From Lactiplantibacillus daoliensis (lineage in GTDB: Bacteria; Bacillota; Bacilli; Lactobacillales; Lactobacillaceae), in assembly GCF_005405005.1 (NCBI RefSeq), contig NZ_BJDH01000008.1, forward strand, positions 1 to 64,000: a DNA stretch of 64,000 nt, read 5' to 3'. The notes beneath the pieces are model-generated. The model made no database searches and had not been told where the DNA came from. It saw nothing but the letters and a program-made list of their open reading frames with translations. The stretch's first letter is position 1, and each line of letters begins with the position of its first letter. The position numbers were made by a program, and so were the translations under genes. Positions 1 through 64,000 of this stretch are shown in pieces.

Positions 1-3000
1 GGCCACTGCTTAACTACCTTAATAACATTGCCGTTGGCATCTGTCGTCGTAGTAGTGTCACCATCAGTCTTCGTCGTATCATGCTTAAACGTTGGTTCTG
101 CGCCCGGTTCCGGAGCGTCAACGATGGTTTTAACACCATCACCACTTGACAACGTTGCTTCTGGAGCCTTAGCGGTAATGGTCTTATTATCAACCGTTTG
201 ACCGTCTTTTTGCTCCGTTACCGTTTGTGTTCCACCGATTGGATCATACGTGTAGGTCGTTTGACTATCATCAGGCCATTTCTTAACTACTTTGACAACA
301 TTGCCTTCAGCGTCTTTCGTCGTGGTAGTATCGCCGTTAGCATTTGTCTCCGTCGTGTCGTGTTCAAAGATTGGTTGCTTAGTCGTAGGATCAAGTACAA
401 CGGTCGTACTCGTATTATCACCATCAGCTAGCGTAACAGGATCAGTACCGAGTGTCTGCTGATCAAGCGTCTGACCATCCTTTTGTTCCGTCACTGTCCG
501 GTCCCCAGTAGCTGGATCATAGGTGTAAATCGTATGGCTATTATCAGGCCACTGCTTATCAATCTTGACCACGTTACCGTTCGAATCCTTTTCAGTAGTC
601 GTCGTAGTGCCATGAGAATCAGTATCCTGACCCAAAACCGTCAACTGACCAGGGAGAACCTTCACGGCATAATTAACATTGGCGCTCTCAGCATCAATTG
701 TGTAAGTTCCGACGACAGGATTAGTTGGTTCCTCATAAGTTAATTTCAAATCATCTAACGTATCGCCATTCTTAAGCGTGCCACTATCACTTGTCAACGC
801 TGCAACGTTTTCCGGATTAGCCACGCCTGCATAGGTTTCTCGGTTAGAAATTTGAATCTTGACGGGCCGCGGGTCCACAGTCAATGTGCCAGTACCAAAT
901 GAGCTAGTATGATCTGGGTTGGTAAAATCATAGTTGCTGTTTTCCTGCGCCAACCGCGTTTTTGCAGCTTGGTTTAACTGAATCGTGTAGTTACCGGCAG
1001 GAAGCTGATCCAGGGTAAACACGTCTCCCTTCGCGTTCACAATTTCAAAATCATTTTGACTAATTTCACTCTTGGTTGGCATTCCAAGCACTGCTGATAA
1101 TTGAAGCGAAGATGTGTCACCATAAGTAGCTTTTGCATTTTCAATCGTGACACCACCATGTGCCGGCGTAATTGTGAAAGTTCCATCTTCAATGGTCACA
1201 GCGTAATTGGTGTTATCGGCAGCAGTACCGCTGATGACATAGGCCTTAGCATCAGTTCCTGGTTCACGCGTTAAAGTAACACCTAACTTATCCTGCGTAT
1301 CCTGACCAACCAATGTCCCATTGGCTTGTCCATCCTTCGTAGTAGCTGGAATGCTGAACGTTAAATCAGGATCCGACTGGCCATATACATTGCTGATGTT
1401 ATCAATTTGCACCGTAATTGGCCGTTGCGTGACTGTCAATCCACCCGCAACAAAGTTAAGCGTGTAGTTAGGGTTAGCCTTTTTCAAAGTATCTTTAGCA
1501 GTATCGGTCAATTGTAATGTGTAACTGTCGCCAGCTTGTAATTGACCAGCAGTTACAACAGCGCCTTCTGCGTCCACAATTTCAAAGTTATTTGCGTCGA
1601 GTTCACTGGTGGTTCCGTTAACCGTTACCTCGATAGATGACAAGTTGTCACCATAAACCACACTGGTAGCGGCAACCGTGGCCGTCCCAGCGGCTTGAGC
1701 AATCGTAAAGGTCCCATCATTTTCAATGGAAACGTTGTAATTGCCATCATTGGCGGCAGTCCCAGTAATCTTGTACGTGCCAGCGTTGTCCCCAGTTTCC
1801 CGAGTTAACGTCACGCCTAAGTTATCCTGCGTATCTGAGTCAACCAATGTACCATTAGCTTTACCAGTGGCAGTGGTTGCTGGAATGGTAAACTTCAAGG
1901 CTGGATCGTTCGTAACGCCATAATCCTTGCCACCATCTTCAATGTGAACCGTAATTTCCCGTTGTGCAACGGTCAACTTGTTCGCATCAAAGCTAAGCTT
2001 GTAGTTAGGATTATCAGTCTTCAGGTTGTCCTGCGCCTTCTGAGTCAGTTGAATCGTGTAGTCGCCACCGGCTTGTAACGGACCAGTAACAACCGGCTTT
2101 GCATTGTTATCAAAAATTTCAAAATCGGTATTGTCCAGTGTGGTCTTCAAACCAGTATCGCTGTCGGTTACCGTAAATGTTGGTAAGGCATCACCATAGC
2201 CCACGGTAGCGGCATCGGCGGTAACAGTAGCGGCTTTCTGGTTGATGGTCAAAGTGCCATCCAGGACAGTAACCTTATAGTTCTTTGCCGTTGAGGAACC
2301 AGAAATGGTATACGTATCAGCGTCGGTTTCGGCAGTTGGCGTCAGTGTCACAGCCAGATTGGCCGCAGTATCGCCAGTAGCCAACTGGTCACCATCAGCA
2401 ATCGTGAAACCTGATTGATCAACTTGGTGAGCCTTGCCATCATAGTCGACACTGACGTTATTGGCTTGTACAGTGATCGCCTTTGGATCAATGGTAAAGG
2501 TTCCATCCGTAATCGTCACTTTATAATTCTTGTTTCCAGTGGCGGTACCTTTAATTGCATAGGTACCAGCATCTTTGCCAGTGGCCCGTGTCAAATTGAC
2601 ACCCAGACTAGAAACCGTATCACCGTTAACCAAAGCCTGATCAGGATCACCCTTCAAGCTCAGGGCTGGATCGGTACTGTCACCATAAGTCTTCCCAGCA
2701 TCCGCGGCGACAAGCGTAACTCCCCGTGGTGTCACGGTCAATGTGGCCGTACCAAAATCGGTGAAGTTGTAATTTCCATCAGTCTTCAAGGCAGTCTGAG
2801 CAGCATCGCTATAACGAATCGTGTAGGTGCCACCGGCTTGCAAATCCTTGACGGCAACTTGGTTGCCATCAACGTCATCGATTTCAAAGTCATCTTGCGT
2901 CAGGTTAAGCCGGGGATCGTCGTCACCAGCGACCGTCCCCAAGTCATATGTTACGCCGGCCAACTTGCCGTCAACACCACCATATTGCAGACTGGTGTTA

Positions 3001-5777
3001 GTAATAGTTGGCTTGGCATCGACTGGATTAATCGTCAGTGCCGCTGACGTGTAGAGACCAGCGTTAGTATTAGTGGTCAAGCTCTTAAGGTAAGTACGAC
3101 CAGCATCAGTCAACTTGAAATAGTAGGTTCCGGCATCTTTAGGCGTGACATGGGTATCTGAATCTGCTGCATTAACATAGTAGTAGTAATCTGGGTTGTC
3201 AAAACCCGCCTTTTGTGCAGCGGTCGGTGTTGCCCCGAAGCCATCACCAAAGGCCGGTACAGGGAAGCCTATATCTTGGCCGTAATCCCTTGACCAGGAA
3301 ACAAAGGTCGCTAAGCTTGCCACCGCGGCACTGTTAGTCGAAGTCAGGTTGTCCAGTTCTTTTTGGAACGTCGTCATGGTATTGTCCACGTCGGCTAAAG
3401 CACCATACCCGGCTTGACCCTCTTTAAAGATTGTCTCTGGATCCGTGGAATCCTCGGCGGCCTGTAAGTCAGCCTTAGCCGCGGCATTATTCGTTGAAAT
3501 TTGGTCATACATATCATTAACAGAATCCAGCAGCTTCTTGGCCGCATCCTTTTGCTCCTGTGTAATACCTGTTAAGCCGACAAATTTATCATAGATGTCT
3601 TGCGCTTGCTTTTTAGAAGTGTCTGCTTGGGCTTGGTTGTCGGTAGCCTTCTGTAGCCACTCATCAAGCGTGGCCTTCGTTGGAACCAAAATACTTTTAC
3701 TATCCTGAGGAGTCGTGGAATCTGTAGAATCCGTGGCACTGGCATTAGGAACCGTCGACCAAGTGTAGGCTGGCGTGCTACCGTCAGTGATAACTTTGCC
3801 ATCTTCACCGATCGGCGTTGCGTTGAGGGCATCCGTAACAGATTGATTCGTCCCTACCGTTGCATTAGCAGTAACTTTTGTTCCATCAATTGTCTCACCG
3901 GCGGCCGTGTAATAATGTTCAATTGGATTGGCAACATCAGTTTCTGTTGATGGTGTCGTACCCGTGTTAATCTTCACTTTATCCTGGGCAACCGTTTCGC
4001 CGGCTGCGGGAGCATCCAGAACAACGGTCACTGGGGTATAACCAGGTACTTGAATAACGACTGATTTACCGGCAACCGTGGTCACTTGAATGGGATCCAT
4101 GCCAGGAATTGCGTCCCCCGTCACGGAATCAACAGGTGTGACTTCGGCTGTAAAGGCTTGGCTAACAGGAACGTTAAATGTTTGACTAGCATCCCCGGTC
4201 ACTTTGTAACTGTAGTACGCCGCATCAGCAATACTTGAGTCACCGGCGGCATAGTGAACAGTCCCATTGCTGGCAGCGGTATTGTCACCATCGACCAGAT
4301 AGACATTGTTAGTCGTACTTGCAGGGATTACCGTCACCAAGCTAGGATCTAGTGTTGGATCTGCGGCGACTGCTCGTTCCGCCGCTGCTTTCGTGGAGAA
4401 GACATAAATTGTATCCCCAATGTTGGCAGTGACTGGCGTAGTCGTACTTACATCTCCAGCCGCAGTAGCCACTTTGACATTCACTGATGCTGTCTTTGGT
4501 GTGTACGTAAAACTGTCAATTTTGGCAGAGTAATTATTAGTATCTTGCCCAGTAGAAGCAGCAATTGAAATTGAATAGCCTTTTGAGGTGTCAATGTCAG
4601 CAAGTGATCGGGTAAAGGTTTGGTTCTGGATAGTCACGCTTAACATTTTCGTCAAATAGTTATAGGACATCGTGAAATCTACAAGTGGATCGGTCCCCCG
4701 GTTGCTTAAATCAAATGCACTAGCAGCTTTCCAAGCCGTTGCGTCAGTAACCTTTTGAATAACACCGTTGGCATCCGTCGACCGCCAGCCAAAGTAGGCA
4801 CTGTTACCAGGATCAACAACGCCACTTGTATCATCACCACCGTTATAGTGATCATCGTAAACAAAGGCAAAGGCATTCTTCAAACCACCTACTCCTAAAT
4901 TACCACCAGTCAAACCTGTCGTGGCATATTCCGGATCACCAGGTGCAAAAACGATACCGACACCATCGGCCCCGCCTGAAGTTTTGGTCCCAATGCCCAA
5001 GGCGCCAGTCAGGGTAAAATCATGGCCAAAATCAATGTCGTTTTCAAAAGAAACATGGGCAGTTTGGGGACCATCAATATTATGCATTGTATAATCGGTC
5101 ATAGTGTCAGACGTGTAATCATGCCCACCATTAACGGTCAACTGCCAAACACCATTCTCATCAGCCGGCTGTGTTGTCTTATTTTTTGGAAGGTAACCAG
5201 CATCACCATTTTTGTTAAAGTTTTGGACCGTATTCGTAAAGTGGTCCTGAACCTGGCTACCAGACAACGTCACGCCGGAGCCATCCGTCTTGCCAACCTG
5301 AACTGGTTGATCTGGCGTTAACGTTTGATACTGCCCATCAGTCGTAGCATCATTAGTTGTAGTTGTCGTCGGATCGTTAACAGAAAGACTCTCTGGTTCA
5401 GCACTGACAGGCGCTGGCGTATCTGATTGCTTAGCCACGTAAGTCTGCGTTACTGTATCTTGCTTTACTTGCTCTTGACCGGCTTGCTCTTGGTCTTCAC
5501 TTGCTGACGCTGACGTTGTTGCGTCGTTAGTACCAGTTTTAAGTGTCGTCGTCCCTGCCATTTTCGGTGTGGAGGACTGAGAAGCAGTATCCGCAGATGG
5601 TGTTCCTGTCCCCGTGTCCGCATGAGCATTAATTGCCCCAGTACTTTCTGCGATAGTCATTGCAGAAAGACCGACTAATAGCGTCCCAAAAATACGGGTC
5701 TTAACTTTCCAACCCGTATGTCCCTTGTATAAAATGAAATTTTTCTTGATATTTTGATTTGCTACTTTTTGTCTCAA
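1..5777 (-). CDS. Giant secreted adhesin with L-type lectin and MBG repeats (N-terminal part, runs off window)
   Basis: The frame is open from a TTG at 5777 to the window edge, about 1925 residues. An AAGGAGAGGG ribosome site lies just upstream (5783-5792). The N-terminus resembles a KxYKxGKxW signal (FILYKGHTGWK) followed by a hydrophobic stretch and a likely cleavage after AHA. Next come a Thr/Ser-rich linker, an L-type (legume-like) lectin domain at about residues 240-420, a helical, probably coiled-coil stretch at about 695-815, about nine MBG-type beta repeats of about 80-85 residues (about 920-1710), and then at least three copies of a roughly 90-residue repeat carrying WPDDSQTTYTYDP. 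The C-terminus and any sortase motif are outside the window. Such proteins bind mucus or glycans at the cell surface; ligand binding here is inferred from domains only. Confidence 0.85.
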   Translation of the reverse strand, partial: MRQKVANQNIKKNFILYKGHTGWKVKTRIFGTLLVGLSAMTIAESTGAINAHADTGTGTPSADTASQSSTPKMAGTTTLKTGTNDATTSASASEDQEQAGQEQVKQDTVTQTYVAKQSDTPAPVSAEPESLSVNDPTTTTTNDATTDGQYQTLTPDQPVQVGKTDGSGVTLSGSQVQDHFTNTVQNFNKNGDAGYLPKNKTTQPADENGVWQLTVNGGHDYTSDTMTDYTMHNIDGPQTAHVSFENDIDFGHDFTLTGALGIGTKTSGGADGVGIVFAPGDPEYATTGLTGGNLGVGGLKNAFAFVYDDHYNGGDDTSGVVDPGNSAYFGWRSTDANGVIQKVTDATAWKAASAFDLSNRGTDPLVDFTMSYNYLTKMLSVTIQNQTFTRSLADIDTSKGYSISIAASTGQDTNNYSAKIDSFTYTPKTASVNVKVATAAGDVSTTTPVTANIGDTIYVFSTKAAAERAVAADPTLDPSLVTVIPASTTNNVYLVDGDNTAASNGTVHYAAGDSSIADAAYYSYKVTGDASQTFNVPVSQAFTAEVTPVDSVTGDAIPGMDPIQVTTVAGKSVVIQVPGYTPVTVVLDAPAAGETVAQDKVKINTGTTPSTETDVANPIEHYYTAAGETIDGTKVTANATVGTNQSVTDALNATPIGEDGKVITDGSTPAYTWSTVPNASATDSTDSTTPQDSKSILVPTKATLDEWLQKATDNQAQADTSKKQAQDIYDKFVGLTGITQEQKDAAKKLLDSVNDMYDQISTNNAAAKADLQAAEDSTDPETIFKEGQAGYGALADVDNTMTTFQKELDNLTSTNSAAVASLATFVSWSRDYGQDIGFPVPAFGDGFGATPTAAQKAGFDNPDYYYYVNAADSDTHVTPKDAGTYYFKLTDAGRTYLKSLTTNTNAGLYTSAALTINPVDAKPTITNTSLQYGGVDGKLAGVTYDLGTVAGDDDPRLNLTQDDFEIDDVDGNQVAVKDLQAGGTYTIRYSDAAQTALKTDGNYNFTDFGTATLTVTPRGVTLVAADAGKTYGDSTDPALSLKGDPDQALVNGDTVSSLGVNLTRATGKDAGTYAIKGTATGNKNYKVTITDGTFTIDPKAITVQANNVSVDYDGKAHQVDQSGFTIADGDQLATGDTAANLAVTLTPTAETDADTYTISGSSTAKNYKVTVLDGTLTINQKAATVTADAATVGYGDALPTFTVTDSDTGLKTTLDNTDFEIFDNNAKPVVTGPLQAGGDYTIQLTQKAQDNLKTDNPNYKLSFDANKLTVAQREITVHIEDGGKDYGVTNDPALKFTIPATTATGKANGTLVDSDTQDNLGVTLTRETGDNAGTYKITGTAANDGNYNVSIENDGTFTIAQAAGTATVAATSVVYGDNLSSIEVTVNGTTSELDANNFEIVDAEGAVVTAGQLQAGDSYTLQLTDTAKDTLKKANPNYTLNFVAGGLTVTQRPITVQIDNISNVYGQSDPDLTFSIPATTKDGQANGTLVGQDTQDKLGVTLTREPGTDAKAYVISGTAADNTNYAVTIEDGTFTITPAHGGVTIENAKATYGDTSSLQLSAVLGMPTKSEISQNDFEIVNAKGDVFTLDQLPAGNYTIQLNQAAKTRLAQENSNYDFTNPDHTSSFGTGTLTVDPRPVKIQISNRETYAGVANPENVAALTSDSGTLKNGDTLDDLKLTYEEPTNPVVGTYTIDAESANVNYAVKVLPGQLTVLGQDTDSHGTTTTTEKDSNGNVVKIDKQWPDNSHTIYTYDPATGDRTVTEQKDGQTLDQQTLGTDPVTLADGDNTSTTVVLDPTTKQPIFEHDTTETNANGDTTTTKDAEGNVVKVVKKWPDDSQTTYTYDPIGGTQTVTEQKDGQTVDNKTITAKAPEATLSSGDGVKTIVDAPEPGAEPTFKHDTTKTDGDTTTTTDANGNVIKVVKQW

Positions 5778-5796
5778 ACTTTCCCTCTCCTTTTTC

Positions 5797-5838
5797 AACG
5801 ACGATGAACCTCTGTGCTCAGAACCATGCACCGTCGTT
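5797..5838 (-). promoter_or_regulatory. Leader stem-loop immediately before the adhesin ribosome site
   Basis: On the minus strand AACGACGGTG (5838-5829) pairs with CATCGTCGTT (5806-5797), a 10-bp stem with one G-U pair. Inside it a second small helix TCTG/CAGA can form. The stem ends 4 bases before the ribosome site, where it could protect the mRNA or affect ribosome access. There is no T-run, so it is not a typical terminator. Confidence 0.5.
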
Positions 5839-6482
5839 TTGTGTTCAATTCAATTGTCATGCCATCTGGTTCAACAAAGGCCAGTTAGGACAATTAATTT
5901 TCAATGATTAGTCTGCCTATCGATATTGCACTCAACTGGTACAACACCCTCAAAAATCAGTTGTGCTTTCAACGGATCTCCCCGTATCCTCGCAATGTTT
6001 ACTTTTGACCTTTAACCCACTTTCAAAAGATCTGCTAGAATAAAAAGTTTCATCAACTCAATATTTATCTGACAGACCTATTTATATAAGTCAATTAATA
6101 AACACATTATAAGAGTGACTGGGGTAACATTCAAGTCGTTAATTATTCAAGGGGCACCAAAGGCATCAATAATCTGCATACGCCATCGATATTTGGACCT
6201 AACTTTGACTATTATTTAGTCGAAAATGACGGCCTTGAAAGGCACTTGGCCAGAAAATTCTGTCTAAATAATTAATATTAATCTTTCGTGTAAAATTGAT
6301 TATGGACTTATAACATATAGATTTTTCATTTTTTTACCAAGACATTTTCCACTCCTCTGCTAGATACCAACTGAATCGGCTGTACAAATGATCACTCCAA
6401 CTCACAAAAACAGGCTCTGAAAACCGTCAATCGATTCTTAGAACCCATTTTTAATTTCACGCGATCATACCTTTCCACCAAA
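5839..6482. other. AT-rich intergenic stretch between pyrG terminator and adhesin leader
   Basis: About 640 bases with no convincing coding frame. Apart from the candidate promoter at 6106-6134, nothing recognisable was seen. Confidence 0.5.
6106..6134 (-). promoter_or_regulatory. Candidate promoter of the giant adhesin gene
   Basis: On the minus strand TTGAAT (6134-6129) and TATAAT (6111-6106) are 17 bases apart. It lies about 330 bases before the TTG start, implying a long 5' leader. Position and hexamers are the only evidence. Confidence 0.35.
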
Positions 6483-6517
6483 GCAAAAAAGCACCCAAGT
6501 AAATTACACTTGAGTGC
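6483..6517 (-). terminator. Terminator of pyrG
   Basis: Minus strand: GCACTCAAGT, a short loop, ACTTGGGTGC, then TTTTTTGC. It lies 20 bases after the pyrG stop. Confidence 0.85.
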
Positions 6518-6536
6518 TTCAAAAGAGTAAACGATC

Positions 6537-8183
<1,647 letters not shown>

Positions 8184-8196
8184 TTATAAATAAAGA

Positions 8197-8225
8197 AAGC
8201 TCCCTATTCAGTGAATAGGGAGCTT
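8197..8225 (-). terminator. pyrG leader attenuator (CTP-controlled terminator)
   Basis: A 12-bp stem, AAGCTCCCTATT with AATAGGGAGCTT, and a 5-base loop are followed on the minus strand by TTTCTTTATTT. Its 5' arm contains CTCCC, which can pair with a G-rich 5' end of the transcript. It lies between the pyrG promoter and the pyrG ribosome site. Confidence 0.85.
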
Positions 8226-8257
8226 GATTTCGTTCGTTTGTCTCTGGCATTACTACC

Positions 8258-8302
8258 AGAGAGCCCAATAAAGATAATACAAGTTGATTCAACATTCGTC
8301 AA
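8258..8302 (-). promoter_or_regulatory. pyrG promoter with GGGCTC start site
   Basis: TTGACG (8302-8297), a 17-base spacer and TATTAT (8279-8274) are followed 7 bases later by GGGCTCTCTGG, so transcription would start at G8266. A GGGC start is the known requirement for reiterative G addition when CTP is low, as worked out for Bacillus subtilis pyrG. Confidence 0.85.
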
Positions 8303-8321
8303 GTTAAATCACAAACGCAAC

Positions 8322-8936
8322 CTACTTGTTATCGTCTTCGTCGTCATCATCGTAGTCGTCATCATCGTCATCATTTAATTCGGATAATTGACCTTCGATG
8401 CCATCTGGTAAAGTTTCATCGGCGGCGTCATCATCTGAGTCGTCAACACCTGATAATTCATCATACTTGCTACTGCTTTCTGAATCGTCATCATCGTCAG
8501 CGGCACTGTCGTCGTCATCTTCATAGTTATCGTCGTCTTCAGGATCATCATCATCGTAATCAATGACATCATCGTCATCGCCGGCGTCAGCTAAGAAAGC
8601 ATTAACTTTCTTACGCTTTTTACGCTTAGGCCGATCTTCATCCTCGTCATCGTCGGTATGAATAACAGCTTCGTCAATGGATTCGAATGGGTACCATGCA
8701 CGCAGGCCCCACATATTGTCACCGAGCGAAATGAAACTACCATCGATATTTAAATCGGTATAAAATTGTGATAAACGCTCCCGAATTTCTTCGTCGCTTT
8801 TACCTAAATAAGTCTGTACAGCGTTGGTAATGTCGGCAAAGCCCATGGCATCACCGTGTTGCGCTAAGATTGCATGCGCAACCTCGATTAAAGATAATTC
8901 GGACTTTTTCTGTCCATCAAATTGTTTTAGTTCCAA
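8322..8936 (-). CDS. rpoE: DNA-directed RNA polymerase delta subunit
   Basis: The start is taken as TTG at 8936, giving M(L)ELKQFDGQKKSEL, the typical N-terminus of the family, with AAAGGA 11 bases upstream. A longer in-frame GTG at 8957 lies inside the ribosome-site region and is less likely. About 204 residues: an N-terminal HARE-HTH domain (about 1-90), a basic patch PKRKKRKK, then an Asp/Glu-rich disordered tail of about 90 residues. Delta binds core RNA polymerase, lowers non-specific RNA binding and helps recycling, together with HelD; two HelD homologues are in this window. It has its own promoter at 8970-8998. Confidence 0.95.
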   Translation of the reverse strand: MELKQFDGQKKSELSLIEVAHAILAQHGDAMGFADITNAVQTYLGKSDEEIRERLSQFYTDLNIDGSFISLGDNMWGLRAWYPFESIDEAVIHTDDDEDEDRPKRKKRKKVNAFLADAGDDDDVIDYDDDDPEDDDNYEDDDDSAADDDDDSESSSKYDELSGVDDSDDDAADETLPDGIEGQLSELNDDDDDDYDDDDEDDNK

Positions 8937-8969
8937 ACTGGTGCACGTCCTTTCCACATTTTACAGTAC

Positions 8970-8998
8970 ATCTTACCAAATTAAGCCGTGAATTGCAA
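8970..8998 (-). promoter_or_regulatory. rpoE promoter
   Basis: TTGCAA (8998-8993), 17 bases, TAAGAT (8975-8970) on the minus strand. It overlaps the last codons of the upstream DUF1934 gene. Confidence 0.65.
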
Positions 8999-9421
8999 TC
9001 GTAACTTGTATTGACCAATTAGTTGTTCACCCGCATATAATTCGTAATCAATGTTGACCGCACCGGAGAATGGTCGTTCGCGTAATCGCACTTGTAGCAG
9101 TGGCGTAACGGTCTCAACTGGTAAAATCCCCATTGGGGTTTGGTAACGTGCCTGGACGCGTTTACCGTTCGAGAAATGCAGGCGCAAACGATTCTGGGCG
9201 CTACGTGTCAAAACGACGTCACCATTCGAAGCTAGCTTAATGGTGACCGGTATTGGTTCCGCTTCCTCATCACTGACTTCTTTATATCGCAAATAAAAGG
9301 CATCGCCCATTTGTACGAGTTGGCCATCAACGTCCAACGCATAATTAGCGGTGTCGCCATCTTGGGTTGCTTGCGTTTCCAAATGAATGGCAACTGGCAC
9401 GCCCGTTGTTAAATCATCCAT
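8981..9421 (-). CDS. DUF1934 family beta-barrel protein
   Basis: 146 residues starting MDDLTTGVPV at ATG 9421, which has AGGAGG 9 bases upstream. The frame stays open to 9598, but that extension lies in the structured repeat and precedes the ribosome site, so it is not coding. Small cytoplasmic DUF1934 proteins (YwiB-like) are predicted lipocalin-like barrels with no established function. Several beta strands are visible, for example the closing QLIGQYKLRLQF. Position beside rpoE-pyrG is typical in Firmicutes. Function unknown. Confidence 0.8.
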   Translation of the reverse strand: MDDLTTGVPVAIHLETQATQDGDTANYALDVDGQLVQMGDAFYLRYKEVSDEEAEPIPVTIKLASNGDVVLTRSAQNRLRLHFSNGKRVQARYQTPMGILPVETVTPLLQVRLRERPFSGAVNIDYELYAGEQLIGQYKLRLQFTA

Positions 9422-9486
9422 ATCTTTGGTCCTCCTAATTAGTCCATCGTTACACAGGTCAGTCATAACATTGCCGCCTGTCGCGC

Positions 9487-9615
9487 GGTTCGGATGATGC
9501 TGGAACGTGGTGGGCACGTTTGTGAGCCAAAGTGCGGTCTCACAAGCCGGCCTTTTTCTAAGCCGAAAAAATCTCTCGGCTAAGAAAAATTTCACCACTG
9601 AGCATCATCCGAACC
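9487..9615 (+). repeat. Structured repeat family 1, copy A
   Basis: A 15-bp perfect outer stem, GGTTCGGATGATGCT with AGCATCATCCGAACC, encloses an inner helix (GTGGTG/CACCAC) and two hairpins. One has stem TTGTGAG/CTCACAA and a loop beginning AAAGTGC; the other pairs TTCTTAGCCGA-like arms. It pairs with copy B, in inverted orientation 75 bases away. Confidence 0.8.
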
Positions 9616-9690
9616 ACCCTCTCGGCTAAACAGTCGCCGAAACGCAAACTGAGTATCGTCATCAGGAATCTACCCTACTATAGCCGTGAG
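9616..9690 (+). repeat. Spacer between repeat copies A and B, with shared tag
   Basis: Begins with CCTCTCGGCTAAACAGT, almost the same as the sequence that follows copy C at 39020. The rest is unlike the C-D spacer. Confidence 0.55.
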
Positions 9691-9830
9691 GTCAGCGTCT
9701 TTTAGGGCTCAGTGGTGAGATTTGACTTAGTTGACGGTGGTTTCCCGGCGACTTAGTCAAAGGCTGGCTTTCGAGACCGCAATTTGGCTCGAAAACGGCC
9801 CACCACGTTCCAGCCCTAAAATACGCTGAC
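9691..9830 (-). repeat. Structured repeat family 1, copy B (inverted)
   Basis: The outer stem GTCAGCGT..TTTTAGGGCT pairs with AGCCCTAAAATACGCTGAC. In the reverse complement it reads GGAACGTGGTGGGCC and later TCTCACCACTGAGCC, as copy A does. The hairpin stems have other sequences but still pair. Confidence 0.8.
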
Positions 9831-10005
9831 CGGTAAGCGGCAATAAAAACAAGTCCCATCTTTAACCTGTGTTATCTCGTTATTAATTATAAGCCATCTC
9901 ACTTAAAATGCCTAAAAATCAACCTAAACCGGCAATTAAGCTGTGAGGATAAGCGATTTCGGGTATAATTAATGTTTGAAACCGATATTATGAGGTGATC
10001 AAAAT
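9831..10005 (+). other. lipL upstream region
   Basis: AT-rich. A TATAAT at 9964-9969 may be the -10 box for lipL, but no good -35 box is seen. AGGTGAT lies before the TTG start. Confidence 0.35.
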
Positions 10006-10815
10006 TTGACGCAAGCAACCATTGCTACCTTAACGCAACATTATCAACCAGAAGAAATGCTCGACAGTTTTGCCTATATGAATGCTTTATTATGGCTAAC
10101 TAGTGAGCTCAAACAACCAATCGTCCACTACTGGCAATTGCCACAAACGGTCATTTTAGGCCTACTCGACCAACGTTTACCACAACTTGGGCGTGGTCTA
10201 ACCACGCTCAAGCAAGCTGGGTACCAGACGCTTTTACGGAACTCCGGTGGCTTGGCTGTCGTCGCTGACCTAGGCGTTTTAAATGTTTCACTCTTTTTAC
10301 CTGCCCGCCGCAGCGACTACTCCATTACCGAAGCTTACCAACTAATGACCGATTACGTCCGAGCCGCTTGGCCGAGTTTAACAATCGAAACGGGCGAAAT
10401 CAGCCAATCCTATTGTCCAGGTGATTATGATCTAAGTATTGGTGGTCAAAAGATCGCCGGCATGTCGCAACGCCGAACTGAATCGGCCTTGGTCATCATG
10501 CTATACATTAGTATCAACGGCAATCAGGATCAGCGCAGCCAACTCATCCGTCAATTCTACGACGTCAGTCTAGCTGGAAAAACTGATGACCGCTTCCCAC
10601 AAGTTGACCCAACCGTCATGACGACCGTTGCTGAAAAACTCGGTAAAGTGATCACCGTTGACGATGCCATTGACCAATTCAACACCGTTTTAGCGCAACA
10701 CGGCGCGGTTGACCAACGACAATTACCCAAATTAATCGAAGAACCTGAATTTCAAGCGCACTTAGCGCACGCCTATCATCAAATGCAGCGCCGTCAAACA
10801 CGCTTGACTCAATAA
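10006..10815 (+). CDS. lipL: Octanoyl/lipoyl-[GcvH]:protein N-transferase (LipL-like)
   Basis: 269 residues from a TTG start with AGGTGAT upstream. The fold is that of the biotin/lipoate ligase A family: LLRNSGGLAVV and the motif SYCPGDYDLSIGGQKIAG. The Cys in SYCPG is the LipL acyl-carrier cysteine, whereas LplA ligases use an ATP-binding lysine instead. LipL moves octanoyl or lipoyl groups from GcvH to the E2 subunits of 2-oxoacid dehydrogenases. The next gene is an HD phosphohydrolase, the same pairing as ywfL-ywfO in Bacillus. A plain lipoate ligase label is the alternative. Confidence 0.8.
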   Translation: MTQATIATLTQHYQPEEMLDSFAYMNALLWLTSELKQPIVHYWQLPQTVILGLLDQRLPQLGRGLTTLKQAGYQTLLRNSGGLAVVADLGVLNVSLFLPARRSDYSITEAYQLMTDYVRAAWPSLTIETGEISQSYCPGDYDLSIGGQKIAGMSQRRTESALVIMLYISINGNQDQRSQLIRQFYDVSLAGKTDDRFPQVDPTVMTTVAEKLGKVITVDDAIDQFNTVLAQHGAVDQRQLPKLIEEPEFQAHLAHAYHQMQRRQTRLTQ

Positions 10816-10837
10816 CTGATTGAACGGAGGAATTTAT

Positions 10838-12184
10838 TTGTCATACCGTAATCAACTTTTACCCATGGAGAAGGTCTTTCGTGACCCAGTCCATGACTAT
10901 GTTTATATTCAACATCAAATTATTTTAGACTTAATCAATACCTCTGAATTTCAGCGGTTACGTCGCATCAAGCAGTTAGGCACGACCTCGCTGACCTTCC
11001 ACGGTGCCGAGCATTCTCGCTTTGGTCATTGTTTAGGTGTCTATGAAGTGACGCGGCGAATCTGTGACAACTTTGAACGCAACTATCCCACTAAAACACC
11101 CGGTGATGGTGGCTGGGACGATCATGAACGGATCGTCGCCTTATGTGCGGCCCTACTGCATGATATTGGTCACGGTCCCTATTCACATACTTTTGAACAC
11201 ATTTTTCATACCGACCATGAAGCGCTGACTGTGCAAATCTTGACGTCACCGGAAACAGAAGTCAATCAAGTCTTACGACGCGTTTCACCAGAGTTCCCAA
11301 GCCAAGTAGCAGCTGTCATTCAGAAAACTTATCCGAATCCGCAAGTCGTCCAGATGATTTCCAGCCAAATCGACGCTGATCGCATGGACTACCTGCTCCG
11401 AGACTCCTACTTTACTGGCACCAACTACGGCAATTTTGACTTGACGCGAATTTTACGGGTCATGCGACCTTATGCGGGCGGTATCACCTTTGCCATGGAA
11501 GGCATGCACGCAGTCGAAGACTACATCGTGAGTCGTTTTCAAATGTACATGCAAGTTTATTTCCATCCCGTTTCCCGTTCAATGGAAGTCATCTTGGACC
11601 ACCTATTAGAACGAGCCAACGATCTTTATCAGAATCACGACGTTGATGCCGAAGCCACGCCCCACATGTTGTTACCATTTTTCAACAACGACTTTACGTT
11701 ACAAGATTATTTACGCCTGGACGATGGCGTTCTAAATACGTATTTTAATCATTGGCGTGATAGTCAGGATAAAATTCTGGCTGATTTATCAACTCGTTTC
11801 TTAGATCGGCGGCCATTAAAATCAGCACGAATTGATGACCAGACCCAAGCACTCGTCCCTGAACTACAAAAGTTGATTGAACGAGCGGGATTTAATAGTC
11901 ATTACTATACCGATATTAATGATAGCTACGATTTACCATACGACGCTTATGATCCAAAAATGAAGAAACCCCGGACTCAAATCGAATTAATGCAAGAAGA
12001 TGGCTCCCTAGTGGAACTATCAACGGTCAGCGATTTAGTTCGAGCCATCACCGGCAAAGTTTCCGGTGATCAACGCTTCTTCTTCCCTAAGGAAATGCTC
12101 AGTGGAAGCGCTGAAGTTGATCTCTTTGACCCAATCTATCAAGCCTTTCAACAACACATTCAAAATGATCGTTTAATTAGCTAA
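10838..12184 (+). CDS. HD-superfamily phosphohydrolase (YwfO-like)
   Basis: Start taken as TTG 10838 (M SYRNQLLPMEK), with GGAGG 7 bases upstream; the frame extends to 10820 but that part covers the ribosome site. About 448 residues. The metal-binding HD motif is in CAALLHDIGHGPYSHTFEH, with an upstream H in EHSRFGHCLGVYE and a later D in SSQIDADRMDYLLRDS. This pattern matches dNTP triphosphohydrolase-like enzymes of the YwfO group. The gene follows lipL by 22 bases and precedes a HAD phosphatase by 20 bases, so the three are probably one transcript. The substrate here is not known. Confidence 0.88.
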   Translation: MSYRNQLLPMEKVFRDPVHDYVYIQHQIILDLINTSEFQRLRRIKQLGTTSLTFHGAEHSRFGHCLGVYEVTRRICDNFERNYPTKTPGDGGWDDHERIVALCAALLHDIGHGPYSHTFEHIFHTDHEALTVQILTSPETEVNQVLRRVSPEFPSQVAAVIQKTYPNPQVVQMISSQIDADRMDYLLRDSYFTGTNYGNFDLTRILRVMRPYAGGITFAMEGMHAVEDYIVSRFQMYMQVYFHPVSRSMEVILDHLLERANDLYQNHDVDAEATPHMLLPFFNNDFTLQDYLRLDDGVLNTYFNHWRDSQDKILADLSTRFLDRRPLKSARIDDQTQALVPELQKLIERAGFNSHYYTDINDSYDLPYDAYDPKMKKPRTQIELMQEDGSLVELSTVSDLVRAITGKVSGDQRFFFPKEMLSGSAEVDLFDPIYQAFQQHIQNDRLIS

Positions 12185-12204
12185 TTTTATTTGGAGGAAT
12201 TTTA

Positions 12205-13014
12205 ATGTCAGTCAAGCTTATTGCCATTGATATGGATGGCACCCTACTTAATGAACACAGCGAACTTAACCCGGCCACCATCGACGCGGTTCACGCCGCG
12301 CAAGCGCAGGGTATCAAAGTTGTTTTATGTACCGGTCGACCACTCAGCGGTGTGACCCCGTTTATCAAACAGTTGGGATTTAAAGGTGACGATGAATACG
12401 TCATTACCTTTAATGGTGCAATGGCCCAAACCGTTGAAGGGCAGATCATCACCAGCTTAACGCTCACTCATAACGATTACATCGACATTGAAGCCTTGAG
12501 TCGTAAATTGGGCGTTCATTGCCACGTCGAAAGTGAAGACCATATTTACACGGCTAACGCTGATCTCAGTCCTTACACGGTCGGTGAAAGCTACTTAGTT
12601 CGGATGCCGATTCGCTATCGCACCACTAACGACATGCGCGCCGATTTACCGATTGTCAAATGTATGTTCATTGATACACCGGACGTGCTCGGCCCAGCCA
12701 TCGAAAAAATCCCAGCCGAATTCCACGACCGTTATTACATCGTCCAATCTGAACCTTACTTCTTAGAACTGATGAACAAACAAGCCAGCAAGGGCCAGAC
12801 CTTAAAGACGCTTGCTGAAAAGTTGGGACTCAGTGCCGACGAAGTGATGGCCATTGGCGATCAAGGTAATGATTTAAGCATGATCGAATACGCGACGAAC
12901 GGTGTTGCGATGGGGAATGCCATCGATGCAGTTAAAGCCGCCGCCAAATACGAAACTAAGACCAATGTTGAAGATGGCGTGGCTCATGCCATCCGAACTT
13001 GGGCACTCGTTTAA
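12205..13014 (+). CDS. Cof-type HAD-IIB sugar-phosphate phosphatase (YidA-like)
   Basis: 269 residues, ATG with GGAGGAAT upstream. Motif I is AIDMDGTLL with the nucleophile Asp, motif II is LCTGRP, and motif IV is MAIGDQGNDLSMIEYA. The C2B cap is inserted between motifs II and III. These enzymes remove phosphate from sugar phosphates or FMN-like compounds; the exact substrate cannot be read from sequence. Last gene of the lipL operon, followed by a strong terminator. A close paralogue lies at 55416-56228. Confidence 0.9.
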   Translation: MSVKLIAIDMDGTLLNEHSELNPATIDAVHAAQAQGIKVVLCTGRPLSGVTPFIKQLGFKGDDEYVITFNGAMAQTVEGQIITSLTLTHNDYIDIEALSRKLGVHCHVESEDHIYTANADLSPYTVGESYLVRMPIRYRTTNDMRADLPIVKCMFIDTPDVLGPAIEKIPAEFHDRYYIVQSEPYFLELMNKQASKGQTLKTLAEKLGLSADEVMAIGDQGNDLSMIEYATNGVAMGNAIDAVKAAAKYETKTNVEDGVAHAIRTWALV

Positions 13015-13026
13015 AGTCACTTTTCC

Positions 13027-13063
13027 AAAAGGCCCCTCTCAAAATTGCTTGAGAGAGGCCTTT
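13027..13063 (+). terminator. Terminator after the lipL-HD-HAD operon
   Basis: AAAAGGCCCCTCTCAA pairs with TTGAGAGAGGCCTTT, GC-rich, with A and T flanks, so it may serve both this operon and the convergent lipoprotein gene. Confidence 0.8.
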
Positions 13064-13119
13064 ACTGTATTTTGGTATGAAAAAGACGCGACCACTAAAA
13101 GTGATTGCGTCTGAGTTAA

Positions 13120-14082
13120 CTAGTTAAAGTCACCAGTGACCGAATTTTGTTTCGTCACCTGACCACTGGCGGGGTAGTAACGATAAACATCCGTTGGGGT
13201 TGCATCGGTCTCCGCCTGGCCATTATCATGTAAAACATCAATCTCATAATAAGTCTTAGCCTGTTTAATAATGTTAAATTGATCCGTCTTGGCAAAGGTG
13301 ACCCCGGCAGCAGCCTGGAAGTCCTTCAAAACATCCTGAGTCGTGAGTTCACTGCTACTCGTGGCACTGTCCGCCGAACTCGTAGCCGTACCGCTTGAAC
13401 TGCTCTCACTGGTTGAAGAACTGGTTGCGTTTGATGACGTGTCACTACTACTCGTCGAGCTAACGACCGTTGAACTTTCACTCCCAGAACTGGTCGACTG
13501 TGAAGCCTCATAATTCATGATGGCTTGCTTCATCGCCAAGGTCTTCTTCTGTAATTTCTTAATTACTGGATGAATCGGCTCAAGTTGATCCAATTTATCA
13601 ATGGCTGTCTTTGCTTCCGTCAGTTCATGGACGCTCAGATCATCGCGAGCCGTATTGTAGTAGCTATTCGCCAGCTTAACGGCACTATATTGATGGTGTA
13701 AAGTTTCCCGGGCCTGAATAAAACTAGCATCCGTTGTCCCGTGATAATTTTCAAGCGTATTAAAAGCAACTTTTGCTAAACTTAATTGATTTTTGTCCAA
13801 GGCATCCGCGGCTTTTTGATAATAATCTAACCCCGTTGCTAAACTTTTAACGTCAGTATCTGGGTGTTTAACCGCCGCTAAAGTGCCCTGTGCAGCCGTA
13901 ATTTTTGAATGCGAAATTTGTTGATCGGCTTTAGTCAAAACCGCCGCAGTACTACTGGTGGTCGTCGAAACAGAACTGCTATCAACTGACCCGCCAGTGA
14001 ATTTCGCACAACCTGATAAGGTAATCAAACCTAATAGCATGACTATTATCAGCCCTAAAGGTGAACGTTGTGCTTGCTTCAC
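13120..14082 (-). CDS. Putative lipoprotein with Ser/Thr-rich linker
   Basis: 320 residues from GTG 14082 with AAGGAGGG 8 bases upstream. A type II signal peptide ends in the lipobox LSGC (Cys at about residue 25), so it should be anchored to the outer face of the membrane. A helical region (about 45-190) with repeated Ala/Leu/Lys patterns, perhaps TPR-like, is followed by a Ser/Thr tract (about 195-245) and a compact C-terminal domain ending in YEIDVLHDNGQAETD. No family is recognised with confidence. The Ser tract is built of simple TCA/ACT repeats. Confidence 0.8.
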   Translation of the reverse strand: MKQAQRSPLGLIIVMLLGLITLSGCAKFTGGSVDSSSVSTTTSSTAAVLTKADQQISHSKITAAQGTLAAVKHPDTDVKSLATGLDYYQKAADALDKNQLSLAKVAFNTLENYHGTTDASFIQARETLHHQYSAVKLANSYYNTARDDLSVHELTEAKTAIDKLDQLEPIHPVIKKLQKKTLAMKQAIMNYEASQSTSSGSESSTVVSSTSSSDTSSNATSSSTSESSSSGTATSSADSATSSSELTTQDVLKDFQAAAGVTFAKTDQFNIIKQAKTYYEIDVLHDNGQAETDATPTDVYRYYPASGQVTKQNSVTGDFN

Positions 14083-14111
14083 GGCAAATCCCTCCTTTTA
14101 AAACTGCATCC

Positions 14112-14117
14112 ATTATA
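14112..14117 (-). promoter_or_regulatory. Extended -10 promoter of the lipoprotein gene
   Basis: TGGTATAAT on the minus strand, a TG-extended -10 box 29 bases before the GTG start. No clear -35 box. Confidence 0.5.
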
Positions 14118-14166
14118 CCATTAACAATCATTAAGCGACTTTTTTTGCCGAAGCCCATCAGTTTAT

Positions 14167-15189
14167 TTAAATTATGTTAACTAACTGTGCAAGATAAGCC
14201 AGCGTTAAAATAAATACCACCGCCAAATTCGGCCATCGAGTCATTAAGATCAACGCTAAATATTCTCGAAACATCGCAAAAGGCACGTAATACCACGGTG
14301 TCGGCGCACCCACGCCATATACAGCAAGCCCTAAGCGTCGCGCCAAAATATTGGCACGTAAAACGTGATAATCACTCGTTACCATGGCTGCGTGATAAAA
14401 CGGCTGTTGTTTCACAATCAAAGCGTGCGAAAACGTCAAATTTTCAACTGTTGAAGTCGACTGATTCTCTTCTTGAATCACATCTCGTGGAATCCCGAGT
14501 GCAACTAAATATTGACGCATCGCTGTGCTTTCAGCCATTACTTCGTCTGAACCCTGACCACCAGAAACGACAATCGTCAAATCATGGTGATCCTTCGCTC
14601 GCTGTTTACGATATAATTTGGCAGCCGTTTTTAATCGATAGCTAAGTGTCCGCGTTGGACGGCCATCTGGCATTAACCCAGCACCTAAAACAATAATAGC
14701 TGTTACCGGTCGATGCCGTCCAAGACGCGTCGTCACTCCGGCAACTAAATAAGCTAAAAAGCTAAAGGCAAAATAGCCGGTCAAGATAATCGCTAAACCT
14801 AACAGTTGCCATAACCGTTTATTTTGCCAATATAACCCGTTGATGAGTGATAAAACCAGCATGCCGGCCATTAGTACACCAACAATCGCTAATAGGCTGT
14901 AATGTAAATGCCAGCCTTCCTTGCGAATCAGCCGATAGCTATAGCGCACAAAACTAATGGCAACGATCAACACCACTAGTGGCGCCAAGCCATAGACCAC
15001 AACTTTTAGTCCGACGATCACAAATTGCCACAGTGGGCTCGCGTCCTCACTAAAACTACGATAAACCGCCAACGCTAAGCCGATTGCTGCTAGTAGCAAG
15101 AAATGTCCGGTTAACCAACGGCGCCGATCCGTCAGTTGCAATGTGAGTGCAATCGCCAGTGCCAAGCTACCCCAATAAAACCAATCCAC
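14167..15189 (-). CDS. YdcF/SanA-like (DUF218) membrane protein
   Basis: About 340 residues. The start is taken as GTG 15189 because AGAAGG lies 8 bases before it; GTG 15198 would overlap that site. The N-terminal half has about five to six membrane helices. The C-terminal half is a DUF218 domain with AIIVLGAGLMPDGRPT, VVSGGQG, ESTAM, STSTVENLTFS and VTSDYHVLRA. DUF218 proteins of this type are linked to envelope maintenance and vancomycin sensitivity in other bacteria, but the reaction is unknown. It probably forms a unit with the lipoprotein gene downstream. Confidence 0.85.
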   Translation of the reverse strand: MDWFYWGSLALAIALTLQLTDRRRWLTGHFLLLAAIGLALAVYRSFSEDASPLWQFVIVGLKVVVYGLAPLVVLIVAISFVRYSYRLIRKEGWHLHYSLLAIVGVLMAGMLVLSLINGLYWQNKRLWQLLGLAIILTGYFAFSFLAYLVAGVTTRLGRHRPVTAIIVLGAGLMPDGRPTRTLSYRLKTAAKLYRKQRAKDHHDLTIVVSGGQGSDEVMAESTAMRQYLVALGIPRDVIQEENQSTSTVENLTFSHALIVKQQPFYHAAMVTSDYHVLRANILARRLGLAVYGVGAPTPWYYVPFAMFREYLALILMTRWPNLAVVFILTLAYLAQLVNII

Positions 15190-15259
15190 GTGTCCCACCT
15201 TCTTTTTTATCTTAAGTCTATTGTACCTAAAACTCAGTCGAGTTTCAGAAGGACTGTTT

Positions 15260-15712
15260 AACTAAAGATTGGAAGCTGAAAATTCTTAGTCCACGCCAGT
15301 ACATCAATAATCAAGCAATGAAAACCAGTCGATTACTGCCACTTCCGGTTGTTACTGATAACATGCGGACGAGGGACCGGTTCAAGCCTGAGAAACGTCT
15401 TGACCCTCGCCTGGGAGCTTTGCCAAAACCGCAAATCTACCAGACCGTCCGTGGTGTAAGGCCGGCAAAGAACGCCGGTCAAACGCCACCTGCACGTCCG
15501 ATGCTATCAGCAACAACCTCCAGCTAATCAGTGGTTTTGAGGGGATAAATCAGTTATTTATGCTTAGCTCCGTCAGTCAAAATCGCCGTCCCCCACAGCA
15601 CAATGATCTTGACTGACAGAGCGCTGAATTTGGGTAAGTCTCCTTTAGACGTAAAGGTTACTGGTATCACTAAAGTTGTCATATTTTTAATACTTTCAAT
15701 CTTTAGCTATTT
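15260..15712 (+). repeat. Large structured repeat family 2, copy 1 (internal deletion)
   Basis: About 450 bases matching copies at 20569-21110 and, inverted, 35310-35850. Module A has an outer inverted repeat GTTACTGATA..GCGGACG / CGTCCG..TATCAGCAAC and internal hairpins such as GGCCGGC/GCCGGTC. Module B is reduced: about 115 bases present in copy 2 are missing between AGTCAAAATCG and CCGTCCCCCACAGC. Reading frames inside it are not preserved between copies. Confidence 0.8.
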
Positions 15713-15715
15713 AAT

Positions 15716-15754
15716 TAAAAAAACGTCGCATTGGCAAAAACACCAACACGACGT
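15716..15754 (-). terminator. Terminator of prs
   Basis: Minus strand: ACGTCGTGTTGG, loop TGTTTTTG, CCAATGCGACGT, then TTTTTTT. Confidence 0.85.
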
Positions 15755-15770
15755 CCTTATTAAGGCTAGT

Positions 15771-16751
15771 CTAGTTTTCTTCGTTATGGAAACGATTCTT
15801 GAATAATGGACTAACTGGTTTATTTTCATGGATAAACTTAATGGCTTGACCCATCAATTGACCAACAGAAACTTGCACGATTTTATCGATCTGCTTTTCA
15901 GCTGGTAATTCGATAGAATCTGTCACGATCAATTGCTTGATTGGTGACTTTTCAATTCGTTCAATGGCTGGACCAGATAAAACTGGATGCGTACAACTTG
16001 CATAAACATCCGTTGCACCAGCATCCATCAAGGCTTGTGCGCCCAAAGTAATCGTCCCGGCAGTATCAATCATATCATCGATCATGATGGCCCGTTTGCC
16101 CTTCACGTCCCCGATAATATTCATGACTTCCGCAACATTAGCCCGTGGTCGACGCTTGTCGATGATGGCAATTGGTGCTTTCAAGAATTCAGCTAATTTA
16201 CGTGCCCGTGTGACCCCACCATGATCTGGTGAAACAACCACGGCATTTTCAGCCAAATGATGTGTGATGAAGTAGTCAGCTAACAGTGGCGCGCCCATTA
16301 AATGATCCAATGGGATGTCGAAGAAACCTTGAATTTGAGCGGCATGCAAATCAAGCGCCAAAATCCGTGTTGCACCGGCTGTTTCAAGCATGTTAGCAAC
16401 TAACTTAGCGGTAATTGGTTCCCGTGAACGAGCTTTCCGGTCTTGCCGGGCATACCCATAATAAGGGATGACCACGTTGATCGTCTTAGCACTAGCTCGC
16501 CGTAACGCATCAATCATAATCAACAATTCCATTAGGTTATCATTAACTGGAGCGGAAGTTGATTGAATGATGTACACTTGGTCACCACGAATACTTTCCT
16601 CAATGTTAATGCGAATTTCGCCATCGCTAAAGCGATCAACTGATGTCTTACCTAATTTAACACCAACGGCCTCAGCAATCTTTTCTGCCAATGGTTTATT
16701 TGAATTCAAAGCAAAAATCTTTAACTTTGGATCAAAATACTGTTCTGACAT
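15771..16751 (-). CDS. prs: Ribose-phosphate pyrophosphokinase
   Basis: 326 residues. ATG 16751 ([10 protein letters not shown]) has GGAGG upstream; the in-frame ATG 16763 includes that ribosome site. The enzyme makes PRPP from ribose 5-phosphate and ATP for nucleotide, His and Trp synthesis. Motifs: the flexible loop [17 protein letters not shown], the PRPP-binding [13 protein letters not shown], and the regulatory SPDHGG. It is normally the neighbour of glmU in Firmicutes, but here about 8.7 kb of other genes and a repeat separate them. Own promoter at 16784-16812. Confidence 0.97.
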
Positions 16752-16783
16752 AATTTCCTCCATTCGAAATTTATTACATATAA

Positions 16784-16812
16784 ATAATATGCATTTTGAG
16801 GGTGAAAAGCAA
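16784..16812 (-). promoter_or_regulatory. prs promoter
   Basis: TTGCTT (16812-16807), 17 bases, TATTAT (16789-16784) on the minus strand, 33 bases before the ATG. Confidence 0.7.
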
Positions 16813-16819
16813 GCCCCCT

Positions 16820-17352
16820 CGACGGGTATAAATTGCGTCAGATTAGGCTAGAGGCGGGTATTTAGGGTTTTCGGCAGCCATATTACTTTAATATTAAAGT
16901 TTCGTGAGGTCGATTTCTAAGAAATATCGGTCTGACGGGCTTTATCGTGATAGCGCTAACTTAAATAAACCTTGAACCATGCCAGGACACCACTCACCGC
17001 AGTCCGTAAAATCAGCTGACAAACACGCCGTTCTCATTAACAGTGGGTTGAGTGCACTAATCGGGGCTAATCAATGTTAACAATCATGCCTGGCACCGAT
17101 CACCTACGTCGCCTGCTTTGACACTGTCTGTAATATATCAATAATTTTATGGCAGCCTACTGCTATTCATGCTGGCTGCGGTTGACCGTAAACAATTTCG
17201 ATTTAATCTGAGTCTCGCAGTATGACAGCTATTTCAAAATCATCACAACCGCAATATTTTACCGGATTTTCTTAAACAACCTGTCACTTTCCTGTAATAG
17301 TCTGCCACTACACTCGGTGTCGTTAATGTAACTCGTTTTGACATGCATGATA
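16820..17352. other. Intergenic region between prs and the LysM gene
   Basis: About 530 bases without a plausible gene. No tRNA, riboswitch or clear promoter was recognised. The codons from 17338 to 17364 stay open but carry the ribosome site of the LysM gene. Confidence 0.4.
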
Positions 17353-17364
17353 GGAGTGAGTCTT

Positions 17365-18012
17365 TTGAAAAAATTCATTAGTACCATCTTAACAGCTTCC
17401 ACAGCGGCGGTTGGTTTACTAGTGGCTGGCGCCGTGACTGCGAACGCCGATACGACTTATACCGTCAAAGCCGGTGACTGTGTCTGGGCCATTTCACAAA
17501 AATACGGTTCGACCATTGCTGAAATTGAAACTGCCAACCAAATTCAAAACAATCTGATTTTTCCTGGTCAAGTCTTAACAATTCCTGGCGTCGACGGCTC
17601 GACAGCCGGGACTGATGCCCCTGCGGCAAGCACTTCAACGAATCAAGCTAAGCAGCCTACTCAAGAGTCAACGGTTGCGGTCACACCAGCAACAACGCCA
17701 ACGGCATCCAATACACCAACACGTTCAGCGGTAGCGGCCGCCCCAGAGTCGTCAACGAGTGTTAGTTACACCGGTAACAACTTGCAAAGTTATGTTTTAA
17801 CTCAGATGGCCACTCGAACTGGGGTCTCCGCGGGCACTTGGAACCACATTATTACCCGTGAATCCGGCTGGCAACCGCAGATTAAAAACAGCAGTAGCGG
17901 TGCCTATGGCTTATTTCAAAATATTCATATCAGTAGCGGCTCCGTTAATGCACAGGTGAACGCTGCTGTCGCACTCTACCGTGAGCAAGGGATGGGCGCT
18001 TGGGCACTTTAG
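17365..18012 (+). CDS. Secreted LysM protein with transglycosylase-like C-terminus
   Basis: 215 residues. TTG 17365 gives M KKFISTILTAS and has GGAG 8 bases upstream. The signal peptide cleaves around TANA-DTTYT. One LysM domain follows (about 29-75: TYTVKAGDCVWAIS ... FPGQVLTIPG), then a Ser/Thr/Pro/Ala linker, then a C-terminal domain of about 75 residues with HIITRESGWQP, SGAYGLFQ and a closing GMGAWAL. This is the compact transglycosylase-like module common in lactobacillus wall proteins; the Glu in TRESG is the likely catalytic acid. Wall-associated peptidoglycan binding or cleavage is inferred. Confidence 0.88.
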   Translation: MKKFISTILTASTAAVGLLVAGAVTANADTTYTVKAGDCVWAISQKYGSTIAEIETANQIQNNLIFPGQVLTIPGVDGSTAGTDAPAASTSTNQAKQPTQESTVAVTPATTPTASNTPTRSAVAAAPESSTSVSYTGNNLQSYVLTQMATRTGVSAGTWNHIITRESGWQPQIKNSSSGAYGLFQNIHISSGSVNAQVNAAVALYREQGMGAWAL

Positions 18013-18032
18013 TCAAACATAGTTCTCCACAC

Positions 18033-18061
18033 TTGACTGTAACGTTACGGTATCCTTTATA
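18033..18061 (+). promoter_or_regulatory. Promoter with dyad operator before the SnoaL-like gene
   Basis: TTGACT (18033-18038), a 17-base spacer and TTTATA (18056-18061). The spacer holds a dyad, ACtGTAACGTTACgGT, centred between the two boxes. A dyad in the spacer is the usual layout for MerR-family activators, but no such regulator is nearby. Confidence 0.55.
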
Positions 18062-18101
18062 GTAAAACCATCACGTTGTAGACAAGCAAAGGAGACTACC
18101 A

Positions 18102-18530
18102 ATGAAAACAGAAAATGAGGCATTAACTAAAAAAATTATTAGCTTAGAAAAAGGCGCCTTGGATAAGTGGTTCAAAGGAGATACTTCTGGTTACTTGGAT
18201 ATTTGGTCAAAGGATAATTTTTCTTATTTCGACAGCTTTAAGGCCCAACGGATCGACGACTATGCTCAGATCAAACAATTCGTTTTAGCCAATGTTGAAG
18301 GAAAACTATTCGCAGATAGCTATAACTTTAAAGCCCCTCGTGTCCAAGCCAGTGAAGACATGGCCGTTTTGACCTACCAACTCTTTGCCGACACGTCTTT
18401 AAATGAGATGCGTTACAACTGTATTGAAGTTTACCAACGAGAAAACGATGCTTGGAAAGTGATCCACTCGACTTGGTCGTTCATTCGCCCAATGGACATG
18501 ACCTTTGAGCCACACAAAACAATCGTTTAA
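18102..18530 (+). CDS. SnoaL/DUF4440-like (NTF2 fold) protein
   Basis: 142 residues, ATG with AAGGAGA upstream. An N-terminal helix EKGALDKWFKGDTSGYLDIW leads into alternating strands, and the C-terminus CIEVYQRENDAWKVIHSTWS is typical of SnoaL-like/DUF4440 cone-shaped folds. Members include small-molecule isomerases and stress proteins of unknown role. It stands alone between a dyad-containing promoter and a terminator, so it is probably a single regulated gene. The ligand is unknown. Confidence 0.75.
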   Translation: MKTENEALTKKIISLEKGALDKWFKGDTSGYLDIWSKDNFSYFDSFKAQRIDDYAQIKQFVLANVEGKLFADSYNFKAPRVQASEDMAVLTYQLFADTSLNEMRYNCIEVYQRENDAWKVIHSTWSFIRPMDMTFEPHKTIV

Positions 18531-18566
18531 GCGATTGTTCAGGAATTCAAACTTTCCCCAAAAATA

Positions 18567-18603
18567 AAGCACATTGCCGATTTTGGCAGTGTGCTTTTTA
18601 AGT
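18567..18603 (+). terminator. Terminator after the SnoaL-like gene
   Basis: AAGCACATTGCC, loop, GGCAGTGTGCTT, then TTTTA. Confidence 0.85.
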
Positions 18604-18728
18604 CATCATTTAAGTTTGGAAGTGGTTGATTACCCTTTCCTCATAGTTATTATACCATGTTCACCAAGCTAAAAACAGACTAGTCATTTGCTAACAAGCG
18701 TGTAAACTAGAGGCTCGGAGGTGGTTAG

Positions 18729-20543
18729 ATGCATCAATCAGCAGTGCAACACTTGCAGCAACTCTACCAACAATTAAGTCAGGACATCCCGATACTCACT
18801 CAGCAATTAGCCGAACTCGGGCAAACAGCACGCGACGTCAAACGCGATTTGAGCTCTGATGGACATTTAGACTTAGGCACTTATACTGAAACGCTGGATA
18901 CTTTTGCCAGTATTGAAGCCAACAATCGTCAAATTGATACCCTCAATGCGCGTGCCCAAACTGCCGCAACCCGGTTAGCACATGCAAAGCTACTCTTACC
19001 ACAAGCCTATTTTGCCAAAGTCAATCTGGCCTATGACAGTGACGAGGCCGAGGACTTTTATCTTGGTAAAGTCGGCTATTTGGATGCCGCTGGTAACGAC
19101 TTAGTTTATGATTGGCGGGCACCCGTCGCGGATGTTTATTATGCCAATCGGATTGGTGCCACCAGCTATCAAGCTAATGGGCGCAAAATTCCGGTGACAG
19201 TGAACCAACGGCAACAATTTGTCATTGACCACGACCGGTTAATCCAAGCAGTTGACTCACAGATGGCCATTGGCGACCCGTTACTACTTGCCGTTTTAGC
19301 CGCTAATCGCAGTGGTGGCTTGCAGGAAATCACCGCCACGATTCAAACCGAACAAAATGCCATCATTCGTGAACAAGGCCATGCCGTCGTACTCGTGGAT
19401 GGTGTCGCCGGTAGTGGCAAAACGTCCGTCTTGTTGCAACGAGTGGCCTATCAACTTTACCAGCATCGTCATGATTGGACCCCGGCAGATATGCTAATTA
19501 TCACGCCTAATGTGGCCTTTAGTCGCTATATCCGTGGTGTGTTGCCAGCATTAGGCGAAGCCGAACCACTGAGCACCACTTATCTGAATTTGATCCAAGC
19601 CTTAGGACGCCGTTTCGGTTTAGCAATCTCCTCGCTGGCGGACAACCACCTCAGTGTTTTGGCAGATTTAATTCAAGCACCACATCCAGCTGTCCCAAAG
19701 GGTTTAACACCCCAAGCATATAACCAAACAAAACCCACTGATTCTTTTATCAAACGCATGCAACACGCCTGGCGCTGGCTACAAGCGACCGATCAAACGC
19801 CAAGTGATGCCAGCCAGTGGCTAGACTGGTCGGCATTAGCAAAAAGTTGGTCACTAGCCACTTTAACGCCTTATGACCAACTGTATTTACTCGTACAGAT
19901 CACTGCCTACACGCAGACAACTACGGCCGCGCTATTCGTTGATGAAGCTCAAGATTACGATGCCGATGTTTGGTTATTACTCGCCGCGGTCTTTAAAAAA
20001 TCACAGCTCACGCTCGTCGGTGATCACCGGCAACGTTTAATGGGGTCTGCACCGCAACTTAGCGCCTTCTTTGATCAGCATCAGACCATCAACTTAAAAT
20101 TAACGACTAGTTACCGGGCAACCGGTGCGATTACCAGTTATTTTTCACAATTTGCTGGTGATTGGACGACCGCGATTCAAGCTGTTCAGCCACAAGGGAT
20201 AACGCCTAATCATGTTCCAGCAATTGATTGGGCAAGCTTTCAAACAGCTACCAATCTACCTGCTGGTCAAAGCTTGGCAATCATTACGCCAACAGATGCC
20301 GAAGCAATTCAGTTAGCTAAACATTTTTCAAACGCGCACTTACTCACCGCTACTGATCGACAAACCGTTCAGACTGGGATTAATCTTTTGTCGCTCTCCG
20401 TAGCGAAGGGATTAGAGTTTGATCAAGTAATCGTGACAGGCTGGGAAAGTGCGTTCTACCAAGACAGTCGATTCGGTCAAAACCGCCGTTACGTCGCGGC
20501 ATCACGTGGCACCAAAGCATTAACTTTGGTTGAGTCACTCTAG
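18729..20543 (+). CDS. HelD-like RNA polymerase-associated ATPase (short form)
   Basis: 604 residues, ATG with GGAGGTGG upstream. The N-terminal coiled-coil arm (about 1-85) precedes the HelD-specific YLGKVGYLD and YDWRAPVADVYY, then the Walker A motif GVAGSGKTS (about 222), FVDEAQDYD (Walker B) and late UvrD-like motifs (TTSYRATGAI, SVAKGLEFDQVIV, RYVAASRG). HelD proteins pull RNA polymerase off DNA. It is about 165 residues shorter than the homologue at 49358-51667, mostly in the segment between the two ATPase halves. A UvrD/Rep helicase label would be the coarse alternative. Confidence 0.88.
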   Translation: MHQSAVQHLQQLYQQLSQDIPILTQQLAELGQTARDVKRDLSSDGHLDLGTYTETLDTFASIEANNRQIDTLNARAQTAATRLAHAKLLLPQAYFAKVNLAYDSDEAEDFYLGKVGYLDAAGNDLVYDWRAPVADVYYANRIGATSYQANGRKIPVTVNQRQQFVIDHDRLIQAVDSQMAIGDPLLLAVLAANRSGGLQEITATIQTEQNAIIREQGHAVVLVDGVAGSGKTSVLLQRVAYQLYQHRHDWTPADMLIITPNVAFSRYIRGVLPALGEAEPLSTTYLNLIQALGRRFGLAISSLADNHLSVLADLIQAPHPAVPKGLTPQAYNQTKPTDSFIKRMQHAWRWLQATDQTPSDASQWLDWSALAKSWSLATLTPYDQLYLLVQITAYTQTTTAALFVDEAQDYDADVWLLLAAVFKKSQLTLVGDHRQRLMGSAPQLSAFFDQHQTINLKLTTSYRATGAITSYFSQFAGDWTTAIQAVQPQGITPNHVPAIDWASFQTATNLPAGQSLAIITPTDAEAIQLAKHFSNAHLLTATDRQTVQTGINLLSLSVAKGLEFDQVIVTGWESAFYQDSRFGQNRRYVAASRGTKALTLVESL

Positions 20544-20568
20544 CCAACCTTGCAGATAATTATTAATC

Positions 20569-21110
20569 AACTAAAGGTTGGCAGTTAAAAATTGCCATTT
20601 TGCACGACTGCGTCAACAACCAGATAATGAAAACTAGTCGCTCACTGCCGCTTCCGGTTGTTGCTGATAACATGCGGACGAGGGGATCGGTTCAAGCCTC
20701 AGGAACGTCTTGAACCTCGCCCGGAAGCCTTGCCCAAACCGCAAATCTCCCGACCCGTCCGTGGTGTAAGGCCGGCAAAAAAGCGCCGGTCAAACGCCAC
20801 CTGCACGTCCGATACTATCAGCAACGACCTCCAGCTAATCAGTGATTCTTTCTTATAGATCTGTTAGTTACACTTAGCGGAGCAGTCAAAATCGGTGTGC
20901 AGTGTCGGTAAGATTAGTCGGCGTTCTTAGCTGACTAGTCTTACGGGGCAATTCAAAGACGTGATTTATCGGCTTTGAATTGAGGTGCTAGACCGTACTG
21001 TGGCTGGCGCCGTCCCCCACAGCACACCAATTTTGACTGACGGAGCGCTAAATTTAGGTGAGTCGTTACTGGTACCGCGACATTTTTGACCCTTTCAATT
21101 TTTGCTCAAA
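20569..21110 (+). repeat. Large structured repeat family 2, copy 2 (most complete)
   Basis: Module A (about 20650-20840): outer stem GTTGCTGATA..GCGGACG / CGTCCG..TATCAGCAAC with internal hairpins GGTTCAAG/CTTGAACC and GGCCGGC/GCCGGTC. Module B (about 20890-21045): terminal inverted repeats AGTCAAAATCGGTGTG and CACACCAATTTTGACT around three hairpins, including GTAAGATTAGTC/GACTAGTCTTAC and CAATTCAAAG/CTTTGAATTG. No conserved reading frame. Confidence 0.85.
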
Positions 21111-21120
21111 CAATCAAAAA

Positions 21121-21164
21121 AACGCTGAACCAGTTTGCAAATTGCAAATCGGTTCAGCGCTTTT
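21121..21164 (-). terminator. Terminator of the flavoprotein operon
   Basis: AACGCTGAACC ... GGTTCAGCGCTTTT with an inner GATTTGCAA/TTGCAAAC helix; T-run on the minus strand, A/T flanks on both sides. Confidence 0.8.
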
Positions 21165-21186
21165 AACTATTATCAAAATAAACTGA

Positions 21187-23625
21187 TTAGAACTCAGCTA
21201 CCGTTAACTCATCTTCCAAGGCATTAGCCGCCGCAATGCGACCAAAGGTAAAGATGTCGGCCAAAGAGTTCCCGCCTAAACGGTTCCCAGCGTGAATCCC
21301 GCCGGCGACTTCACCAGCCGCATACAGGCCATCAATTGGGGTGCCATCAGTATTGAGTACATGCGCACCCGTATCAATTTTCAAACCACCCATCGTATGA
21401 TGAGTCGCCGGCTTCCGTGGCGTTGCATAAAACGGTGCGACTGCCACCTTCAAGTCAAACGCATTTTTGTGGAACTCTGGGTCTTCACCCGCATCCACAT
21501 ATGAATTATAGTCATTGACCGTCTTCGTCAAAACAGCTGGATCCATGTCCAATTGTTTAGCCAAGTCGGCTAGCGTATCTGCACGGAATAACGTCCCCGC
21601 AGCAACTTGTTGATCAATTTTAGCTTGTGACGTATTGTAGGCGGTCGCCTTAATCGCGTCATCCGCAATCAAATAGAACAGACTCCCATTATCAATCGCG
21701 GCTTGCGTCAACTCATCACGACTCCCATATTCATTCACAAACCGTTTTCCAGCTTGATTCACCATCACATAGTTCTGTGGTGGGACTTGGAGACCACTGA
21801 ACAGTTCACCCGTATCTGGATCAGATACCGGCATCATCTGTGAGAAGCCCATCCCAACTAAGTCAGCACCAACACTCGTTCCCAGACGAATGCCGTCACC
21901 AGTCATCGCTGGTGAGTTAGTCGTTTGAATATCATCATCAATCGCGGTCCAGTACGTGTTGTACTCTTGTAACATCTTCGTGTTGGCTGCAAACCCACCA
22001 GAGGCTAGGATAACCGCTTTGGCGTGAACGACAACCTTTTCGTGTTTCGGTCCTTCGGCAATTAACCCATCAACTTTGCCATCCGTAGTCGTTAACGACT
22101 TAACCGCTGTTTCGGTCATAATGCGACCACCGTGTTTCGTCACAAATGGTTGTAAGGCCTTAATATACGCGAAGCCAAGGTCACCCATTGGTTTGTGACC
22201 CCGTCGCCAAATGGCCCCAACCGGCATCGTGACTTGTGATTTATCAAAATTGACACCAATTTTTTCAAGCCACTTGACGGATTCTAGCGCATGGTCAGTT
22301 AAAACTTTGACCAAGTCATATTGTCCATAAATCTTATGTCCATTCAAATCCGTCCGCTTACCACCCAAATAAGTTTGAATCCGGTGTAATAAGGTCGAAT
22401 CGAATAAGTAGCCGCGTTGATCTTCATTTTCAGTGAGATAAGCCTTGATCTGCGTCTTCAAAGCTCGGAAATCTGGCAAATAGTCCGCATCAATCGTCGC
22501 TTCATCAATTTCAGTAATCTCTTTTAAGGTGTGTTTTTCACCAGGAATTGCGTCAAATTGGTGTTGCCAATCAGGATCAGCCGCATTCATGGGACCACCT
22601 GCCCGGACGGTATTCCCACCAACTGCGGGGAATTTTTCCAATACCAGGACGTTTCGCCCGGCTTGTAAAACCTTAGCGGCGGCGGTTAACCCGGCACCAC
22701 CCGCACCGACAACCACAATATCCGTGGTAATATCCGTGACACTGGCTTGTGGCTTCGCAGCGTTTTGGCGCCGTTTCTTCAACTCATCGGGATTCGCACC
22801 GGCTTGTTTGACCGCTTGCGCGACCCCGTTGATGACACCATTACTCGTCATTGAAGCACCAGAAATTGCATCGACCGCCAACGTCTGACCGTCAATAATT
22901 TCTTGAGGAATTCGCTTAAATGCCACATCAGCGATCCCCTTCGTTTCCGAAGAAGTGTCAATGTTGATGGCTTCAATTCGATCATCCGAAAGTGTGACTG
23001 ACATTGGTAAGTCACCGTTATGACCAGTGGCGACAACGTCATAAGTCCCAGGTTGATATTTCACTTCTGCTGGTGCCGCCATGGCTGACACAATCGTCGT
23101 GAACTTCATGAACTTAGCAAAACAACTATCTAAAAAGTCAATTGTGCCGGCCGACTTCAAGTTGCCTTGCTCATCAAAAGCTGTTTGAGCACGCCCTAAT
23201 AAAAATTCAGAACCAGGCATCACGCTCGCGTTGACCCCTGGTGCATCTAGGACTTGGCGTAAATGCAATTGTGCTCGTGATGAACCTTGAACACTGTACG
23301 ATGCCCCGACAATCATCACGGGTTTGCCGTCGAGCGGATGTAGTTTAAATGATAACCATTCGATAATGCTCTTGAGGGCTGACGGAATAGAATGATTATG
23401 TTCTGGCGTCGCAATAATGACACCATCCGCAGCTTCAATTTTTTGTACAAATTCTTGAATGACGGGACTTTCTGACTGATCATCAGATTCGTCAAATAGT
23501 GGCACCGCCGCTAATTCCAAGATTTCAATATCGGCCTTGTCCGCAAAATGCTTTTGCATGAAGGTCAACAAGTCACGATTATATGATTTTTTCGCATTTG
23601 TTCCCACAATTCCGATAAATTTCAT
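21187..23625 (-). CDS. Three-domain flavoprotein: NAD(P)H:FMN reductase - FMN-binding - fumarate reductase-like
   Basis: 812 residues from ATG 23625 with GGGAGGGAT upstream. Residues 1-175 are a flavodoxin-like NADPH:FMN reductase ([25 protein letters not shown]). Residues about 190-275 form an FMN_bind domain with DAISGAS, matching the site where ApbE attaches FMN. From about 308 there is an FAD_binding_2/flavocytochrome c domain: [12 protein letters not shown], then HHTMGG and [11 protein letters not shown], which carry substrate-binding His and Arg. No signal peptide, no haem motif. It is most like cytosolic NADH-dependent fumarate or acrylate-type reductases; the substrate is not certain. 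The start overlaps the upstream stop (TAATG), so the pair is co-translated. Confidence 0.85.
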
Positions 23626-24245
23626 TAGAGATCCCTCCCATTCGCAACTTGACTCCAAGAAAATTGTTGGTTCTTCTCGACAAATTTATTCGCTGGCGTG
23701 ATTTTAGCTGTTAAGTCCACAAAAGCCGTAAAGGCCGTGAAATCATCATCCAGTTCGGCCGCTTTAGTGGCGTCTTTTAAGTTCCCATCCTCGTCAAATG
23801 CTTGTAAAGAATGACCTAACAAGTATTCTACGTTCGGCATGACGAGTGCTTTTAATTCCGGTGCCTCCAAAATCTGTCGCAAATGTGCTTGAGCCCGTGA
23901 AGTTCCAAGGGAGCCATTGGATGCCCCCACGATCATGACCGGTTTGCTAATTAATGGGCGCGTCGTGTATGACAGCCATTCAATTGCGCTTTTCAACACC
24001 GCTGGGATGGAGTGATCATACTCTGGCGTGGCAAAAATGACCCCATCAGCGGCCGCAATCTGATCAGATAACGCCTGAACCACAGCGGGAGCCGTCCGAT
24101 CTTCCGGCTCATTAAAGGCCGGCAAATCTTTAATTTCAGCAATTTCAATGGTAGCTTGACTGGCAAAGTGCCGTTTCATATATTGCAATAGTTGTCGATT
24201 GGTCGAGCTAGTCGCGTTCGTCCCAACAATTCCGACTAATTTCAT
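23625..24245 (-). CDS. NADPH-dependent FMN reductase family protein
   Basis: 206 residues from ATG 24245 ([11 protein letters not shown]) with AGAGGATG upstream. It has the same flavodoxin-like fold as the N-terminal domain of the next gene: [43 protein letters not shown]. The two are about half identical by eye, so one probably arose by duplication of the other. It may supply reduced FMN to the three-domain protein. The stop overlaps the next start by one base. The divergent LysR gene probably controls both. Confidence 0.85.
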
Positions 24246-24319
24246 CAGTGAACATCCTCTCAAAATCGTGATTATTTACTAAAATCATTATTGTTAAATC
24301 GTTATATTGGCTTAAACTT

Positions 24320-24334
24320 GTGCCATAATAGCAC
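24320..24334. promoter_or_regulatory. Dyad in the divergent LysR/flavoprotein intergenic region
   Basis: GTGC-CATAATA-GCAC, a T-N11-A-type dyad of the sort LysR regulators bind. A TATTAT overlaps it on the minus strand and could be the -10 box of the flavoprotein operon. Confidence 0.4.
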
Positions 24335-24440
24335 TAACACTCCTAATGAACTTTATTCTAGGGGATTTTCGAAAGTTTGTGAAATATTTATTTAACTATG
24401 GTCTCATAACAAAATAACTATCATGATTGGAGGCCTACTG

Positions 24441-25394
24441 ATGCCCAAGACAGACTCAACGAATTTGTTACAATTTATCGACGTCCTACTGAAACATGGA
24501 AACTTTACACGGGCAGCCAAAGATCTATACATCTCACAACCTTATCTCACACAGACTATTAAAAGTGTCGAGGCAGAACTTGGGGTTACAATTATTGATC
24601 GCGAAGCGTCCCCATTAAAGCTCACGCCAGCTGGTCGACTCTATTATCAGTACTTGACGACTTTAGAAAACCAAAAAGATCAGTTTCGTCAACAATTACA
24701 TCAATTTACCGCCCCAGCGCATCAGACGATTCGTATCGGGATCTTATCTAGCTTGGGCTATTATTTATTGCCCTTATTCCTGCCCGCCTATGCGCAAGTC
24801 CACCCAGAGGTTAAGGTCAATCTAACAGAAGACATCTCGGAACGAAATGAGCAGCGCCTCTTACACGGTGAATTAGATTTTCTGATTGGCCAAAATCCTG
24901 AAACGGTGGCACCTGGTTTGACGACTCACGAACGCGGCAAAGACGGTTATTATGCGGTGATTCCTAAAACTTCAAAGTTTTATCAGCCCCATCAGGACTT
25001 CATCAATCCCGGCACTATCGATATCGAAGCCTTACTACATGAAAAGTTAGTTCTCTCGCCACGTGGGTCTTCAATTCGTCGCCAAGTGGATTATTTGTTA
25101 CAAAAATACCATGTCACACCAGAAATTGCCGTAGAGAGTACCAATACTTTCACAATTGCCAAGCTAGCCGAAAAGGGACTTGGGATCACATTCTTGCCGG
25201 ACAGTGTCTACAGTCAACCGGATGGCGAGGCTTATAATCTCTATCCATTGCCAGCAAGTCTTTTATCCTTAAATTACTTCATTGCATTTGCAAGCACCCA
25301 GAGCCTGAGCCAAAACGAACAAGACCTCGTGACGATTTTTCTCACCAATCTTGAAGCTAGTTTGGCGGACCTGGCCTCCTTGTCACCTGAATAG
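24441..25394 (+). CDS. LysR-family transcriptional regulator
   Basis: 317 residues from ATG 24441 with GGAGG upstream; the frame extends to 24423 but that covers the ribosome site. The N-terminal winged helix (about 5-65) contains NFTRAAKDLYISQPYLTQTIKSVE and the C-terminal two-lobed effector domain begins around 90 (TIRIGILSSLGYYLLP). Divergent from the two flavoprotein genes, which makes them its likely targets; the effector would be the substrate of the reductase or a related acid, by inference. Ends at a shared terminator with glmU. Confidence 0.9.
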   Translation: MPKTDSTNLLQFIDVLLKHGNFTRAAKDLYISQPYLTQTIKSVEAELGVTIIDREASPLKLTPAGRLYYQYLTTLENQKDQFRQQLHQFTAPAHQTIRIGILSSLGYYLLPLFLPAYAQVHPEVKVNLTEDISERNEQRLLHGELDFLIGQNPETVAPGLTTHERGKDGYYAVIPKTSKFYQPHQDFINPGTIDIEALLHEKLVLSPRGSSIRRQVDYLLQKYHVTPEIAVESTNTFTIAKLAEKGLGITFLPDSVYSQPDGEAYNLYPLPASLLSLNYFIAFASTQSLSQNEQDLVTIFLTNLEASLADLASLSPE

Positions 25395-25397
25395 CAA

Positions 25398-25440
25398 AAA
25401 AATACCAATCAAATCCGCTAAGGAATCTGATTGGTATTTT
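25398..25440. terminator. Bidirectional terminator between LysR gene and glmU
   Basis: AAAATACCAATCA pairs with TGATTGGTATTTT, with an inner helix GATTCC/GGAATC-like; A-run and T-run on the two sides. Confidence 0.85.
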
Positions 25441-25451
25441 AATAAATTCAA

Positions 25452-26834
25452 TTACATATTTTCTGGTTCATGTGGAACCCGTTTCCAAAAGTCCGGTTTG
25501 TTGGTTTGCCGAGCTCTGGCGATACCCATTTCATGGAACTTAATATCATCCGTAATCGTTGATCCAGCGGCAATGAAGGAATGATCCGACACTTCAACTG
25601 GTGCAATAATATTGGAGTTGCTTCCAACAAAGGCAGAATCGCCAACGTTGGTATGGTGCTTGTTCACGCCGTCATAGTTGACGAAAACGACCCCACAACC
25701 AACATTGATGTCTTTGCCTAAGGTTGCGTCACCCACATAGGTTAGATGACCGACCTTCGTACGGGCACCAATTTGCGCCTTCTTGACTTCAACAAAGTTA
25801 CCCAAGTGCACGTGTTCGCCAATTTCAGCTTGTGGCCGTAAATGACTGTAAGGGCCGATATTACTATCCGCATGCATGATTGAGTCTTCTAAGACTGACG
25901 AAGTGACCGTGACCCGATCTTCAATCGTCATATCCCGAATTTCAGAATGCGCACCAATGAAGCAATCCTCACCGATCGTCGTGTTCCCTTTAATTAATAC
26001 GCCAGGTTCAATGATCGTATCCGCACCAATTTTAACACCGGCATCAATGTAAGTCGCTTCGGGATCAATAATTGAAACGCCATCGGCCATATGGGCTTCA
26101 TTGATCCGCTTTTGCATGACCTTAGTCGCTTGTGCCAAAGCTACGCGCGTGTTAACACCCATTGACTCGTCAAAATCAGACATCCGATAAGCGGCAACAA
26201 TATCGCCTTGGTCCTTCATAATCTGAATGACATCCGTCAGATAATATTCACCTTGGGCGTTATCATTCGTCACTTGATGTAAGGCTGCGAACAACTTCTT
26301 GTTGTCGAAGCAGTAAACACCCGTGTTGATTTCATGGATATCTTGTTCTTCTTTAGTGGCATCTTTTTGTTCGACAATTTTTTCAACAATCCCTAAATGG
26401 TTACGAACCACGCGGCCATAGCCTTGAGGATTGGGTGCTTCGGACGTTAAAACCGTCCCAGCGGCCTTTTTAGCGTGATGATATTCAAATAATTCTTGGA
26501 AGGTTTCAGCACGGAACAATGGCGTGTCGCCACTGACAATCAAAGTCATCCCATCTTCATCTTTCAAAAGTGGTTCGGCTTGTAAAATCGCATGCCCCGT
26601 CCCTAATTGTTCTGTTTGGACCGCATATTTCGTCCGGTCGCCTAACGCGGCTTCGACATCTTTGGCGCCGTGACCAACGACCGTCACAATATTGTCCATA
26701 TCCGTGGCTTCGACTTGAGTCAACACGTGGTCGACCATCGACTTGCCGCAAACTTGGTGCAAAACTTTGACTAACTTGGATTTCATCCGGGTCCCTTTAC
26801 CAGCGGCCATGATGATTGCATTTTTGGTTGTCAT
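25452..26834 (-). CDS. glmU: Bifunctional UDP-GlcNAc pyrophosphorylase / glucosamine-1-phosphate acetyltransferase
   Basis: 460 residues, ATG with AAGGAG upstream. The N-terminal uridyltransferase domain (about 1-230) has [11 protein letters not shown] and VSGDTPLF. The C-terminal left-handed beta helix (about 250-450) shows hexapeptide repeats ([33 protein letters not shown]) and ends in [13 protein letters not shown]. It makes UDP-N-acetylglucosamine for peptidoglycan and teichoic acids. It follows purR by 69 bases and is probably co-transcribed with it. Confidence 0.97.
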
Positions 26835-26903
26835 TACAAAATTTCTCCTTAGTCTTCAGATGAGTTAATCATACCAAAAAATTGGTATAGTTAACATGGC
26901 GAC

Positions 26904-27740
26904 TTAAACTTCCGCGCCAAATACCGTTTCTAAATAGTTACCGGGAACAACCTTGATTGCTTTTTCGCTATCATTGACATTCGTGACCCGTAAGAGAGAG
27001 GTATAATCGTCAATCAGGCGGTTACCGCTAAACGCCGCTTCCGCAAAGACCGTAATCCCAATCAAGTTGGCATCGAATTCTTCAATCAAGGTCTTCATCC
27101 CGTTAATGGTACCGCCGCCCTTCATGAAATCATCCACGATCAAGACATTGGCGCCTTCAGTCAAACTCCGCTTAGACAGCTCCATCTTTTTAATTCGTTC
27201 GGAAGAACCAGAGACATAGTTCACACTAACCGTTGAGCCTTCGGTGATCTTTGAATCATTCCGGACGATTACAAAGGGCACATTCAAATAGGCAGCAACG
27301 CTTTGTGCAATTGGAATTCCTTTAGTCGCAACCGTCATCACCGCGTCAATCTTTTGGTTCAAGTATTGCGTCGCAATCACCCGACCCACTTGACGTAAAA
27401 TTTCCGGTTGTCCTAAAATATCGGAAAGGTAAATATACCCACCAGGCAAGACCCGGCTCTTATCAGCGACTTTATCCGTCATTTCATCGATAAATTCTTG
27501 GGCTTCTTCTTTTAAGATATATGGGATAAAACGGGCCCCACCGGCTGCACCTGGAATCGTTTCCAAAATCCCAGTTCCCCGCATTTGAAAGGTCCGCTTC
27601 AAAATCGTCAAATCTTCACTGATTGAAGACTTTGCCGATTCATAGCGCTTTGCAAAAAATGTTAGTGAAACTAATGTATGTGGCCTTTCTAATAAATAGC
27701 GCGTCATATCAATTAAACGTTCGCTTCTACGTACTTTCAT
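26904..27740 (-). CDS. purR: Purine operon repressor
   Basis: 278 residues, ATG with AGGTGGAAAC upstream. The N-terminal winged helix (about 1-70: MKVRRSERLIDMTRYLLERP) is fused to a phosphoribosyltransferase-like domain whose PRPP-binding motif VLIVDDFMKGGGT is intact. As in the Bacillus protein, PRPP binding would relieve repression. A PurBox-like site lies upstream (27796-27808), suggesting autoregulation. prs, which makes PRPP, is in the same window. Confidence 0.96.
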   Translation of the reverse strand: MKVRRSERLIDMTRYLLERPHTLVSLTFFAKRYESAKSSISEDLTILKRTFQMRGTGILETIPGAAGGARFIPYILKEEAQEFIDEMTDKVADKSRVLPGGYIYLSDILGQPEILRQVGRVIATQYLNQKIDAVMTVATKGIPIAQSVAAYLNVPFVIVRNDSKITEGSTVSVNYVSGSSERIKKMELSKRSLTEGANVLIVDDFMKGGGTINGMKTLIEEFDANLIGITVFAEAAFSGNRLIDDYTSLLRVTNVNDSEKAIKVVPGNYLETVFGAEV

Positions 27741-27795
27741 GTTTCCACCTCAACCTAAATCTTCATTTTTAAAGTCTATGCAAAATGATAACACA

Positions 27796-27808
27796 AACGT
27801 TCGGAAAT
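27796..27808 (-). promoter_or_regulatory. PurBox-like operator upstream of purR
   Basis: Minus strand ATTTCCGAACGTT fits the PurBox consensus AWWWCCGAACWWT at all but one position. It lies about 56 bases before the purR ATG. The expected second, inverted box about 17 bases away is poorly preserved. Confidence 0.6.
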
Positions 27809-27912
27809 TAGGTAGTCTTTTAGCATATTTTTACGAAACAATCGGAATTTCTTAATAATATTGTTTAAATGATGAAATTATCAGTCATTTACAACGGAAT
27901 TTGAGAACAATA

Positions 27913-27941
27913 AAAGCACTAATCGATTTTGATTAGTGCTT
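27913..27941 (-). terminator. Terminator of the zinc ABC operon
   Basis: AAGCACTAATC, loop, GATTAGTGCTT; followed by TTTTATTG on the minus strand. Confidence 0.8.
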
Positions 27942-27963
27942 AATATATCAGCATAATGAAAAT

Positions 27964-28761
27964 TTAGCTTCCGACCCGTAACCGTTGAAACCCAAGTGCG
28001 GCTAAATAGAAGAGACATTCGATGGAAGCAATGAAAAAACTGACTGGCAAATTGGTAACATAACTCAAATACAAGCCCAACCAGACCCCAATCAAAGCAA
28101 AACCAATCGATAAGCCAATCATTTTGCTAACGGTGTGCACAAAATAGCGGGCAGCGGCAGCCGGTAGTGTCAACAAAATAAAAATCAGTAGCGACCCGAC
28201 GATTTGCGCCGCAACACTGACACTCATCGCCACTAAAACCAAGAAAATCACCGAAATACCAGTCGTCCATAAACCACTGACTCTGGCACCAATCGCGTCA
28301 AACGAGTCAAACTTTAATGGCCGATATAGCCCTAACATGACTAGAATCACGATGCCAGAGAGCACCGCCACGCGAATCACATCTGCATGGGCAATCCCAA
28401 TCACACTCCCAAATAAGATGCTGGTCGCATAGCTCGACGTTTGATTTGACAAGGATAAGAATAAAATTCCCAACCCAATGAACAACGCTGAAATGGCCGA
28501 AATTGAAGCCTCGCGCCGGGATTGCTTGACACTCATCTGACCGACAATCACCGAACTGACCACGGTGAAAATCAACATTCCAGTTAACGCCGTCCAGCCC
28601 ATAAAAATTCCAAAGGCGGCTCCGGCAAACCCAATTTCAGACAATGTGTGGGTCAAGAAAGATAAATTTCGGGCAATCACGAAGACCCCAATCGTCCCAC
28701 AGATAATCGCAATGAAGGTCCCCGCTAAATACGCATTTTGCATAAAGGCTAAACTAAACAT
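27964..28761 (-). CDS. znuB: Zinc/manganese-type ABC transporter permease
   Basis: 265 residues with about eight membrane helices, of the ABC-3 family (ZnuB/AdcB). Typical stretches: LSFLTHTLSEIGFAGAAFG at about 33-51 and VAAQIVGSLLIFILLTLPAA. It imports divalent metal with the ATPase encoded just upstream; the two genes overlap by 8 bases. No substrate-binding lipoprotein gene is adjacent. The Zur-like box upstream favours zinc. Confidence 0.88.
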   Translation of the reverse strand: MFSLAFMQNAYLAGTFIAIICGTIGVFVIARNLSFLTHTLSEIGFAGAAFGIFMGWTALTGMLIFTVVSSVIVGQMSVKQSRREASISAISALFIGLGILFLSLSNQTSSYATSILFGSVIGIAHADVIRVAVLSGIVILVMLGLYRPLKFDSFDAIGARVSGLWTTGISVIFLVLVAMSVSVAAQIVGSLLIFILLTLPAAAARYFVHTVSKMIGLSIGFALIGVWLGLYLSYVTNLPVSFFIASIECLFYLAALGFQRLRVGS

Positions 28762-29446
28762 TGGTGGCCTCCTTCAACTGCTCAACCGACATATCAGCCA
28801 TATTCCCAAACTGTTGCTGTCCCGGACGTAATGCCAGGTAATGGGTCGCATATTTTTTGGCCAAAGGTAAATCGTGGGTCACAAAGAAGACCGTAATATT
28901 GCTCGTTTGATTCAAATTCTGAACCAAGTCTAACAACTCATATTTCATTTCATTATCTAAACTGGCCGTCGATTCATCTAGAATCAACAATTGTGGTTCT
29001 TGCACAATCGCTTGTGCTAAATAGGCCCGTTGTTTTTCCCCACCAGAAGCCATTCCCAGTGGTCGTTGCTTGATTTTTTTAACGTTCGTGACTGCCATCG
29101 CGGTTTGAACCTGGCGATGCTCGGCCTTAGTAAGCCAAGGCAACCAGCCCCGAATATTTAAGCCCACAAAGTCCTCGACAGTCAAAGGATACTCTTGGTC
29201 CAAATTTCGAAATTGTGGCACATAGCCGATTTTTATTGCTTTACGATTTGGATAGTACTTAATTTGACCGGTCGATGGCTTGACTAAGCCTAATAACGCG
29301 CGAATCAAAGTCGTTTTGCCGACGCCGTTTTCACCGATGACTGTCAAAAAATCCCCTTGCTCAATCTTAAAATTCAAGTCCTTAAAGACTTGATTATTGG
29401 GAAAGGCAATTCCCAGATGCTGGACGGCAAGTAAAGGTTCCGTCAT
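28754..29446 (-). CDS. znuC: Zinc/manganese-type ABC transporter ATP-binding protein
   Basis: 230 residues, ATG with GGAGG upstream. Walker A is GENGVGKTT, the signature is ASGGEKQR (not the usual LSGGQ), Walker B is LLILDESTASLD, and the H-loop is FVTHDLPLA. Length and sequence fit the ZnuC/AdcC group. First gene of a two-gene operon with the permease, under a Zur-like palindrome at 29478-29498. Confidence 0.88.
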   Translation of the reverse strand: MTEPLLAVQHLGIAFPNNQVFKDLNFKIEQGDFLTVIGENGVGKTTLIRALLGLVKPSTGQIKYYPNRKAIKIGYVPQFRNLDQEYPLTVEDFVGLNIRGWLPWLTKAEHRQVQTAMAVTNVKKIKQRPLGMASGGEKQRAYLAQAIVQEPQLLILDESTASLDNEMKYELLDLVQNLNQTSNITVFFVTHDLPLAKKYATHYLALRPGQQQFGNMADMSVEQLKEATNV

Positions 29447-29477
29447 ATGTTTGCCTCCATCTCTCTCAAATAAAAGT

Positions 29478-29498
29478 AAATAGTAATGATTACTGTTT
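29478..29498. promoter_or_regulatory. Zur-like operator of znuCB
   Basis: AAATAGTAATGATTACTGTTT, a 21-base palindrome with one central base. It is close to the Bacillus Zur consensus AAATCGTAATNATTACGATTT. It lies 32 bases before the ATG of znuC. Confidence 0.75.
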
Positions 29499-29535
29499 TA
29501 GTTTACCGGAAATAGGCAATTTGTCAATAGGCGCA

Positions 29536-29566
29536 AAAAAACGCATCTCCAAAATCGAGACACGTT
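29536..29566 (-). terminator. Terminator of the GT8-hydrolase unit
   Basis: Minus strand AACGTGTCTC, loop, GAGATGCGTT with two wobble pairs, then TTTTTTT. Confidence 0.75.
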
Positions 29567-29573
29567 CTCACTT

Positions 29574-30422
29574 TTATTCCGCCACGGAGGCAAGGGTTGT
29601 CTCCCAGCGTTTTAATTGTTGTTGATAATTCAAAAATAGCCCAGTAAACTTACCATCACTCTTAACGTCCCAAGGCTTCGGCGTCCCACAGTAATGCAAA
29701 ATCACCGTTTGCGCCATTACCCAATGAATATCATGTTCTGTCAGGGTTCGCGTCTGATAGACCAAGTACTTGCGCGTATCGTAATTCCAAACTTCTTCAG
29801 GAATCTCCAAAATATCAGGACCATACAAAAAGTTTAAAATATCTTGATCCGGTAAAATCAATGTTGAGCTGTATTTCTCGATTGCTTCGGTGATGTCGGC
29901 TAACTTAATCTTTTCACGGGCTTGGTCAACATCAATCACCAAGACACCGGAATTAAAATAACTCGTTGTTGTCCCTAATCGTAACTGATTGACGTTATCC
30001 ACAAGCTTAGTCATACCACGATGGGCTGCGGCAGCCAGCATCTTCCCCTGCAAGTCTAACTCCCATAGTGGCCGAATTGCGTTAATGACTAAAATATCTG
30101 GATCTAAATAGATCACCCGTTTCACAGTTGCCGGCAAAATCTGACCGCACAATAACCGGAAATACATTTCTTGTGGGTACCGTTCAATCAGTGGTGTCTG
30201 CGCCACGAATTCCGCCGTAACGTGTTCATTATGCAAGTGCCAGCCAAACTGATCCGTTAATTGTTGAACTTCTGCGACTTGCGCCGCCGTCATGCTGGCA
30301 TGTACTAACCAAATGCTGAATGTCTCTTTGGGATTATTAGCATGCAGCGACCATAGCATCACCTTTAACGGTGGTAAATAACCTGCATTTAACGTCACTA
30401 ACACATTAATTTCATCAGCCAT
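29574..30422 (-). CDS. Family 8 glycosyltransferase
   Basis: 282 residues. ATG 30422 (MADEINVLVT) has GAGGTG upstream; the GTG at 30431 falls inside that site. GT-A fold with the metal-binding DPD in RVIYLDPDILV, a conserved NSGVLVIDVD, and the late HYCGTPKPW motif of family 8. These enzymes use UDP-glucose or UDP-galactose as donor. The acceptor could be a wall polymer or glycolipid and is not evident. It follows the hydrolase gene by 19 bases and is probably co-transcribed. Confidence 0.9.
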   Translation of the reverse strand: MADEINVLVTLNAGYLPPLKVMLWSLHANNPKETFSIWLVHASMTAAQVAEVQQLTDQFGWHLHNEHVTAEFVAQTPLIERYPQEMYFRLLCGQILPATVKRVIYLDPDILVINAIRPLWELDLQGKMLAAAAHRGMTKLVDNVNQLRLGTTTSYFNSGVLVIDVDQAREKIKLADITEAIEKYSSTLILPDQDILNFLYGPDILEIPEEVWNYDTRKYLVYQTRTLTEHDIHWVMAQTVILHYCGTPKPWDVKSDGKFTGLFLNYQQQLKRWETTLASVAE

Positions 30423-30441
30423 CTTTAACACCTCAGTTAAC

Positions 30442-31386
30442 TTATTTTAAACCCACTTGTTCGGTCAAAAATTCACTCACTACGGCCTGATACCGGTCTG
30501 GATGGGTCCGAATCGCCTGAACATGTTCTGCTTCCGGATCAATGTAGAGTCCTTTTTGTTGCGGCAATTGATCATACAGCAGGTGAGCATTGCTTACTGG
30601 TACGGTTTGATCCCGTGAACCATGAATCAATAAAATCGGTAAGCCGCTAGTCGCAACCTGTTTCAAAATGTGACCATCGGTAAACGCATAGCCGGCACTG
30701 TTGCGCGCAATTTGATTCGCCATGGGCATAATCGGGTAGGCTGGCAAATGAAACTTATGTGTCAGTCGAAATTTAGCCTCCGCGTATAAATCAGCATAAC
30801 CACTATCTTCAATAATTGCTTTGACATTACTTGGAAGCGGTTCACCACTATTTGCCATGACCGTCGCCGCCCCCATTGAAATCCCCATCAACACAATTTC
30901 CAGGTCAGCCCCCAACTCATTGATGGCCGTGACAACCCAACGTTCGTAATCTAACCGATCTAGCCAGCCATACCCAATCGTATGGCCTTCACTGTCGCCA
31001 AAAGCTCGGGCATCCGGTAACAATACATCGTAGCCCAAACTCATAAAGATACGGGCATATGGAATCATTTGCTCGCGCGAATGGCCCAAGCCATGTGCCA
31101 AAATTGCTAAACGCCCCACCGTATGAGGGTTAGGAATGTAAGTTGCAACTAGGTTCAGCCCATCAAACGTCTGCATAAACCACTGTTCCTTAGGTTGTTT
31201 TTCATACCAAAAGTTTTCAATTTCCGTATTTTCTGACCGCGATAACGCTTGCCCCTGCTTTTTTTGCGCATCACTAACATGCATGGCCACTTTATAGGCA
31301 ATTGCGCCGCCGAGTAACGAACCAGCAGCGGTTGTGGTCCCCACGGCTCCTGCTAACGTCAGGCCCAGTTTAGTTGTTGCTTTCAT
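30442..31386 (-). CDS. Membrane-anchored alpha/beta hydrolase
   Basis: 314 residues from ATG 31386 with GAGGTGG upstream (GTG 31395 is within it). An N-terminal hydrophobic segment (about 8-30) is probably a signal anchor. The hydrolase domain has AHGLGHSREQM (oxyanion region), GISMGAAT with the nucleophile Ser, IHGSRDQTVP with the acid Asp, and AEHVQA with the catalytic His. The family includes YqkD-like esterases/peptidases. Substrate unknown. Confidence 0.88.
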   Translation of the reverse strand: MKATTKLGLTLAGAVGTTTAAGSLLGGAIAYKVAMHVSDAQKKQGQALSRSENTEIENFWYEKQPKEQWFMQTFDGLNLVATYIPNPHTVGRLAILAHGLGHSREQMIPYARIFMSLGYDVLLPDARAFGDSEGHTIGYGWLDRLDYERWVVTAINELGADLEIVLMGISMGAATVMANSGEPLPSNVKAIIEDSGYADLYAEAKFRLTHKFHLPAYPIMPMANQIARNSAGYAFTDGHILKQVATSGLPILLIHGSRDQTVPVSNAHLLYDQLPQQKGLYIDPEAEHVQAIRTHPDRYQAVVSEFLTEQVGLK

Positions 31387-31490
31387 CGTAACCACCTCAT
31401 TTCTGTCTTTATTTAACCATAAATCCGCTTACTTGTGCATGATTTACCATTAATTTAGACGAAACTCAAAAAACAAACAGACACAAAAAA

Positions 31491-31513
31491 AGCTTGGATT
31501 TTCGCTCCAAGCT
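31491..31513 (-). terminator. Terminator of ispE
   Basis: Minus strand AGCTTGGA, loop, TCCAAGCT, TTTTTTT. Confidence 0.85.
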
Positions 31514-31544
31514 GACTTAATTTTAGTTCTGAGTTAGTGTCTAA

Positions 31545-31605
31545 AGGTTGAACCGGTCCCTCGTTCGCATGCTATCAGTAACAACCGGAAGCGTTAATAT
31601 TAACC
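31545..31605 (-). repeat. Fragment of large repeat family 2
   Basis: In reverse complement it reads CTTCCGGTTGTTACTGATA, then GCATGCGAACGAGGGACCGGTTCAA, as in module A of copies 1-3. The rest of the element is absent. Confidence 0.65.
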
Positions 31606-31648
31606 TGATTTTCGTCATTCAGGAATAACAATGCCAGCAATAATCTGA

Positions 31649-32515
31649 TTACCGGTCAATCAAATTCACCGGTCGCACTAAATAGACTTCCTTACAAAAA
31701 CCTTTTAGTGAATTATAAACACGTTGTGCGCGGGATTGCTTCCGACAGACGCCAAACACCGTCGGACCAGTCCCACTCATCTGTGCCGCATCTGCGCCAA
31801 AGGTCAATAATTGCTGCTTAATCTGCGTGATTTCTGGATAACGTTTAGCAGTGATGGTTTCCAACACATTTCCCATATTTGGAAAAATCTCGTTTGGTTC
31901 TTGGTCCTGAATACCGGTCAATAGCCCATCAATATTTGGATGGGCCGTTAACTGCCGATAATCTACTTGACGCAAAATATTCGGCGTTGAAACACTAATC
32001 TTCGGTTTGGCCAATATAATCCACATTGGTGGTAACTTGGGGAGTGGCCGAACTAACTCCCCTTTACCCGTCACGTGTGCCGTTTGGCTGTATACACAGT
32101 AAGGCACATCGGAATCAATTTTCAGTCCGAGCTTCGCTAAAGTGGCTAAATCCAAATTCAGCTCCCAAAGGCGATTCAAACCGCGCAAGACTGCGGCAGC
32201 ATCGGAGGAACCGCCACCTAGTCCGGCTGCGACTGGAATTGATTTTTTAATCTTAATTCGGACACCGCTTTGAATATGGTATTGGCGTTTCAACAAACTG
32301 ACTGCCTGAAAAGCCAAATTGCGCCGGTCATTTGGCAAAAAGCCACTATCGGTCGCGACTTCGATTCGATTTGTCCGCAACGTTTCTATCTGAACGTAGT
32401 CGGCCAAATCGACTGAAGTCATAACCATATTCCATTCTTTATCCCCGTTTTGATGTTCAAACAAGGTATCAAGCCCTAAATTAATTTTAGCTGGCGCTTT
32501 TTCCACGATCTGCAC
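31649..32515 (-). CDS. ispE: 4-diphosphocytidyl-2-C-methyl-D-erythritol kinase homologue
   Basis: 288 residues. GTG 32515 (M QIVEKAPAKINLGLD) is 8 bases from AGAGGG; GTG 32524 overlaps that site. GHMP kinase fold: KAPAKINLGL at the N-terminus, the ATP-binding VAAGLGGGSSDAAA, and the late MSGTGPTVFG. IspE belongs to the methylerythritol phosphate pathway. The window also has mvaA of the mevalonate pathway, so this may be an orphan GHMP kinase with another role. The gene sits in its usual place downstream of veg. Confidence 0.92.
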   Translation of the reverse strand: MQIVEKAPAKINLGLDTLFEHQNGDKEWNMVMTSVDLADYVQIETLRTNRIEVATDSGFLPNDRRNLAFQAVSLLKRQYHIQSGVRIKIKKSIPVAAGLGGGSSDAAAVLRGLNRLWELNLDLATLAKLGLKIDSDVPYCVYSQTAHVTGKGELVRPLPKLPPMWIILAKPKISVSTPNILRQVDYRQLTAHPNIDGLLTGIQDQEPNEIFPNMGNVLETITAKRYPEITQIKQQLLTFGADAAQMSGTGPTVFGVCRKQSRAQRVYNSLKGFCKEVYLVRPVNLIDR

Positions 32516-32597
32516 GCGTCTCACCCTCTTTATATCCCCGCAATAACTTGGGTCGTTTTAACTTTGACTATAATTATACTAATTAAAGGGCAAAATA

Positions 32598-32621
32598 AAA
32601 AGACCTTGCTGGGGGTCTTAA
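32598..32621 (-). terminator. Terminator of veg
   Basis: Minus strand AAGACC..GGTCTT with a short loop, followed by TTTTATTT. Confidence 0.7.
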
Positions 32622-32645
32622 TATCGAGAGTTCGCACAAGGCGAA

Positions 32646-32897
32646 TTAAGCTTCGGTTGTTTCATCTTCAAAGGCGATTTGAACGTTTTTCGTTAACACG
32701 TCTGTGTAACTGTATGAGACCCGTTCAAAAGCGTTTTCTTGTTGGTCTAAATCAACGACAAATACAGAACGGTACGTTTCTTTTAAGATACCATGACGTT
32801 CAGTGGTCTTTTTACGGCCCGCTTGGGCAACAACTTTCATCCGTTGTCCGATGCGAGCGTCAAGCTTATCTTTAATTGCAGCTAGTGAAATTGGCAT
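32646..32897 (-). CDS. veg: Veg family protein
   Basis: 83 residues, ATG with GAGGAGG upstream. Begins MPISLAAIKDKLDARIGQRM, with a basic stretch QAGRKKTTERHG and an SH3-like beta region. Veg is a small, highly expressed Firmicutes protein; in Bacillus it is linked to biofilm matrix control. Two tandem promoters lie directly upstream, consistent with strong expression. Gene order ksgA-veg-ispE is as in Bacillus. Confidence 0.93.
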   Translation of the reverse strand: MPISLAAIKDKLDARIGQRMKVVAQAGRKKTTERHGILKETYRSVFVVDLDQQENAFERVSYSYTDVLTKNVQIAFEDETTEA

Positions 32898-32921
32898 TCA
32901 GAAACCTCCTCATGTGAAACA

Positions 32922-32950
32922 ACTATACTAGCTTTTCACAGAAAAGTCAA
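32922..32950 (-). promoter_or_regulatory. veg promoter P2
   Basis: TTGACT (32950-32945), 17 bases, TATAGT (32927-32922). Confidence 0.75.
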
Positions 32951-32951
32951 T

Positions 32952-32980
32952 ATTATATCACAAGGTTTTCCAATGTGCAA
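32952..32980 (-). promoter_or_regulatory. veg promoter P1
   Basis: TTGCAC (32980-32975), 17 bases, TATAAT (32957-32952); one base separates it from P2. Confidence 0.75.
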
Positions 32981-33002
32981 CAATTTTATAAGTCCGCTGA
33001 TA

Positions 33003-33890
33003 TTAGAGTAATTTTGAGTCGTGTAACGCATCTGTTAACGTGATGAATTCATCGACAGACAGCCGTTCAGCACGAATTCGTGGATCAATTCCAGCCGCAT
33101 CCAAGCCCATCTGAATCGCATTTTTTGTTTCCGGTTCTTTACCAAATAAACTCTGTAAATTATTCCATAAATTTTTTCGGCGATGCGCAAAACCAGCTTT
33201 AACGACTTTAAAGAAGGCCGCCTCAGCAAATGGCACATGGGTCCGTGGTGGTAAAGCTGTCAACTTAACAATGGCCGAATCCACATTTGGCGATGGGACA
33301 AAGACCGTTCGGGGAACGATCATTGCTAATTCAGCTGCCATCCGATATTGAACAGCAATCGTCAACGCACCATAAGCTTTGGTCCCAGGTTCAGCGGCTA
33401 ATCGGTCGGCCACTTCTTTTTGCATCATAACCACAATGTTTTCAAACTTAATCGGCCCCGACAAAACGCCCATTAAGATCGGCGTGGTAATGTAATAAGG
33501 CAAATTGGCCACTAGTTTTAACGGATGATCCGCGTCTAAGTGGGCTGCAATCATCGCTGGCAAGTCCGTTTTCAGAATATCTTGATTGATGATTTCAACG
33601 TTGTCATAATCCGCCAACGTTTCATCCAAGATTGGTAATAGACGATCATCAATTTCAAAGGCTAAAACTTGATGTGCAGCCCGAGCCAAATATTCAGTTA
33701 GTGCCCCAATCCCAGGGCCAATTTCAATCACGTTGTCATTCTGGCTAATATCCGCCGTAAAAACGATGTTGTGTAAGACATTGGGATCCGTCAAAAAGTT
33801 CTGACCAAGGCTCTTCTTCACTCTTAAGCCATAGGCATTCATAATCGCCTGGGTACGGGCGGGATTTGCAATATCGATTTCTTTACTCAT
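33003..33890 (-). CDS. ksgA: 16S rRNA adenine-N6,N6-dimethyltransferase
   Basis: 295 residues, ATG with GAGGAG upstream. SAM-binding motif I is VIEIGPGIGALTEYL, the catalytic motif is NLPYYITTPI, and KKSLGQNFLTDPNVL is at the N-terminus. It dimethylates two adjacent adenines near the 3' end of 16S rRNA during 30S assembly; loss gives kasugamycin resistance. The start overlaps the rnmV stop (TAATG), so translation is coupled. Confidence 0.97.
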   Translation of the reverse strand: MSKEIDIANPARTQAIMNAYGLRVKKSLGQNFLTDPNVLHNIVFTADISQNDNVIEIGPGIGALTEYLARAAHQVLAFEIDDRLLPILDETLADYDNVEIINQDILKTDLPAMIAAHLDADHPLKLVANLPYYITTPILMGVLSGPIKFENIVVMMQKEVADRLAAEPGTKAYGALTIAVQYRMAAELAMIVPRTVFVPSPNVDSAIVKLTALPPRTHVPFAEAAFFKVVKAGFAHRRKNLWNNLQSLFGKEPETKNAIQMGLDAAGIDPRIRAERLSVDEFITLTDALHDSKLL

Positions 33891-34453
33891 TAGTTCTCCT
33901 CAAGGTTGATTTGGTCGACCGCCTGCCAAAAATCATCAGGCTGGACTTGGAATAGTTGGAGCCGTTTCGGTAACTGCTTACCATTAACATAGCCGATTTT
34001 CAATAACTCACCGAGTTGCTCACGGCGTTGACGGGCGGCGGGACCGGCTAATAGACCAGCCTTAATTAAGTCGGATTGACTAATTAAGGTCTGTGGTTCA
34101 CTCAAATTTTCAGTGTATAAATGGGCTAACGCCGTCCGAATTGCTTCTGGGCTAGCGTGTTCAACCCCCAAACTACCACCCGCTTTAGTCGGCACGCCGG
34201 CTTTTCGAGGTAGAAAGGCATGTTTGACGCCAGGTACCGCCGCTGAAATAATTCGGCGAATCCGTTCACCGGAAAAGTCCGGATCGGTAAACACGATGAC
34301 ACCGCGTGAAGCTTGTAAGGCTTTAATTTGAGCCACCGTTTCGTCTGAGACAGCCGAGCCATTGGTCTCAATCGTATCAGCATTCACAGCTAAGGCTAAC
34401 CGTTTGGTGTCATCCTTACCTTCGACGACAATTACTTCTTTAATCTTCTTCAA
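33890..34453 (-). CDS. rnmV: Ribonuclease M5
   Basis: 187 residues from TTG 34453 (M KKIKEVIVVEGKDD), close to the 186 of Bacillus. The open frame reaches 34669, but that part lies inside tatD. TOPRIM domain: VVEGKDD and VFTDPDFSGERIRR carry the metal-binding acids. It makes the final cut of 5S rRNA precursor with ribosomal protein L18. It overlaps tatD by 14 bases and ksgA by 1. An AGAGGA about 11 bases upstream is the likely ribosome site. Confidence 0.95.
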   Translation of the reverse strand: MKKIKEVIVVEGKDDTKRLALAVNADTIETNGSAVSDETVAQIKALQASRGVIVFTDPDFSGERIRRIISAAVPGVKHAFLPRKAGVPTKAGGSLGVEHASPEAIRTALAHLYTENLSEPQTLISQSDLIKAGLLAGPAARQRREQLGELLKIGYVNGKQLPKRLQLFQVQPDDFWQAVDQINLEEN

Positions 34454-35216
34454 TCTTAAATAAGTCCTCTGCATTTTGAGTAGTTTGTGCCGCAATCTCG
34501 TCGGGTGTTGTCTCACGCAATCTTGCGACCGCTTCAACGACATAACGGGTAAACCCAGGTTCATTTTGCTTACCACGATATGGTTCCGGCGTGAGATAAG
34601 GCGCATCCGTTTCAACCAGCAAGCTCTCGGCTGGCGTTTGTTTGACCGATTCATGAACGTCATCAGCATGCTTAAACGACGCTACGCCGCTGTATGAAAT
34701 ATGCATACCTAGGTCTAAGAACCGTTTCAGCCATTCAGGATCACCATTAAAACTGTGCATGACCCCACCGGTATCACGAATATCGGCAGCCTTTAAAATC
34801 TTGTACGTGTCTTCAAAGGCATCTCGATTATGCACAGAAATTGGTAGCTGCATGTCTTTAGCAATCGCCACTTGACGGGCAAAAATCTTGCGCTGGGTCT
34901 CCCGTGGCGAGGTATCCCAATGGTAATCTAAGCCAATCTCACCTAGCGCAACAACTTTCGGCTTTTGGAGTTGGGCAATCAGTAGTTTTTCTGCTGCCGC
35001 ATCATAATTTTTAGAATCTTCTGGGTGCCAGCCAACAATCGCGACCAATTCTGGATAAGTTTCAGCCAGCTTGATGGCATCGGCGTTCAATTGCGTATTG
35101 GAACCAACAATTGCCATCCGCACCACGTCCAAAGCCTTGGCCTGCGCTAAATACTTTGGCACGTCATTAATAAACGCTTCATCATTTAAATGGGTATGGG
35201 AATCAAAAATTCGCAC
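34440..35216 (-). CDS. tatD: TatD-family metal-dependent DNase/hydrolase
   Basis: 258 residues from GTG 35216, with AGGGG 8 bases upstream. Metal ligands are visible in order: DSHTHLND, GEIGLDY, VHNRDAF, MHSFNGD, VETDAPYLTPEP. Members are 3'-5' DNases with possible roles in DNA repair or peptide handling. First gene of the tatD-rnmV-ksgA unit. In most Firmicutes metG is immediately upstream; here mazEF and a large repeat separate them. Confidence 0.94.
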   Translation of the reverse strand: MRIFDSHTHLNDEAFINDVPKYLAQAKALDVVRMAIVGSNTQLNADAIKLAETYPELVAIVGWHPEDSKNYDAAAEKLLIAQLQKPKVVALGEIGLDYHWDTSPRETQRKIFARQVAIAKDMQLPISVHNRDAFEDTYKILKAADIRDTGGVMHSFNGDPEWLKRFLDLGMHISYSGVASFKHADDVHESVKQTPAESLLVETDAPYLTPEPYRGKQNEPGFTRYVVEAVARLRETTPDEIAAQTTQNAEDLFKIEED

Positions 35217-35309
35217 GACCGTAACCCCTTTTCAATTTTGACATTCAATTTGTAATCATAGTTGATTTTAACATGTTGCGCAAGCTGGACCAAAAGCTCA
35301 TCGGTTTAA

Positions 35310-35850
35310 GATCTAATCTAAAGAAAGACTCAAAAACATCACAAATGTCCCAGTATCAGTAACCGGCACATCTTAAAGTAGACTTGCAAAACTCAGCGCT
35401 CCGTCAATCAAAATCAGTGTGCTGTGGGGGGACGGAGCCAGCCAAAGTACGGTCTGGCGCCTCACTTCAAAGCCGAAAAACCACGTCTTTGAAGTGCCCC
35501 GCAAGATTAGTCAGCTGAAAACGCCGACTAATCTTGCTGACACTGCACACCGATTTCGACTGACTCCGCTAAGTGTAACTAACAGATTTATAAAAAGAAC
35601 CACTGATTAGCTTGGAGGTTGTTGCTGATAACATCGGACGTGCAGGTGGCGTTTGACCGGCGTTCCTTTTGCCGGCCTTACACGGACAGTTCGAGAGATT
35701 TGCGGTCTTGGCAAAGCTACAAGACGTTTCTGAGGCTTGAACTGGTCCCTCGTCCGTATCAGCCGGAAGCGGCAGTAATCGACTAGTCTTCACCGCCTGT
35801 TTATTGACGTAGTGGTGCAGACCGGCAATTTTTAACTTTCAACCTTAAGA
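35310..35850 (-). repeat. Large structured repeat family 2, copy 3 (inverted)
   Basis: The reverse complement follows copy 2 over its length. The sequence AGCGCTCCGTC at about 35395 matches the end of copies 1 and 2; the other end near 35850 matches their AACTAAAGGTTG start. Module B is complete. Module A has changes in the hairpins and lacks about 10 bases in one arm. Confidence 0.8.
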
Positions 35851-35870
35851 TCTAATAACTACTTGCACAA

Positions 35871-36203
35871 CTAAAGCGATTCCGCTAATAGTTCTAGTGC
35901 TAGGTCAACTTTATCCTGTGGACATTTTTCAATATAGGTAAATTCACGTGCGTTCAAATCAACCGTCCGAATGTGCTCAGTTAGAATACTACCAGTGGTT
36001 TTGGTACGACCATCTAGTGGGATATGGAGCGGGAAAGTTTGCTCACGATTAGAAATAGGTAAAACTCGCGTCAACCGAGAAACTCGATAAAAATCAGGAT
36101 TTGAGATGACGACTGCTGGCCGGAATCCAACCTGTTCATGCCCCATTGACGGACTAAAATTCAACTTAATAATGGCCCCTTGTGGTATCGATACTAATCG
36201 CAT
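35871..36203 (-). CDS. mazF: MazF/PemK-family mRNA interferase toxin
   Basis: 110 residues from ATG 36203 (MRLVSIPQGAIIKLNF), AAGGAG upstream; GTG 36212 abuts that site. The fold is typical: PSMGHEQVGFRPAVVISN (conserved GHEQxGxRPxxV), then LPLDGRTKTTGSIL-like strands and DLNAREF. It cuts mRNA at short motifs when not bound by its antitoxin, which is encoded 50 bases upstream. Cleavage specificity cannot be read. Confidence 0.92.
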   Translation of the reverse strand: MRLVSIPQGAIIKLNFSPSMGHEQVGFRPAVVISNPDFYRVSRLTRVLPISNREQTFPLHIPLDGRTKTTGSILTEHIRTVDLNAREFTYIEKCPQDKVDLALELLAESL

Positions 36204-36253
36204 TTGACGCACTCCTTATTTGATATTTCGGTACGCTCAGTCCTGCTAAAAGC

Positions 36254-36517
36254 TTAAAATTTTTCCTTACCGACAGATGCGCCCCAGTCATATTCTTCAG
36301 GAGCATTCTGCTGCCAATAAGCATCCAAATCAAAGTCATCAAATCGTTGCATTAATTTTGATTTAGGTTGCCCTGGCACGATAATAATTTTTCCATCCTC
36401 AACAGATACCTGCACTGGTGAGTTGATTGGATCAACCAGACCAACCTCCTTTAAGAGAGATTTTTGTAGTCTAACTCCCTGAGAGTTTCCTAATTTAACA
36501 ATTTTTGTGGATACCAT
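36254..36517 (-). CDS. mazE: MazE-family antitoxin (SpoVT/AbrB fold)
   Basis: 87 residues from ATG 36517, GAGGTG upstream. The N-terminal swapped-hairpin DNA-binding domain shows KLGNSQGVRLQKSLLKEVGL; the acidic, flexible C-terminus (DDFDLDAYWQQNAPEEYDW) would wrap the toxin. It should repress its own promoter together with MazF. A TATAAT at 36573-36568 marks the likely promoter. Confidence 0.9.
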   Translation of the reverse strand: MVSTKIVKLGNSQGVRLQKSLLKEVGLVDPINSPVQVSVEDGKIIIVPGQPKSKLMQRFDDFDLDAYWQQNAPEEYDWGASVGKEKF

Positions 36518-36567
36518 CTTTTTCACCTCATCTAAAACCTAGTCTGTAATTTCTCGCCAACTAATCA

Positions 36568-36573
36568 TTATAG
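36568..36573 (-). promoter_or_regulatory. mazEF -10 box
   Basis: TATAAT on the minus strand about 50 bases before mazE. The -35 region (TATTCA at 17 bases) is poor, as expected for a repressed promoter. Confidence 0.4.
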
Positions 36574-36693
36574 CGTAAGTATACACCCCTGAATACATTT
36601 TAGATATCAAGCCAGCTTCAATGTCATTCACTTTGCATGCTACTCATCAAGTACGTAAAACAAGTGAGGGAACTTTTGAGCCCAACTGGCCAG

Positions 36694-36727
36694 ACAAAAA
36701 GTCGTCATCCAACTGGACAACGACTTT
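36694..36727 (-). terminator. Terminator of metG
   Basis: Minus strand AAAGTCGTTGTCC, loop, GGATGACGACTTTTTG. Confidence 0.8.
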
Positions 36728-36737
36728 GTTGAATTGC

Positions 36738-38807
36738 TTATGAAATTAATGAACCATTTGGAATATTGTCAGGGACAGTGATCAATTGAACTTCATCACC
36801 ATGCTCCGCTGACAGCAACATGCCTTGGCTTAATTGTCCCATCATCTTACGTGGTTTCAAGTTACCAACAATGACAACTTTTTTACCGATTAAAACTTCC
36901 GGTTCTGGATACCACTTCGCAATACCGGACAGAATTTGGCGATGATCTTCATCACCAGCATCCAACCGGAACTGAAGCAACTTGCTGCTCCCCTTCATCT
37001 TCTGAACGGTCACAACTTCTGCCACCTTGAGTTCAACCTTTTCAAAATCTTCAAAAACCATTTCTGGTTTCGTCAAATTTAGCTCAGTTTCAGCCGGATT
37101 CCAATCGCCTTCAATCGCAGCTTCATGCTTGGCGACTTCAGCCTTGGCGGCAGCGGCCATGGCGGCTCGGCCCTTTTTCTTATCTGATTGTGTCATCTGG
37201 CTCTTCAAGAAATCAACTTCTTTTTCCATGTCTAAACGTGGAAAAATTGGGGTGCCTTTAGCCACGACTTGATTGCCAGCTGGTAAATCGCTCAGCTTTA
37301 AATCAGTCAATGATAAGCTTTCAGGATCTAAGCCTAATTGCGTAAAGATTTCCTTTGGTGCATGTGTCATCACTGGGCTGATCAAGCTCCCAATAACGCG
37401 GAGGCTAGCAGCTAAATGTGCCATGACGCTGGCTAACTTTTCAGTATCCGCAGCATCGTCACTCTTAGCTAACTGCCATGGGGCCGTTTCATCAATGTAC
37501 TTGTTCGTCCGACTGACCAGCTTCCAGATTTCGCTCAAAGCATCAGAAAGGTGCAACTTGTCCATTAAGTCATTGTAATTGGCAATCGTTTCAGCTGCCG
37601 TTTGTTCTAAGTCTGCGTCAAACTCGGTGACACCAGCTTTGAATTCAGGCAACTTGCCAGCTTCATATTTATTGATCATCGCAACAGTTCGGTTCAACAA
37701 GTTCCCCAAATCGTTCGCTAAATCATAGTTCACTTTAGCCACAAAATCTTCCGGTGTAAAGGAACCATCGTTACCATAAGGCATTGCCTTGATTAAGTAA
37801 TAACGTAAGGCATCGAGGCCATAGTGTTCGACGATCGTTTCGGGATAAATCACATTCCCCTTGGATTTCGACATTTTATCATCACTCATGAGTAACCAAC
37901 CGTGACCGAACACTGTTTCAGGCAGTTCTAAGCCCAAGGCATGTAAGAAGATTGGCCAGTAAATCGTATGGAAACGCACGATTTCTTTCCCAACCATTTG
38001 CACATTGGCAGGCCAAAACTTCTTGAACAATTGATCATTATCGTCAGTCGCATAACCCAAAGCCGTAATATAGTTCATCAAGGCGTCGAGCCAAACGTAA
38101 ACAACATGCTTAGGATCGGTCTTAACTGGTACACCCCAAGTGAAACTCGTCCGTGTAACCGCTAAGTCTTCCAGACCAGGCTTGATAAAATTATTGACCA
38201 TTTCATTCATCCGGTTTGCTGGTTGAATGAAGTTTGGATGCGTCTGGTAATAATCTAACAACCAGTCCGCATATTTGCTCATCTTAAAGAAGTAAGATTG
38301 TTCCTTAACGAGTTCAACTTCATGACCACTTGGTGCTTTCCCACCGATCATTTTACCGTCTTTGTCCCGATAAACTTCGGCTAATTGCGTTTCGGTGAAG
38401 TATTCTTCATCATCAACGGAATACCAGCCTTCGTAGTCGCCAAGGTAAATGTCGCCTTGCTTCAATAACCGGTCAAAAATCACTTGCACAGCGTGTTCAT
38501 GATAATCATCGGTCGTCCGAATGAACTTGTCATTGGAAATTTCCAACAATTTCCAAAGTTCCTTGATATCTTTGGCCATGCCATCGACATAACTCTTAGG
38601 ATCAGTATTTAATTTTTCTGCTTTTTCTTCTATCTTTAAGCCGTGTTCATCCGTCCCGGTTAAGAAAAAGACATCATAACCCATGGCCCGTTTGTAGCGC
38701 GCTAAAGTATCACAAGCAATCGTGGTATATGAGTTACCGATGTGTAATTTACCGGAGGGGTAATAAATCGGCGTTGTAATATAATAAGTTGGTTTTGTGT
38801 CTGCCAT
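36738..38807 (-). CDS. metG: Methionine-tRNA ligase
   Basis: 689 residues from ATG 38807 ([17 protein letters not shown]), AAGGGA upstream; the frame extends to 38858 without a ribosome site. Class I motifs are LHIGNSYT (HIGH-like) and KMSKSKG. The alpha-helical anticodon domain has [12 protein letters not shown]-terminal tRNA-binding OB domain (about 585-689: [19 protein letters not shown]) mediates dimerisation. It lacks the Cys4 zinc knuckle, as in the Bacillus type. No T-box is seen upstream; instead a repeat pair lies there. Confidence 0.97.
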
Positions 38808-38843
38808 GACTTTAATTCCCTTCAAACATGTTATTAAATCGCT

Positions 38844-38849
38844 ATTATA
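38844..38849 (-). promoter_or_regulatory. metG -10 box
   Basis: TATAAT on the minus strand, 37 bases before the ATG. No strong -35 box. Confidence 0.4.
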
Positions 38850-38886
38850 ACGTGTCATGCTAGTTAAATTTGTCCGCCTACCGGTC

Positions 38887-39017
38887 GGGGTCTAAAATGC
38901 TGGAACGCCATGGGCCATTTTGAAGCCAAAAAGCGGTCTTCAAAACTGACCTTTGTCTAAGTTCGGGAAAATCCACCCGTACTAAGACAAATTTCATGGC
39001 TGAGCATTTTAGACCCC
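38887..39017 (+). repeat. Structured repeat family 1, copy C
   Basis: Outer stem GGGGTCTAAAATGCT / AGCATTTTAGACCCC, 15 perfect pairs whose sequence mostly differs from copy A. The inner helix is CCATG/CATGG where A has GTGGTG/CACCAC. Hairpin 1 is TTTTGAAG/CTTCAAAA, hairpin 2 TTTGTCT/AGACAAA. Single-stranded motifs GGAACG, GCCAAAAAGCGGTC and TGAGC are kept. Confidence 0.85.
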
Positions 39018-39092
39018 AACCTCTCGGCTAAACTGTTCAAATTCATGAATATCTATTCTCATAAGTGATCAGTTATTTAACGTCGGGCGGTT
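39018..39092 (+). repeat. Spacer between repeat copies C and D, with shared tag
   Basis: Begins AACCTCTCGGCTAAACTGT, matching the start of the A-B spacer. About 75 bases, as in the A-B pair. Confidence 0.6.
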
Positions 39093-39213
39093 CAGAATTG
39101 GCTCAGTGGTGTCATTTATCTTAGTCGCGGTTACTCCGCGGCTTAGATAAAGCCCGGCTTGTGAGACCTCTTTTTGGCTCACAAACGTGGCCACCACGTT
39201 CCAGCCAATTCTG
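39093..39213 (-). repeat. Structured repeat family 1, copy D (inverted)
   Basis: Outer stem CAGAATTGGCT / AGCCAATTCTG. Reverse complement reads GGAACGTGGTGGCC, GTGAGCCAAAAAGAGGTCTCAC and CACTGAGCC, as in copies A-C. Confidence 0.8.
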
Positions 39214-39323
39214 GGCCAACCAGAGTGGCTACAAACATTCAACTCGCACAAAACATTAGTATTAACATTTTTAGTTAAATTCTTTTTTATTGTATCATAC
39301 TTCCACCGTTGCTTAGGAAACGG

Positions 39324-40166
39324 TTAGAACAAATCCAATTGCTGTGGCCCGAGATCACCAAAGGAAACGCCGAGTAACGCCTTTAACGCCAAGGCATTAT
39401 CGGCCGCATCACCGCCAGAATTATTATTAAAAATTACACAGACTTCGGCCGCTTGCGTCTGCAAGTGTTCGACAGTTGTCTTAAACTCTGCTAACTCGGC
39501 GTCACTGTATCGATACAAGGTTCGTTGACTGCGCCAATCTTTCCCTTTCGTCGACCAACCAGCCTGGTTGCGACCATGCAAGCGCATGATGGCTAATTTT
39601 GGATTCGTTACCACTGGTTCAAAAGAAACCCCATCGTTCATGGCGTGTGGTTCGTCTACCGTGACGTGCACGATTCCCAGATCCTTTAAAAAATTAAAGA
39701 TTGAATCCTTCACGCCTGGTTCATACCAACTTTGATTACGAAACTCAACCGCAATTGGTAAGCCCGGTAGCCACTGCACCATTCGCTGTAAATAATGGAA
39801 GTTACGGGTCGACCGTTCAAAAAATGGTGGGAACTGAAACAAAATAGCCTTCAATTGATGGTGCTGAGTTAGCGGTTTGAGCATCGCACGGTATTCGCGA
39901 TAAGCCGTTTTCAAAGCATCCATCGAGATGCCCTCTTCCAAAGTGTCATGCAAGGTCATCGTTTGATTGGCCTTCAAAATAAATTGAAATTTTGCTGGGA
40001 CGGCTTTTTGCCATTTGGCAACCGTACTTGGTTTCGGAATACCGTAAAATGGTGTATCGACTTCCACGACCGGCAACACACCAGAATATTCAGTCAACGT
40101 GAGTTTATCTGTACCTCCCAACAAACTAGGATGTTCGGTCCAAGTTGTTAAGCCAATTGTAATCAT
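39324..40166 (-). CDS. DUF72 family protein (YecE-like)
   Basis: 280 residues from ATG 40166, one base after the sirtuin stop; AAGGGG lies about 13 bases upstream. TIM-barrel DUF72 features: EVDTPFYGIPKPSTVAKW near the N-terminus, KANQTMTLHD, ILFQFPPFFERS, AVEFRNQSW and MRLHGRNQAGW, with a terminal VCVIFNNNSGGDAADNA. DUF72 proteins have no established reaction. Last gene of the ppx-mvaA-sir2 operon. Confidence 0.9.
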   Translation of the reverse strand: MITIGLTTWTEHPSLLGGTDKLTLTEYSGVLPVVEVDTPFYGIPKPSTVAKWQKAVPAKFQFILKANQTMTLHDTLEEGISMDALKTAYREYRAMLKPLTQHHQLKAILFQFPPFFERSTRNFHYLQRMVQWLPGLPIAVEFRNQSWYEPGVKDSIFNFLKDLGIVHVTVDEPHAMNDGVSFEPVVTNPKLAIMRLHGRNQAGWSTKGKDWRSQRTLYRYSDAELAEFKTTVEHLQTQAAEVCVIFNNNSGGDAADNALALKALLGVSFGDLGPQQLDLF

Positions 40167-40167
40167 C

Positions 40168-40863
40168 TCAAACTGTCACCCCTTCAAAAAAGTCCACCGC
40201 ATTTTGCTGGACCATCTCAAACTCAAATGGCAGTTGTAACGGTTCTTCATTAATTGCGAGCACTTTTGCCGCTGAACGACGATAATCAATCAGTCCGGCA
40301 AAGGGATAGACCCGAAATGACGTGCCACAAATGACGACCAAATCAGCCTGACGTAGCAACGCCAGCGACCGGTCAACATTTTTCTGCGCAATACCTTCAT
40401 CATAAAGCACCACTTTGGGCCGTAAATAGCCTTGGTCCGTGCTGTGATATGGCGAGCGCAAATAGTCTTGAAACGACACCTCTTGACCACATTCGGTGCA
40501 ATAAATCTGATAGAGATTTCCGTGGAATTCAACCAAATTTTTCGCCCCTGCGACCTGATATAAATTATCAATATTTTGTGTAATTATCCCGGCACGTCCT
40601 TGTTGCGTCAATGCGGCCATTTTTTGATGGATCACATTCGGTTTAGCATTGGGATAATACAAATTTTCTTTTAAATAATGATAAAAGCCTTTCGGATCAC
40701 TTTCTAAATAAGCATGACTCAAATAATACTCCGCATGTTGATGACCAGTATATAAGCCACCTTTAGAACGATAATCGGGAATTCCCGAGGGGGTTGAAAC
40801 ACCCGCGCCAGTCATAAAGACAATGTGCTGAGCTGTTTGTACCATTTCTTGTGCAGTCGTCAT
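40168..40863 (-). CDS. Sir2-family NAD-dependent protein deacylase
   Basis: 231 residues from ATG 40863, with GGAGG 8 bases upstream. NAD-binding motifs: TGAGVSTPSGIPDYR, TQNID, the catalytic His in EFHGN, and CGTSFRVYP. Only one of the two zinc Cys pairs is present (YCTECG); where the second CxxC is expected the sequence reads YHSTDQGYLRP. It could remove acyl groups from lysine or be an ADP-ribosyl-transfer variant. It lies between a HExxH protein gene and a DUF72 gene. Confidence 0.92.
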   Translation of the reverse strand: MTTAQEMVQTAQHIVFMTGAGVSTPSGIPDYRSKGGLYTGHQHAEYYLSHAYLESDPKGFYHYLKENLYYPNAKPNVIHQKMAALTQQGRAGIITQNIDNLYQVAGAKNLVEFHGNLYQIYCTECGQEVSFQDYLRSPYHSTDQGYLRPKVVLYDEGIAQKNVDRSLALLRQADLVVICGTSFRVYPFAGLIDYRRSAAKVLAINEEPLQLPFEFEMVQQNAVDFFEGVTV

Positions 40864-40887
40864 TTTCAAGGCCTCCCTTGAGTCGAC

Positions 40888-41850
40888 TTACCGCAATGTA
40901 AAAGGTAAGTCTAAGTCCGTGAATAATTCCTTGACCGTTTTGCCATATAATTCCTTGAAAAACTCGTCGCTCTTCTTTTGTGCTGGCGCTGGAATGACAA
41001 AGGCATTTTGCCGGTCACCCTTGTTTAACCCAATATAAGCACGGGTATTCTTGTTTTTATCCAACATATCAGAATGATAAACATCGAATAATTGGCGAAC
41101 TTCTAACCGTAATTGGTGTTCACTAAAGACCGATTGCATCGTCACAAATTCACTACCATGCAATAACGGTAAATCCCACAATTCCATTTGTTCATCAAAC
41201 GCTTTGAACAACTTAACAACAGCGCGACGCATAGCAAATGGCGTATCAACCGGCTTGGTCGCAATCACCGTATACAGCTTCTGTGCCGCGGCCCAAGCTT
41301 TTGGAAAATCAGCAGTCACTTTTGCTAGCCGTTCAGCGCTCAACTCACCACCAAAGAAGACTAGTAAATCGGTCAACGTCAATAACCGTAACGTCATCAT
41401 GGCGTCAGTTTTCACCGGATTTTCGGGATCAATCGTTGCGTAAATGCCTTTAAAATACAGTTCTTCAATATTGTCATCAATCAGGTCATGTTCACGTTGT
41501 TTTTTCACAACCAGAACATGTGCCACCGCGTCGTACAGTTCCATCGCAATTGCCATCAACTGTTCATCCAATTGCGCATTTCGCGTTGTCAAATTGAATG
41601 TCACCTGCGGAAAGCCCTGTAGCAACAACAATAGGTGCAACATCTCATGTGATGCAGTATAGTTTGGCGCCGTTATATCAGCGACCTGAATTTCAATATC
41701 ACCGGCGTGCATGAGTTGATGCGCTTGGTCATGACGGACATAGCCCGCTTGGTCTTGACCAAACATCACGGTCACGTTGCCTGGATAAAGTGAATTAGTC
41801 GTGCTAAGTAAGTCCGTTAAAGTTTGATTTAATTTAGGTTCAGTCATCAT
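40888..41850 (-). CDS. Putative zincin-like protein with HExxH motif
   Basis: 320 residues from ATG 41850 (MMTEPKLNQ; the second ATG 41847 is possible), with AGGAAG upstream; overlaps mvaA by 11 bases. No signal peptide or membrane segment. The sequence ASHEMLHLLLLLQG contains HEMLH, a HExxH zinc-protease motif in a helix, and acidic residues follow in AMELYDAVAH about 35 residues later. Such proteins in lactobacilli are usually left as hypothetical or called IpaB/EvcA family, a name that gives no function. A cytoplasmic metallopeptidase is a hypothesis. Confidence 0.75.
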   Translation of the reverse strand: MMTEPKLNQTLTDLLSTTNSLYPGNVTVMFGQDQAGYVRHDQAHQLMHAGDIEIQVADITAPNYTASHEMLHLLLLLQGFPQVTFNLTTRNAQLDEQLMAIAMELYDAVAHVLVVKKQREHDLIDDNIEELYFKGIYATIDPENPVKTDAMMTLRLLTLTDLLVFFGGELSAERLAKVTADFPKAWAAAQKLYTVIATKPVDTPFAMRRAVVKLFKAFDEQMELWDLPLLHGSEFVTMQSVFSEHQLRLEVRQLFDVYHSDMLDKNKNTRAYIGLNKGDRQNAFVIPAPAQKKSDEFFKELYGKTVKELFTDLDLPFTLR

Positions 41851-43114
41851 TTTCTTCCTTTGATTGTCGTAGTTTAGTGATTAAGTGTTGCGTCGTCGCA
41901 AGATCTTGCTGCGGCGCCTGCTCTAACTGCTGCAAAATCGTTGGTAATTCTACCGCTGTCGCCCCAGCAGCCAAAGCTAAAGATTTCAATTGCAAATGCA
42001 TGTGACCTTGTTGAATTCCAGTTGTTACTAACGCCCGTAAAGCGGCCAAATTTTGGGCAAGCCCTAAGGCCGCCATAATCTTTGCGAGTTCGGGAGCGGT
42101 ACTAATTCCCAAAATTCGCTGGTTTAATTGGGCAAGCTCATTGATTTTAATGGAGCCACCAACGACGCCAACTGGCAATGGTAGCTCAATGGTCCCAGTT
42201 AAGGTCTGACCATCCGTCGTCCACGTGCTCATCCCACGGTATTGCCCGTCCTTCGCCGCATACGCGTGACTGCCACTTTCAAGGGCACGCCAATCATTAC
42301 CGGTCGCAATCGCCAACGCATCGATTCCGTTCATAATGCCTTTATTGTGTGTTGCTGCCCGATATGGATCAAGTTGGGCGACTGTGCTGGCAGAGGCAAT
42401 TTTCTGCGCGACTAGCTTGCCGGAATAACGGCCAGCCTGTAATAGGCTTACAGGTAACTCACAAGTGGCTTTGACCAGACTTGCCGTCGCATAGTTCGAC
42501 AGAATGCTCATTAAAGCATTGGTTTTAGTCAAGACCCCGATTGATTTCGCAACAGCTTCGAGCATACTATTGAGCATATTTGCCCCCATGGCTGCTTGCA
42601 CATCAACAAATAAATCAATCGACAAATAGCCTTGGCCTAAATCACGTGTCCGCAATTGGCGCGCCCCGCCGCCTCGTTTTTTCAAACTCGGGTGGGCATC
42701 ATCAGCAACTGCTAATAAATCGTCGCGATTGGCCATAATTACTGCGGCTGTTTTAGCGGTATCCGTCAGTTGTTCTAAAACAATTTGACCGACCATCTCA
42801 CGCTTAGTCAGGGTTGTTTTAAACCCACCCGCACGTTTGACAATCTTAGCCCCATTGCTGGCTGCCGCAATGACCGATGGTTCTTCCGTAACCATTGGGA
42901 TTACCACCGGTTGCCCATCAATCACGAAATTGACTGCCAATCCCATAGGTAATGGATAATCCGTTAGGTAATTTTCAATAATTTCACTGTGCTGAGGGGC
43001 GTAGTATTTTTTGAATAACGCCGTTTCAGCGGGTGATAGTTGTGTCTGCGCCGCAACGATTGCCGTCCGTTCAGCCCACGATTTTTGATAAAAATGGCGA
43101 AAATCAGCAGTCAT
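41840..43114 (-). CDS. mvaA: Hydroxymethylglutaryl-CoA reductase, degradative/class II type
   Basis: 424 residues. Catalytic residues can be placed: Glu in MVTEEPSVIAAASNGAKI, Lys in THNKGIMNGIDAL, Asp in ATGNDWRA, and His in QQGHMHLQLK. Size and the absence of a membrane domain give class II. In lactobacilli this enzyme makes mevalonate for isoprenoids. It follows ppx by 22 bases and overlaps the HExxH gene. The ribosome site before the ATG is weak (AAAGG about 14 bases away). Confidence 0.94.
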   Translation of the reverse strand: MTADFRHFYQKSWAERTAIVAAQTQLSPAETALFKKYYAPQHSEIIENYLTDYPLPMGLAVNFVIDGQPVVIPMVTEEPSVIAAASNGAKIVKRAGGFKTTLTKREMVGQIVLEQLTDTAKTAAVIMANRDDLLAVADDAHPSLKKRGGGARQLRTRDLGQGYLSIDLFVDVQAAMGANMLNSMLEAVAKSIGVLTKTNALMSILSNYATASLVKATCELPVSLLQAGRYSGKLVAQKIASASTVAQLDPYRAATHNKGIMNGIDALAIATGNDWRALESGSHAYAAKDGQYRGMSTWTTDGQTLTGTIELPLPVGVVGGSIKINELAQLNQRILGISTAPELAKIMAALGLAQNLAALRALVTTGIQQGHMHLQLKSLALAAGATAVELPTILQQLEQAPQQDLATTQHLITKLRQSKEENDD

Positions 43115-43136
43115 ATAATCAATCCAGCCTTTCTGT

Positions 43137-44060
43137 TCAGTTTTCTGAATTTAGATGTTCCGAGATAATGCCTTCACGCACACCGCTTTCGGAAAAAATC
43201 ACGCGATCGCTATCAAGCATTTGTAACAAGGTCACTAACGGTAGCATGCCACCTACGATAATATCAGCCCGATCGTATTCCATGCCCGAGATATCCTGCC
43301 GACCAGCCTTAGAACGGGTTAGCAAGTCCAAGAACGTCTGATAAACGGTCTCCGTTTTCAAGCGGTAACCGTGAATATCTTCGACTTTTAACTTCTGTTG
43401 GCGTCGCCGATTGACTCGTGCCAGTGTCCGATTTGCCCCACCGAGCAAGATGATTGGAAAGTGCATTGCTTCAGTCAACCACCAAATATCTGCCAAACGA
43501 TTCCGCAAAAACATCTGTGCCCGAAATAGATTTGCGGCTGGAACGAGGTCATCAAGTTCAAACTGTTCAGAGAGCGTGACCGCACCAAATGGCACACTGA
43601 TCAGTTGTTGTTCCCGACCACCTTTAACTAGAATCAACTCACAACTTGCGCCGCCAGTATCCAAGATCAAGCAATCATTGACGACTAGCGAATTGGCTAC
43701 CCCTAGATAGTCGTAATAGGCTTCATCGTCACCAGATAACACCTTGAGCTCTAAACCAACTTCTTTTTTCACACGAGCTAAAAAGGCTTTTTGGTTCTGG
43801 GCCATTCGTACTGCGGCTGTAGTGATGCCAATCACATCCGTATTGGGCATCCGCGTGTATATTTTTTTGAAATCTAACAACGCTCGAATCGTCCGATCAA
43901 TCGCGGCTGGTTGGAGGACATGTTCTGACCCCATACTTTCAGACAACCGCGTATCTTCCTTGACTCGTTTAATTTCGGTAGCCGTCCCATTCGGATGTAA
44001 CCGGCTGACCGCCATCCGGGCCGAATTTGATCCGAGATCGACAATCGCTAAATTTCTCAT
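43137..44060 (-). CDS. ppx: Ppx/GppA-family phosphatase (short form)
   Basis: About 307 residues, start taken as ATG 44060 (MRNLAIVDLGSNSARM); GTG 44075 is possible. The actin-like ATPase fold shows DLGSNSARMAV, the catalytic Glu region SGDDEAYYDYLG, LDTGGASCELI and LLGGANRTLA. It lacks the C-terminal HD-like domains of long GppA, so it is an exopolyphosphatase-like short form. It may act on polyphosphate or pppGpp. First gene of a five-gene run ending with DUF72. Confidence 0.9.
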   Translation of the reverse strand: MRNLAIVDLGSNSARMAVSRLHPNGTATEIKRVKEDTRLSESMGSEHVLQPAAIDRTIRALLDFKKIYTRMPNTDVIGITTAAVRMAQNQKAFLARVKKEVGLELKVLSGDDEAYYDYLGVANSLVVNDCLILDTGGASCELILVKGGREQQLISVPFGAVTLSEQFELDDLVPAANLFRAQMFLRNRLADIWWLTEAMHFPIILLGGANRTLARVNRRRQQKLKVEDIHGYRLKTETVYQTFLDLLTRSKAGRQDISGMEYDRADIIVGGMLPLVTLLQMLDSDRVIFSESGVREGIISEHLNSEN

Positions 44061-44146
44061 AAACACCACGCTCACTTTTCTTGAGGTTATTTGTTCTTAT
44101 TTTAACATTAAAGCCCCCAGACTGGGCAACGAAGGCCGCGACCGAT

Positions 44147-44182
44147 AAAAAAGCTCGCGACAAGTTTGCCGTGAGCTTTTTA
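44147..44182 (-). terminator. Terminator of dus
   Basis: Minus strand AAAAGCTCACGGC, loop, GTCGCGAGCTTTTTT. It starts at the dus stop codon. Confidence 0.8.
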
Positions 44183-45175
44183 ATTTGTATCAGGTGACTC
44201 ATTCAAGATTTGACGGACCTCAGCAGTTGATTTTGCATCCATCATCGCATTCCGTAAATCCGTCGCCCCGAGTTCTGGACGCGCATAAATTTTGAAGAAC
44301 CGTTTTAATGAGGGAAAGCGTGGCACATCATACCGAGTCGCAAAATCATCAAACAGCTCAAGTTGATAGCGGAGCAAGTCCAACAACTCCGCCAATGAAT
44401 GTGATTGCGGTGTCGTTTCAAAAGCAAACGGACTCGCAAAGACCCCGCGACCAATCATGATGCCATCCAGTCCAGGATGTTGTTTGGCTAAGGCTAACCC
44501 AGCCTGATAATCAGGAATGTCGCCATTAATTTGTAACAAAGTGTCCGGCGCAATTTCATCACGCAGCTGAATCAACTCATCGATAACTTCAAAGTGAGCG
44601 CCAACTTTGCTCATTTCTTGTTTCGTCCGCAAATGCACCGTTAAGACATCAACATTTTGACGTAACAGCGTTGGGATCCAATCACGAAATTCAGCCAATT
44701 TACTATAACCGAGCCGGGTTTTAACACTGACAGCCAGGCCCGCCGTTTTAGCCGCCGCGATTACATCAATGGCCCACTGTGGATTTCGAATAAGGTCACT
44801 CCCACCATGATTTTTGATGACCGTCCCATCTGGACAACCCATGTTAATATCAACGGCTTCAAAACCTTTTTCTTTTAAAGCCGCCGCGGCCGTCACAAAA
44901 TCAGCGGCCTCATTGCCCCACAACTGCACAACTGGTCGCTGCGCTTCTGCTGGTGCAACGTATAGTCGACCATGAACTGGAAACTTGGTATTCGAATTCG
45001 TAATCCCCTTGGCATAGACGAATTCAGTAAAGAAAGCATCCGGTGCCGCCGCTTTGGCAACAACTTGCCGGAAAACAGTATTACTGACGGCTTCCATTGG
45101 TGCCATCGTAAAGAACGGTCGGTGTTCTGCGCGGGCTTTCGCCGCAATCTCCGACCAAAAAGTAGATTCTGTCAC
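44180..45175 (-). CDS. dus: tRNA-dihydrouridine synthase
   Basis: 331 residues from GTG 45175, GAGGAG 9 bases upstream. FMN-binding TIM barrel: MAPMEAVSNTVFRQ, VQLWGNEAADF, the catalytic Cys in MGCPDGTVIKN, SVKTRLGY, TVHLRTKQ and MIGRGVFASPF. It reduces uridine in tRNA D-loops. The MGCP..VIKNHGGSDL version belongs to a Firmicutes subgroup that differs from DusB, so the exact target base is uncertain. Confidence 0.92.
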   Translation of the reverse strand: MTESTFWSEIAAKARAEHRPFFTMAPMEAVSNTVFRQVVAKAAAPDAFFTEFVYAKGITNSNTKFPVHGRLYVAPAEAQRPVVQLWGNEAADFVTAAAALKEKGFEAVDINMGCPDGTVIKNHGGSDLIRNPQWAIDVIAAAKTAGLAVSVKTRLGYSKLAEFRDWIPTLLRQNVDVLTVHLRTKQEMSKVGAHFEVIDELIQLRDEIAPDTLLQINGDIPDYQAGLALAKQHPGLDGIMIGRGVFASPFAFETTPQSHSLAELLDLLRYQLELFDDFATRYDVPRFPSLKRFFKIYARPELGATDLRNAMMDAKSTAEVRQILNESPDTN

Positions 45176-45323
45176 GCTGAAACGCTCCTCTGTATAGAAA
45201 TAATGTTATTAATTTTATCATGATTTAGGTGAAGCTGCAGTGATTGGCCTTATCCGGTGTATACTTTAAGTAGGCTAAGCCGATTTAGACCTAACCAAAC
45301 ATGATTTATGGGGGGACTAAAAC

Positions 45324-45665
45324 ATGACACAACGACAAGAACTCATCCAACTAGTAGATACGGCTTTTGTTCAAGTCCAACTGCCGCAATTTGAGACGTT
45401 TCGGGCGCAATTAGGACAATTTTCTATGGACTTAACACATGGCGCTGAGACCACTCAAGTCATGATTGCTTTGCGAAAAGCTTTATTACAAGCTGATTTA
45501 TCACTTAAACTCAAAAATCGGATTGCTGGATTACCGGTTGAGTATCGTGCAATCTATGACTTTATTGCACCCGAACTCAAAGCGGTTGACACGCAAACTG
45601 TCGATAAGTATACCCACTACGGCTTCGTGCCACTCAAATTTGGTAGTACCGTTAAATACCCGTAA
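45324..45665 (+). CDS. Small conserved hypothetical protein
   Basis: 113 residues, ATG preceded by a G-rich GGGGGGA. No signal peptide; mostly helical with a possible four-helix bundle and the C-terminus KYTHYGFVPLKFGSTVKYP. It has some resemblance in size and helix pattern to class II bacteriocin immunity proteins, but no bacteriocin gene is adjacent, so this is weak. Stands alone with a terminator after it. Confidence 0.65.
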   Translation: MTQRQELIQLVDTAFVQVQLPQFETFRAQLGQFSMDLTHGAETTQVMIALRKALLQADLSLKLKNRIAGLPVEYRAIYDFIAPELKAVDTQTVDKYTHYGFVPLKFGSTVKYP

Positions 45666-45673
45666 CCATAATA

Positions 45674-45713
45674 AAAATGCTCAACATCTCTTTTATCAGA
45701 TGCTGAGCATTTT
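45674..45713. terminator. Bidirectional terminator between the small protein gene and trpS
   Basis: AAAATGCTCAACATCT / AGATGCTGAGCATTTT with T-run on + and A-run before. Confidence 0.85.
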
Positions 45714-45723
45714 ATTTTACAAA

Positions 45724-46746
45724 TTATTTTTTATCAAAATAGTTAATCCCAATCGCAGCTTGCATTTCACGCCAAGTCTGGTCTGCTACCACGTTAGCTT
45801 TGGCCGTTCCAGCCTTCAAGATTGCCATCACTTGAGCGGGATCTGCTTCATAAATAGCACGCCGTTCTCGGATTGGCCGCAAGACACCATCTAACACTTC
45901 AATTAAGTAACGTTTGATTTTAACATCACCCAAACCGCCATGTTGATATTGCGCCTTTAAGTCCGCAATCTTGTCGGTGTCTTCGCCGAAGATATCCAAG
46001 TAAGTGAAAACCGTATTGCCTTCAATTTTACCAGGATCCTCAACGTGAATGTGGTCAGGGTCGGTGTACATCGACATGACTTTCTTTTGGACGGTGTCCG
46101 CGTCATCTGCCAAGTAAATCGCATTACCAAGCGATTTACTCATCTTAGCGTTGCCATCCAAACCAGGAATCCGGCCTAAGCCTTTTGGTGGGAAGTACCC
46201 TTCTGGTTCAACCAACACGTCTTGTTGATAAGTCCGATTGAAACTCCGCACGATTTCACGCGTTTGTTCCAACATTGGTTCTTGATCATCACCAACTGGC
46301 ACCGTAGTGGCTTTGAAGGCTGTAATATCAGCGGCTTGGCTAACTGGATAAACAAAGAACCCCGCTGGGACGCTTTCACCAAAAGCCTTTTGCTTAATTT
46401 CCGTTTTAACAGTTGGATTCCGATTCAAACGCGCAACTGTCACCAAGTTCAAGAATTGATTCATCATATCCGTTAAAGCTGGAATTTGTGATTGAACTAA
46501 AATCGTTGACTTTTCAGGATCAATTCCGACAGCCAAATAATCCATCGCTACTTGTAATAAACTCTTCCGAATTTTTTCTGGATCATGAGCGTTGTCAGTC
46601 AACGCCTGGTTATCCGCAATCATGATGTATGAATCGTAATCACCCGTATTTTGCAAAGCGACCCGGTTACGCAATGAGCCAACAAAATGGCCGATATGCA
46701 ATTGACCGGTTGGACGGTCACCTGTTAATAGTACTTTTTTTGTCAT
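45724..46746 (-). CDS. trpS: Tryptophan-tRNA ligase
   Basis: 340 residues, ATG with AAGGATG upstream. Class I motifs are [12 protein letters not shown] and [33 protein letters not shown] is typical of Gram-positive TrpRS. Controlled by a T-box leader with a TGG specifier (47096-47098), so it should be made when uncharged tRNA-Trp accumulates. A long hairpin lies between T-box and start (46842-46951). Confidence 0.97.
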
Positions 46747-46841
46747 CTTTTAGAACATCCTTTCATTATTGACGCGTTATTTATCGTTAAGACTAGTTTT
46801 TGATGGGTTGGACTTAATTGCCAAAACATGTTCATTCGAAA

Positions 46842-46951
46842 CGTGCTCACCAAGCCTGCGTTCTCCGCTTAGCTACGCCAGTCAACCACTCGGCAACCAC
46901 CGAGTAATTGACTGGCTAGGCTATGCTCGGAAGCAACCCGACTTGGCTCAC
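46842..46951 (-). repeat. Long inverted repeat between the trpS T-box and trpS
   Basis: Core helix GCCAGTCAA..CTCGG with CCGAG..TTGACTGGC around a loop TGGTTG. The arms continue as an imperfect stem to CCAAG/CTTGG at the ends. About 110 bases. It is transcribed with trpS after read-through of the T-box terminator. Confidence 0.7.
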
Positions 46952-46965
46952 ACTCTTAACAAAAA

Positions 46966-47180
46966 AGCGCCCCATTGACTAAACCTAGTCAATTAGGACG
47001 CATTACCGTGGTACCACCTAAATTGCAGAAAATTTTTCTGCCACTCATTACACCGATAAGGGTGGGTTCCCGGTTGACACCAAATCTCCAAAAAGCCAAT
47101 TCAATTGTCCTTCCTAGCTTTCAGCGATGACTAGGTCTCTGTTATTGGACGCCTTACTCTTCTTTTCTTCAACGATTAAT
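46966..47180 (-). promoter_or_regulatory. Trp T-box leader of trpS
   Basis: Contains the T-box core AGGTGGTACCACG (about 47004-47020), then a terminator GCGTCC..TTGACTA / TAGTCAAT..GGGCGC with TTTTTT. Stem I has GTCC/GGAC above an internal loop with the specifier TGG (47098-47096) in GAATTGGC. It senses uncharged tRNA-Trp. Confidence 0.92.
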
Positions 47181-47187
47181 TATGTTC

Positions 47188-47216
47188 AGTGTAAGCGTTA
47201 CGCGCGCCACTGTCAA
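47188..47216 (-). promoter_or_regulatory. trpS promoter
   Basis: TTGACA (47216-47211), 17 bases, TACACT (47193-47188). The -35 box overlaps the stop codon of mtnE. Confidence 0.75.
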
Positions 47217-48382
47217 AACAAATTCAGTGCACCAACTCGCTCGACTGCTTCCACCAGCCGTTCCTCAGAAACCAATAACCCAATTCGAACATAACCTTCG
47301 CCATGTGGGCCAAACCCATTACATGGCGCAACAGCCACACTCGCTTTATCCAGTAACAACGCCGCAAATTGTTCACTCGTCTGACCGGCTGGTACTTTCA
47401 TCAAGGTATAAAATGCCCCACCCGGCTTGTAGGCCGACCAATTAATCTTAGCAGCTGCCTTTAATACGGCATTTCGGCGAGACTCATAGCGATCACTAAT
47501 TTCCCGTGCTGCACTTTGATCACTCTGTAGCGCTGCGATTCCGGCACGCTGAATAGCCGGAAAGACACTCACGAATAAATGATCCTGAATCAAATTGATT
47601 GCTTCAATCATATCCGCATTACCAGCCGCAAATCCTAACCGCCAACCAGCCATGTTATACGTTTTTGAAAACGAGTAGAACTCAACGCCCACGTCCTTCG
47701 CACCGGCACTTTGTAAAAAACTGACCGGCTTTTGACCATCGAAGCCAATGGCCCCGTAGGCAAAGTCGCTAACGACCCCAATTTGATGGGTTTTGGCGTA
47801 CGCAACCGTCTGATCATAAAATTCAGGATTAGCGACAGCACCGGTTGGATTATTCGGATAATTGAGATACATTAATTTGGCAGCGGCAGCAACCGCTGGA
47901 TCAAAACTAGCATAATCTGGTAAAAAGCCATTCTTTTCTAGTAACGGATAGGTTGCTAGTTTCACTTGAGCGAGTGCGACGCCTGAAAAATAATCGGGAT
48001 AGCCAGGGTCCGGCATTAAAATCGTTTCACCCGGGTTCATCAACGCAAAGGGTAATTCAACTAACCCAATCTTAGTGCCACCCAATACCGCAATCTCGGT
48101 TTCTGGGTCTAACTTGACGCCATATTCACGTTCATAAAAATCAGCACAGGCTTGTTTGAACGCTGGTTGTCCACGAAATTGGGCATACTTATGCGTCGCC
48201 GGATCTTTCGCTGCTTCTGCCAAAGCCTGCACAATGAAGTCCGGCGTTGGCTGATCTGGATTACCTTGACCCAAGTTGATGACATCCGCCCCACTGGCAA
48301 CTTTAGCGTTGACATTTTGAACTAGACTCGCGAAAAATTGCTTTGGCAACTGCCCCATCACTTTTGATTCTGGAAATTTCAT
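47213..48382 (-). CDS. mtnE: Methionine-salvage-type aminotransferase (MtnE-like)
   Basis: 389 residues. The N-terminus KQFFASLVQNVNAKV, VINLGQGNPDQPTPDFIV, and the ending EGYVRIGLLVSEERL closely follow Bacillus MtnE. PLP lysine is in SFSKTYNMAGWRLG; other fold-type I motifs are YLNYPNNPTGAV and SDFAYGAIG. MtnE transaminates 2-oxo-4-methylthiobutyrate to methionine, normally with glutamine. mtnU follows upstream by 18 bases, as in Bacillus. Other salvage genes are not in the window, so broader amino-acid transamination is possible. Confidence 0.88.
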   Translation of the reverse strand: MKFPESKVMGQLPKQFFASLVQNVNAKVASGADVINLGQGNPDQPTPDFIVQALAEAAKDPATHKYAQFRGQPAFKQACADFYEREYGVKLDPETEIAVLGGTKIGLVELPFALMNPGETILMPDPGYPDYFSGVALAQVKLATYPLLEKNGFLPDYASFDPAVAAAAKLMYLNYPNNPTGAVANPEFYDQTVAYAKTHQIGVVSDFAYGAIGFDGQKPVSFLQSAGAKDVGVEFYSFSKTYNMAGWRLGFAAGNADMIEAINLIQDHLFVSVFPAIQRAGIAALQSDQSAAREISDRYESRRNAVLKAAAKINWSAYKPGGAFYTLMKVPAGQTSEQFAALLLDKASVAVAPCNGFGPHGEGYVRIGLLVSEERLVEAVERVGALNLF

Positions 48383-48400
48383 TCAAACACCTTCGACTTT

Positions 48401-49180
48401 CTACGAATACAACTCGGGACGACGGTCGGCAAAGACTGGCATACTCCCGCGAACTTGTTTAACCTGGGCTAAATCCAAGTTAGCAGTTAGAATTTCTGGA
48501 TGCGCACCAGCTTCAGTAACAATTTGACCTAAGGGATCAACGACCAACGATTGCCCACCGAAATCATTATCAGGATCACTTCCAACCCGGTTAACCGCCA
48601 CTACAAAGGCCTGATTTTCAATTGCGCGGGCTTGTAACAACAGCCGCCACTGTGGTAACCGCACCGTCGGCCATTCCGCAGCCACAAAAATGACTTGTGG
48701 GCCTTGTGCCGCCTGTTTACGCAACCATTCTGGGAACCGAATATCATAACAAATCACAGCCATGGCTGGAACATCATCAATTGAGAACACATTTTCACTT
48801 GCGCCAGCCGTAATATAGCGATCTTCTGCCATCAACCCAAAGCGATGGACTTTATCATAGCGACTCAGTAATTCACCTTGGCGATTAATAACTAGCATTT
48901 CATTGTAGTAATGGCCATCGCGTTCAACCGCGACGGAACCACCCACCAAATTCACGTGAAATTGACGCGCGTGTTGGCTCAATAATTTTTGCGTCCGTTC
49001 CCCTTCAAAATCAGCGAATGCGGCTAATCGTGTCAACGCATAGCCGGTATTCCACATTTCTGGTAACACGATCACGTCAACAGCCTGCTCAGCTGCTCGG
49101 GTCACGGCCGTTTCAACTTGTCGGTAATTTTCATCAGGATTGCCAAACTGAACATCCAATTGTGCTAACGCTACTCGCAT
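48401..49180 (-). CDS. mtnU: Carbon-nitrogen hydrolase, omega-amidase type (MtnU-like)
   Basis: 259 residues from ATG 49180 (MRVALAQLDVQFGNPD), the same length as Bacillus MtnU/YkrU; the frame extends to 49198 without a ribosome site. The nitrilase triad is present: Glu in VLPEMWNTGYAL, Lys in YDKVHRFGL, Cys in AVICYDIRFPEW. It is expected to hydrolyse the 2-oxoacid amide left by glutamine-dependent transamination, which makes sense next to mtnE. Promoter at 49216-49244. Confidence 0.88.
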   Translation of the reverse strand: MRVALAQLDVQFGNPDENYRQVETAVTRAAEQAVDVIVLPEMWNTGYALTRLAAFADFEGERTQKLLSQHARQFHVNLVGGSVAVERDGHYYNEMLVINRQGELLSRYDKVHRFGLMAEDRYITAGASENVFSIDDVPAMAVICYDIRFPEWLRKQAAQGPQVIFVAAEWPTVRLPQWRLLLQARAIENQAFVVAVNRVGSDPDNDFGGQSLVVDPLGQIVTEAGAHPEILTANLDLAQVKQVRGSMPVFADRRPELYS

Positions 49181-49215
49181 CTCATCACTAACTTTCAATT
49201 AGAATTATTAAAATA

Positions 49216-49244
49216 ATATTAGAATAAACTAAAATCAGTTGCAA
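49216..49244 (-). promoter_or_regulatory. mtnU-mtnE promoter
   Basis: TTGCAA (49244-49239), 17 bases, TAATAT (49221-49216). No S-box or T-box between it and the start. Confidence 0.6.
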
Positions 49245-49283
49245 GCCTTGTGATAATTAATTTTCACCCTGCAGGCGATTTGA

Positions 49284-49312
49284 TTGACAGTCTGGGCATT
49301 TCCGCCTAGAAT
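49284..49312 (+). promoter_or_regulatory. helD (long form) promoter
   Basis: TTGACA (49284-49289), 17 bases, TAGAAT (49307-49312). Confidence 0.75.
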
Positions 49313-49357
49313 TGTTCAAGCAATTTACCGAGATTAAGACTGGAGGCTGTTATCACA

Positions 49358-51667
49358 GTGACAACATCAGACCAAGAACAGCAGCAAGAACAACAGCGTG
49401 TGGACGCCGTCATTAAGCAGGTCAAAGCCCGCGCCAAGGAAACCGACCGTTTAGTTGCCAAGGCCCACCGTGAAACCGATGTGATTCAGAAAAACTACGG
49501 TGATAATAACTCCGTCAACACGTTTGAAGTCGATGACCGAATCGAAACCAACGCGGAATTACAACAACAAAAGCAAATGGTCGAACGAGCCGTTGAATCC
49601 GAAGCAATCCTCAATCGCCAAGTCGGTGTTTTACAGGATCTCAGCAATTCGCCGTATTTTGGCCGAATTGATATTCAAGATAGCCCAGACGAGGCTGCCG
49701 AAAAGCTTTATATCGGGACGGCATCATTCGTTGACGAGCAACAAAACTTTCTCGTTTATGATTGGCGCGCGCCAATTTCGTCCGTCTACTATAATGGGAC
49801 CCTTGGTAAAGTTCATTACCAGACCCCTGCCGGCGACCAAACGACCGAATTACAAAAAAAACGTCAATTTCAAATTGACCACGGTCAAATCAAAAATATG
49901 TTTGATACCAACGAAACCGTTGGGGATGAAATTTTGCAGAGTGTCCTCGGCGAACAGAACGACGCTTACATGCAAAATATCGTCGCAACGATTCAAAAAG
50001 AACAAAATGATATTATTCGCGATACTTATAGCGATTTATTAGTGGTACAAGGGGTGGCTGGTTCCGGCAAAACGTCCGCCATTCTGCAACGAATCGCCTT
50101 TCTGCTTTACCATTCAAGAGCCTCACTGGAAGCAGATCAAATGGTACTGTTTTCTCCAAACCGACTATTCAGTCATTATATTTCTGAAGTCCTACCCAGT
50201 TTAGGTGAACGCAATATGCGGCAAGTCACCTTAGCCGAATTTCTGAGTGCCCGTTTCCAGGGATTGACCGTTGAAAGCCTCTTTGAGCGTTACGAAAGTG
50301 ACCGGCAAGCGACCACGCAAGTCCCAGCCATTCGCCAATTCCAAGAAAGTGCCGCCTTTATGCAACAAGTCGACACCTACTGCCATCATTTGCCGGCTAA
50401 CCAATTGCGCTTTACCAATATCGTGTTCAATGGCGAGGTCTTCTTCTCACGTGCTGAAATTACCGCAATTGCGAACGCCCTACCAACCGCCATGCAACCA
50501 GCTGATCGTTTCTTAAGCATCAAGAATACCCTGATCAAACGTCTTAAACACCGCATTGACCACGAAGCCCAAGCTGACTGGGTCAACGACATTATTGACC
50601 AATTAAATGACGAAGATTACCACGATTGGCTTGGCGACAAACGCCGCGGCGATTTTCAGTCATTGGACGATGAAGTCTTCTATATTGGAAAACAAATTGT
50701 TACCAAACGTTTGCGACAAGTCTATGATGCGATTTATAATGGCTACTTTTTAGATACTTATGAACAATATAACGATTTTCTTGGCCAAATTGAGCGACCA
50801 AGCACCATCGAACCTGCCCAATGGCGAGCCCGGATGAAACAGTTCCAAACCGGCATCGAGTACCACAAAATCGCCTTACTCGACTGTGCGCCACTATTAT
50901 TGTTGCGCGACATTTTAACAGGCAGTGGGCAAAACCGACGAATGCAATACATCTTCGTCGATGAGATGCAGGATTATTCCTTAGCCCAGTTGCTGTATAT
51001 TAAACACGCCTTTCCTCTCGCCAAATTCACTTTACTTGGCGACAGTGAACAAGCTTTATTTAATGATATCGAATTACCACAACAATTACTGGAACGCCTA
51101 CGTGACGCCTTTAATGTCCGTCATGCTAATCTGATTACTTTAAATAAAAGTTATCGTTCAACCTTGCAGATCACTAACTTTGCCAAAGGATTATTACCAG
51201 ATGGCGACCAGATTCAAGCCTTTACTCGGGAAGGTGAGCTTCCCAAAGTCATGATTCGTTACGGTGAAGATAACGCCTTAAAAGGCCTACTCACCGAAGT
51301 CAATCAACAATTAGAAAACACTAAGACGGTCGCAGTGCTCACTAAAGACCTCGCCGAAGCTAAGCAAGTCTATCAATACCTGAAACATCAGACGATTGCA
51401 ACCTTGATGGCTGACAGTGATCGCACCATGCCACAAGGTGTAATCGTCATGCCAATTTACTTAGCCAAGGGACTGGAATTCGACGCCGTCATTGCTTATG
51501 ACGTTTCGGCCAAAAATTACCCAGATCAGAAATCAGTCGGGCTACTTTACACGATTGCCTCACGCGCAATGCACCATCTAACTTTATTGAGTGTTGATGA
51601 CGTTTCGCCTCTCATCGCTCATTTAGATCCCACGCTATTTACAATTGAACATCAAGTTCGTGTTTAA
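49358..51667 (+). CDS. helD: HelD, RNA polymerase recycling ATPase (long form)
   Basis: 769 residues from GTG 49358 with GGAGGCTG upstream, close to the Bacillus HelD length. The N-terminal coiled coil (about 1-95) enters the RNA polymerase secondary channel. The HelD hallmark YDWRAPISSVYY is at about 135-146, Walker A GVAGSGKTS at about 231-239, then a long inserted helical arm (about 300-520), the Walker B FVDEMQDYS, and late motifs LNKSYRST and LAKGLEFDAVI. It removes stalled RNA polymerase with the delta subunit. A shorter paralogue is at 18729-20543. Confidence 0.93.
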   Translation: MTTSDQEQQQEQQRVDAVIKQVKARAKETDRLVAKAHRETDVIQKNYGDNNSVNTFEVDDRIETNAELQQQKQMVERAVESEAILNRQVGVLQDLSNSPYFGRIDIQDSPDEAAEKLYIGTASFVDEQQNFLVYDWRAPISSVYYNGTLGKVHYQTPAGDQTTELQKKRQFQIDHGQIKNMFDTNETVGDEILQSVLGEQNDAYMQNIVATIQKEQNDIIRDTYSDLLVVQGVAGSGKTSAILQRIAFLLYHSRASLEADQMVLFSPNRLFSHYISEVLPSLGERNMRQVTLAEFLSARFQGLTVESLFERYESDRQATTQVPAIRQFQESAAFMQQVDTYCHHLPANQLRFTNIVFNGEVFFSRAEITAIANALPTAMQPADRFLSIKNTLIKRLKHRIDHEAQADWVNDIIDQLNDEDYHDWLGDKRRGDFQSLDDEVFYIGKQIVTKRLRQVYDAIYNGYFLDTYEQYNDFLGQIERPSTIEPAQWRARMKQFQTGIEYHKIALLDCAPLLLLRDILTGSGQNRRMQYIFVDEMQDYSLAQLLYIKHAFPLAKFTLLGDSEQALFNDIELPQQLLERLRDAFNVRHANLITLNKSYRSTLQITNFAKGLLPDGDQIQAFTREGELPKVMIRYGEDNALKGLLTEVNQQLENTKTVAVLTKDLAEAKQVYQYLKHQTIATLMADSDRTMPQGVIVMPIYLAKGLEFDAVIAYDVSAKNYPDQKSVGLLYTIASRAMHHLTLLSVDDVSPLIAHLDPTLFTIEHQVRV

Positions 51668-51670
51668 CTG

Positions 51671-51721
51671 AAAAAGACCTGAATGACTGATTCTACAGAA
51701 TCGGCCATTCAGATCTTTTTT
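51671..51721. terminator. Terminator after helD
   Basis: AAAAAGACCTGAATG..TGATTC / GAATC..CATTCAGATCTTTTTTTT. The A-run may let it serve the convergent gene. Confidence 0.85.
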
Positions 51722-52069
51722 TTAGTTTAAACTGTTTTTAAATTGATGCATAATTTCACCGGCAAGGCCTAATCCCAGCGCGATTTGTAGTAATCGGAGC
51801 CCGAATGGATTCGTCCCCACAATCTCTGGCCGCATGATTAGATCAACAATTCCACCCAAAGCCCCAACCATCAAAATCATACTGGCGATTCCCATGATGA
51901 CAATTAAAGTCTGTCGAATTGGCGGTCGTGCCTGAAAGGCATTCTGTGCCGCGGGGCTTTGACCAACGTACCCGCGAATTAATTCAGACAAACCGAAATT
52001 ACGTTCAATTAAGACTGCTGCAAAGCCAAACATGACAACCCGGATTAATACCATCGTCAACAAGTTCAC
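51722..52069 (-). CDS. Small membrane protein of unknown function
   Basis: 115 residues from GTG 52069, with AAGGAGTG 8 bases upstream. Three likely membrane helices: about 3-20, 52-76 and 88-105. A short soluble stretch SELIRGYVGQSPAAQNAF lies between the first and second. No known family is recognised. It is 186 bases after the antiporter gene and may be transcribed with it or alone. Confidence 0.7.
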   Translation of the reverse strand: MNLLTMVLIRVVMFGFAAVLIERNFGLSELIRGYVGQSPAAQNAFQARPPIRQTLIVIMGIASMILMVGALGGIVDLIMRPEIVGTNPFGLRLLQIALGLGLAGEIMHQFKNSLN

Positions 52070-52255
52070 TTTCAGTCACTCCTTAAATTTGAGGAATCAA
52101 CTAACTTTGTTAACTTAATTGTACGCGCTATTTAGCACCATTAGGTTGACTTTACACAAACTCAACAAACTTTACGGAAATGACATTAAGATCGTTGCTA
52201 AATTAGCATCACGGCCAATAACCCGTAACGCACGTCACCATCTAAACACACCTAC

Positions 52256-53419
52256 TTACGAAGCCGCTGCCGCCGGTGCCCGATGAATCGCATCCTTCAA
52301 AACGAATGGTGCAATCATCGTCACTAGAATAATCACTAAAATAATATCAGAGTAGTAGTTACTTGATAATAAATGAGCTGAAAAACCAATCTGAGCCGTA
52401 ATTAGGGCCATCTCGCCGCGAGAAATCATCCCTGCACCCACCAAATAATTGCTGTGACCACTGAAACCATTCAATTTAGCGCCTAAGCCACAACCAATTA
52501 GCTTGGTGAATACGCCGAGAACTGTCATCACTACAACAAATGGTAGCGACTGCCAAAAACCATCAAACGTCATATTTAGACCAACACTAACAAAGAAGAT
52601 TGGAATAAAAATCGTGTAACCGACTGGCTCAATGCTGACGTCGACTTGATGTTGATAGTCGGTCTGCGCAATTGCCGTCCCGGCAAAAAACGCGCCGATT
52701 GCCCCACTCAAGCCCACCGTTTCTGCCAGCCAAGCCATGGCTAAACAAATAATCACTGACATAATTGTCGGACTAACGGCCATCAACAAATGATTGCTTA
52801 AACTCATTAAAAATGGTGCAATCCACCGAGTCAACAAGAAGACACCCACAAAGAACGCCACTTGTTCAAGTAATACTAACCACAAAGCAGTCTGAGAATG
52901 ACCACCTTGATCACCCATCATTGAAATCATAATACTGAGTAGAATTACGCCAATAATATCATCCGCCACGGCCGCGCCAAGAATCGTAGCGCCTTCCTTC
53001 GTATCCAAGGCTTTAAACTCTTTTAGTACTTCCACCGAAATCGACACTGAGGTCGCAGAAAAAATCACGCCAATAAATAATGACTCAAACCAAGTAAAGT
53101 GGAAAAAGTGACTGGCACCACCCATAATCAAAACTGGAAAAATGACCCCAATCACTGCCACCACAATCGCTGGCCGTAAATATTTCTTCAATAATGCTAA
53201 ATTACTCTCTAGTCCACCAATAAACATCAGCACAATGACTCCCAAGTCTGAAAAAGTCTGAACCAGGTTCGTCAAGTGAACGAGATTAAAGATCGCCGGG
53301 CCTAAAATGACCCCCACTAAGATTTCACCAATGACGGCCGGAATCCCAATCCGATGTGAAAAGTGACCAGCCAAAGTCGTTGCCAACAACAAAATACATA
53401 ACGTGCCTAAAAAACTCAT
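52256..53419 (-). CDS. CPA2-family Na+/H+ antiporter (NapA-like)
   Basis: 387 residues from ATG 53419 (MSFLGTLCILLL), 8 bases after AAGGA; ATG 53428 abuts the ribosome site. About 12 membrane helices. IGIPAVIGEILVGVILGP at about 24-41 and AAVADDIIGVILLS with the two aspartates of the ion site are typical of CPA2 exchangers. No C-terminal TrkA-N domain. It follows brnQ by 41 bases without a terminator and is probably co-transcribed from the brnQ T-box promoter. Confidence 0.88.
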   Translation of the reverse strand: MSFLGTLCILLLATTLAGHFSHRIGIPAVIGEILVGVILGPAIFNLVHLTNLVQTFSDLGVIVLMFIGGLESNLALLKKYLRPAIVVAVIGVIFPVLIMGGASHFFHFTWFESLFIGVIFSATSVSISVEVLKEFKALDTKEGATILGAAVADDIIGVILLSIMISMMGDQGGHSQTALWLVLLEQVAFFVGVFLLTRWIAPFLMSLSNHLLMAVSPTIMSVIICLAMAWLAETVGLSGAIGAFFAGTAIAQTDYQHQVDVSIEPVGYTIFIPIFFVSVGLNMTFDGFWQSLPFVVVMTVLGVFTKLIGCGLGAKLNGFSGHSNYLVGAGMISRGEMALITAQIGFSAHLLSSNYYSDIILVIILVTMIAPFVLKDAIHRAPAAAAS

Positions 53420-53460
53420 AGTCGCCATCCTTCATTAAAACTTAGTTTCCATGATACACC

Positions 53461-54837
53461 TTATTCCTGATCCGTTTTGACTGTATGAGCAGTGATCGCC
53501 CACCGAATCGCTGTCACACTCAAACCGATTGCCAAGCCAATGAGTGCTGGCGCAATCCAGTCCATTCCATATTTAGCAAATGGTAAGTACTTATCATCTA
53601 AGGCCAAGAGTTGTTGCACCCAAGTTTGGCGCGAAATAACGGCTGGAGCCGCATTTAACGCATCGAGACCCGCTGGAATCAACGTAAATGCCGTGGTCCA
53701 TCGATAAACGATGGGGTCGTGTCGGAATAACGGTGACGCAATTGACAACATAATCAATGTGATTGCTAATGGATAGAGGAACATTAACATGGGAGTCGAC
53801 CAAGCAATAATCTGATCTAGGCCAATGTTAGCAATCAAGAACGAGGCACCACAGGCGAGTCGGTTCCAAGTTCGGTACGCAATTCGTGGAAACTTCGCAT
53901 GTAACGCTTCCGAAAAGGATGAAGACAAGCCTACCGCCGTCGTCAAACAAGTCAAAGTCGCCATTACGGCTAGAATGATTTCACCGGAAATTCCCAGAAA
54001 AGCCTTTGCAATTTGTGAAAAAGCCAATCCGCCATCTGCCGATAGCTTAAAGACGGTTAAAGAAGTCGCCCCAATCCAAATTAAGCCTAAATAGATCAAG
54101 GCTTCGAGGGTAATACTCAGCAAACTGGATTTAGCCGCAGTTTTCGCGATGGCCGTTGGATTATGCTGGCCTAATCCCCGAATGGCATTAACGACCACAA
54201 TCCCAAATAGCAGCGCCGCTAGGGCATCCATCGTATTATAGCCTTGCAAAAAGCCATTCAGAAAGGCGCCCCCTTGATAAGCTGCGGTTACTTTGGCCGT
54301 ATGCGCCGTACCAAGCGGTTTGATAAAGGCAAAGCCAAAAATTAAGGCTAACAAAATCAAGAAGGCTGGATTTAACAGCTTACCAATCGCGTCCATAATG
54401 CCAGATGGCTTGCGTGAAGCCCAATAAGTAATTCCGAAAAAGATTAATGAATAAATGCCTAAATATAATGGTGCTTGGCTTGCACTGACGTGACCCGCAA
54501 TCCCAATCTGAAAAGGCGTGGTCGCCGTCCGCGGCGTTGCGAATAACGGTCCTAACGTCGCACAAGTCAGAATCATGAACAACGTTGCATAACGTTTGCC
54601 GATTGGGCGCGCCAACTCATAAATGCCACTGCTGCGAGTCACACTAATCGCAATAATTCCTAATAATGGCAACAACGTCCCAGTTAATAAAAAGCCAAGA
54701 CCGGCAGTCAACCAGTGGGCGCCCGCCAATTGGCCCAAATGAATGGGAAAAATTAAATTACCAGCGCCAAAGAACATTCCGAATAACATCGAACCGATAA
54801 TTAAATAATGTTTAAGTGATAATTTTTGCGTTTGCAT
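53461..54837 (-). CDS. brnQ: Branched-chain amino acid:Na+ symporter (LIVCS family)
   Basis: 458 residues, ATG with AGGAGGAAA upstream, about 12 membrane helices. LIVCS features: MLFGMFFGAGNLIFPIHLGQLAG at the N-terminus (in part) and GFLQGYNTMDALAALLFGIVVV. It imports Ile, Val or Leu with Na+. Controlled by a T-box leader (54953-55290) whose likely specifier is GTA (Val). A short peptide frame (54870-54926) lies between leader and gene. Confidence 0.93.
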   Translation of the reverse strand: MQTQKLSLKHYLIIGSMLFGMFFGAGNLIFPIHLGQLAGAHWLTAGLGFLLTGTLLPLLGIIAISVTRSSGIYELARPIGKRYATLFMILTCATLGPLFATPRTATTPFQIGIAGHVSASQAPLYLGIYSLIFFGITYWASRKPSGIMDAIGKLLNPAFLILLALIFGFAFIKPLGTAHTAKVTAAYQGGAFLNGFLQGYNTMDALAALLFGIVVVNAIRGLGQHNPTAIAKTAAKSSLLSITLEALIYLGLIWIGATSLTVFKLSADGGLAFSQIAKAFLGISGEIILAVMATLTCLTTAVGLSSSFSEALHAKFPRIAYRTWNRLACGASFLIANIGLDQIIAWSTPMLMFLYPLAITLIMLSIASPLFRHDPIVYRWTTAFTLIPAGLDALNAAPAVISRQTWVQQLLALDDKYLPFAKYGMDWIAPALIGLAIGLSVTAIRWAITAHTVKTDQE

Positions 54838-54869
54838 TGGCTGTTTCCTCCTTCAAACCTAAGTGCCGA

Positions 54870-54926
54870 TCAACAAAAATCATCAAGCACTCGATACAAC
54901 CCACCATGACTAGTTTTTACACACAT
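54870..54926 (-). CDS. 18-residue upstream peptide in the brnQ mRNA
   Basis: ATG 54926 has a full AAGGAGG 8 bases upstream, better than most genes in the window. It encodes MCVKTSHGGLYRVLDDFC and stops 32 bases before the brnQ ATG. It is transcribed only after T-box read-through. No family known; it might be a translated leader that couples to brnQ, or a chance frame. Confidence 0.45.
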   Translation of the reverse strand: MCVKTSHGGLYRVLDDFC

Positions 54927-54952
54927 GTTAATAACCTCCTTCAATAAACGAA

Positions 54953-55290
54953 AAAAGCGTCCTCTGAAAACCAAAATTTGGTTTTCAGAGGACGCTGACG
55001 CGCGGTACCACCTCTTGTGATAACTTTTCAACAACAGTTATCCACTTATCGCGTACGGCTCGTTGATAGCATAGGCTTCATTGAAACGTGTGACTGTCAT
55101 CAGTGACAATCACAGACACTATTCAAGTGATACGCTAGCACGATAATGGGTGCCCCCAGCTAACACTGACTTTTGTTCGTATTAGCCGTTCACAGGTTAC
55201 TTTCATCACTGACCCAAGATCGACTTTCACCATCCGTCGACTCGCTGAACTTGGCACAGTGCCTACTCTCCTGATCGTCACGATTGTTTT
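54953..55290 (-). promoter_or_regulatory. T-box leader of brnQ (probable Val specifier)
   Basis: The T-box core is AGGTGGTACCGCGCG (about 55000-55013). The terminator is GCGTCCTCTGAAAACC / GGTTTTCAGAGGACGC with TTTTTT. Stem I has CAGG/CCTG and CACTG/CAGTG around an internal loop with GAAAGTAACC. By the same spacing as the trpS TGG (GAA, one base, codon), the specifier is GTA (55200-55198), valine. Confidence 0.85.
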
Positions 55291-55314
55291 TCTCATTTAT
55301 TTTTAATATTTGCA

Positions 55315-55343
55315 ATCATAAACTCATTATTAAAAATTGTCAA
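55315..55343 (-). promoter_or_regulatory. brnQ promoter
   Basis: TTGACA (55343-55338), 17 bases, TATGAT (55320-55315). Confidence 0.75.
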
Positions 55344-55361
55344 CCGTGACTTTTCAAAAAA

Positions 55362-55381
55362 GTTATCCACTGTGCATAACA
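55362..55381. promoter_or_regulatory. Palindrome with DnaA-box-like arms
   Basis: GTTATCCAC directly followed by TGTGCATAAC. Each arm is one base from a DnaA 9-mer (TTATCCACA). Upstream of the brnQ promoter and after the HAD stop. Function unknown. Confidence 0.35.
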
Positions 55382-55415
55382 TTTTCGGGCCAGCTTACTT
55401 TTCCACAGGTCTGAT

Positions 55416-56228
55416 TTAAGCCAATGCTAATTTTTCAATCGCGTCGGCGAGGCCGCCTGCATCATTAGTTCCGGTCACATAACTCGCATGGGCCTTGGCT
55501 TCATCGCTACCATTTCCCATTGCGACCGCCGTGCCGGCAAAATCAAACATCGTAATATCATTTTTTTCATCACCACACGCCATGACTTCACTCGTATCAA
55601 GCTTTAGGATGCCTGCTAATTCACGTAATGCCGCGCCTTTGTTCACTTCGGGGTGCATTAACTCTAAGAAGTTTCCGCTCGCGCGCACGACGTATAATCG
55701 GTCACCAAACGTTGTTTCCACCAATGGTTCAACCGTGTCCAACTGTTCCGGATTGCCCACGAATAACCCTTTGGTAATTTCAAAATCAGCCGGCAATTCT
55801 TCAGGATCTCGGACAAATAACCCCGCTTTATTTTCCCAAGCCTGGATCACGGTGACCCAGTTGACATCACGATCAGCGGTATAAATATTACTTTCATCGT
55901 CTAGGACATTAAATGGCACGTGATGGGCTTGACCAAAAGCCGTTAGTTGGCGATACATCGCGTTAGCCACTAAGTGTTTCGCCACAACTTTGCCACTAAC
56001 GGATTCCGTGACTGCCCCGTTATAAGTGATGACATATTGCTCGTCACCAGTAATCTTTAAGGAGTCCAAATAAGGCTGAACACCGGCCAATGGTCGACCG
56101 GTACATAACACGACTTTAATCCCTTGCGCGAGTGCCTTTTGAACAGCGCCTTTCGTGCTATCGAGCAATTCACCCTTTGAATTTAGTAACGTATCATCAA
56201 TATCCAAAGCAATTAATTTGATTGACAT
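55416..56228 (-). CDS. Cof-type HAD-IIB phosphatase
   Basis: 270 residues from ATG 56228 (MSIKLIALDIDDTLL), with AAAGGA upstream; ATG 56234 is possible. Motif I is ALDIDDTLL, motif II VLCTGRP, motif IV MACGDEKNDITMFDFA. Similar throughout to the HAD protein at 12205-13014, so they are paralogues. Sugar-phosphate phosphatase is the likely role. Divergent from an AraC-type regulator gene, with a palindrome between them. Confidence 0.9.
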   Translation of the reverse strand: MSIKLIALDIDDTLLNSKGELLDSTKGAVQKALAQGIKVVLCTGRPLAGVQPYLDSLKITGDEQYVITYNGAVTESVSGKVVAKHLVANAMYRQLTAFGQAHHVPFNVLDDESNIYTADRDVNWVTVIQAWENKAGLFVRDPEELPADFEITKGLFVGNPEQLDTVEPLVETTFGDRLYVVRASGNFLELMHPEVNKGAALRELAGILKLDTSEVMACGDEKNDITMFDFAGTAVAMGNGSDEAKAHASYVTGTNDAGGLADAIEKLALA

Positions 56229-56274
56229 TTTCATGAGTTCCTTTCAGCCACGAATACGGTTACAATTGAAGTAT

Positions 56275-56290
56275 GTCGGTTAACACCGAC
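56275..56290. promoter_or_regulatory. Palindrome between HAD gene and AraC-type regulator gene
   Basis: GTCGGT-TAAC-ACCGAC, a perfect 6-4-6 inverted repeat (itself centred on TTAA). It lies 47 bases before the HAD start and could be an operator. Confidence 0.4.
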
Positions 56291-56408
56291 AACTAATAAT
56301 TCCGATTTCGTCTTTTTTTGATAATTTCAATATAGCATAACGCTCGTCATCATAAGGCCGATTTTTGAAACCTAGATGGCACAATTTAAACAATCGTGGT
56401 GATAATCA

Positions 56409-57281
56409 GTGAAAATTTTACATGAAACCGTACAAACAATTCCCCATCTTCCCTTTAAATATTACGAACATAATCCTTTAGCTTCGATTGACGTGGCGCC
56501 TCATTGGCATCAAGGAATCGAGTTGAACTACCTCGCAGCCGGTGATACTTTAAAATTTGTCACCGATGGGCAAACGACTGAATTTCACCCCGGCGATGTC
56601 TGGGCAGTTAATCGGCGGGTTGTCCACAGTGCAACGGGGCCCGCCCAAGCCAATTGGGCCGAATTCGGGCTCATTATTGACGATGACTTTTTACAAACAG
56701 AAGTACCTTCCAGCGCGAGTTGGCAATTAACCTTAACTGAGCCACGGGCTGAGCTGAAAAATCCGACGGCGTACGCAGCGATTCGCAATCACCTGATTGC
56801 GATTCATGACAGCTTAGCTAATGGTGCCAACGATTTGGCCCGGCTTGAAATCTTGAGTCACTTTTATGCCCTGGTCGCCACGCTCGGTCAAGCCTTCACT
56901 GTCCCATTAGCGACGACTGACGTTAGTCCCAACCAAAATCTAACTGACACCGTGATGGACTATATCAATCAGGCGTATACCGAACCGATAAGTGGCACAA
57001 CTTTGGCCGAGCGGTTCCACGTCTCGTTGACGACACTGAATCAACAGTTTAATGCCAATTTGCAGCTATCCGTAAACCGCTATTTACGCCAAGTCCGGTT
57101 ATTAAACGCGCGTCGCTTACTCCTAGAAACTGATCGTAAGATTGACTATATTGCGACTAGTTGCGGCTTTACCAATCGCAAAACCCTAAATCGCAATTTC
57201 AAGGCTTGGAAAGGTCTAACACCCACGGAATATCGGCAAACTTTTGCGAAATATCACAAAATTGATACCAGTTGCCTCTAA
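56409..57281 (+). CDS. AraC-family regulator with cupin domain
   Basis: 290 residues from GTG 56409, with GGTGAT close by. The N-terminal cupin (about 10-100: PHWHQGIELNYLAAGD, FHPGDVWAVN) probably binds a sugar. The C-terminal double helix-turn-helix (about 185-285) has LAERFHVSLTTLNQQFN and IDYIATSCGFTNRKTLNRNFKAWKGLTPTEYR. Neighbours are two HAD phosphatase genes and a broken sugar acetyltransferase, so a carbohydrate cue is plausible. Confidence 0.9.
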   Translation: MKILHETVQTIPHLPFKYYEHNPLASIDVAPHWHQGIELNYLAAGDTLKFVTDGQTTEFHPGDVWAVNRRVVHSATGPAQANWAEFGLIIDDDFLQTEVPSSASWQLTLTEPRAELKNPTAYAAIRNHLIAIHDSLANGANDLARLEILSHFYALVATLGQAFTVPLATTDVSPNQNLTDTVMDYINQAYTEPISGTTLAERFHVSLTTLNQQFNANLQLSVNRYLRQVRLLNARRLLLETDRKIDYIATSCGFTNRKTLNRNFKAWKGLTPTEYRQTFAKYHKIDTSCL

Positions 57282-57354
57282 AAATGTCCCTTGTCACGAT
57301 TAATCCCATGCTAAACTATCGGCATCAACTAAAAAAACAAGGGAGCAACTTATA

Positions 57355-58146
57355 ATGATTAAATTAATCGCAACCGATATGGATGGTTCGTTTTTACGAG
57401 ATGATATGACTTATGATGAAGCCAAATTCAAAACGCTACACGCCGCTATGGCACGGGTTGGCATTCAGTGGGTCGTCGCCAGTGGCAATCAATATTACCA
57501 ACTAAAATCGTTCTTTAAAGCCTACCCTGACACGATCTATGTCGCAGAAAATGGCGCTTTAATTCGTGATGAGCGACGTACCTATGCCATGCATACTTTT
57601 AAGCCTGCCGTCGTTAACCAAATCTTAGCCGTTATTACGGCTATGCCGGAATTACAAATTTTAGTTTGTGGCGCAAAGAGTGCTTATGCCCTCAGCACCG
57701 AGGACCCCGCCCACGTCGCCGAGATGCGTCACTATTACCATCATTTGGCCGTTGTAACTGACTTTGCCAGCATTGACGATGACATTTTAAAATTTGCCAT
57801 TAGTTGTCCACCAGCAGAAACGATGACGATTGTGGCTAACTTGCGTGAAAAATTAGCCGGCTTAGGTGAACCGACGAGCAGTGGCCATGGCGATATCGAT
57901 ATTATCCAGCCTGGCCTCAACAAAGCGGCCGGTTTAAAGGAACTCGGCGACATTCTTCAAGTCAAACTAGGCGAAATGTGTGCCTTTGGAGACGGTGGGA
58001 ACGACCTCGAAATGTTGCGTGAAGTCGGCTTAGGGGTTGCCATGGCAAATGCGCAACCGACTGTCACCGCGGTAGCGGATCGGACAACGGGCAGTAATCA
58101 AGACCAAGGCGTGCTCAACTTTATCAGTGAGGCATTGGAGGCTTAA
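57355..58146 (+). CDS. HAD-IIB family phosphatase
   Basis: 263 residues, ATG with GGGAGCAA upstream. Motif [10 protein letters not shown], motif [13 protein letters not shown] (Asn replaces the usual Arg-Pro), motif [18 protein letters not shown]. The ASGNQYYQL variant is found in the YbjI/YwtE-like subgroup of sugar-phosphate or FMN phosphatases. Its last codons overlap the ribosome site of the acetyltransferase remnant, so the two were probably an operon. Confidence 0.9.
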
Positions 58147-58149
58147 GTC

Positions 58150-58579
58150 ATGCAAAGGGCGCAACCTTCTCGGTGGTCATCATGTTCATTTTGACCGTGG
58201 TATCTATGCTAATTTCAATCTAACCTTAGTCGATGACACCCATATCTATGTGGGTGACCACACAATGTTCGGTCCTAACGTCACGGTGGCAACGGCTGGT
58301 CATCCGATCTTGCCAGAACTACGTGCTCAGGGTTATCAATACAACGCGCCCGTCCACATCGGTGAAAACTGTTGGTTCGGTGCCGGCGCAATCGTTTTAC
58401 CTGGCATTACAATCGGAAACAACGTGGTCGTCGGAGCTGGTAGCATTGTGACCAAAGATCTACCTGACAACGTCGTCGCCGTCGGCAATCCTTGCCACAT
58501 TTTGCGCGAAGTTAACGAACACGACCGGGAATTCTATTTTAAGCAACGACGAATTGATCCAAAATTACACGCTAATTAA
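58150..58579 (+). pseudogene. Sugar O-acetyltransferase remnant (5' deletion and frameshift)
   Basis: The C-terminal beta-helix of a maltose/galactoside acetyltransferase is clear: [49 protein letters not shown] and [12 protein letters not shown]. The first 75-80 residues of the family are missing. A good ribosome site GGAGG plus ATG (58150) is kept, but that ATG reads out of frame and stops after 14 codons. The beta-helix frame is open only from a GTG at 58127 inside the previous gene. This fits an internal deletion not divisible by three. Motif quoted in parts; the active-site His of ATAGHP remains. Confidence 0.8.
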
Positions 58580-58584
58580 CAATC

Positions 58585-58625
58585 GGCTTTGCAAAACAGA
58601 TGAAGTTTTGCAAAGCCTATTTTAT
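58585..58625 (+). terminator. Terminator after the acetyltransferase remnant
   Basis: GGCTTTGCAAAAC, loop AGATGAA, GTTTTGCAAAGCC, then TATTTTATTT. Confidence 0.88.
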
Positions 58626-58650
58626 TTGTCCTAATCCTGACTCGTTAGCG

Positions 58651-58678
58651 TTTACTTTCTTATTAAAAGATATAAAAT
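58651..58678 (+). promoter_or_regulatory. Candidate promoter of the LPQTNE surface protein
   Basis: TTTACT (58651-58656), 16 bases, TAAAAT (58673-58678), in a very AT-rich stretch. Weak. Confidence 0.3.
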
Positions 58679-58759
58679 TAGTTATGTATAAAACAATTAA
58701 CATAAACAATTAAAAAGCTGGTTATTTATTAACCATTAGTCAACTAGATCCTTGGGGGA

Positions 58760-61700
58760 GTGTTGAATACGTTTGAATCAATTAACTCGAAAACACATTA
58801 TAAGATGTATAAAAAGGGAAGATTTTGGATTTTTGCTGGCATGACTTTGCTGAGCTGGCAATTAGTTGGCACAACTGCTCAAGCGGCGAATACTGACCAA
58901 GATAATACGACTAATTCACCAACGACCGCAACTACCACGACACCGAAAACAGCGGACACTAAGCAGGTTATCCTAGACACAGCTGATAAAACCACGACTG
59001 ATAGCAGCACAACCAATACGACTGTCGTCACTGATGATTCGAACGCAGACACGGCACAAAAACCGTCATCAACCACACCGTCAAATTCAGAATCTACTAA
59101 GCAGACTACTGTTCCTGACATGGATAAGACTAATTCAAATGTCTCAAAACCAGACTCAAACCAAGTTGAGGAACCGGTTAAGACTACTTCTGATTCTACG
59201 ACACCTGCTTCGAACCAGAATCGGTCGAACCCAACCGATATGACCGAACAAAAAACAACCAACGCTGCCAATCAATCGACCACTGTTTCTAACCCAGCTA
59301 CGCCTAAACGAATGCAACTGAGTCGTAATAGCCTAATGCGGATGGCATCCGTGGAAGACGGCGGCTGGTCAGTGACAGATGACGGGGCTGGTAACGTCGT
59401 TCTCCACTTTGCAGGCGGAACTACCTTAAGTACGGCCGGCAGAGCTTACGACCAACCCTGGCGCGCCGATTATAGCAGCACCATCACTGAAATTGACTTT
59501 GATGGCCCTGTTACTGCCGGGAAAGATTTATCACAGATTTTTTCATTTTTAAGCAATCTAAAAACTATTAATAATGCCAATCTGCTTGATACCAGCAACA
59601 CAACTGATATGAATCAAATGTTTGAAAACGATTCTAAATTAACAGCTATTAACGGCATTGATAGTTGGAATACTTCTAAAGTCACTAACTTAAGCAATAT
59701 GTTTTTTAGTAACTGGAAACTAACCAGTTTAAATGTCAATTCTTGGGACACTTCGAAGGTAACTAATATGGCCGGTACCTTTGAGCAAACAGCCTTAACC
59801 TCGCTTGACCTCAGCAACTGGAAGACCTCAAACGTTACTAATCTAAGTGGAATGTTTGTGAATGATCAGGCACTAACTAGCTTGAATTTAATTGGACCTG
59901 GTTGGGATACAACAAATGTCACTGACATGAGTGGGTTATTTCAAACAACTCATATCACGAACTTATTGGACAATATTCGCGACTGGAACACCTCAAATGT
60001 AACCGATATGAGCCGTATGTTTTGGGGAGCTAATTTAGCCACTTGGGATATTAGTAACTGGGATACCTCTAAAGTTACCAATATGCGTGCTATGTTAGGT
60101 AGCAACGCCTTCACAAGTTTGGATTTAAATGACTGGAATACTAGCAATGTTACTAATATGACAGATTTGTTCAGTAGCTGTACAAAATTGACAAAAATCA
60201 CTATCAATAAATGGGATATAAAAAACGTTACACATATTACAGACTTATTCCGTAACGATTTTGTTTTGCAAATCCTAAACTTAAACGATTGGAACACCAG
60301 CAGCATTACAGATTTTTCATATGCCTTTAAAGATTGCCAACAACTAACATCATTGACAATCAACAACTGGAATACTAGCAATGTTACTAATGCCGATGGT
60401 ATCTTCTATAATTTATTCCATTTAAATGAGTTAAATTTAGATCACTGGAATACAACCAATTTCAAAGACACAAATTATCTGTTTGAAAATTCGACTATAC
60501 CTACTATTACTTTTGGGCCACAAGTCACTTTACCATCAAATTGCCAATTATCAGCTATGTCTGGTATTACAAAAGGTTACACTGGTAATTGGGTAAATAC
60601 GGCCAACCCAAAAGATATTTTAACCGATAGTGAACTAATTGCAGCCTATGCCACCCCCAGAAATACGACATTGACCTATACTTGGCAATATATGCCCACA
60701 ATTAAATTGAAGAATAGTACTCTCAAGCTAGGGGCGACTGAGGCTTGGCAACCATCAGATAATTTTTTAACAGCAACGGATGATCACAACAATTCAGTTG
60801 ATTTAACTAATCCTATGATTACCAACGATGGTGCAACTGCCATTGATCCGATGACATTAGGATACAGCACAGTCACGTTTAGCTATAATTACCTGAGCGC
60901 TGATGGAAAAATAGCTAGCGTCGAATTTCAAACTAAAGTCCTTGTCTACGGACTAATTCTAAAGAATAAGATTATCAACATTCCTGTCGCTGCGAATTGG
61001 GATCCCCGCGATAATATTGCACAAGGGCTCGAAAATACAAACTGGTCAGCACCGGCAAGTTCATACTCTATTATAGTTAGGATTCCGACTGCAAGTCGTA
61101 ACCTCGATCAGCCTGGCACCTATACAATCACCTATATTTTGGACGATTTCACCACGACAGCAACAGTTAACGTCACCAGCAAGGCTCAACTCGTTGGTCA
61201 ATCCGCCGCAATCAAATGGCACGGTTCTTGGACCGCAGCCGATGGACTGATTTCAGCAATCGATGAAAACGGTGTGCCTATTACTGATTTCAACAAAATC
61301 AAGGTTACTGGGACCGTCAATGTTAATACTCTGGGGCGTTACACGGTTACGTATGACTACACGGATCCTGTGGGCAACACCGTCAGTTCGGGCCCAATTA
61401 CTGTTGCAGTCTATGGTATCGTCTTAAACTATAAAAACATTGATAAAATTACGACTGATAGCTGGGACCCAGAAAGTAATATCAACACTGCTGTTAACTT
61501 ATCTGGAGATAAATTGCCGAGAAATGATTTGACTATTACTCGTGCCGATGGTGGTAATGTAGATGACTTAAGTAAAATTGGTACTTATACCATTAATTAT
61601 GCCCTTGGAACTGATTATTTAACCAGTATGACAGTACACGTCTACAGTAATGCCAAAATAACTAGTCGTGACGTGCGATTTAAAGTTGGAACGCCTTGGG

Positions 61701-63619
61701 ATATGCGAGGGGTTTTAATAGCACTTGATGAACATAATCGTTTTATTAATGACAACAATAAATTCACATCATCTAACACAGTCGATACCACAACGCCCGG
61801 AGTCTACACGGCTACCTATAGTTATACAGACGCCGCCGGTAATATTGCCACTTCGGCACCAGCTCAAGTAATCGTCTATGGGCTACGTCTCGACCAAGAC
61901 AGTTTCACCAAATCAACAACCGCAAGTTGGAATCCAGCTGATCATATTATTGCGGCAGTTGATGAAACTGGCAAAACTATCCCGGCACAAGATATTGTGG
62001 TTACAATTCCTGCTGATAGTCAAAATCTGACGTTACCCGGCACTTATGATTTAACCTATTCCCTAGGTAATACAGATACGGTGACAGCTAAGATGACCGT
62101 TACTAATCAAGCTCAGCTAGCCGGTCAAACCACCGCTATCAAACTCGGGAATACTTGGCAACCGGAAACTGGCATCAAAGCTGCCATCGACGAAAATGGT
62201 CAAACTCTAAACGACTTTAGTCGAGTCACCGAGACCGACAATGTTAATTCAAATCAGCTTGGTGTCTATCATGTGACCTATACGTATATTGACGCTGCTG
62301 GCAACCAAACTACCGCACCAACCGTCCAAGTCATTGTTTACGGCATTATTTTGAAACAGACTGACTTGACCAAGTCCACAACTGGTAAACTCGATCTCGC
62401 TGATAATGTTAGGCAAGCACTTGATCGCGCTGGTATCCTCCGGAGCGGTTCAGATGTTACGGTTACTGCACCGGCTGACAATCCGCAATTGGGCAGACTG
62501 GGCATTGCACCAATCGCCTACACTCTTGATGACTACACCGCCCCTGCGACGGTTACCATCACTAGTGCCGCCAAACTGGTCGGTCAGGCAACTAGTATTA
62601 AACTCGGCACAAGTTGGGACCCTACTAGCGGTATCAAGACTGCGCTAGACGAAAATGGTGTCCCAATCACTGACCTGCATCAGCTAAAAGTAACTGGCAA
62701 TCTCGATACTAGCAACCCCGGCATCTATTCAGTGGTCTATCACTACGTGGATGCTGCTGGCAATGATACTAGCGCTGCCCCGGTCAATGTCGTTGTTTAT
62801 GGCATTAGCTTAGCAGAAACCAGTAAAACCTTAACGCCCACCGATGATTGGCAACCATTGAGCAACGTTACCCGTGCAGTCACCCCCACTGGGGATACCG
62901 CTTCAACAGCGGACATTCAAGTAACACTGACTGACAGCAATGGCCAACCTGTAACTGATTTGGCTCAGCCTGGAAAATATTTGGTGACTTACCATTTAGC
63001 AGATGCTACAGTCACAATGCCGGTCACCGTTATTAGTTTGGCGGCAATCAATGCACACAATGTCACTCTAACTGTTGGTGATAGTTGGAACGCAGCAATG
63101 GGGTTAACGAACGCTACCGCCTTTGATGGTCAACCATTATCGTTGGCGCAATTAACCCTCACTGGTTCGGTTGATGCCAACACGATTGGCACTTATCCTG
63201 TTACTTATAGCTATACTGATGGTGAAAATCAAGTCACAACAAAAACCGTTTTAGTCACCGTAACCGCAAAACCTGCGACAGTTAATAATCAGCCGCGGCC
63301 TAATCCGGCATCACAACGTCCTGCTGAAGAAGTGGCACATTTAGCAGTTCAACCAACGACAAGACTTAAAAGTGATCCGATTCAGTCACCAGCTAAAATA
63401 GTTGCGACACGTGCTGATTCAGTAGTCTCATTGACACACTCGGGGCAAGCGACACCGTTCCCGACTGACCAAGCTACCAAAAAAGCACCAGTAACAAAGA
63501 CCTTACCACAGACAAATGAAGCTCATACGACTGCCAACCGTTTCCTGGGACTAGTCTTATTCGCCTGCACTGGCTTGTTGTTCGGACTCGGTCGCTACTA
63601 TAAACGTCAGCGTCACTAA
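58760..63619 (+). CDS. LPQTNE-anchored surface protein with BspA/DUF285 and Ig-like repeats
   Basis: 1619 residues. Start GTG 58760 or TTG 58763; a GGGGGAG abuts both, so the start is not certain. KxYKxGKxW-type signal HYKMYKKGRFWIF, cleavage after TAQA. Then a Thr/Ser-rich, low-complexity stretch (about 45-190), BspA-like DUF285 repeats (about 245-580) built on WNTSKVTNMxxMF, and Ig-like domains (about 645-1500) arranged as about five copies of a unit of about 154 residues, each starting VYGI.L and ending DAAGN. The C-terminus has LPQTNE, a membrane helix and YYKRQRH. Covalently wall-bound; likely an adhesin by family. Confidence 0.93.
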   Translation: MLNTFESINSKTHYKMYKKGRFWIFAGMTLLSWQLVGTTAQAANTDQDNTTNSPTTATTTTPKTADTKQVILDTADKTTTDSSTTNTTVVTDDSNADTAQKPSSTTPSNSESTKQTTVPDMDKTNSNVSKPDSNQVEEPVKTTSDSTTPASNQNRSNPTDMTEQKTTNAANQSTTVSNPATPKRMQLSRNSLMRMASVEDGGWSVTDDGAGNVVLHFAGGTTLSTAGRAYDQPWRADYSSTITEIDFDGPVTAGKDLSQIFSFLSNLKTINNANLLDTSNTTDMNQMFENDSKLTAINGIDSWNTSKVTNLSNMFFSNWKLTSLNVNSWDTSKVTNMAGTFEQTALTSLDLSNWKTSNVTNLSGMFVNDQALTSLNLIGPGWDTTNVTDMSGLFQTTHITNLLDNIRDWNTSNVTDMSRMFWGANLATWDISNWDTSKVTNMRAMLGSNAFTSLDLNDWNTSNVTNMTDLFSSCTKLTKITINKWDIKNVTHITDLFRNDFVLQILNLNDWNTSSITDFSYAFKDCQQLTSLTINNWNTSNVTNADGIFYNLFHLNELNLDHWNTTNFKDTNYLFENSTIPTITFGPQVTLPSNCQLSAMSGITKGYTGNWVNTANPKDILTDSELIAAYATPRNTTLTYTWQYMPTIKLKNSTLKLGATEAWQPSDNFLTATDDHNNSVDLTNPMITNDGATAIDPMTLGYSTVTFSYNYLSADGKIASVEFQTKVLVYGLILKNKIINIPVAANWDPRDNIAQGLENTNWSAPASSYSIIVRIPTASRNLDQPGTYTITYILDDFTTTATVNVTSKAQLVGQSAAIKWHGSWTAADGLISAIDENGVPITDFNKIKVTGTVNVNTLGRYTVTYDYTDPVGNTVSSGPITVAVYGIVLNYKNIDKITTDSWDPESNINTAVNLSGDKLPRNDLTITRADGGNVDDLSKIGTYTINYALGTDYLTSMTVHVYSNAKITSRDVRFKVGTPWDMRGVLIALDEHNRFINDNNKFTSSNTVDTTTPGVYTATYSYTDAAGNIATSAPAQVIVYGLRLDQDSFTKSTTASWNPADHIIAAVDETGKTIPAQDIVVTIPADSQNLTLPGTYDLTYSLGNTDTVTAKMTVTNQAQLAGQTTAIKLGNTWQPETGIKAAIDENGQTLNDFSRVTETDNVNSNQLGVYHVTYTYIDAAGNQTTAPTVQVIVYGIILKQTDLTKSTTGKLDLADNVRQALDRAGILRSGSDVTVTAPADNPQLGRLGIAPIAYTLDDYTAPATVTITSAAKLVGQATSIKLGTSWDPTSGIKTALDENGVPITDLHQLKVTGNLDTSNPGIYSVVYHYVDAAGNDTSAAPVNVVVYGISLAETSKTLTPTDDWQPLSNVTRAVTPTGDTASTADIQVTLTDSNGQPVTDLAQPGKYLVTYHLADATVTMPVTVISLAAINAHNVTLTVGDSWNAAMGLTNATAFDGQPLSLAQLTLTGSVDANTIGTYPVTYSYTDGENQVTTKTVLVTVTAKPATVNNQPRPNPASQRPAEEVAHLAVQPTTRLKSDPIQSPAKIVATRADSVVSLTHSGQATPFPTDQATKKAPVTKTLPQTNEAHTTANRFLGLVLFACTGLLFGLGRYYKRQRH

Positions 63620-63633
63620 AATTATTCCAGATA

Positions 63634-63683
63634 AAAATGACACGCCTGATCAACAATCACTGTTGATTGGGCGTGTCATTTTT
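63634..63683. terminator. Bidirectional terminator between surface protein and oxidoreductase genes
   Basis: AAAATGACACGCC..ATCAACA / TGTTGAT..GGCGTGTCATTTTT. Confidence 0.88.
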
Positions 63684-63692
63684 GACTACTTA

Positions 63693-64000
63693 TTAATATA
63701 AATACTGTAAGTCACTCGCTGGAGTCGGATAAGCAACAATCAGCTTTTGAATCGCTGCCAAACTGAGTTTCTTTTCAATCAGAATTGTTAAATAGTTAAT
63801 CATTTCATCGGCAATTTCACTTAAACAACTGGCTCCCACAATCAAACCAGTTTGTTGATCAACAACCACTTTCGCCAATGCTTGCGGTATTTGTAGTCGA
63901 TAATACGTGAACCATTTGGTCATATCTAAGGTCGTCACGCGATATTTAGTGGTGTCCGTCGCAACCTGAGCCGCCGTAACGCCAACTTCGGCTAATTTTG
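63693..64000 (-). CDS. Pyridine nucleotide-disulfide oxidoreductase, C-terminal part (runs off window)
   Basis: About 102 residues to the stop. KLAEVGVTAAQ, then a strand-rich dimerisation domain with AKVVVDQQTGLIVGASCLSEIADEMIN. This is the dimerisation domain of glutathione reductase-like enzymes (GshR/MerA type). The usual His-Pro-Thr active-site motif is replaced here by VAYPTPASD, which has Tyr in place of His: these enzymes normally read HxHPT(x)xE. It could therefore be a non-disulfide member. The FAD and NAD domains are outside the window. Confidence 0.8.
   Translation of the reverse strand, partial: KLAEVGVTAAQVATDTTKYRVTTLDMTKWFTYYRLQIPQALAKVVVDQQTGLIVGASCLSEIADEMINYLTILIEKKLSLAAIQKLIVAYPTPASDLQYLY

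What the first reader, a model, noticed from the sequence alone, without database searches (positions are those of the whole stretch)
38887..39213. Second convergent pair (C/D) upstream of metG, with the same tag
Copies C and D repeat the A/B layout: same orientation, same spacer length (about 75 bases), and the spacer begins with nearly the same CCTCTCGGCTAAACxGT. All four helices differ in sequence from A/B but still pair; for example the inner helix is CCATG/CATGG against GTGGTG/CACCAC. A fixed two-part unit suggests it moves or acts as a pair, like REP doublets mobilised by RAYT transposases, though no such gene is here.
Basis: partly seen in the sequence, partly recalled or inferred. Interest (0 to 1): 0.75.

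Follow-up and report, generated by a model that had tools for sequence, protein, structure and literature searches.

The report
Two-armed structured mobile element (MITE)
The paired repeat upstream of metG is one roughly 400-base non-coding jumping element whose two halves each fold into the same elaborate hairpin, and relatives of that hairpin turn up in a quite different jumping element and on their own in other lactobacilli, with no known role.

Summary
The pair is real, and it is one element: a MITE of about 407 bp (38850-39256) with eroded inverted ends outside both units. Relatives in sister species carry the ends ACGCTTGGTGCTAGTTG; 12 of 18 scanned are flanked by perfect 7-9 bp duplications (swapped flanks: 0 of 306). 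An IS982-family insertion sequence with these ends exists in one sister species. So the pair moves as a unit, but not by REP/RAYT: the two Y1 transposases are IS200/IS605. A second MITE family with related arms has IS4/ISPepr1-type ends. R1 matches occur in 10 of 40 Lactobacillaceae genera sampled; in 12 of 20 loci fetched from eight of those genomes only one unit was detected. The structure covaries (31 of 46 pairs), also inside insertions shared by species. Strand tests are mixed and give no clear support for a one-strand RNA. No Rfam family matches the arms. In 4 of 21 species the element lies between a conserved -10-like motif and metG. MITE identity is firm; the role of the arms is unknown.

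The parts
38850..39256 (.). C/D composite: one MITE of 407 bp (family F1, IS982-type ends), upstream of metG
   Evidence: Outer inverted sequences; same size class as F1 copies of sister species, 345-406 bp in a scan limited to 330-460 bp
38850..38863 (+). left end (ACGTGTCATGCTAG, 4 mismatches to ACGCTTGGTGCTAG)
   Evidence: consensus
39243..39256 (-). right end (ATGTTTTGTGCGAG on the - strand, 4 mismatches)
38875..39038 (+). arm C: unit with P1 / CTGGAACG / P2 CCATGG / hairpin P3 with AGCCAAA...CGGTCT / hairpin P4 / CTGAGC / P1' / tag
   Evidence: R1 169.8 bits; covariation
39070..39229 (-). arm D: same unit, other type (P2 GTGGTGG)
   Evidence: R1 141.4 bits
39020..39033 (+). tag CCTCTCGGCTAAAC = 3' end of arm C; its CGGC faces the GCC at the arm's 5' end
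39289..39299 (-). conserved -10-like TATGATACAAT upstream of metG; the element lies between it and metG
   Evidence: present in 21 of 21 genomes; promoter role inferred only, the scan does not list it
36738..38858 (-). metG ORF (likely true start at 38807, read from the sequence)
   Evidence: Pfam tRNA-synt_1g 375 bits
9452..9872 (.). A/B composite, ends ACACAGGT of another kind (no partner transposon sought)
   Evidence: arms 9475-9636 (+) and 9673-9839 (-); ends
35318..35849 (.). F2 composite (ISPepr1-type ends); ATCTAAT on both sides
   Evidence: R2 202.6 bits at 35396-35572 (+); right end by pattern; left end, second arm and duplication read by eye in the sequence printed
20571..21105 (.). 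F2 composite, both arms, eroded right end
   Evidence: R2 200.7 bits at 20874-21048 (-), R1/R2 hits at about 20648-20845 (+)
15262..15706 (.). F2 composite with one arm mostly deleted

Best explanation
C/D is a single non-autonomous DDE transposon (MITE), about 407 bp, family F1. Shown for the family: many copies, inverted ends, 7-9 bp target duplications in sister-species copies, and an IS982-family element with the same ends in one sister species. Inferred: an IS982-type transposase moved it in trans, and both arms travel together because they lie between the same two ends. No IS982-family match was found in the own genome, so its copies are probably stranded. Inside, two related structured arms of about 160 nt point towards each other. 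Arms of the same kind are carried by a second MITE family with IS4/ISPepr1-type ends, and single arms are seen in other genera, so the arm looks like a portable module rather than a by-product of one transposon. Helices keep pairing after insertion. The most likely cause (inferred) is selection on the folded structure in active copies, helped by replication template switching between helix strands, acting on folded DNA or on both strands rather than on one RNA strand. At metG the element was probably present in the common ancestor of four species and lies between a conserved -10-like motif and the gene, so it probably forms most of the metG leader (inferred, transcription not tested).
For: Ends and duplications: F1 12 of 18 copies with a perfect direct repeat of 7 bp or more, swapped-flank control 0 of 306; F2 12 of 18 end pairs (L192 counted with two right ends, so 12 of 17 elements), control 1 of 306. 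Partner of F1: two 958 bp elements in G013, transposase 222 bits against cut-off 130 for IS982; a third, decayed IS982-family match of G013 also starts beside an exact F1 end. Partner of F2: 1567 bp, 481.6 bits against cut-off 250 for an IS4-family model; size, ends but for one position, and duplication length fit the ISPepr1 subgroup (table passage of PMC2266710). Arms of F1 and F2: R1 (from F1) finds F2 arms, R2 (from F2) matches 16 of 24 F1 loci given to it; both share AGCCAAA...CGGTCT. Covariation: 31 of 46 pairs, 261 cells against 84.7 shuffled. Orthologous arms: 21 kept against 8 broken double changes in 13 comparisons of 46 pairs (my sum). metG: 4 of 21 genomes occupied at this place, motif in 21 of 21.
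Against: The C/D copy has eroded ends and no perfect duplication (1 of 5 F1 candidates of the own genome has one; some of the 5 are likely chance end matches). No IS982-family match in the own genome. Only G013 was seen to hold an IS982 element with F1 ends, and duplications around those IS copies were not checked; the IS of L346 has no matching flanks by eye. R2 does not match C/D itself: 8 of 24 F1 loci, L001 among them, gave nothing at E 0.1, and R2 scores the antisense strand of its own arms (about 49 bits) above its F1 matches (at most 40.5), so part of the F1-F2 likeness may be shared hairpin shape. One-sided changes in orthologues mostly break pairs (41 against 7 kept), so constraint on any one copy is weak. 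Transcription was not tested; one search lists no promoter at the motif.
Confidence: 0.82

Rival explanations
1. REP doublet / BIME-like element moved by a RAYT (TnpA-REP) tyrosine transposase.
For: Intergenic, palindromic, paired, multicopy; two Y1_Tnp matches in the genome.
Against: Those are IS200/IS605 (148.8 and 80.2 bits, cut-off 55; REP-associated model 36.8 and 19.6, cut-off 80). Inverted ends and target duplications, not expected of Y1 transposition (recalled). Units are several times REP size.
Confidence: 0.03
2. The arm is a functional structured RNA (cis-regulatory or small RNA) that transposons picked up and spread.
For: Core letters shared across genera of different base composition (CTGGAACG, AGCC...GGTCT, CTAAG, CTGAGC) while the outer helix differs in sequence; strong covariation; single units. 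Over all columns G-T pairs outnumber A-C pairs, 361 to 210, and in F2b one-sided changes lean to G-T by eye.
Against: Of those 361 G-T cells, 143 come from one junction column pair and 128 from two others; once columns rich in either are left out the balance turns: 52 G-T to 70 A-C at the 8% limit, 75 to 118 at 15%. Unpaired units of the loci show no orientation to the 5' gene (24 same, 24 opposite of 48; 13 more left out); in other genera it is 3 same, 9 opposite of 12. In a convergent pair any transcript holds one sense and one antisense arm. No Rfam match at the arms.
Confidence: 0.2
3. The covariation is mechanical: replication template switching (quasi-palindrome correction) or conversion between copies keeps the helices paired without any function.
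For: Double changes are common within orthologous copies while wobble intermediates are rare (21 kept doubles, 7 one-sided kept, 41 one-sided broken, my sums). L134 arm D reads CTTAG where the other three metG copies read CTAAG, which turns the conserved A.A mismatch into a pair. The mechanism is in print (PMC8794818, abstract and start of introduction seen).
Against: The mismatch letters and the bulged T are kept: in the 29 aligned own-genome units A85 and T63 are invariant and A110 is at least 90%; pure correction would erase them.
Confidence: 0.3
4. The pair is a composite of two separately mobile single-arm elements that inserted side by side.
For: Single arms exist in other genera, and short derivatives with one arm or none exist.
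Against: 22 of 22 neighbouring hits are convergent; one target duplication encloses the whole in 12 of 18 F1 copies.
Confidence: 0.04

Closest known systems
MITEs of IS982-family insertion sequences
   Same: No ORF of 80 aa or more between 38859 and 39323, ends shared with an IS982-family element, target duplications, mostly intergenic, many copies.
   Different: Carries two elaborate covarying arms whose relatives occur outside this transposon family. The review passages seen (PMC10969869) describe MITEs as duplications, inverted ends and a core, with stem-loop transcripts, not as paired arms.
IS4 family, ISPepr1 subgroup (partner of family F2)
   Same: 1559-1567 bp elements; ends fit YT-AA-YTT---A at all positions but the seventh; 7-8 bp duplications.
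   Different: F2 itself is a derivative of about 510-570 bp when intact, without a transposase; the IS4 model matches 5 of 21 genomes (4 over cut-off) and not the own one.
bcr1 and other stem-loop repeat families of Firmicutes (Bcr1, Efa-1)
   Same: About 150-170 bp structured repeats; bcr1 has mobile-element traits (table and text passages of PMC2267715 and PMC6542083).
   Different: bcr1 mobility is linked to a TTTAT motif in the passages seen, not to IS982/IS4 ends; convergent two-armed units or a module shared by two transposon families are not mentioned there.
REP / BIME elements with RAYT transposases
   Same: Palindromic, intergenic, often paired.
   Different: 20-40 bp units (start of the abstract of PMC3733652, listing); no gene over the REP-transposase cut-off among the Y1_Tnp matches; target duplications here.

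Membership tests
MITE | terminal inverted repeats | tested here: met
   F1 ACGCTTGGTGCTAGTTG, F2 CTAAAGGTTGAAAG at both ends; eroded at C/D
MITE | target-site duplication on insertion | tested here: met
   12 of 18 F1 and 12 of 18 F2 end pairs, controls 0 and 1 of 306; not seen for the C/D copy itself
MITE | no transposase, many copies | tested here: met
   at least 97 arm hits in the own genome; no ORF of 80 aa or more between 38859 and 39323
MITE of IS982 | autonomous element with the same ends | tested here: met
   L380: two 958 bp elements, NF033520 222 bits, in G013 only; no match in the own genome
MITE of IS982 | transposition in trans by that transposase | not testable with these tools
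   needs a transposition assay
IS4 / ISPepr1 (for F2) | 1500-1600 bp partner, YT-AA-YTT---A ends, 7-8 bp duplications | tested here: met
   1559-1567 bp; position 7 of the ends differs; 7-8 bp for F2; for the IS itself 7 bp by eye in L367 and L368, none in L346
REP/RAYT | 20-40 bp palindrome | tested here: not met
   arms of about 160 nt
REP/RAYT | REP-associated tyrosine transposase in the genome | tested here: not met
   two Y1_Tnp matches, both IS200/IS605, below cut-off for NF047646
structured regulatory RNA | known Rfam family | tested here: not met
   none at the arms (one search lists one sub-threshold miRNA match in a spacer)
structured regulatory RNA | constant orientation to a gene | tested here: not met
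   5' gene same/opposite 24/24 of 48, and 3/9 of 12 in other genera
structured regulatory RNA | G-U tolerated over A-C | tested here: inconclusive
   361 to 210 over all columns, 52 to 70 after leaving out columns rich in either

The most novel reading that the evidence does not exclude
The arm is an old, portable, structured nucleic-acid module of Lactobacillaceae with an activity of its own (a DNA fold or RNA bound by a host protein, for example to protect, activate or regulate the carrier). It has been taken up as a convergent pair by at least two unrelated DDE transposon families because it helps the carrier spread or persist, and it also exists as a single free-standing element.
Probability: 0.3. 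Interest if true: 0.85.

Novelty: new variant of a known kind. Interest (0 to 1): 0.6.

Why it matters
A MITE needs only its ends to move. Here the inside is strongly structured, related insides recur in two unrelated transposon frames, and single units stand in other genera, so something about the fold itself seems to be kept. That makes the question of why non-coding mobile elements fold testable. Insertions shared by species, in which pairing can be followed after insertion, are also a natural test of selection against template switching as the source of covariation, on which RNA discovery relies. The family occurs in Lactiplantibacillus and Levilactobacillus species including L. brevis, no Rfam family matches it, and one copy sits in front of metG.

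Tried and rejected
RAYT/REP: rejected. Known RNA family: no match at the arms. Phage origin: no match in the phage collection for the 381-base region. Plasmid spread: one 60-base match, in a Levilactobacillus brevis plasmid. Cargo gene between widely spaced arms: 19 gaps were read; most held only short frames of no clear meaning; L462 has an 86-residue frame with no Pfam match. Literature: ten searches of an open-licence library; no listed title or abstract start describes this element. Subscription papers are not held, so an earlier description cannot be excluded. Papers: PMC2266710, PMC2267715, PMC6542083, PMC10969869 and PMC2864571, passages only; PMC8794818, abstract and start of the introduction; PMC3733652, start of the abstract in a listing. 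What is said of Y1 transposition is recalled.

Weak points. One search scored 150 of 760 candidates. Pair counts in sister species (42 convergent pairs, 66 unpaired, of 150 aligned units) come from 80 of 116 loci and from 150 of 169 hits, and partners below threshold are missed. One search took ends with at most 2 (F1), 3 (F2) or 4 (F1, own genome) mismatches and fixed length limits; four full-length F1 copies (L388, L397, L398, L399) fell outside it, of which two had repeats of 7-8 bp. Gene calls are greedy ORFs, and composite limits were set by me. One pattern match in a beta-proteobacterial bin (L260) gave no R1 hit and is taken as chance. In one search three further loci matched on one flank only and were not used; comparisons without the own genome or between different arms were not summed.

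Full report
What is there. C (38875-39038, +) and D (39070-39229, -) are confirmed and the region folds far better than shuffles. Each unit has an outer helix P1, the junction letters CTGGAACG and CTGAGC, an inner helix P2, a hairpin P3 with a nearly invariant AGCCAAA...CGGTCT loop and bulged T, a hairpin P4 with an A.A mismatch inside CTAAG/CTAAG, and a tail ending in the 'tag'. In an alignment of 29 own-genome units (two of the 31 extracted, shortened copies, were left out) 31 of 46 pairs show changes on both sides: 261 cells against 84.7 in shuffles. Sliding the partner by one to three columns drops paired cells from 94% to 33-52%.

One element, not two. All 22 neighbouring hits under 400 bp apart in the own genome are convergent (coordinates). 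In the C/D subfamily a C-type arm meets a D-type arm; A/B and L018 join two GTGGTG-type arms. Outside the two arms lie inverted ends. In sister species these read ACGCTTGGTGCTAGTTG. Shorter derivatives with one arm or none also have clean repeats (L381 254 bp, L386 137 bp), so arms may not be needed for movement, although deletion after insertion is not excluded. The C/D copy fits this frame at 38850-39256, with 4 mismatches in each end and no clean duplication.

Movers. In G013 the same ends frame two 958 bp elements with a 289-residue transposase of the IS982 family. IS982-family matches occur in 16 of 21 genus members, 8 over cut-off, none in the own genome; their ends were checked in G013 only. 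Many of the 57 weaker hits belong to a second family, F2: 40 F2a arms were found by pattern in the 58 stretches fetched, 35 of them with the partner arm in convergent order. F2 has ends CTAAAGGTTGAAAG and is about 510-570 bp when intact; 12 of 18 end pairs have a perfect repeat of 7-8 bp, control 1 of 306 (L192 counted twice). The same ends frame 1559-1567 bp elements with an IS4-family transposase, which match the ISPepr1 subgroup in size, in the ends but for one position, and in duplication length. The IS4 model matches 5 of 21 genomes, 4 over cut-off, not the own one. F2 arms are about 175-190 nt and vary less (mean column identity 90% and 89%, against 70% for F1); in F2b only 7 of 38 predicted pairs show double changes.

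A shared module. R1, built from F1 arms, finds F2 arms. R2, built from F2a arms, matches 16 of 24 F1 loci given to it, E 4e-9 to 0.008, but not C/D. R2 also scores the antisense strand of its own arms at about 49 bits, above its F1 matches, so likeness of shape contributes; the shared AGCCAAA...CGGTCT letters speak for descent. In the first relatives search R1 matched 19 of 21 genus members and 0 of 20 genomes of other genera and families. In a wider draw 27 of 121 Lactobacillaceae genomes, in 10 of 40 genera with the own one, have R1 matches at 1e-6. Twenty loci were fetched: 19 from seven genomes of six other genera and one from G009 of the own genus. In 12 of the 20 R1 found one unit, in 8 two or more. 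The core letters persist while P1 differs and pairs nearly perfectly. In one low-GC genus (G079) P1 ends in A and T runs, like a terminator stem. In G009 two units are direct repeats 327 bp apart, so convergence is not universal. Named pattern hits include Lactiplantibacillus nangangensis, songbeiensis, dongliensis, pingfangensis and mudanjiangensis and many Levilactobacillus species. The window's genus is inferred: G013, of the same genus, has a contig of the same length as one of L. nangangensis 381-7.

Pairing after insertion. Six insertions of the own genome have relatives with both flanks matching in G013, G010 or G020, the metG site in all three. Over 13 arm comparisons of 46 pairs (my sums): 521 unchanged, 21 changed on both sides and still paired, 8 changed on both sides and unpaired, 7 changed on one side and paired, 41 changed on one side and broken. 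At 8.9% change per side about 4.7 double changes would be expected if sides were independent; 29 are seen and most keep the pair. The comparisons share rows and rates vary along P1, so this is a guide, not a test. Concerted doubles with few wobble steps fit template switching (PMC8794818); the kept mismatch letters argue for selection as well.

RNA or DNA. Over all columns G-T pairs outnumber A-C pairs, 361 to 210, but 271 of the G-T cells come from three column pairs. Where columns with more than 8% of either are left out the counts are 20:24, 16:28 and 16:18 for C-type, D-type and other rows. Unpaired units show no orientation to the 5' gene in the loci (24/24 of 48) and lean to opposite in other genera (3/9 of 12). 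In the own genome 62 of 64 composites lie between called genes and two inside short called frames; F2 lies between convergent genes in 15 of 39 cases, F1 in 3 of 25, and the window's own intergenic gaps are convergent in 3 of 26. None of this supports a one-strand RNA role clearly; decayed copies weaken the pair-type test.

metG. TATGATACAAT is present upstream of metG in 21 of 21 genus members, 64-181 nt before the gene in the 16 where my start pattern matched. In the own genome, G013, G020 and G010 it lies about 400 nt further away than in G007, whose site is empty, because the element lies between. The other loci were judged by reading 900 nt; G014 carries a different pair in the same interval, on the far side of the motif. 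That the element is transcribed in the metG leader is inferred.

Verdict. This is a well-supported new family of two-armed MITEs. The open part is the arm: one structured module, at least two transposon families, several genera, no known role.

Noticed in passing
window 15262-15706, 20571-21105, 35318-35849: Three F2-family composites not mentioned in the finding; one has lost most of one arm.
   Followed up: partly
L145 (G014) 846-1236 and 3650-4053: Two related composites flank metG in another species, one in the same metG-DUF72 interval where the own genome has C/D.
   Followed up: partly
L465 (G009) 737-900 and 1064-1227: Arms as direct repeats 327 bp apart; the list shows similar spacings elsewhere in that genome.
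   Followed up: no
L462 213-834; L463 635-1303: In another genus two arms converge on a short stretch with a small reading frame: 86 residues without a Pfam match in L462, 39 hydrophobic residues in L463.
   Followed up: partly
L462 and L463 (G079): Outer helix P1 is a long stem with A and T runs at its ends, so the arm sits on top of what looks like a two-way transcription terminator.
   Followed up: no
G018 contig ends: Eight contigs begin within about 50 bases of an F2-type terminal repeat, as expected of a multicopy element that broke the assembly.
   Followed up: no
window 35871-36526: Two small genes on the - strand that look like a MazE/MazF-type pair (recalled, not searched), next to an F2 composite.
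   Followed up: no
window 46991-47181 and 54985-55287: Two T-box leaders.
   Followed up: no
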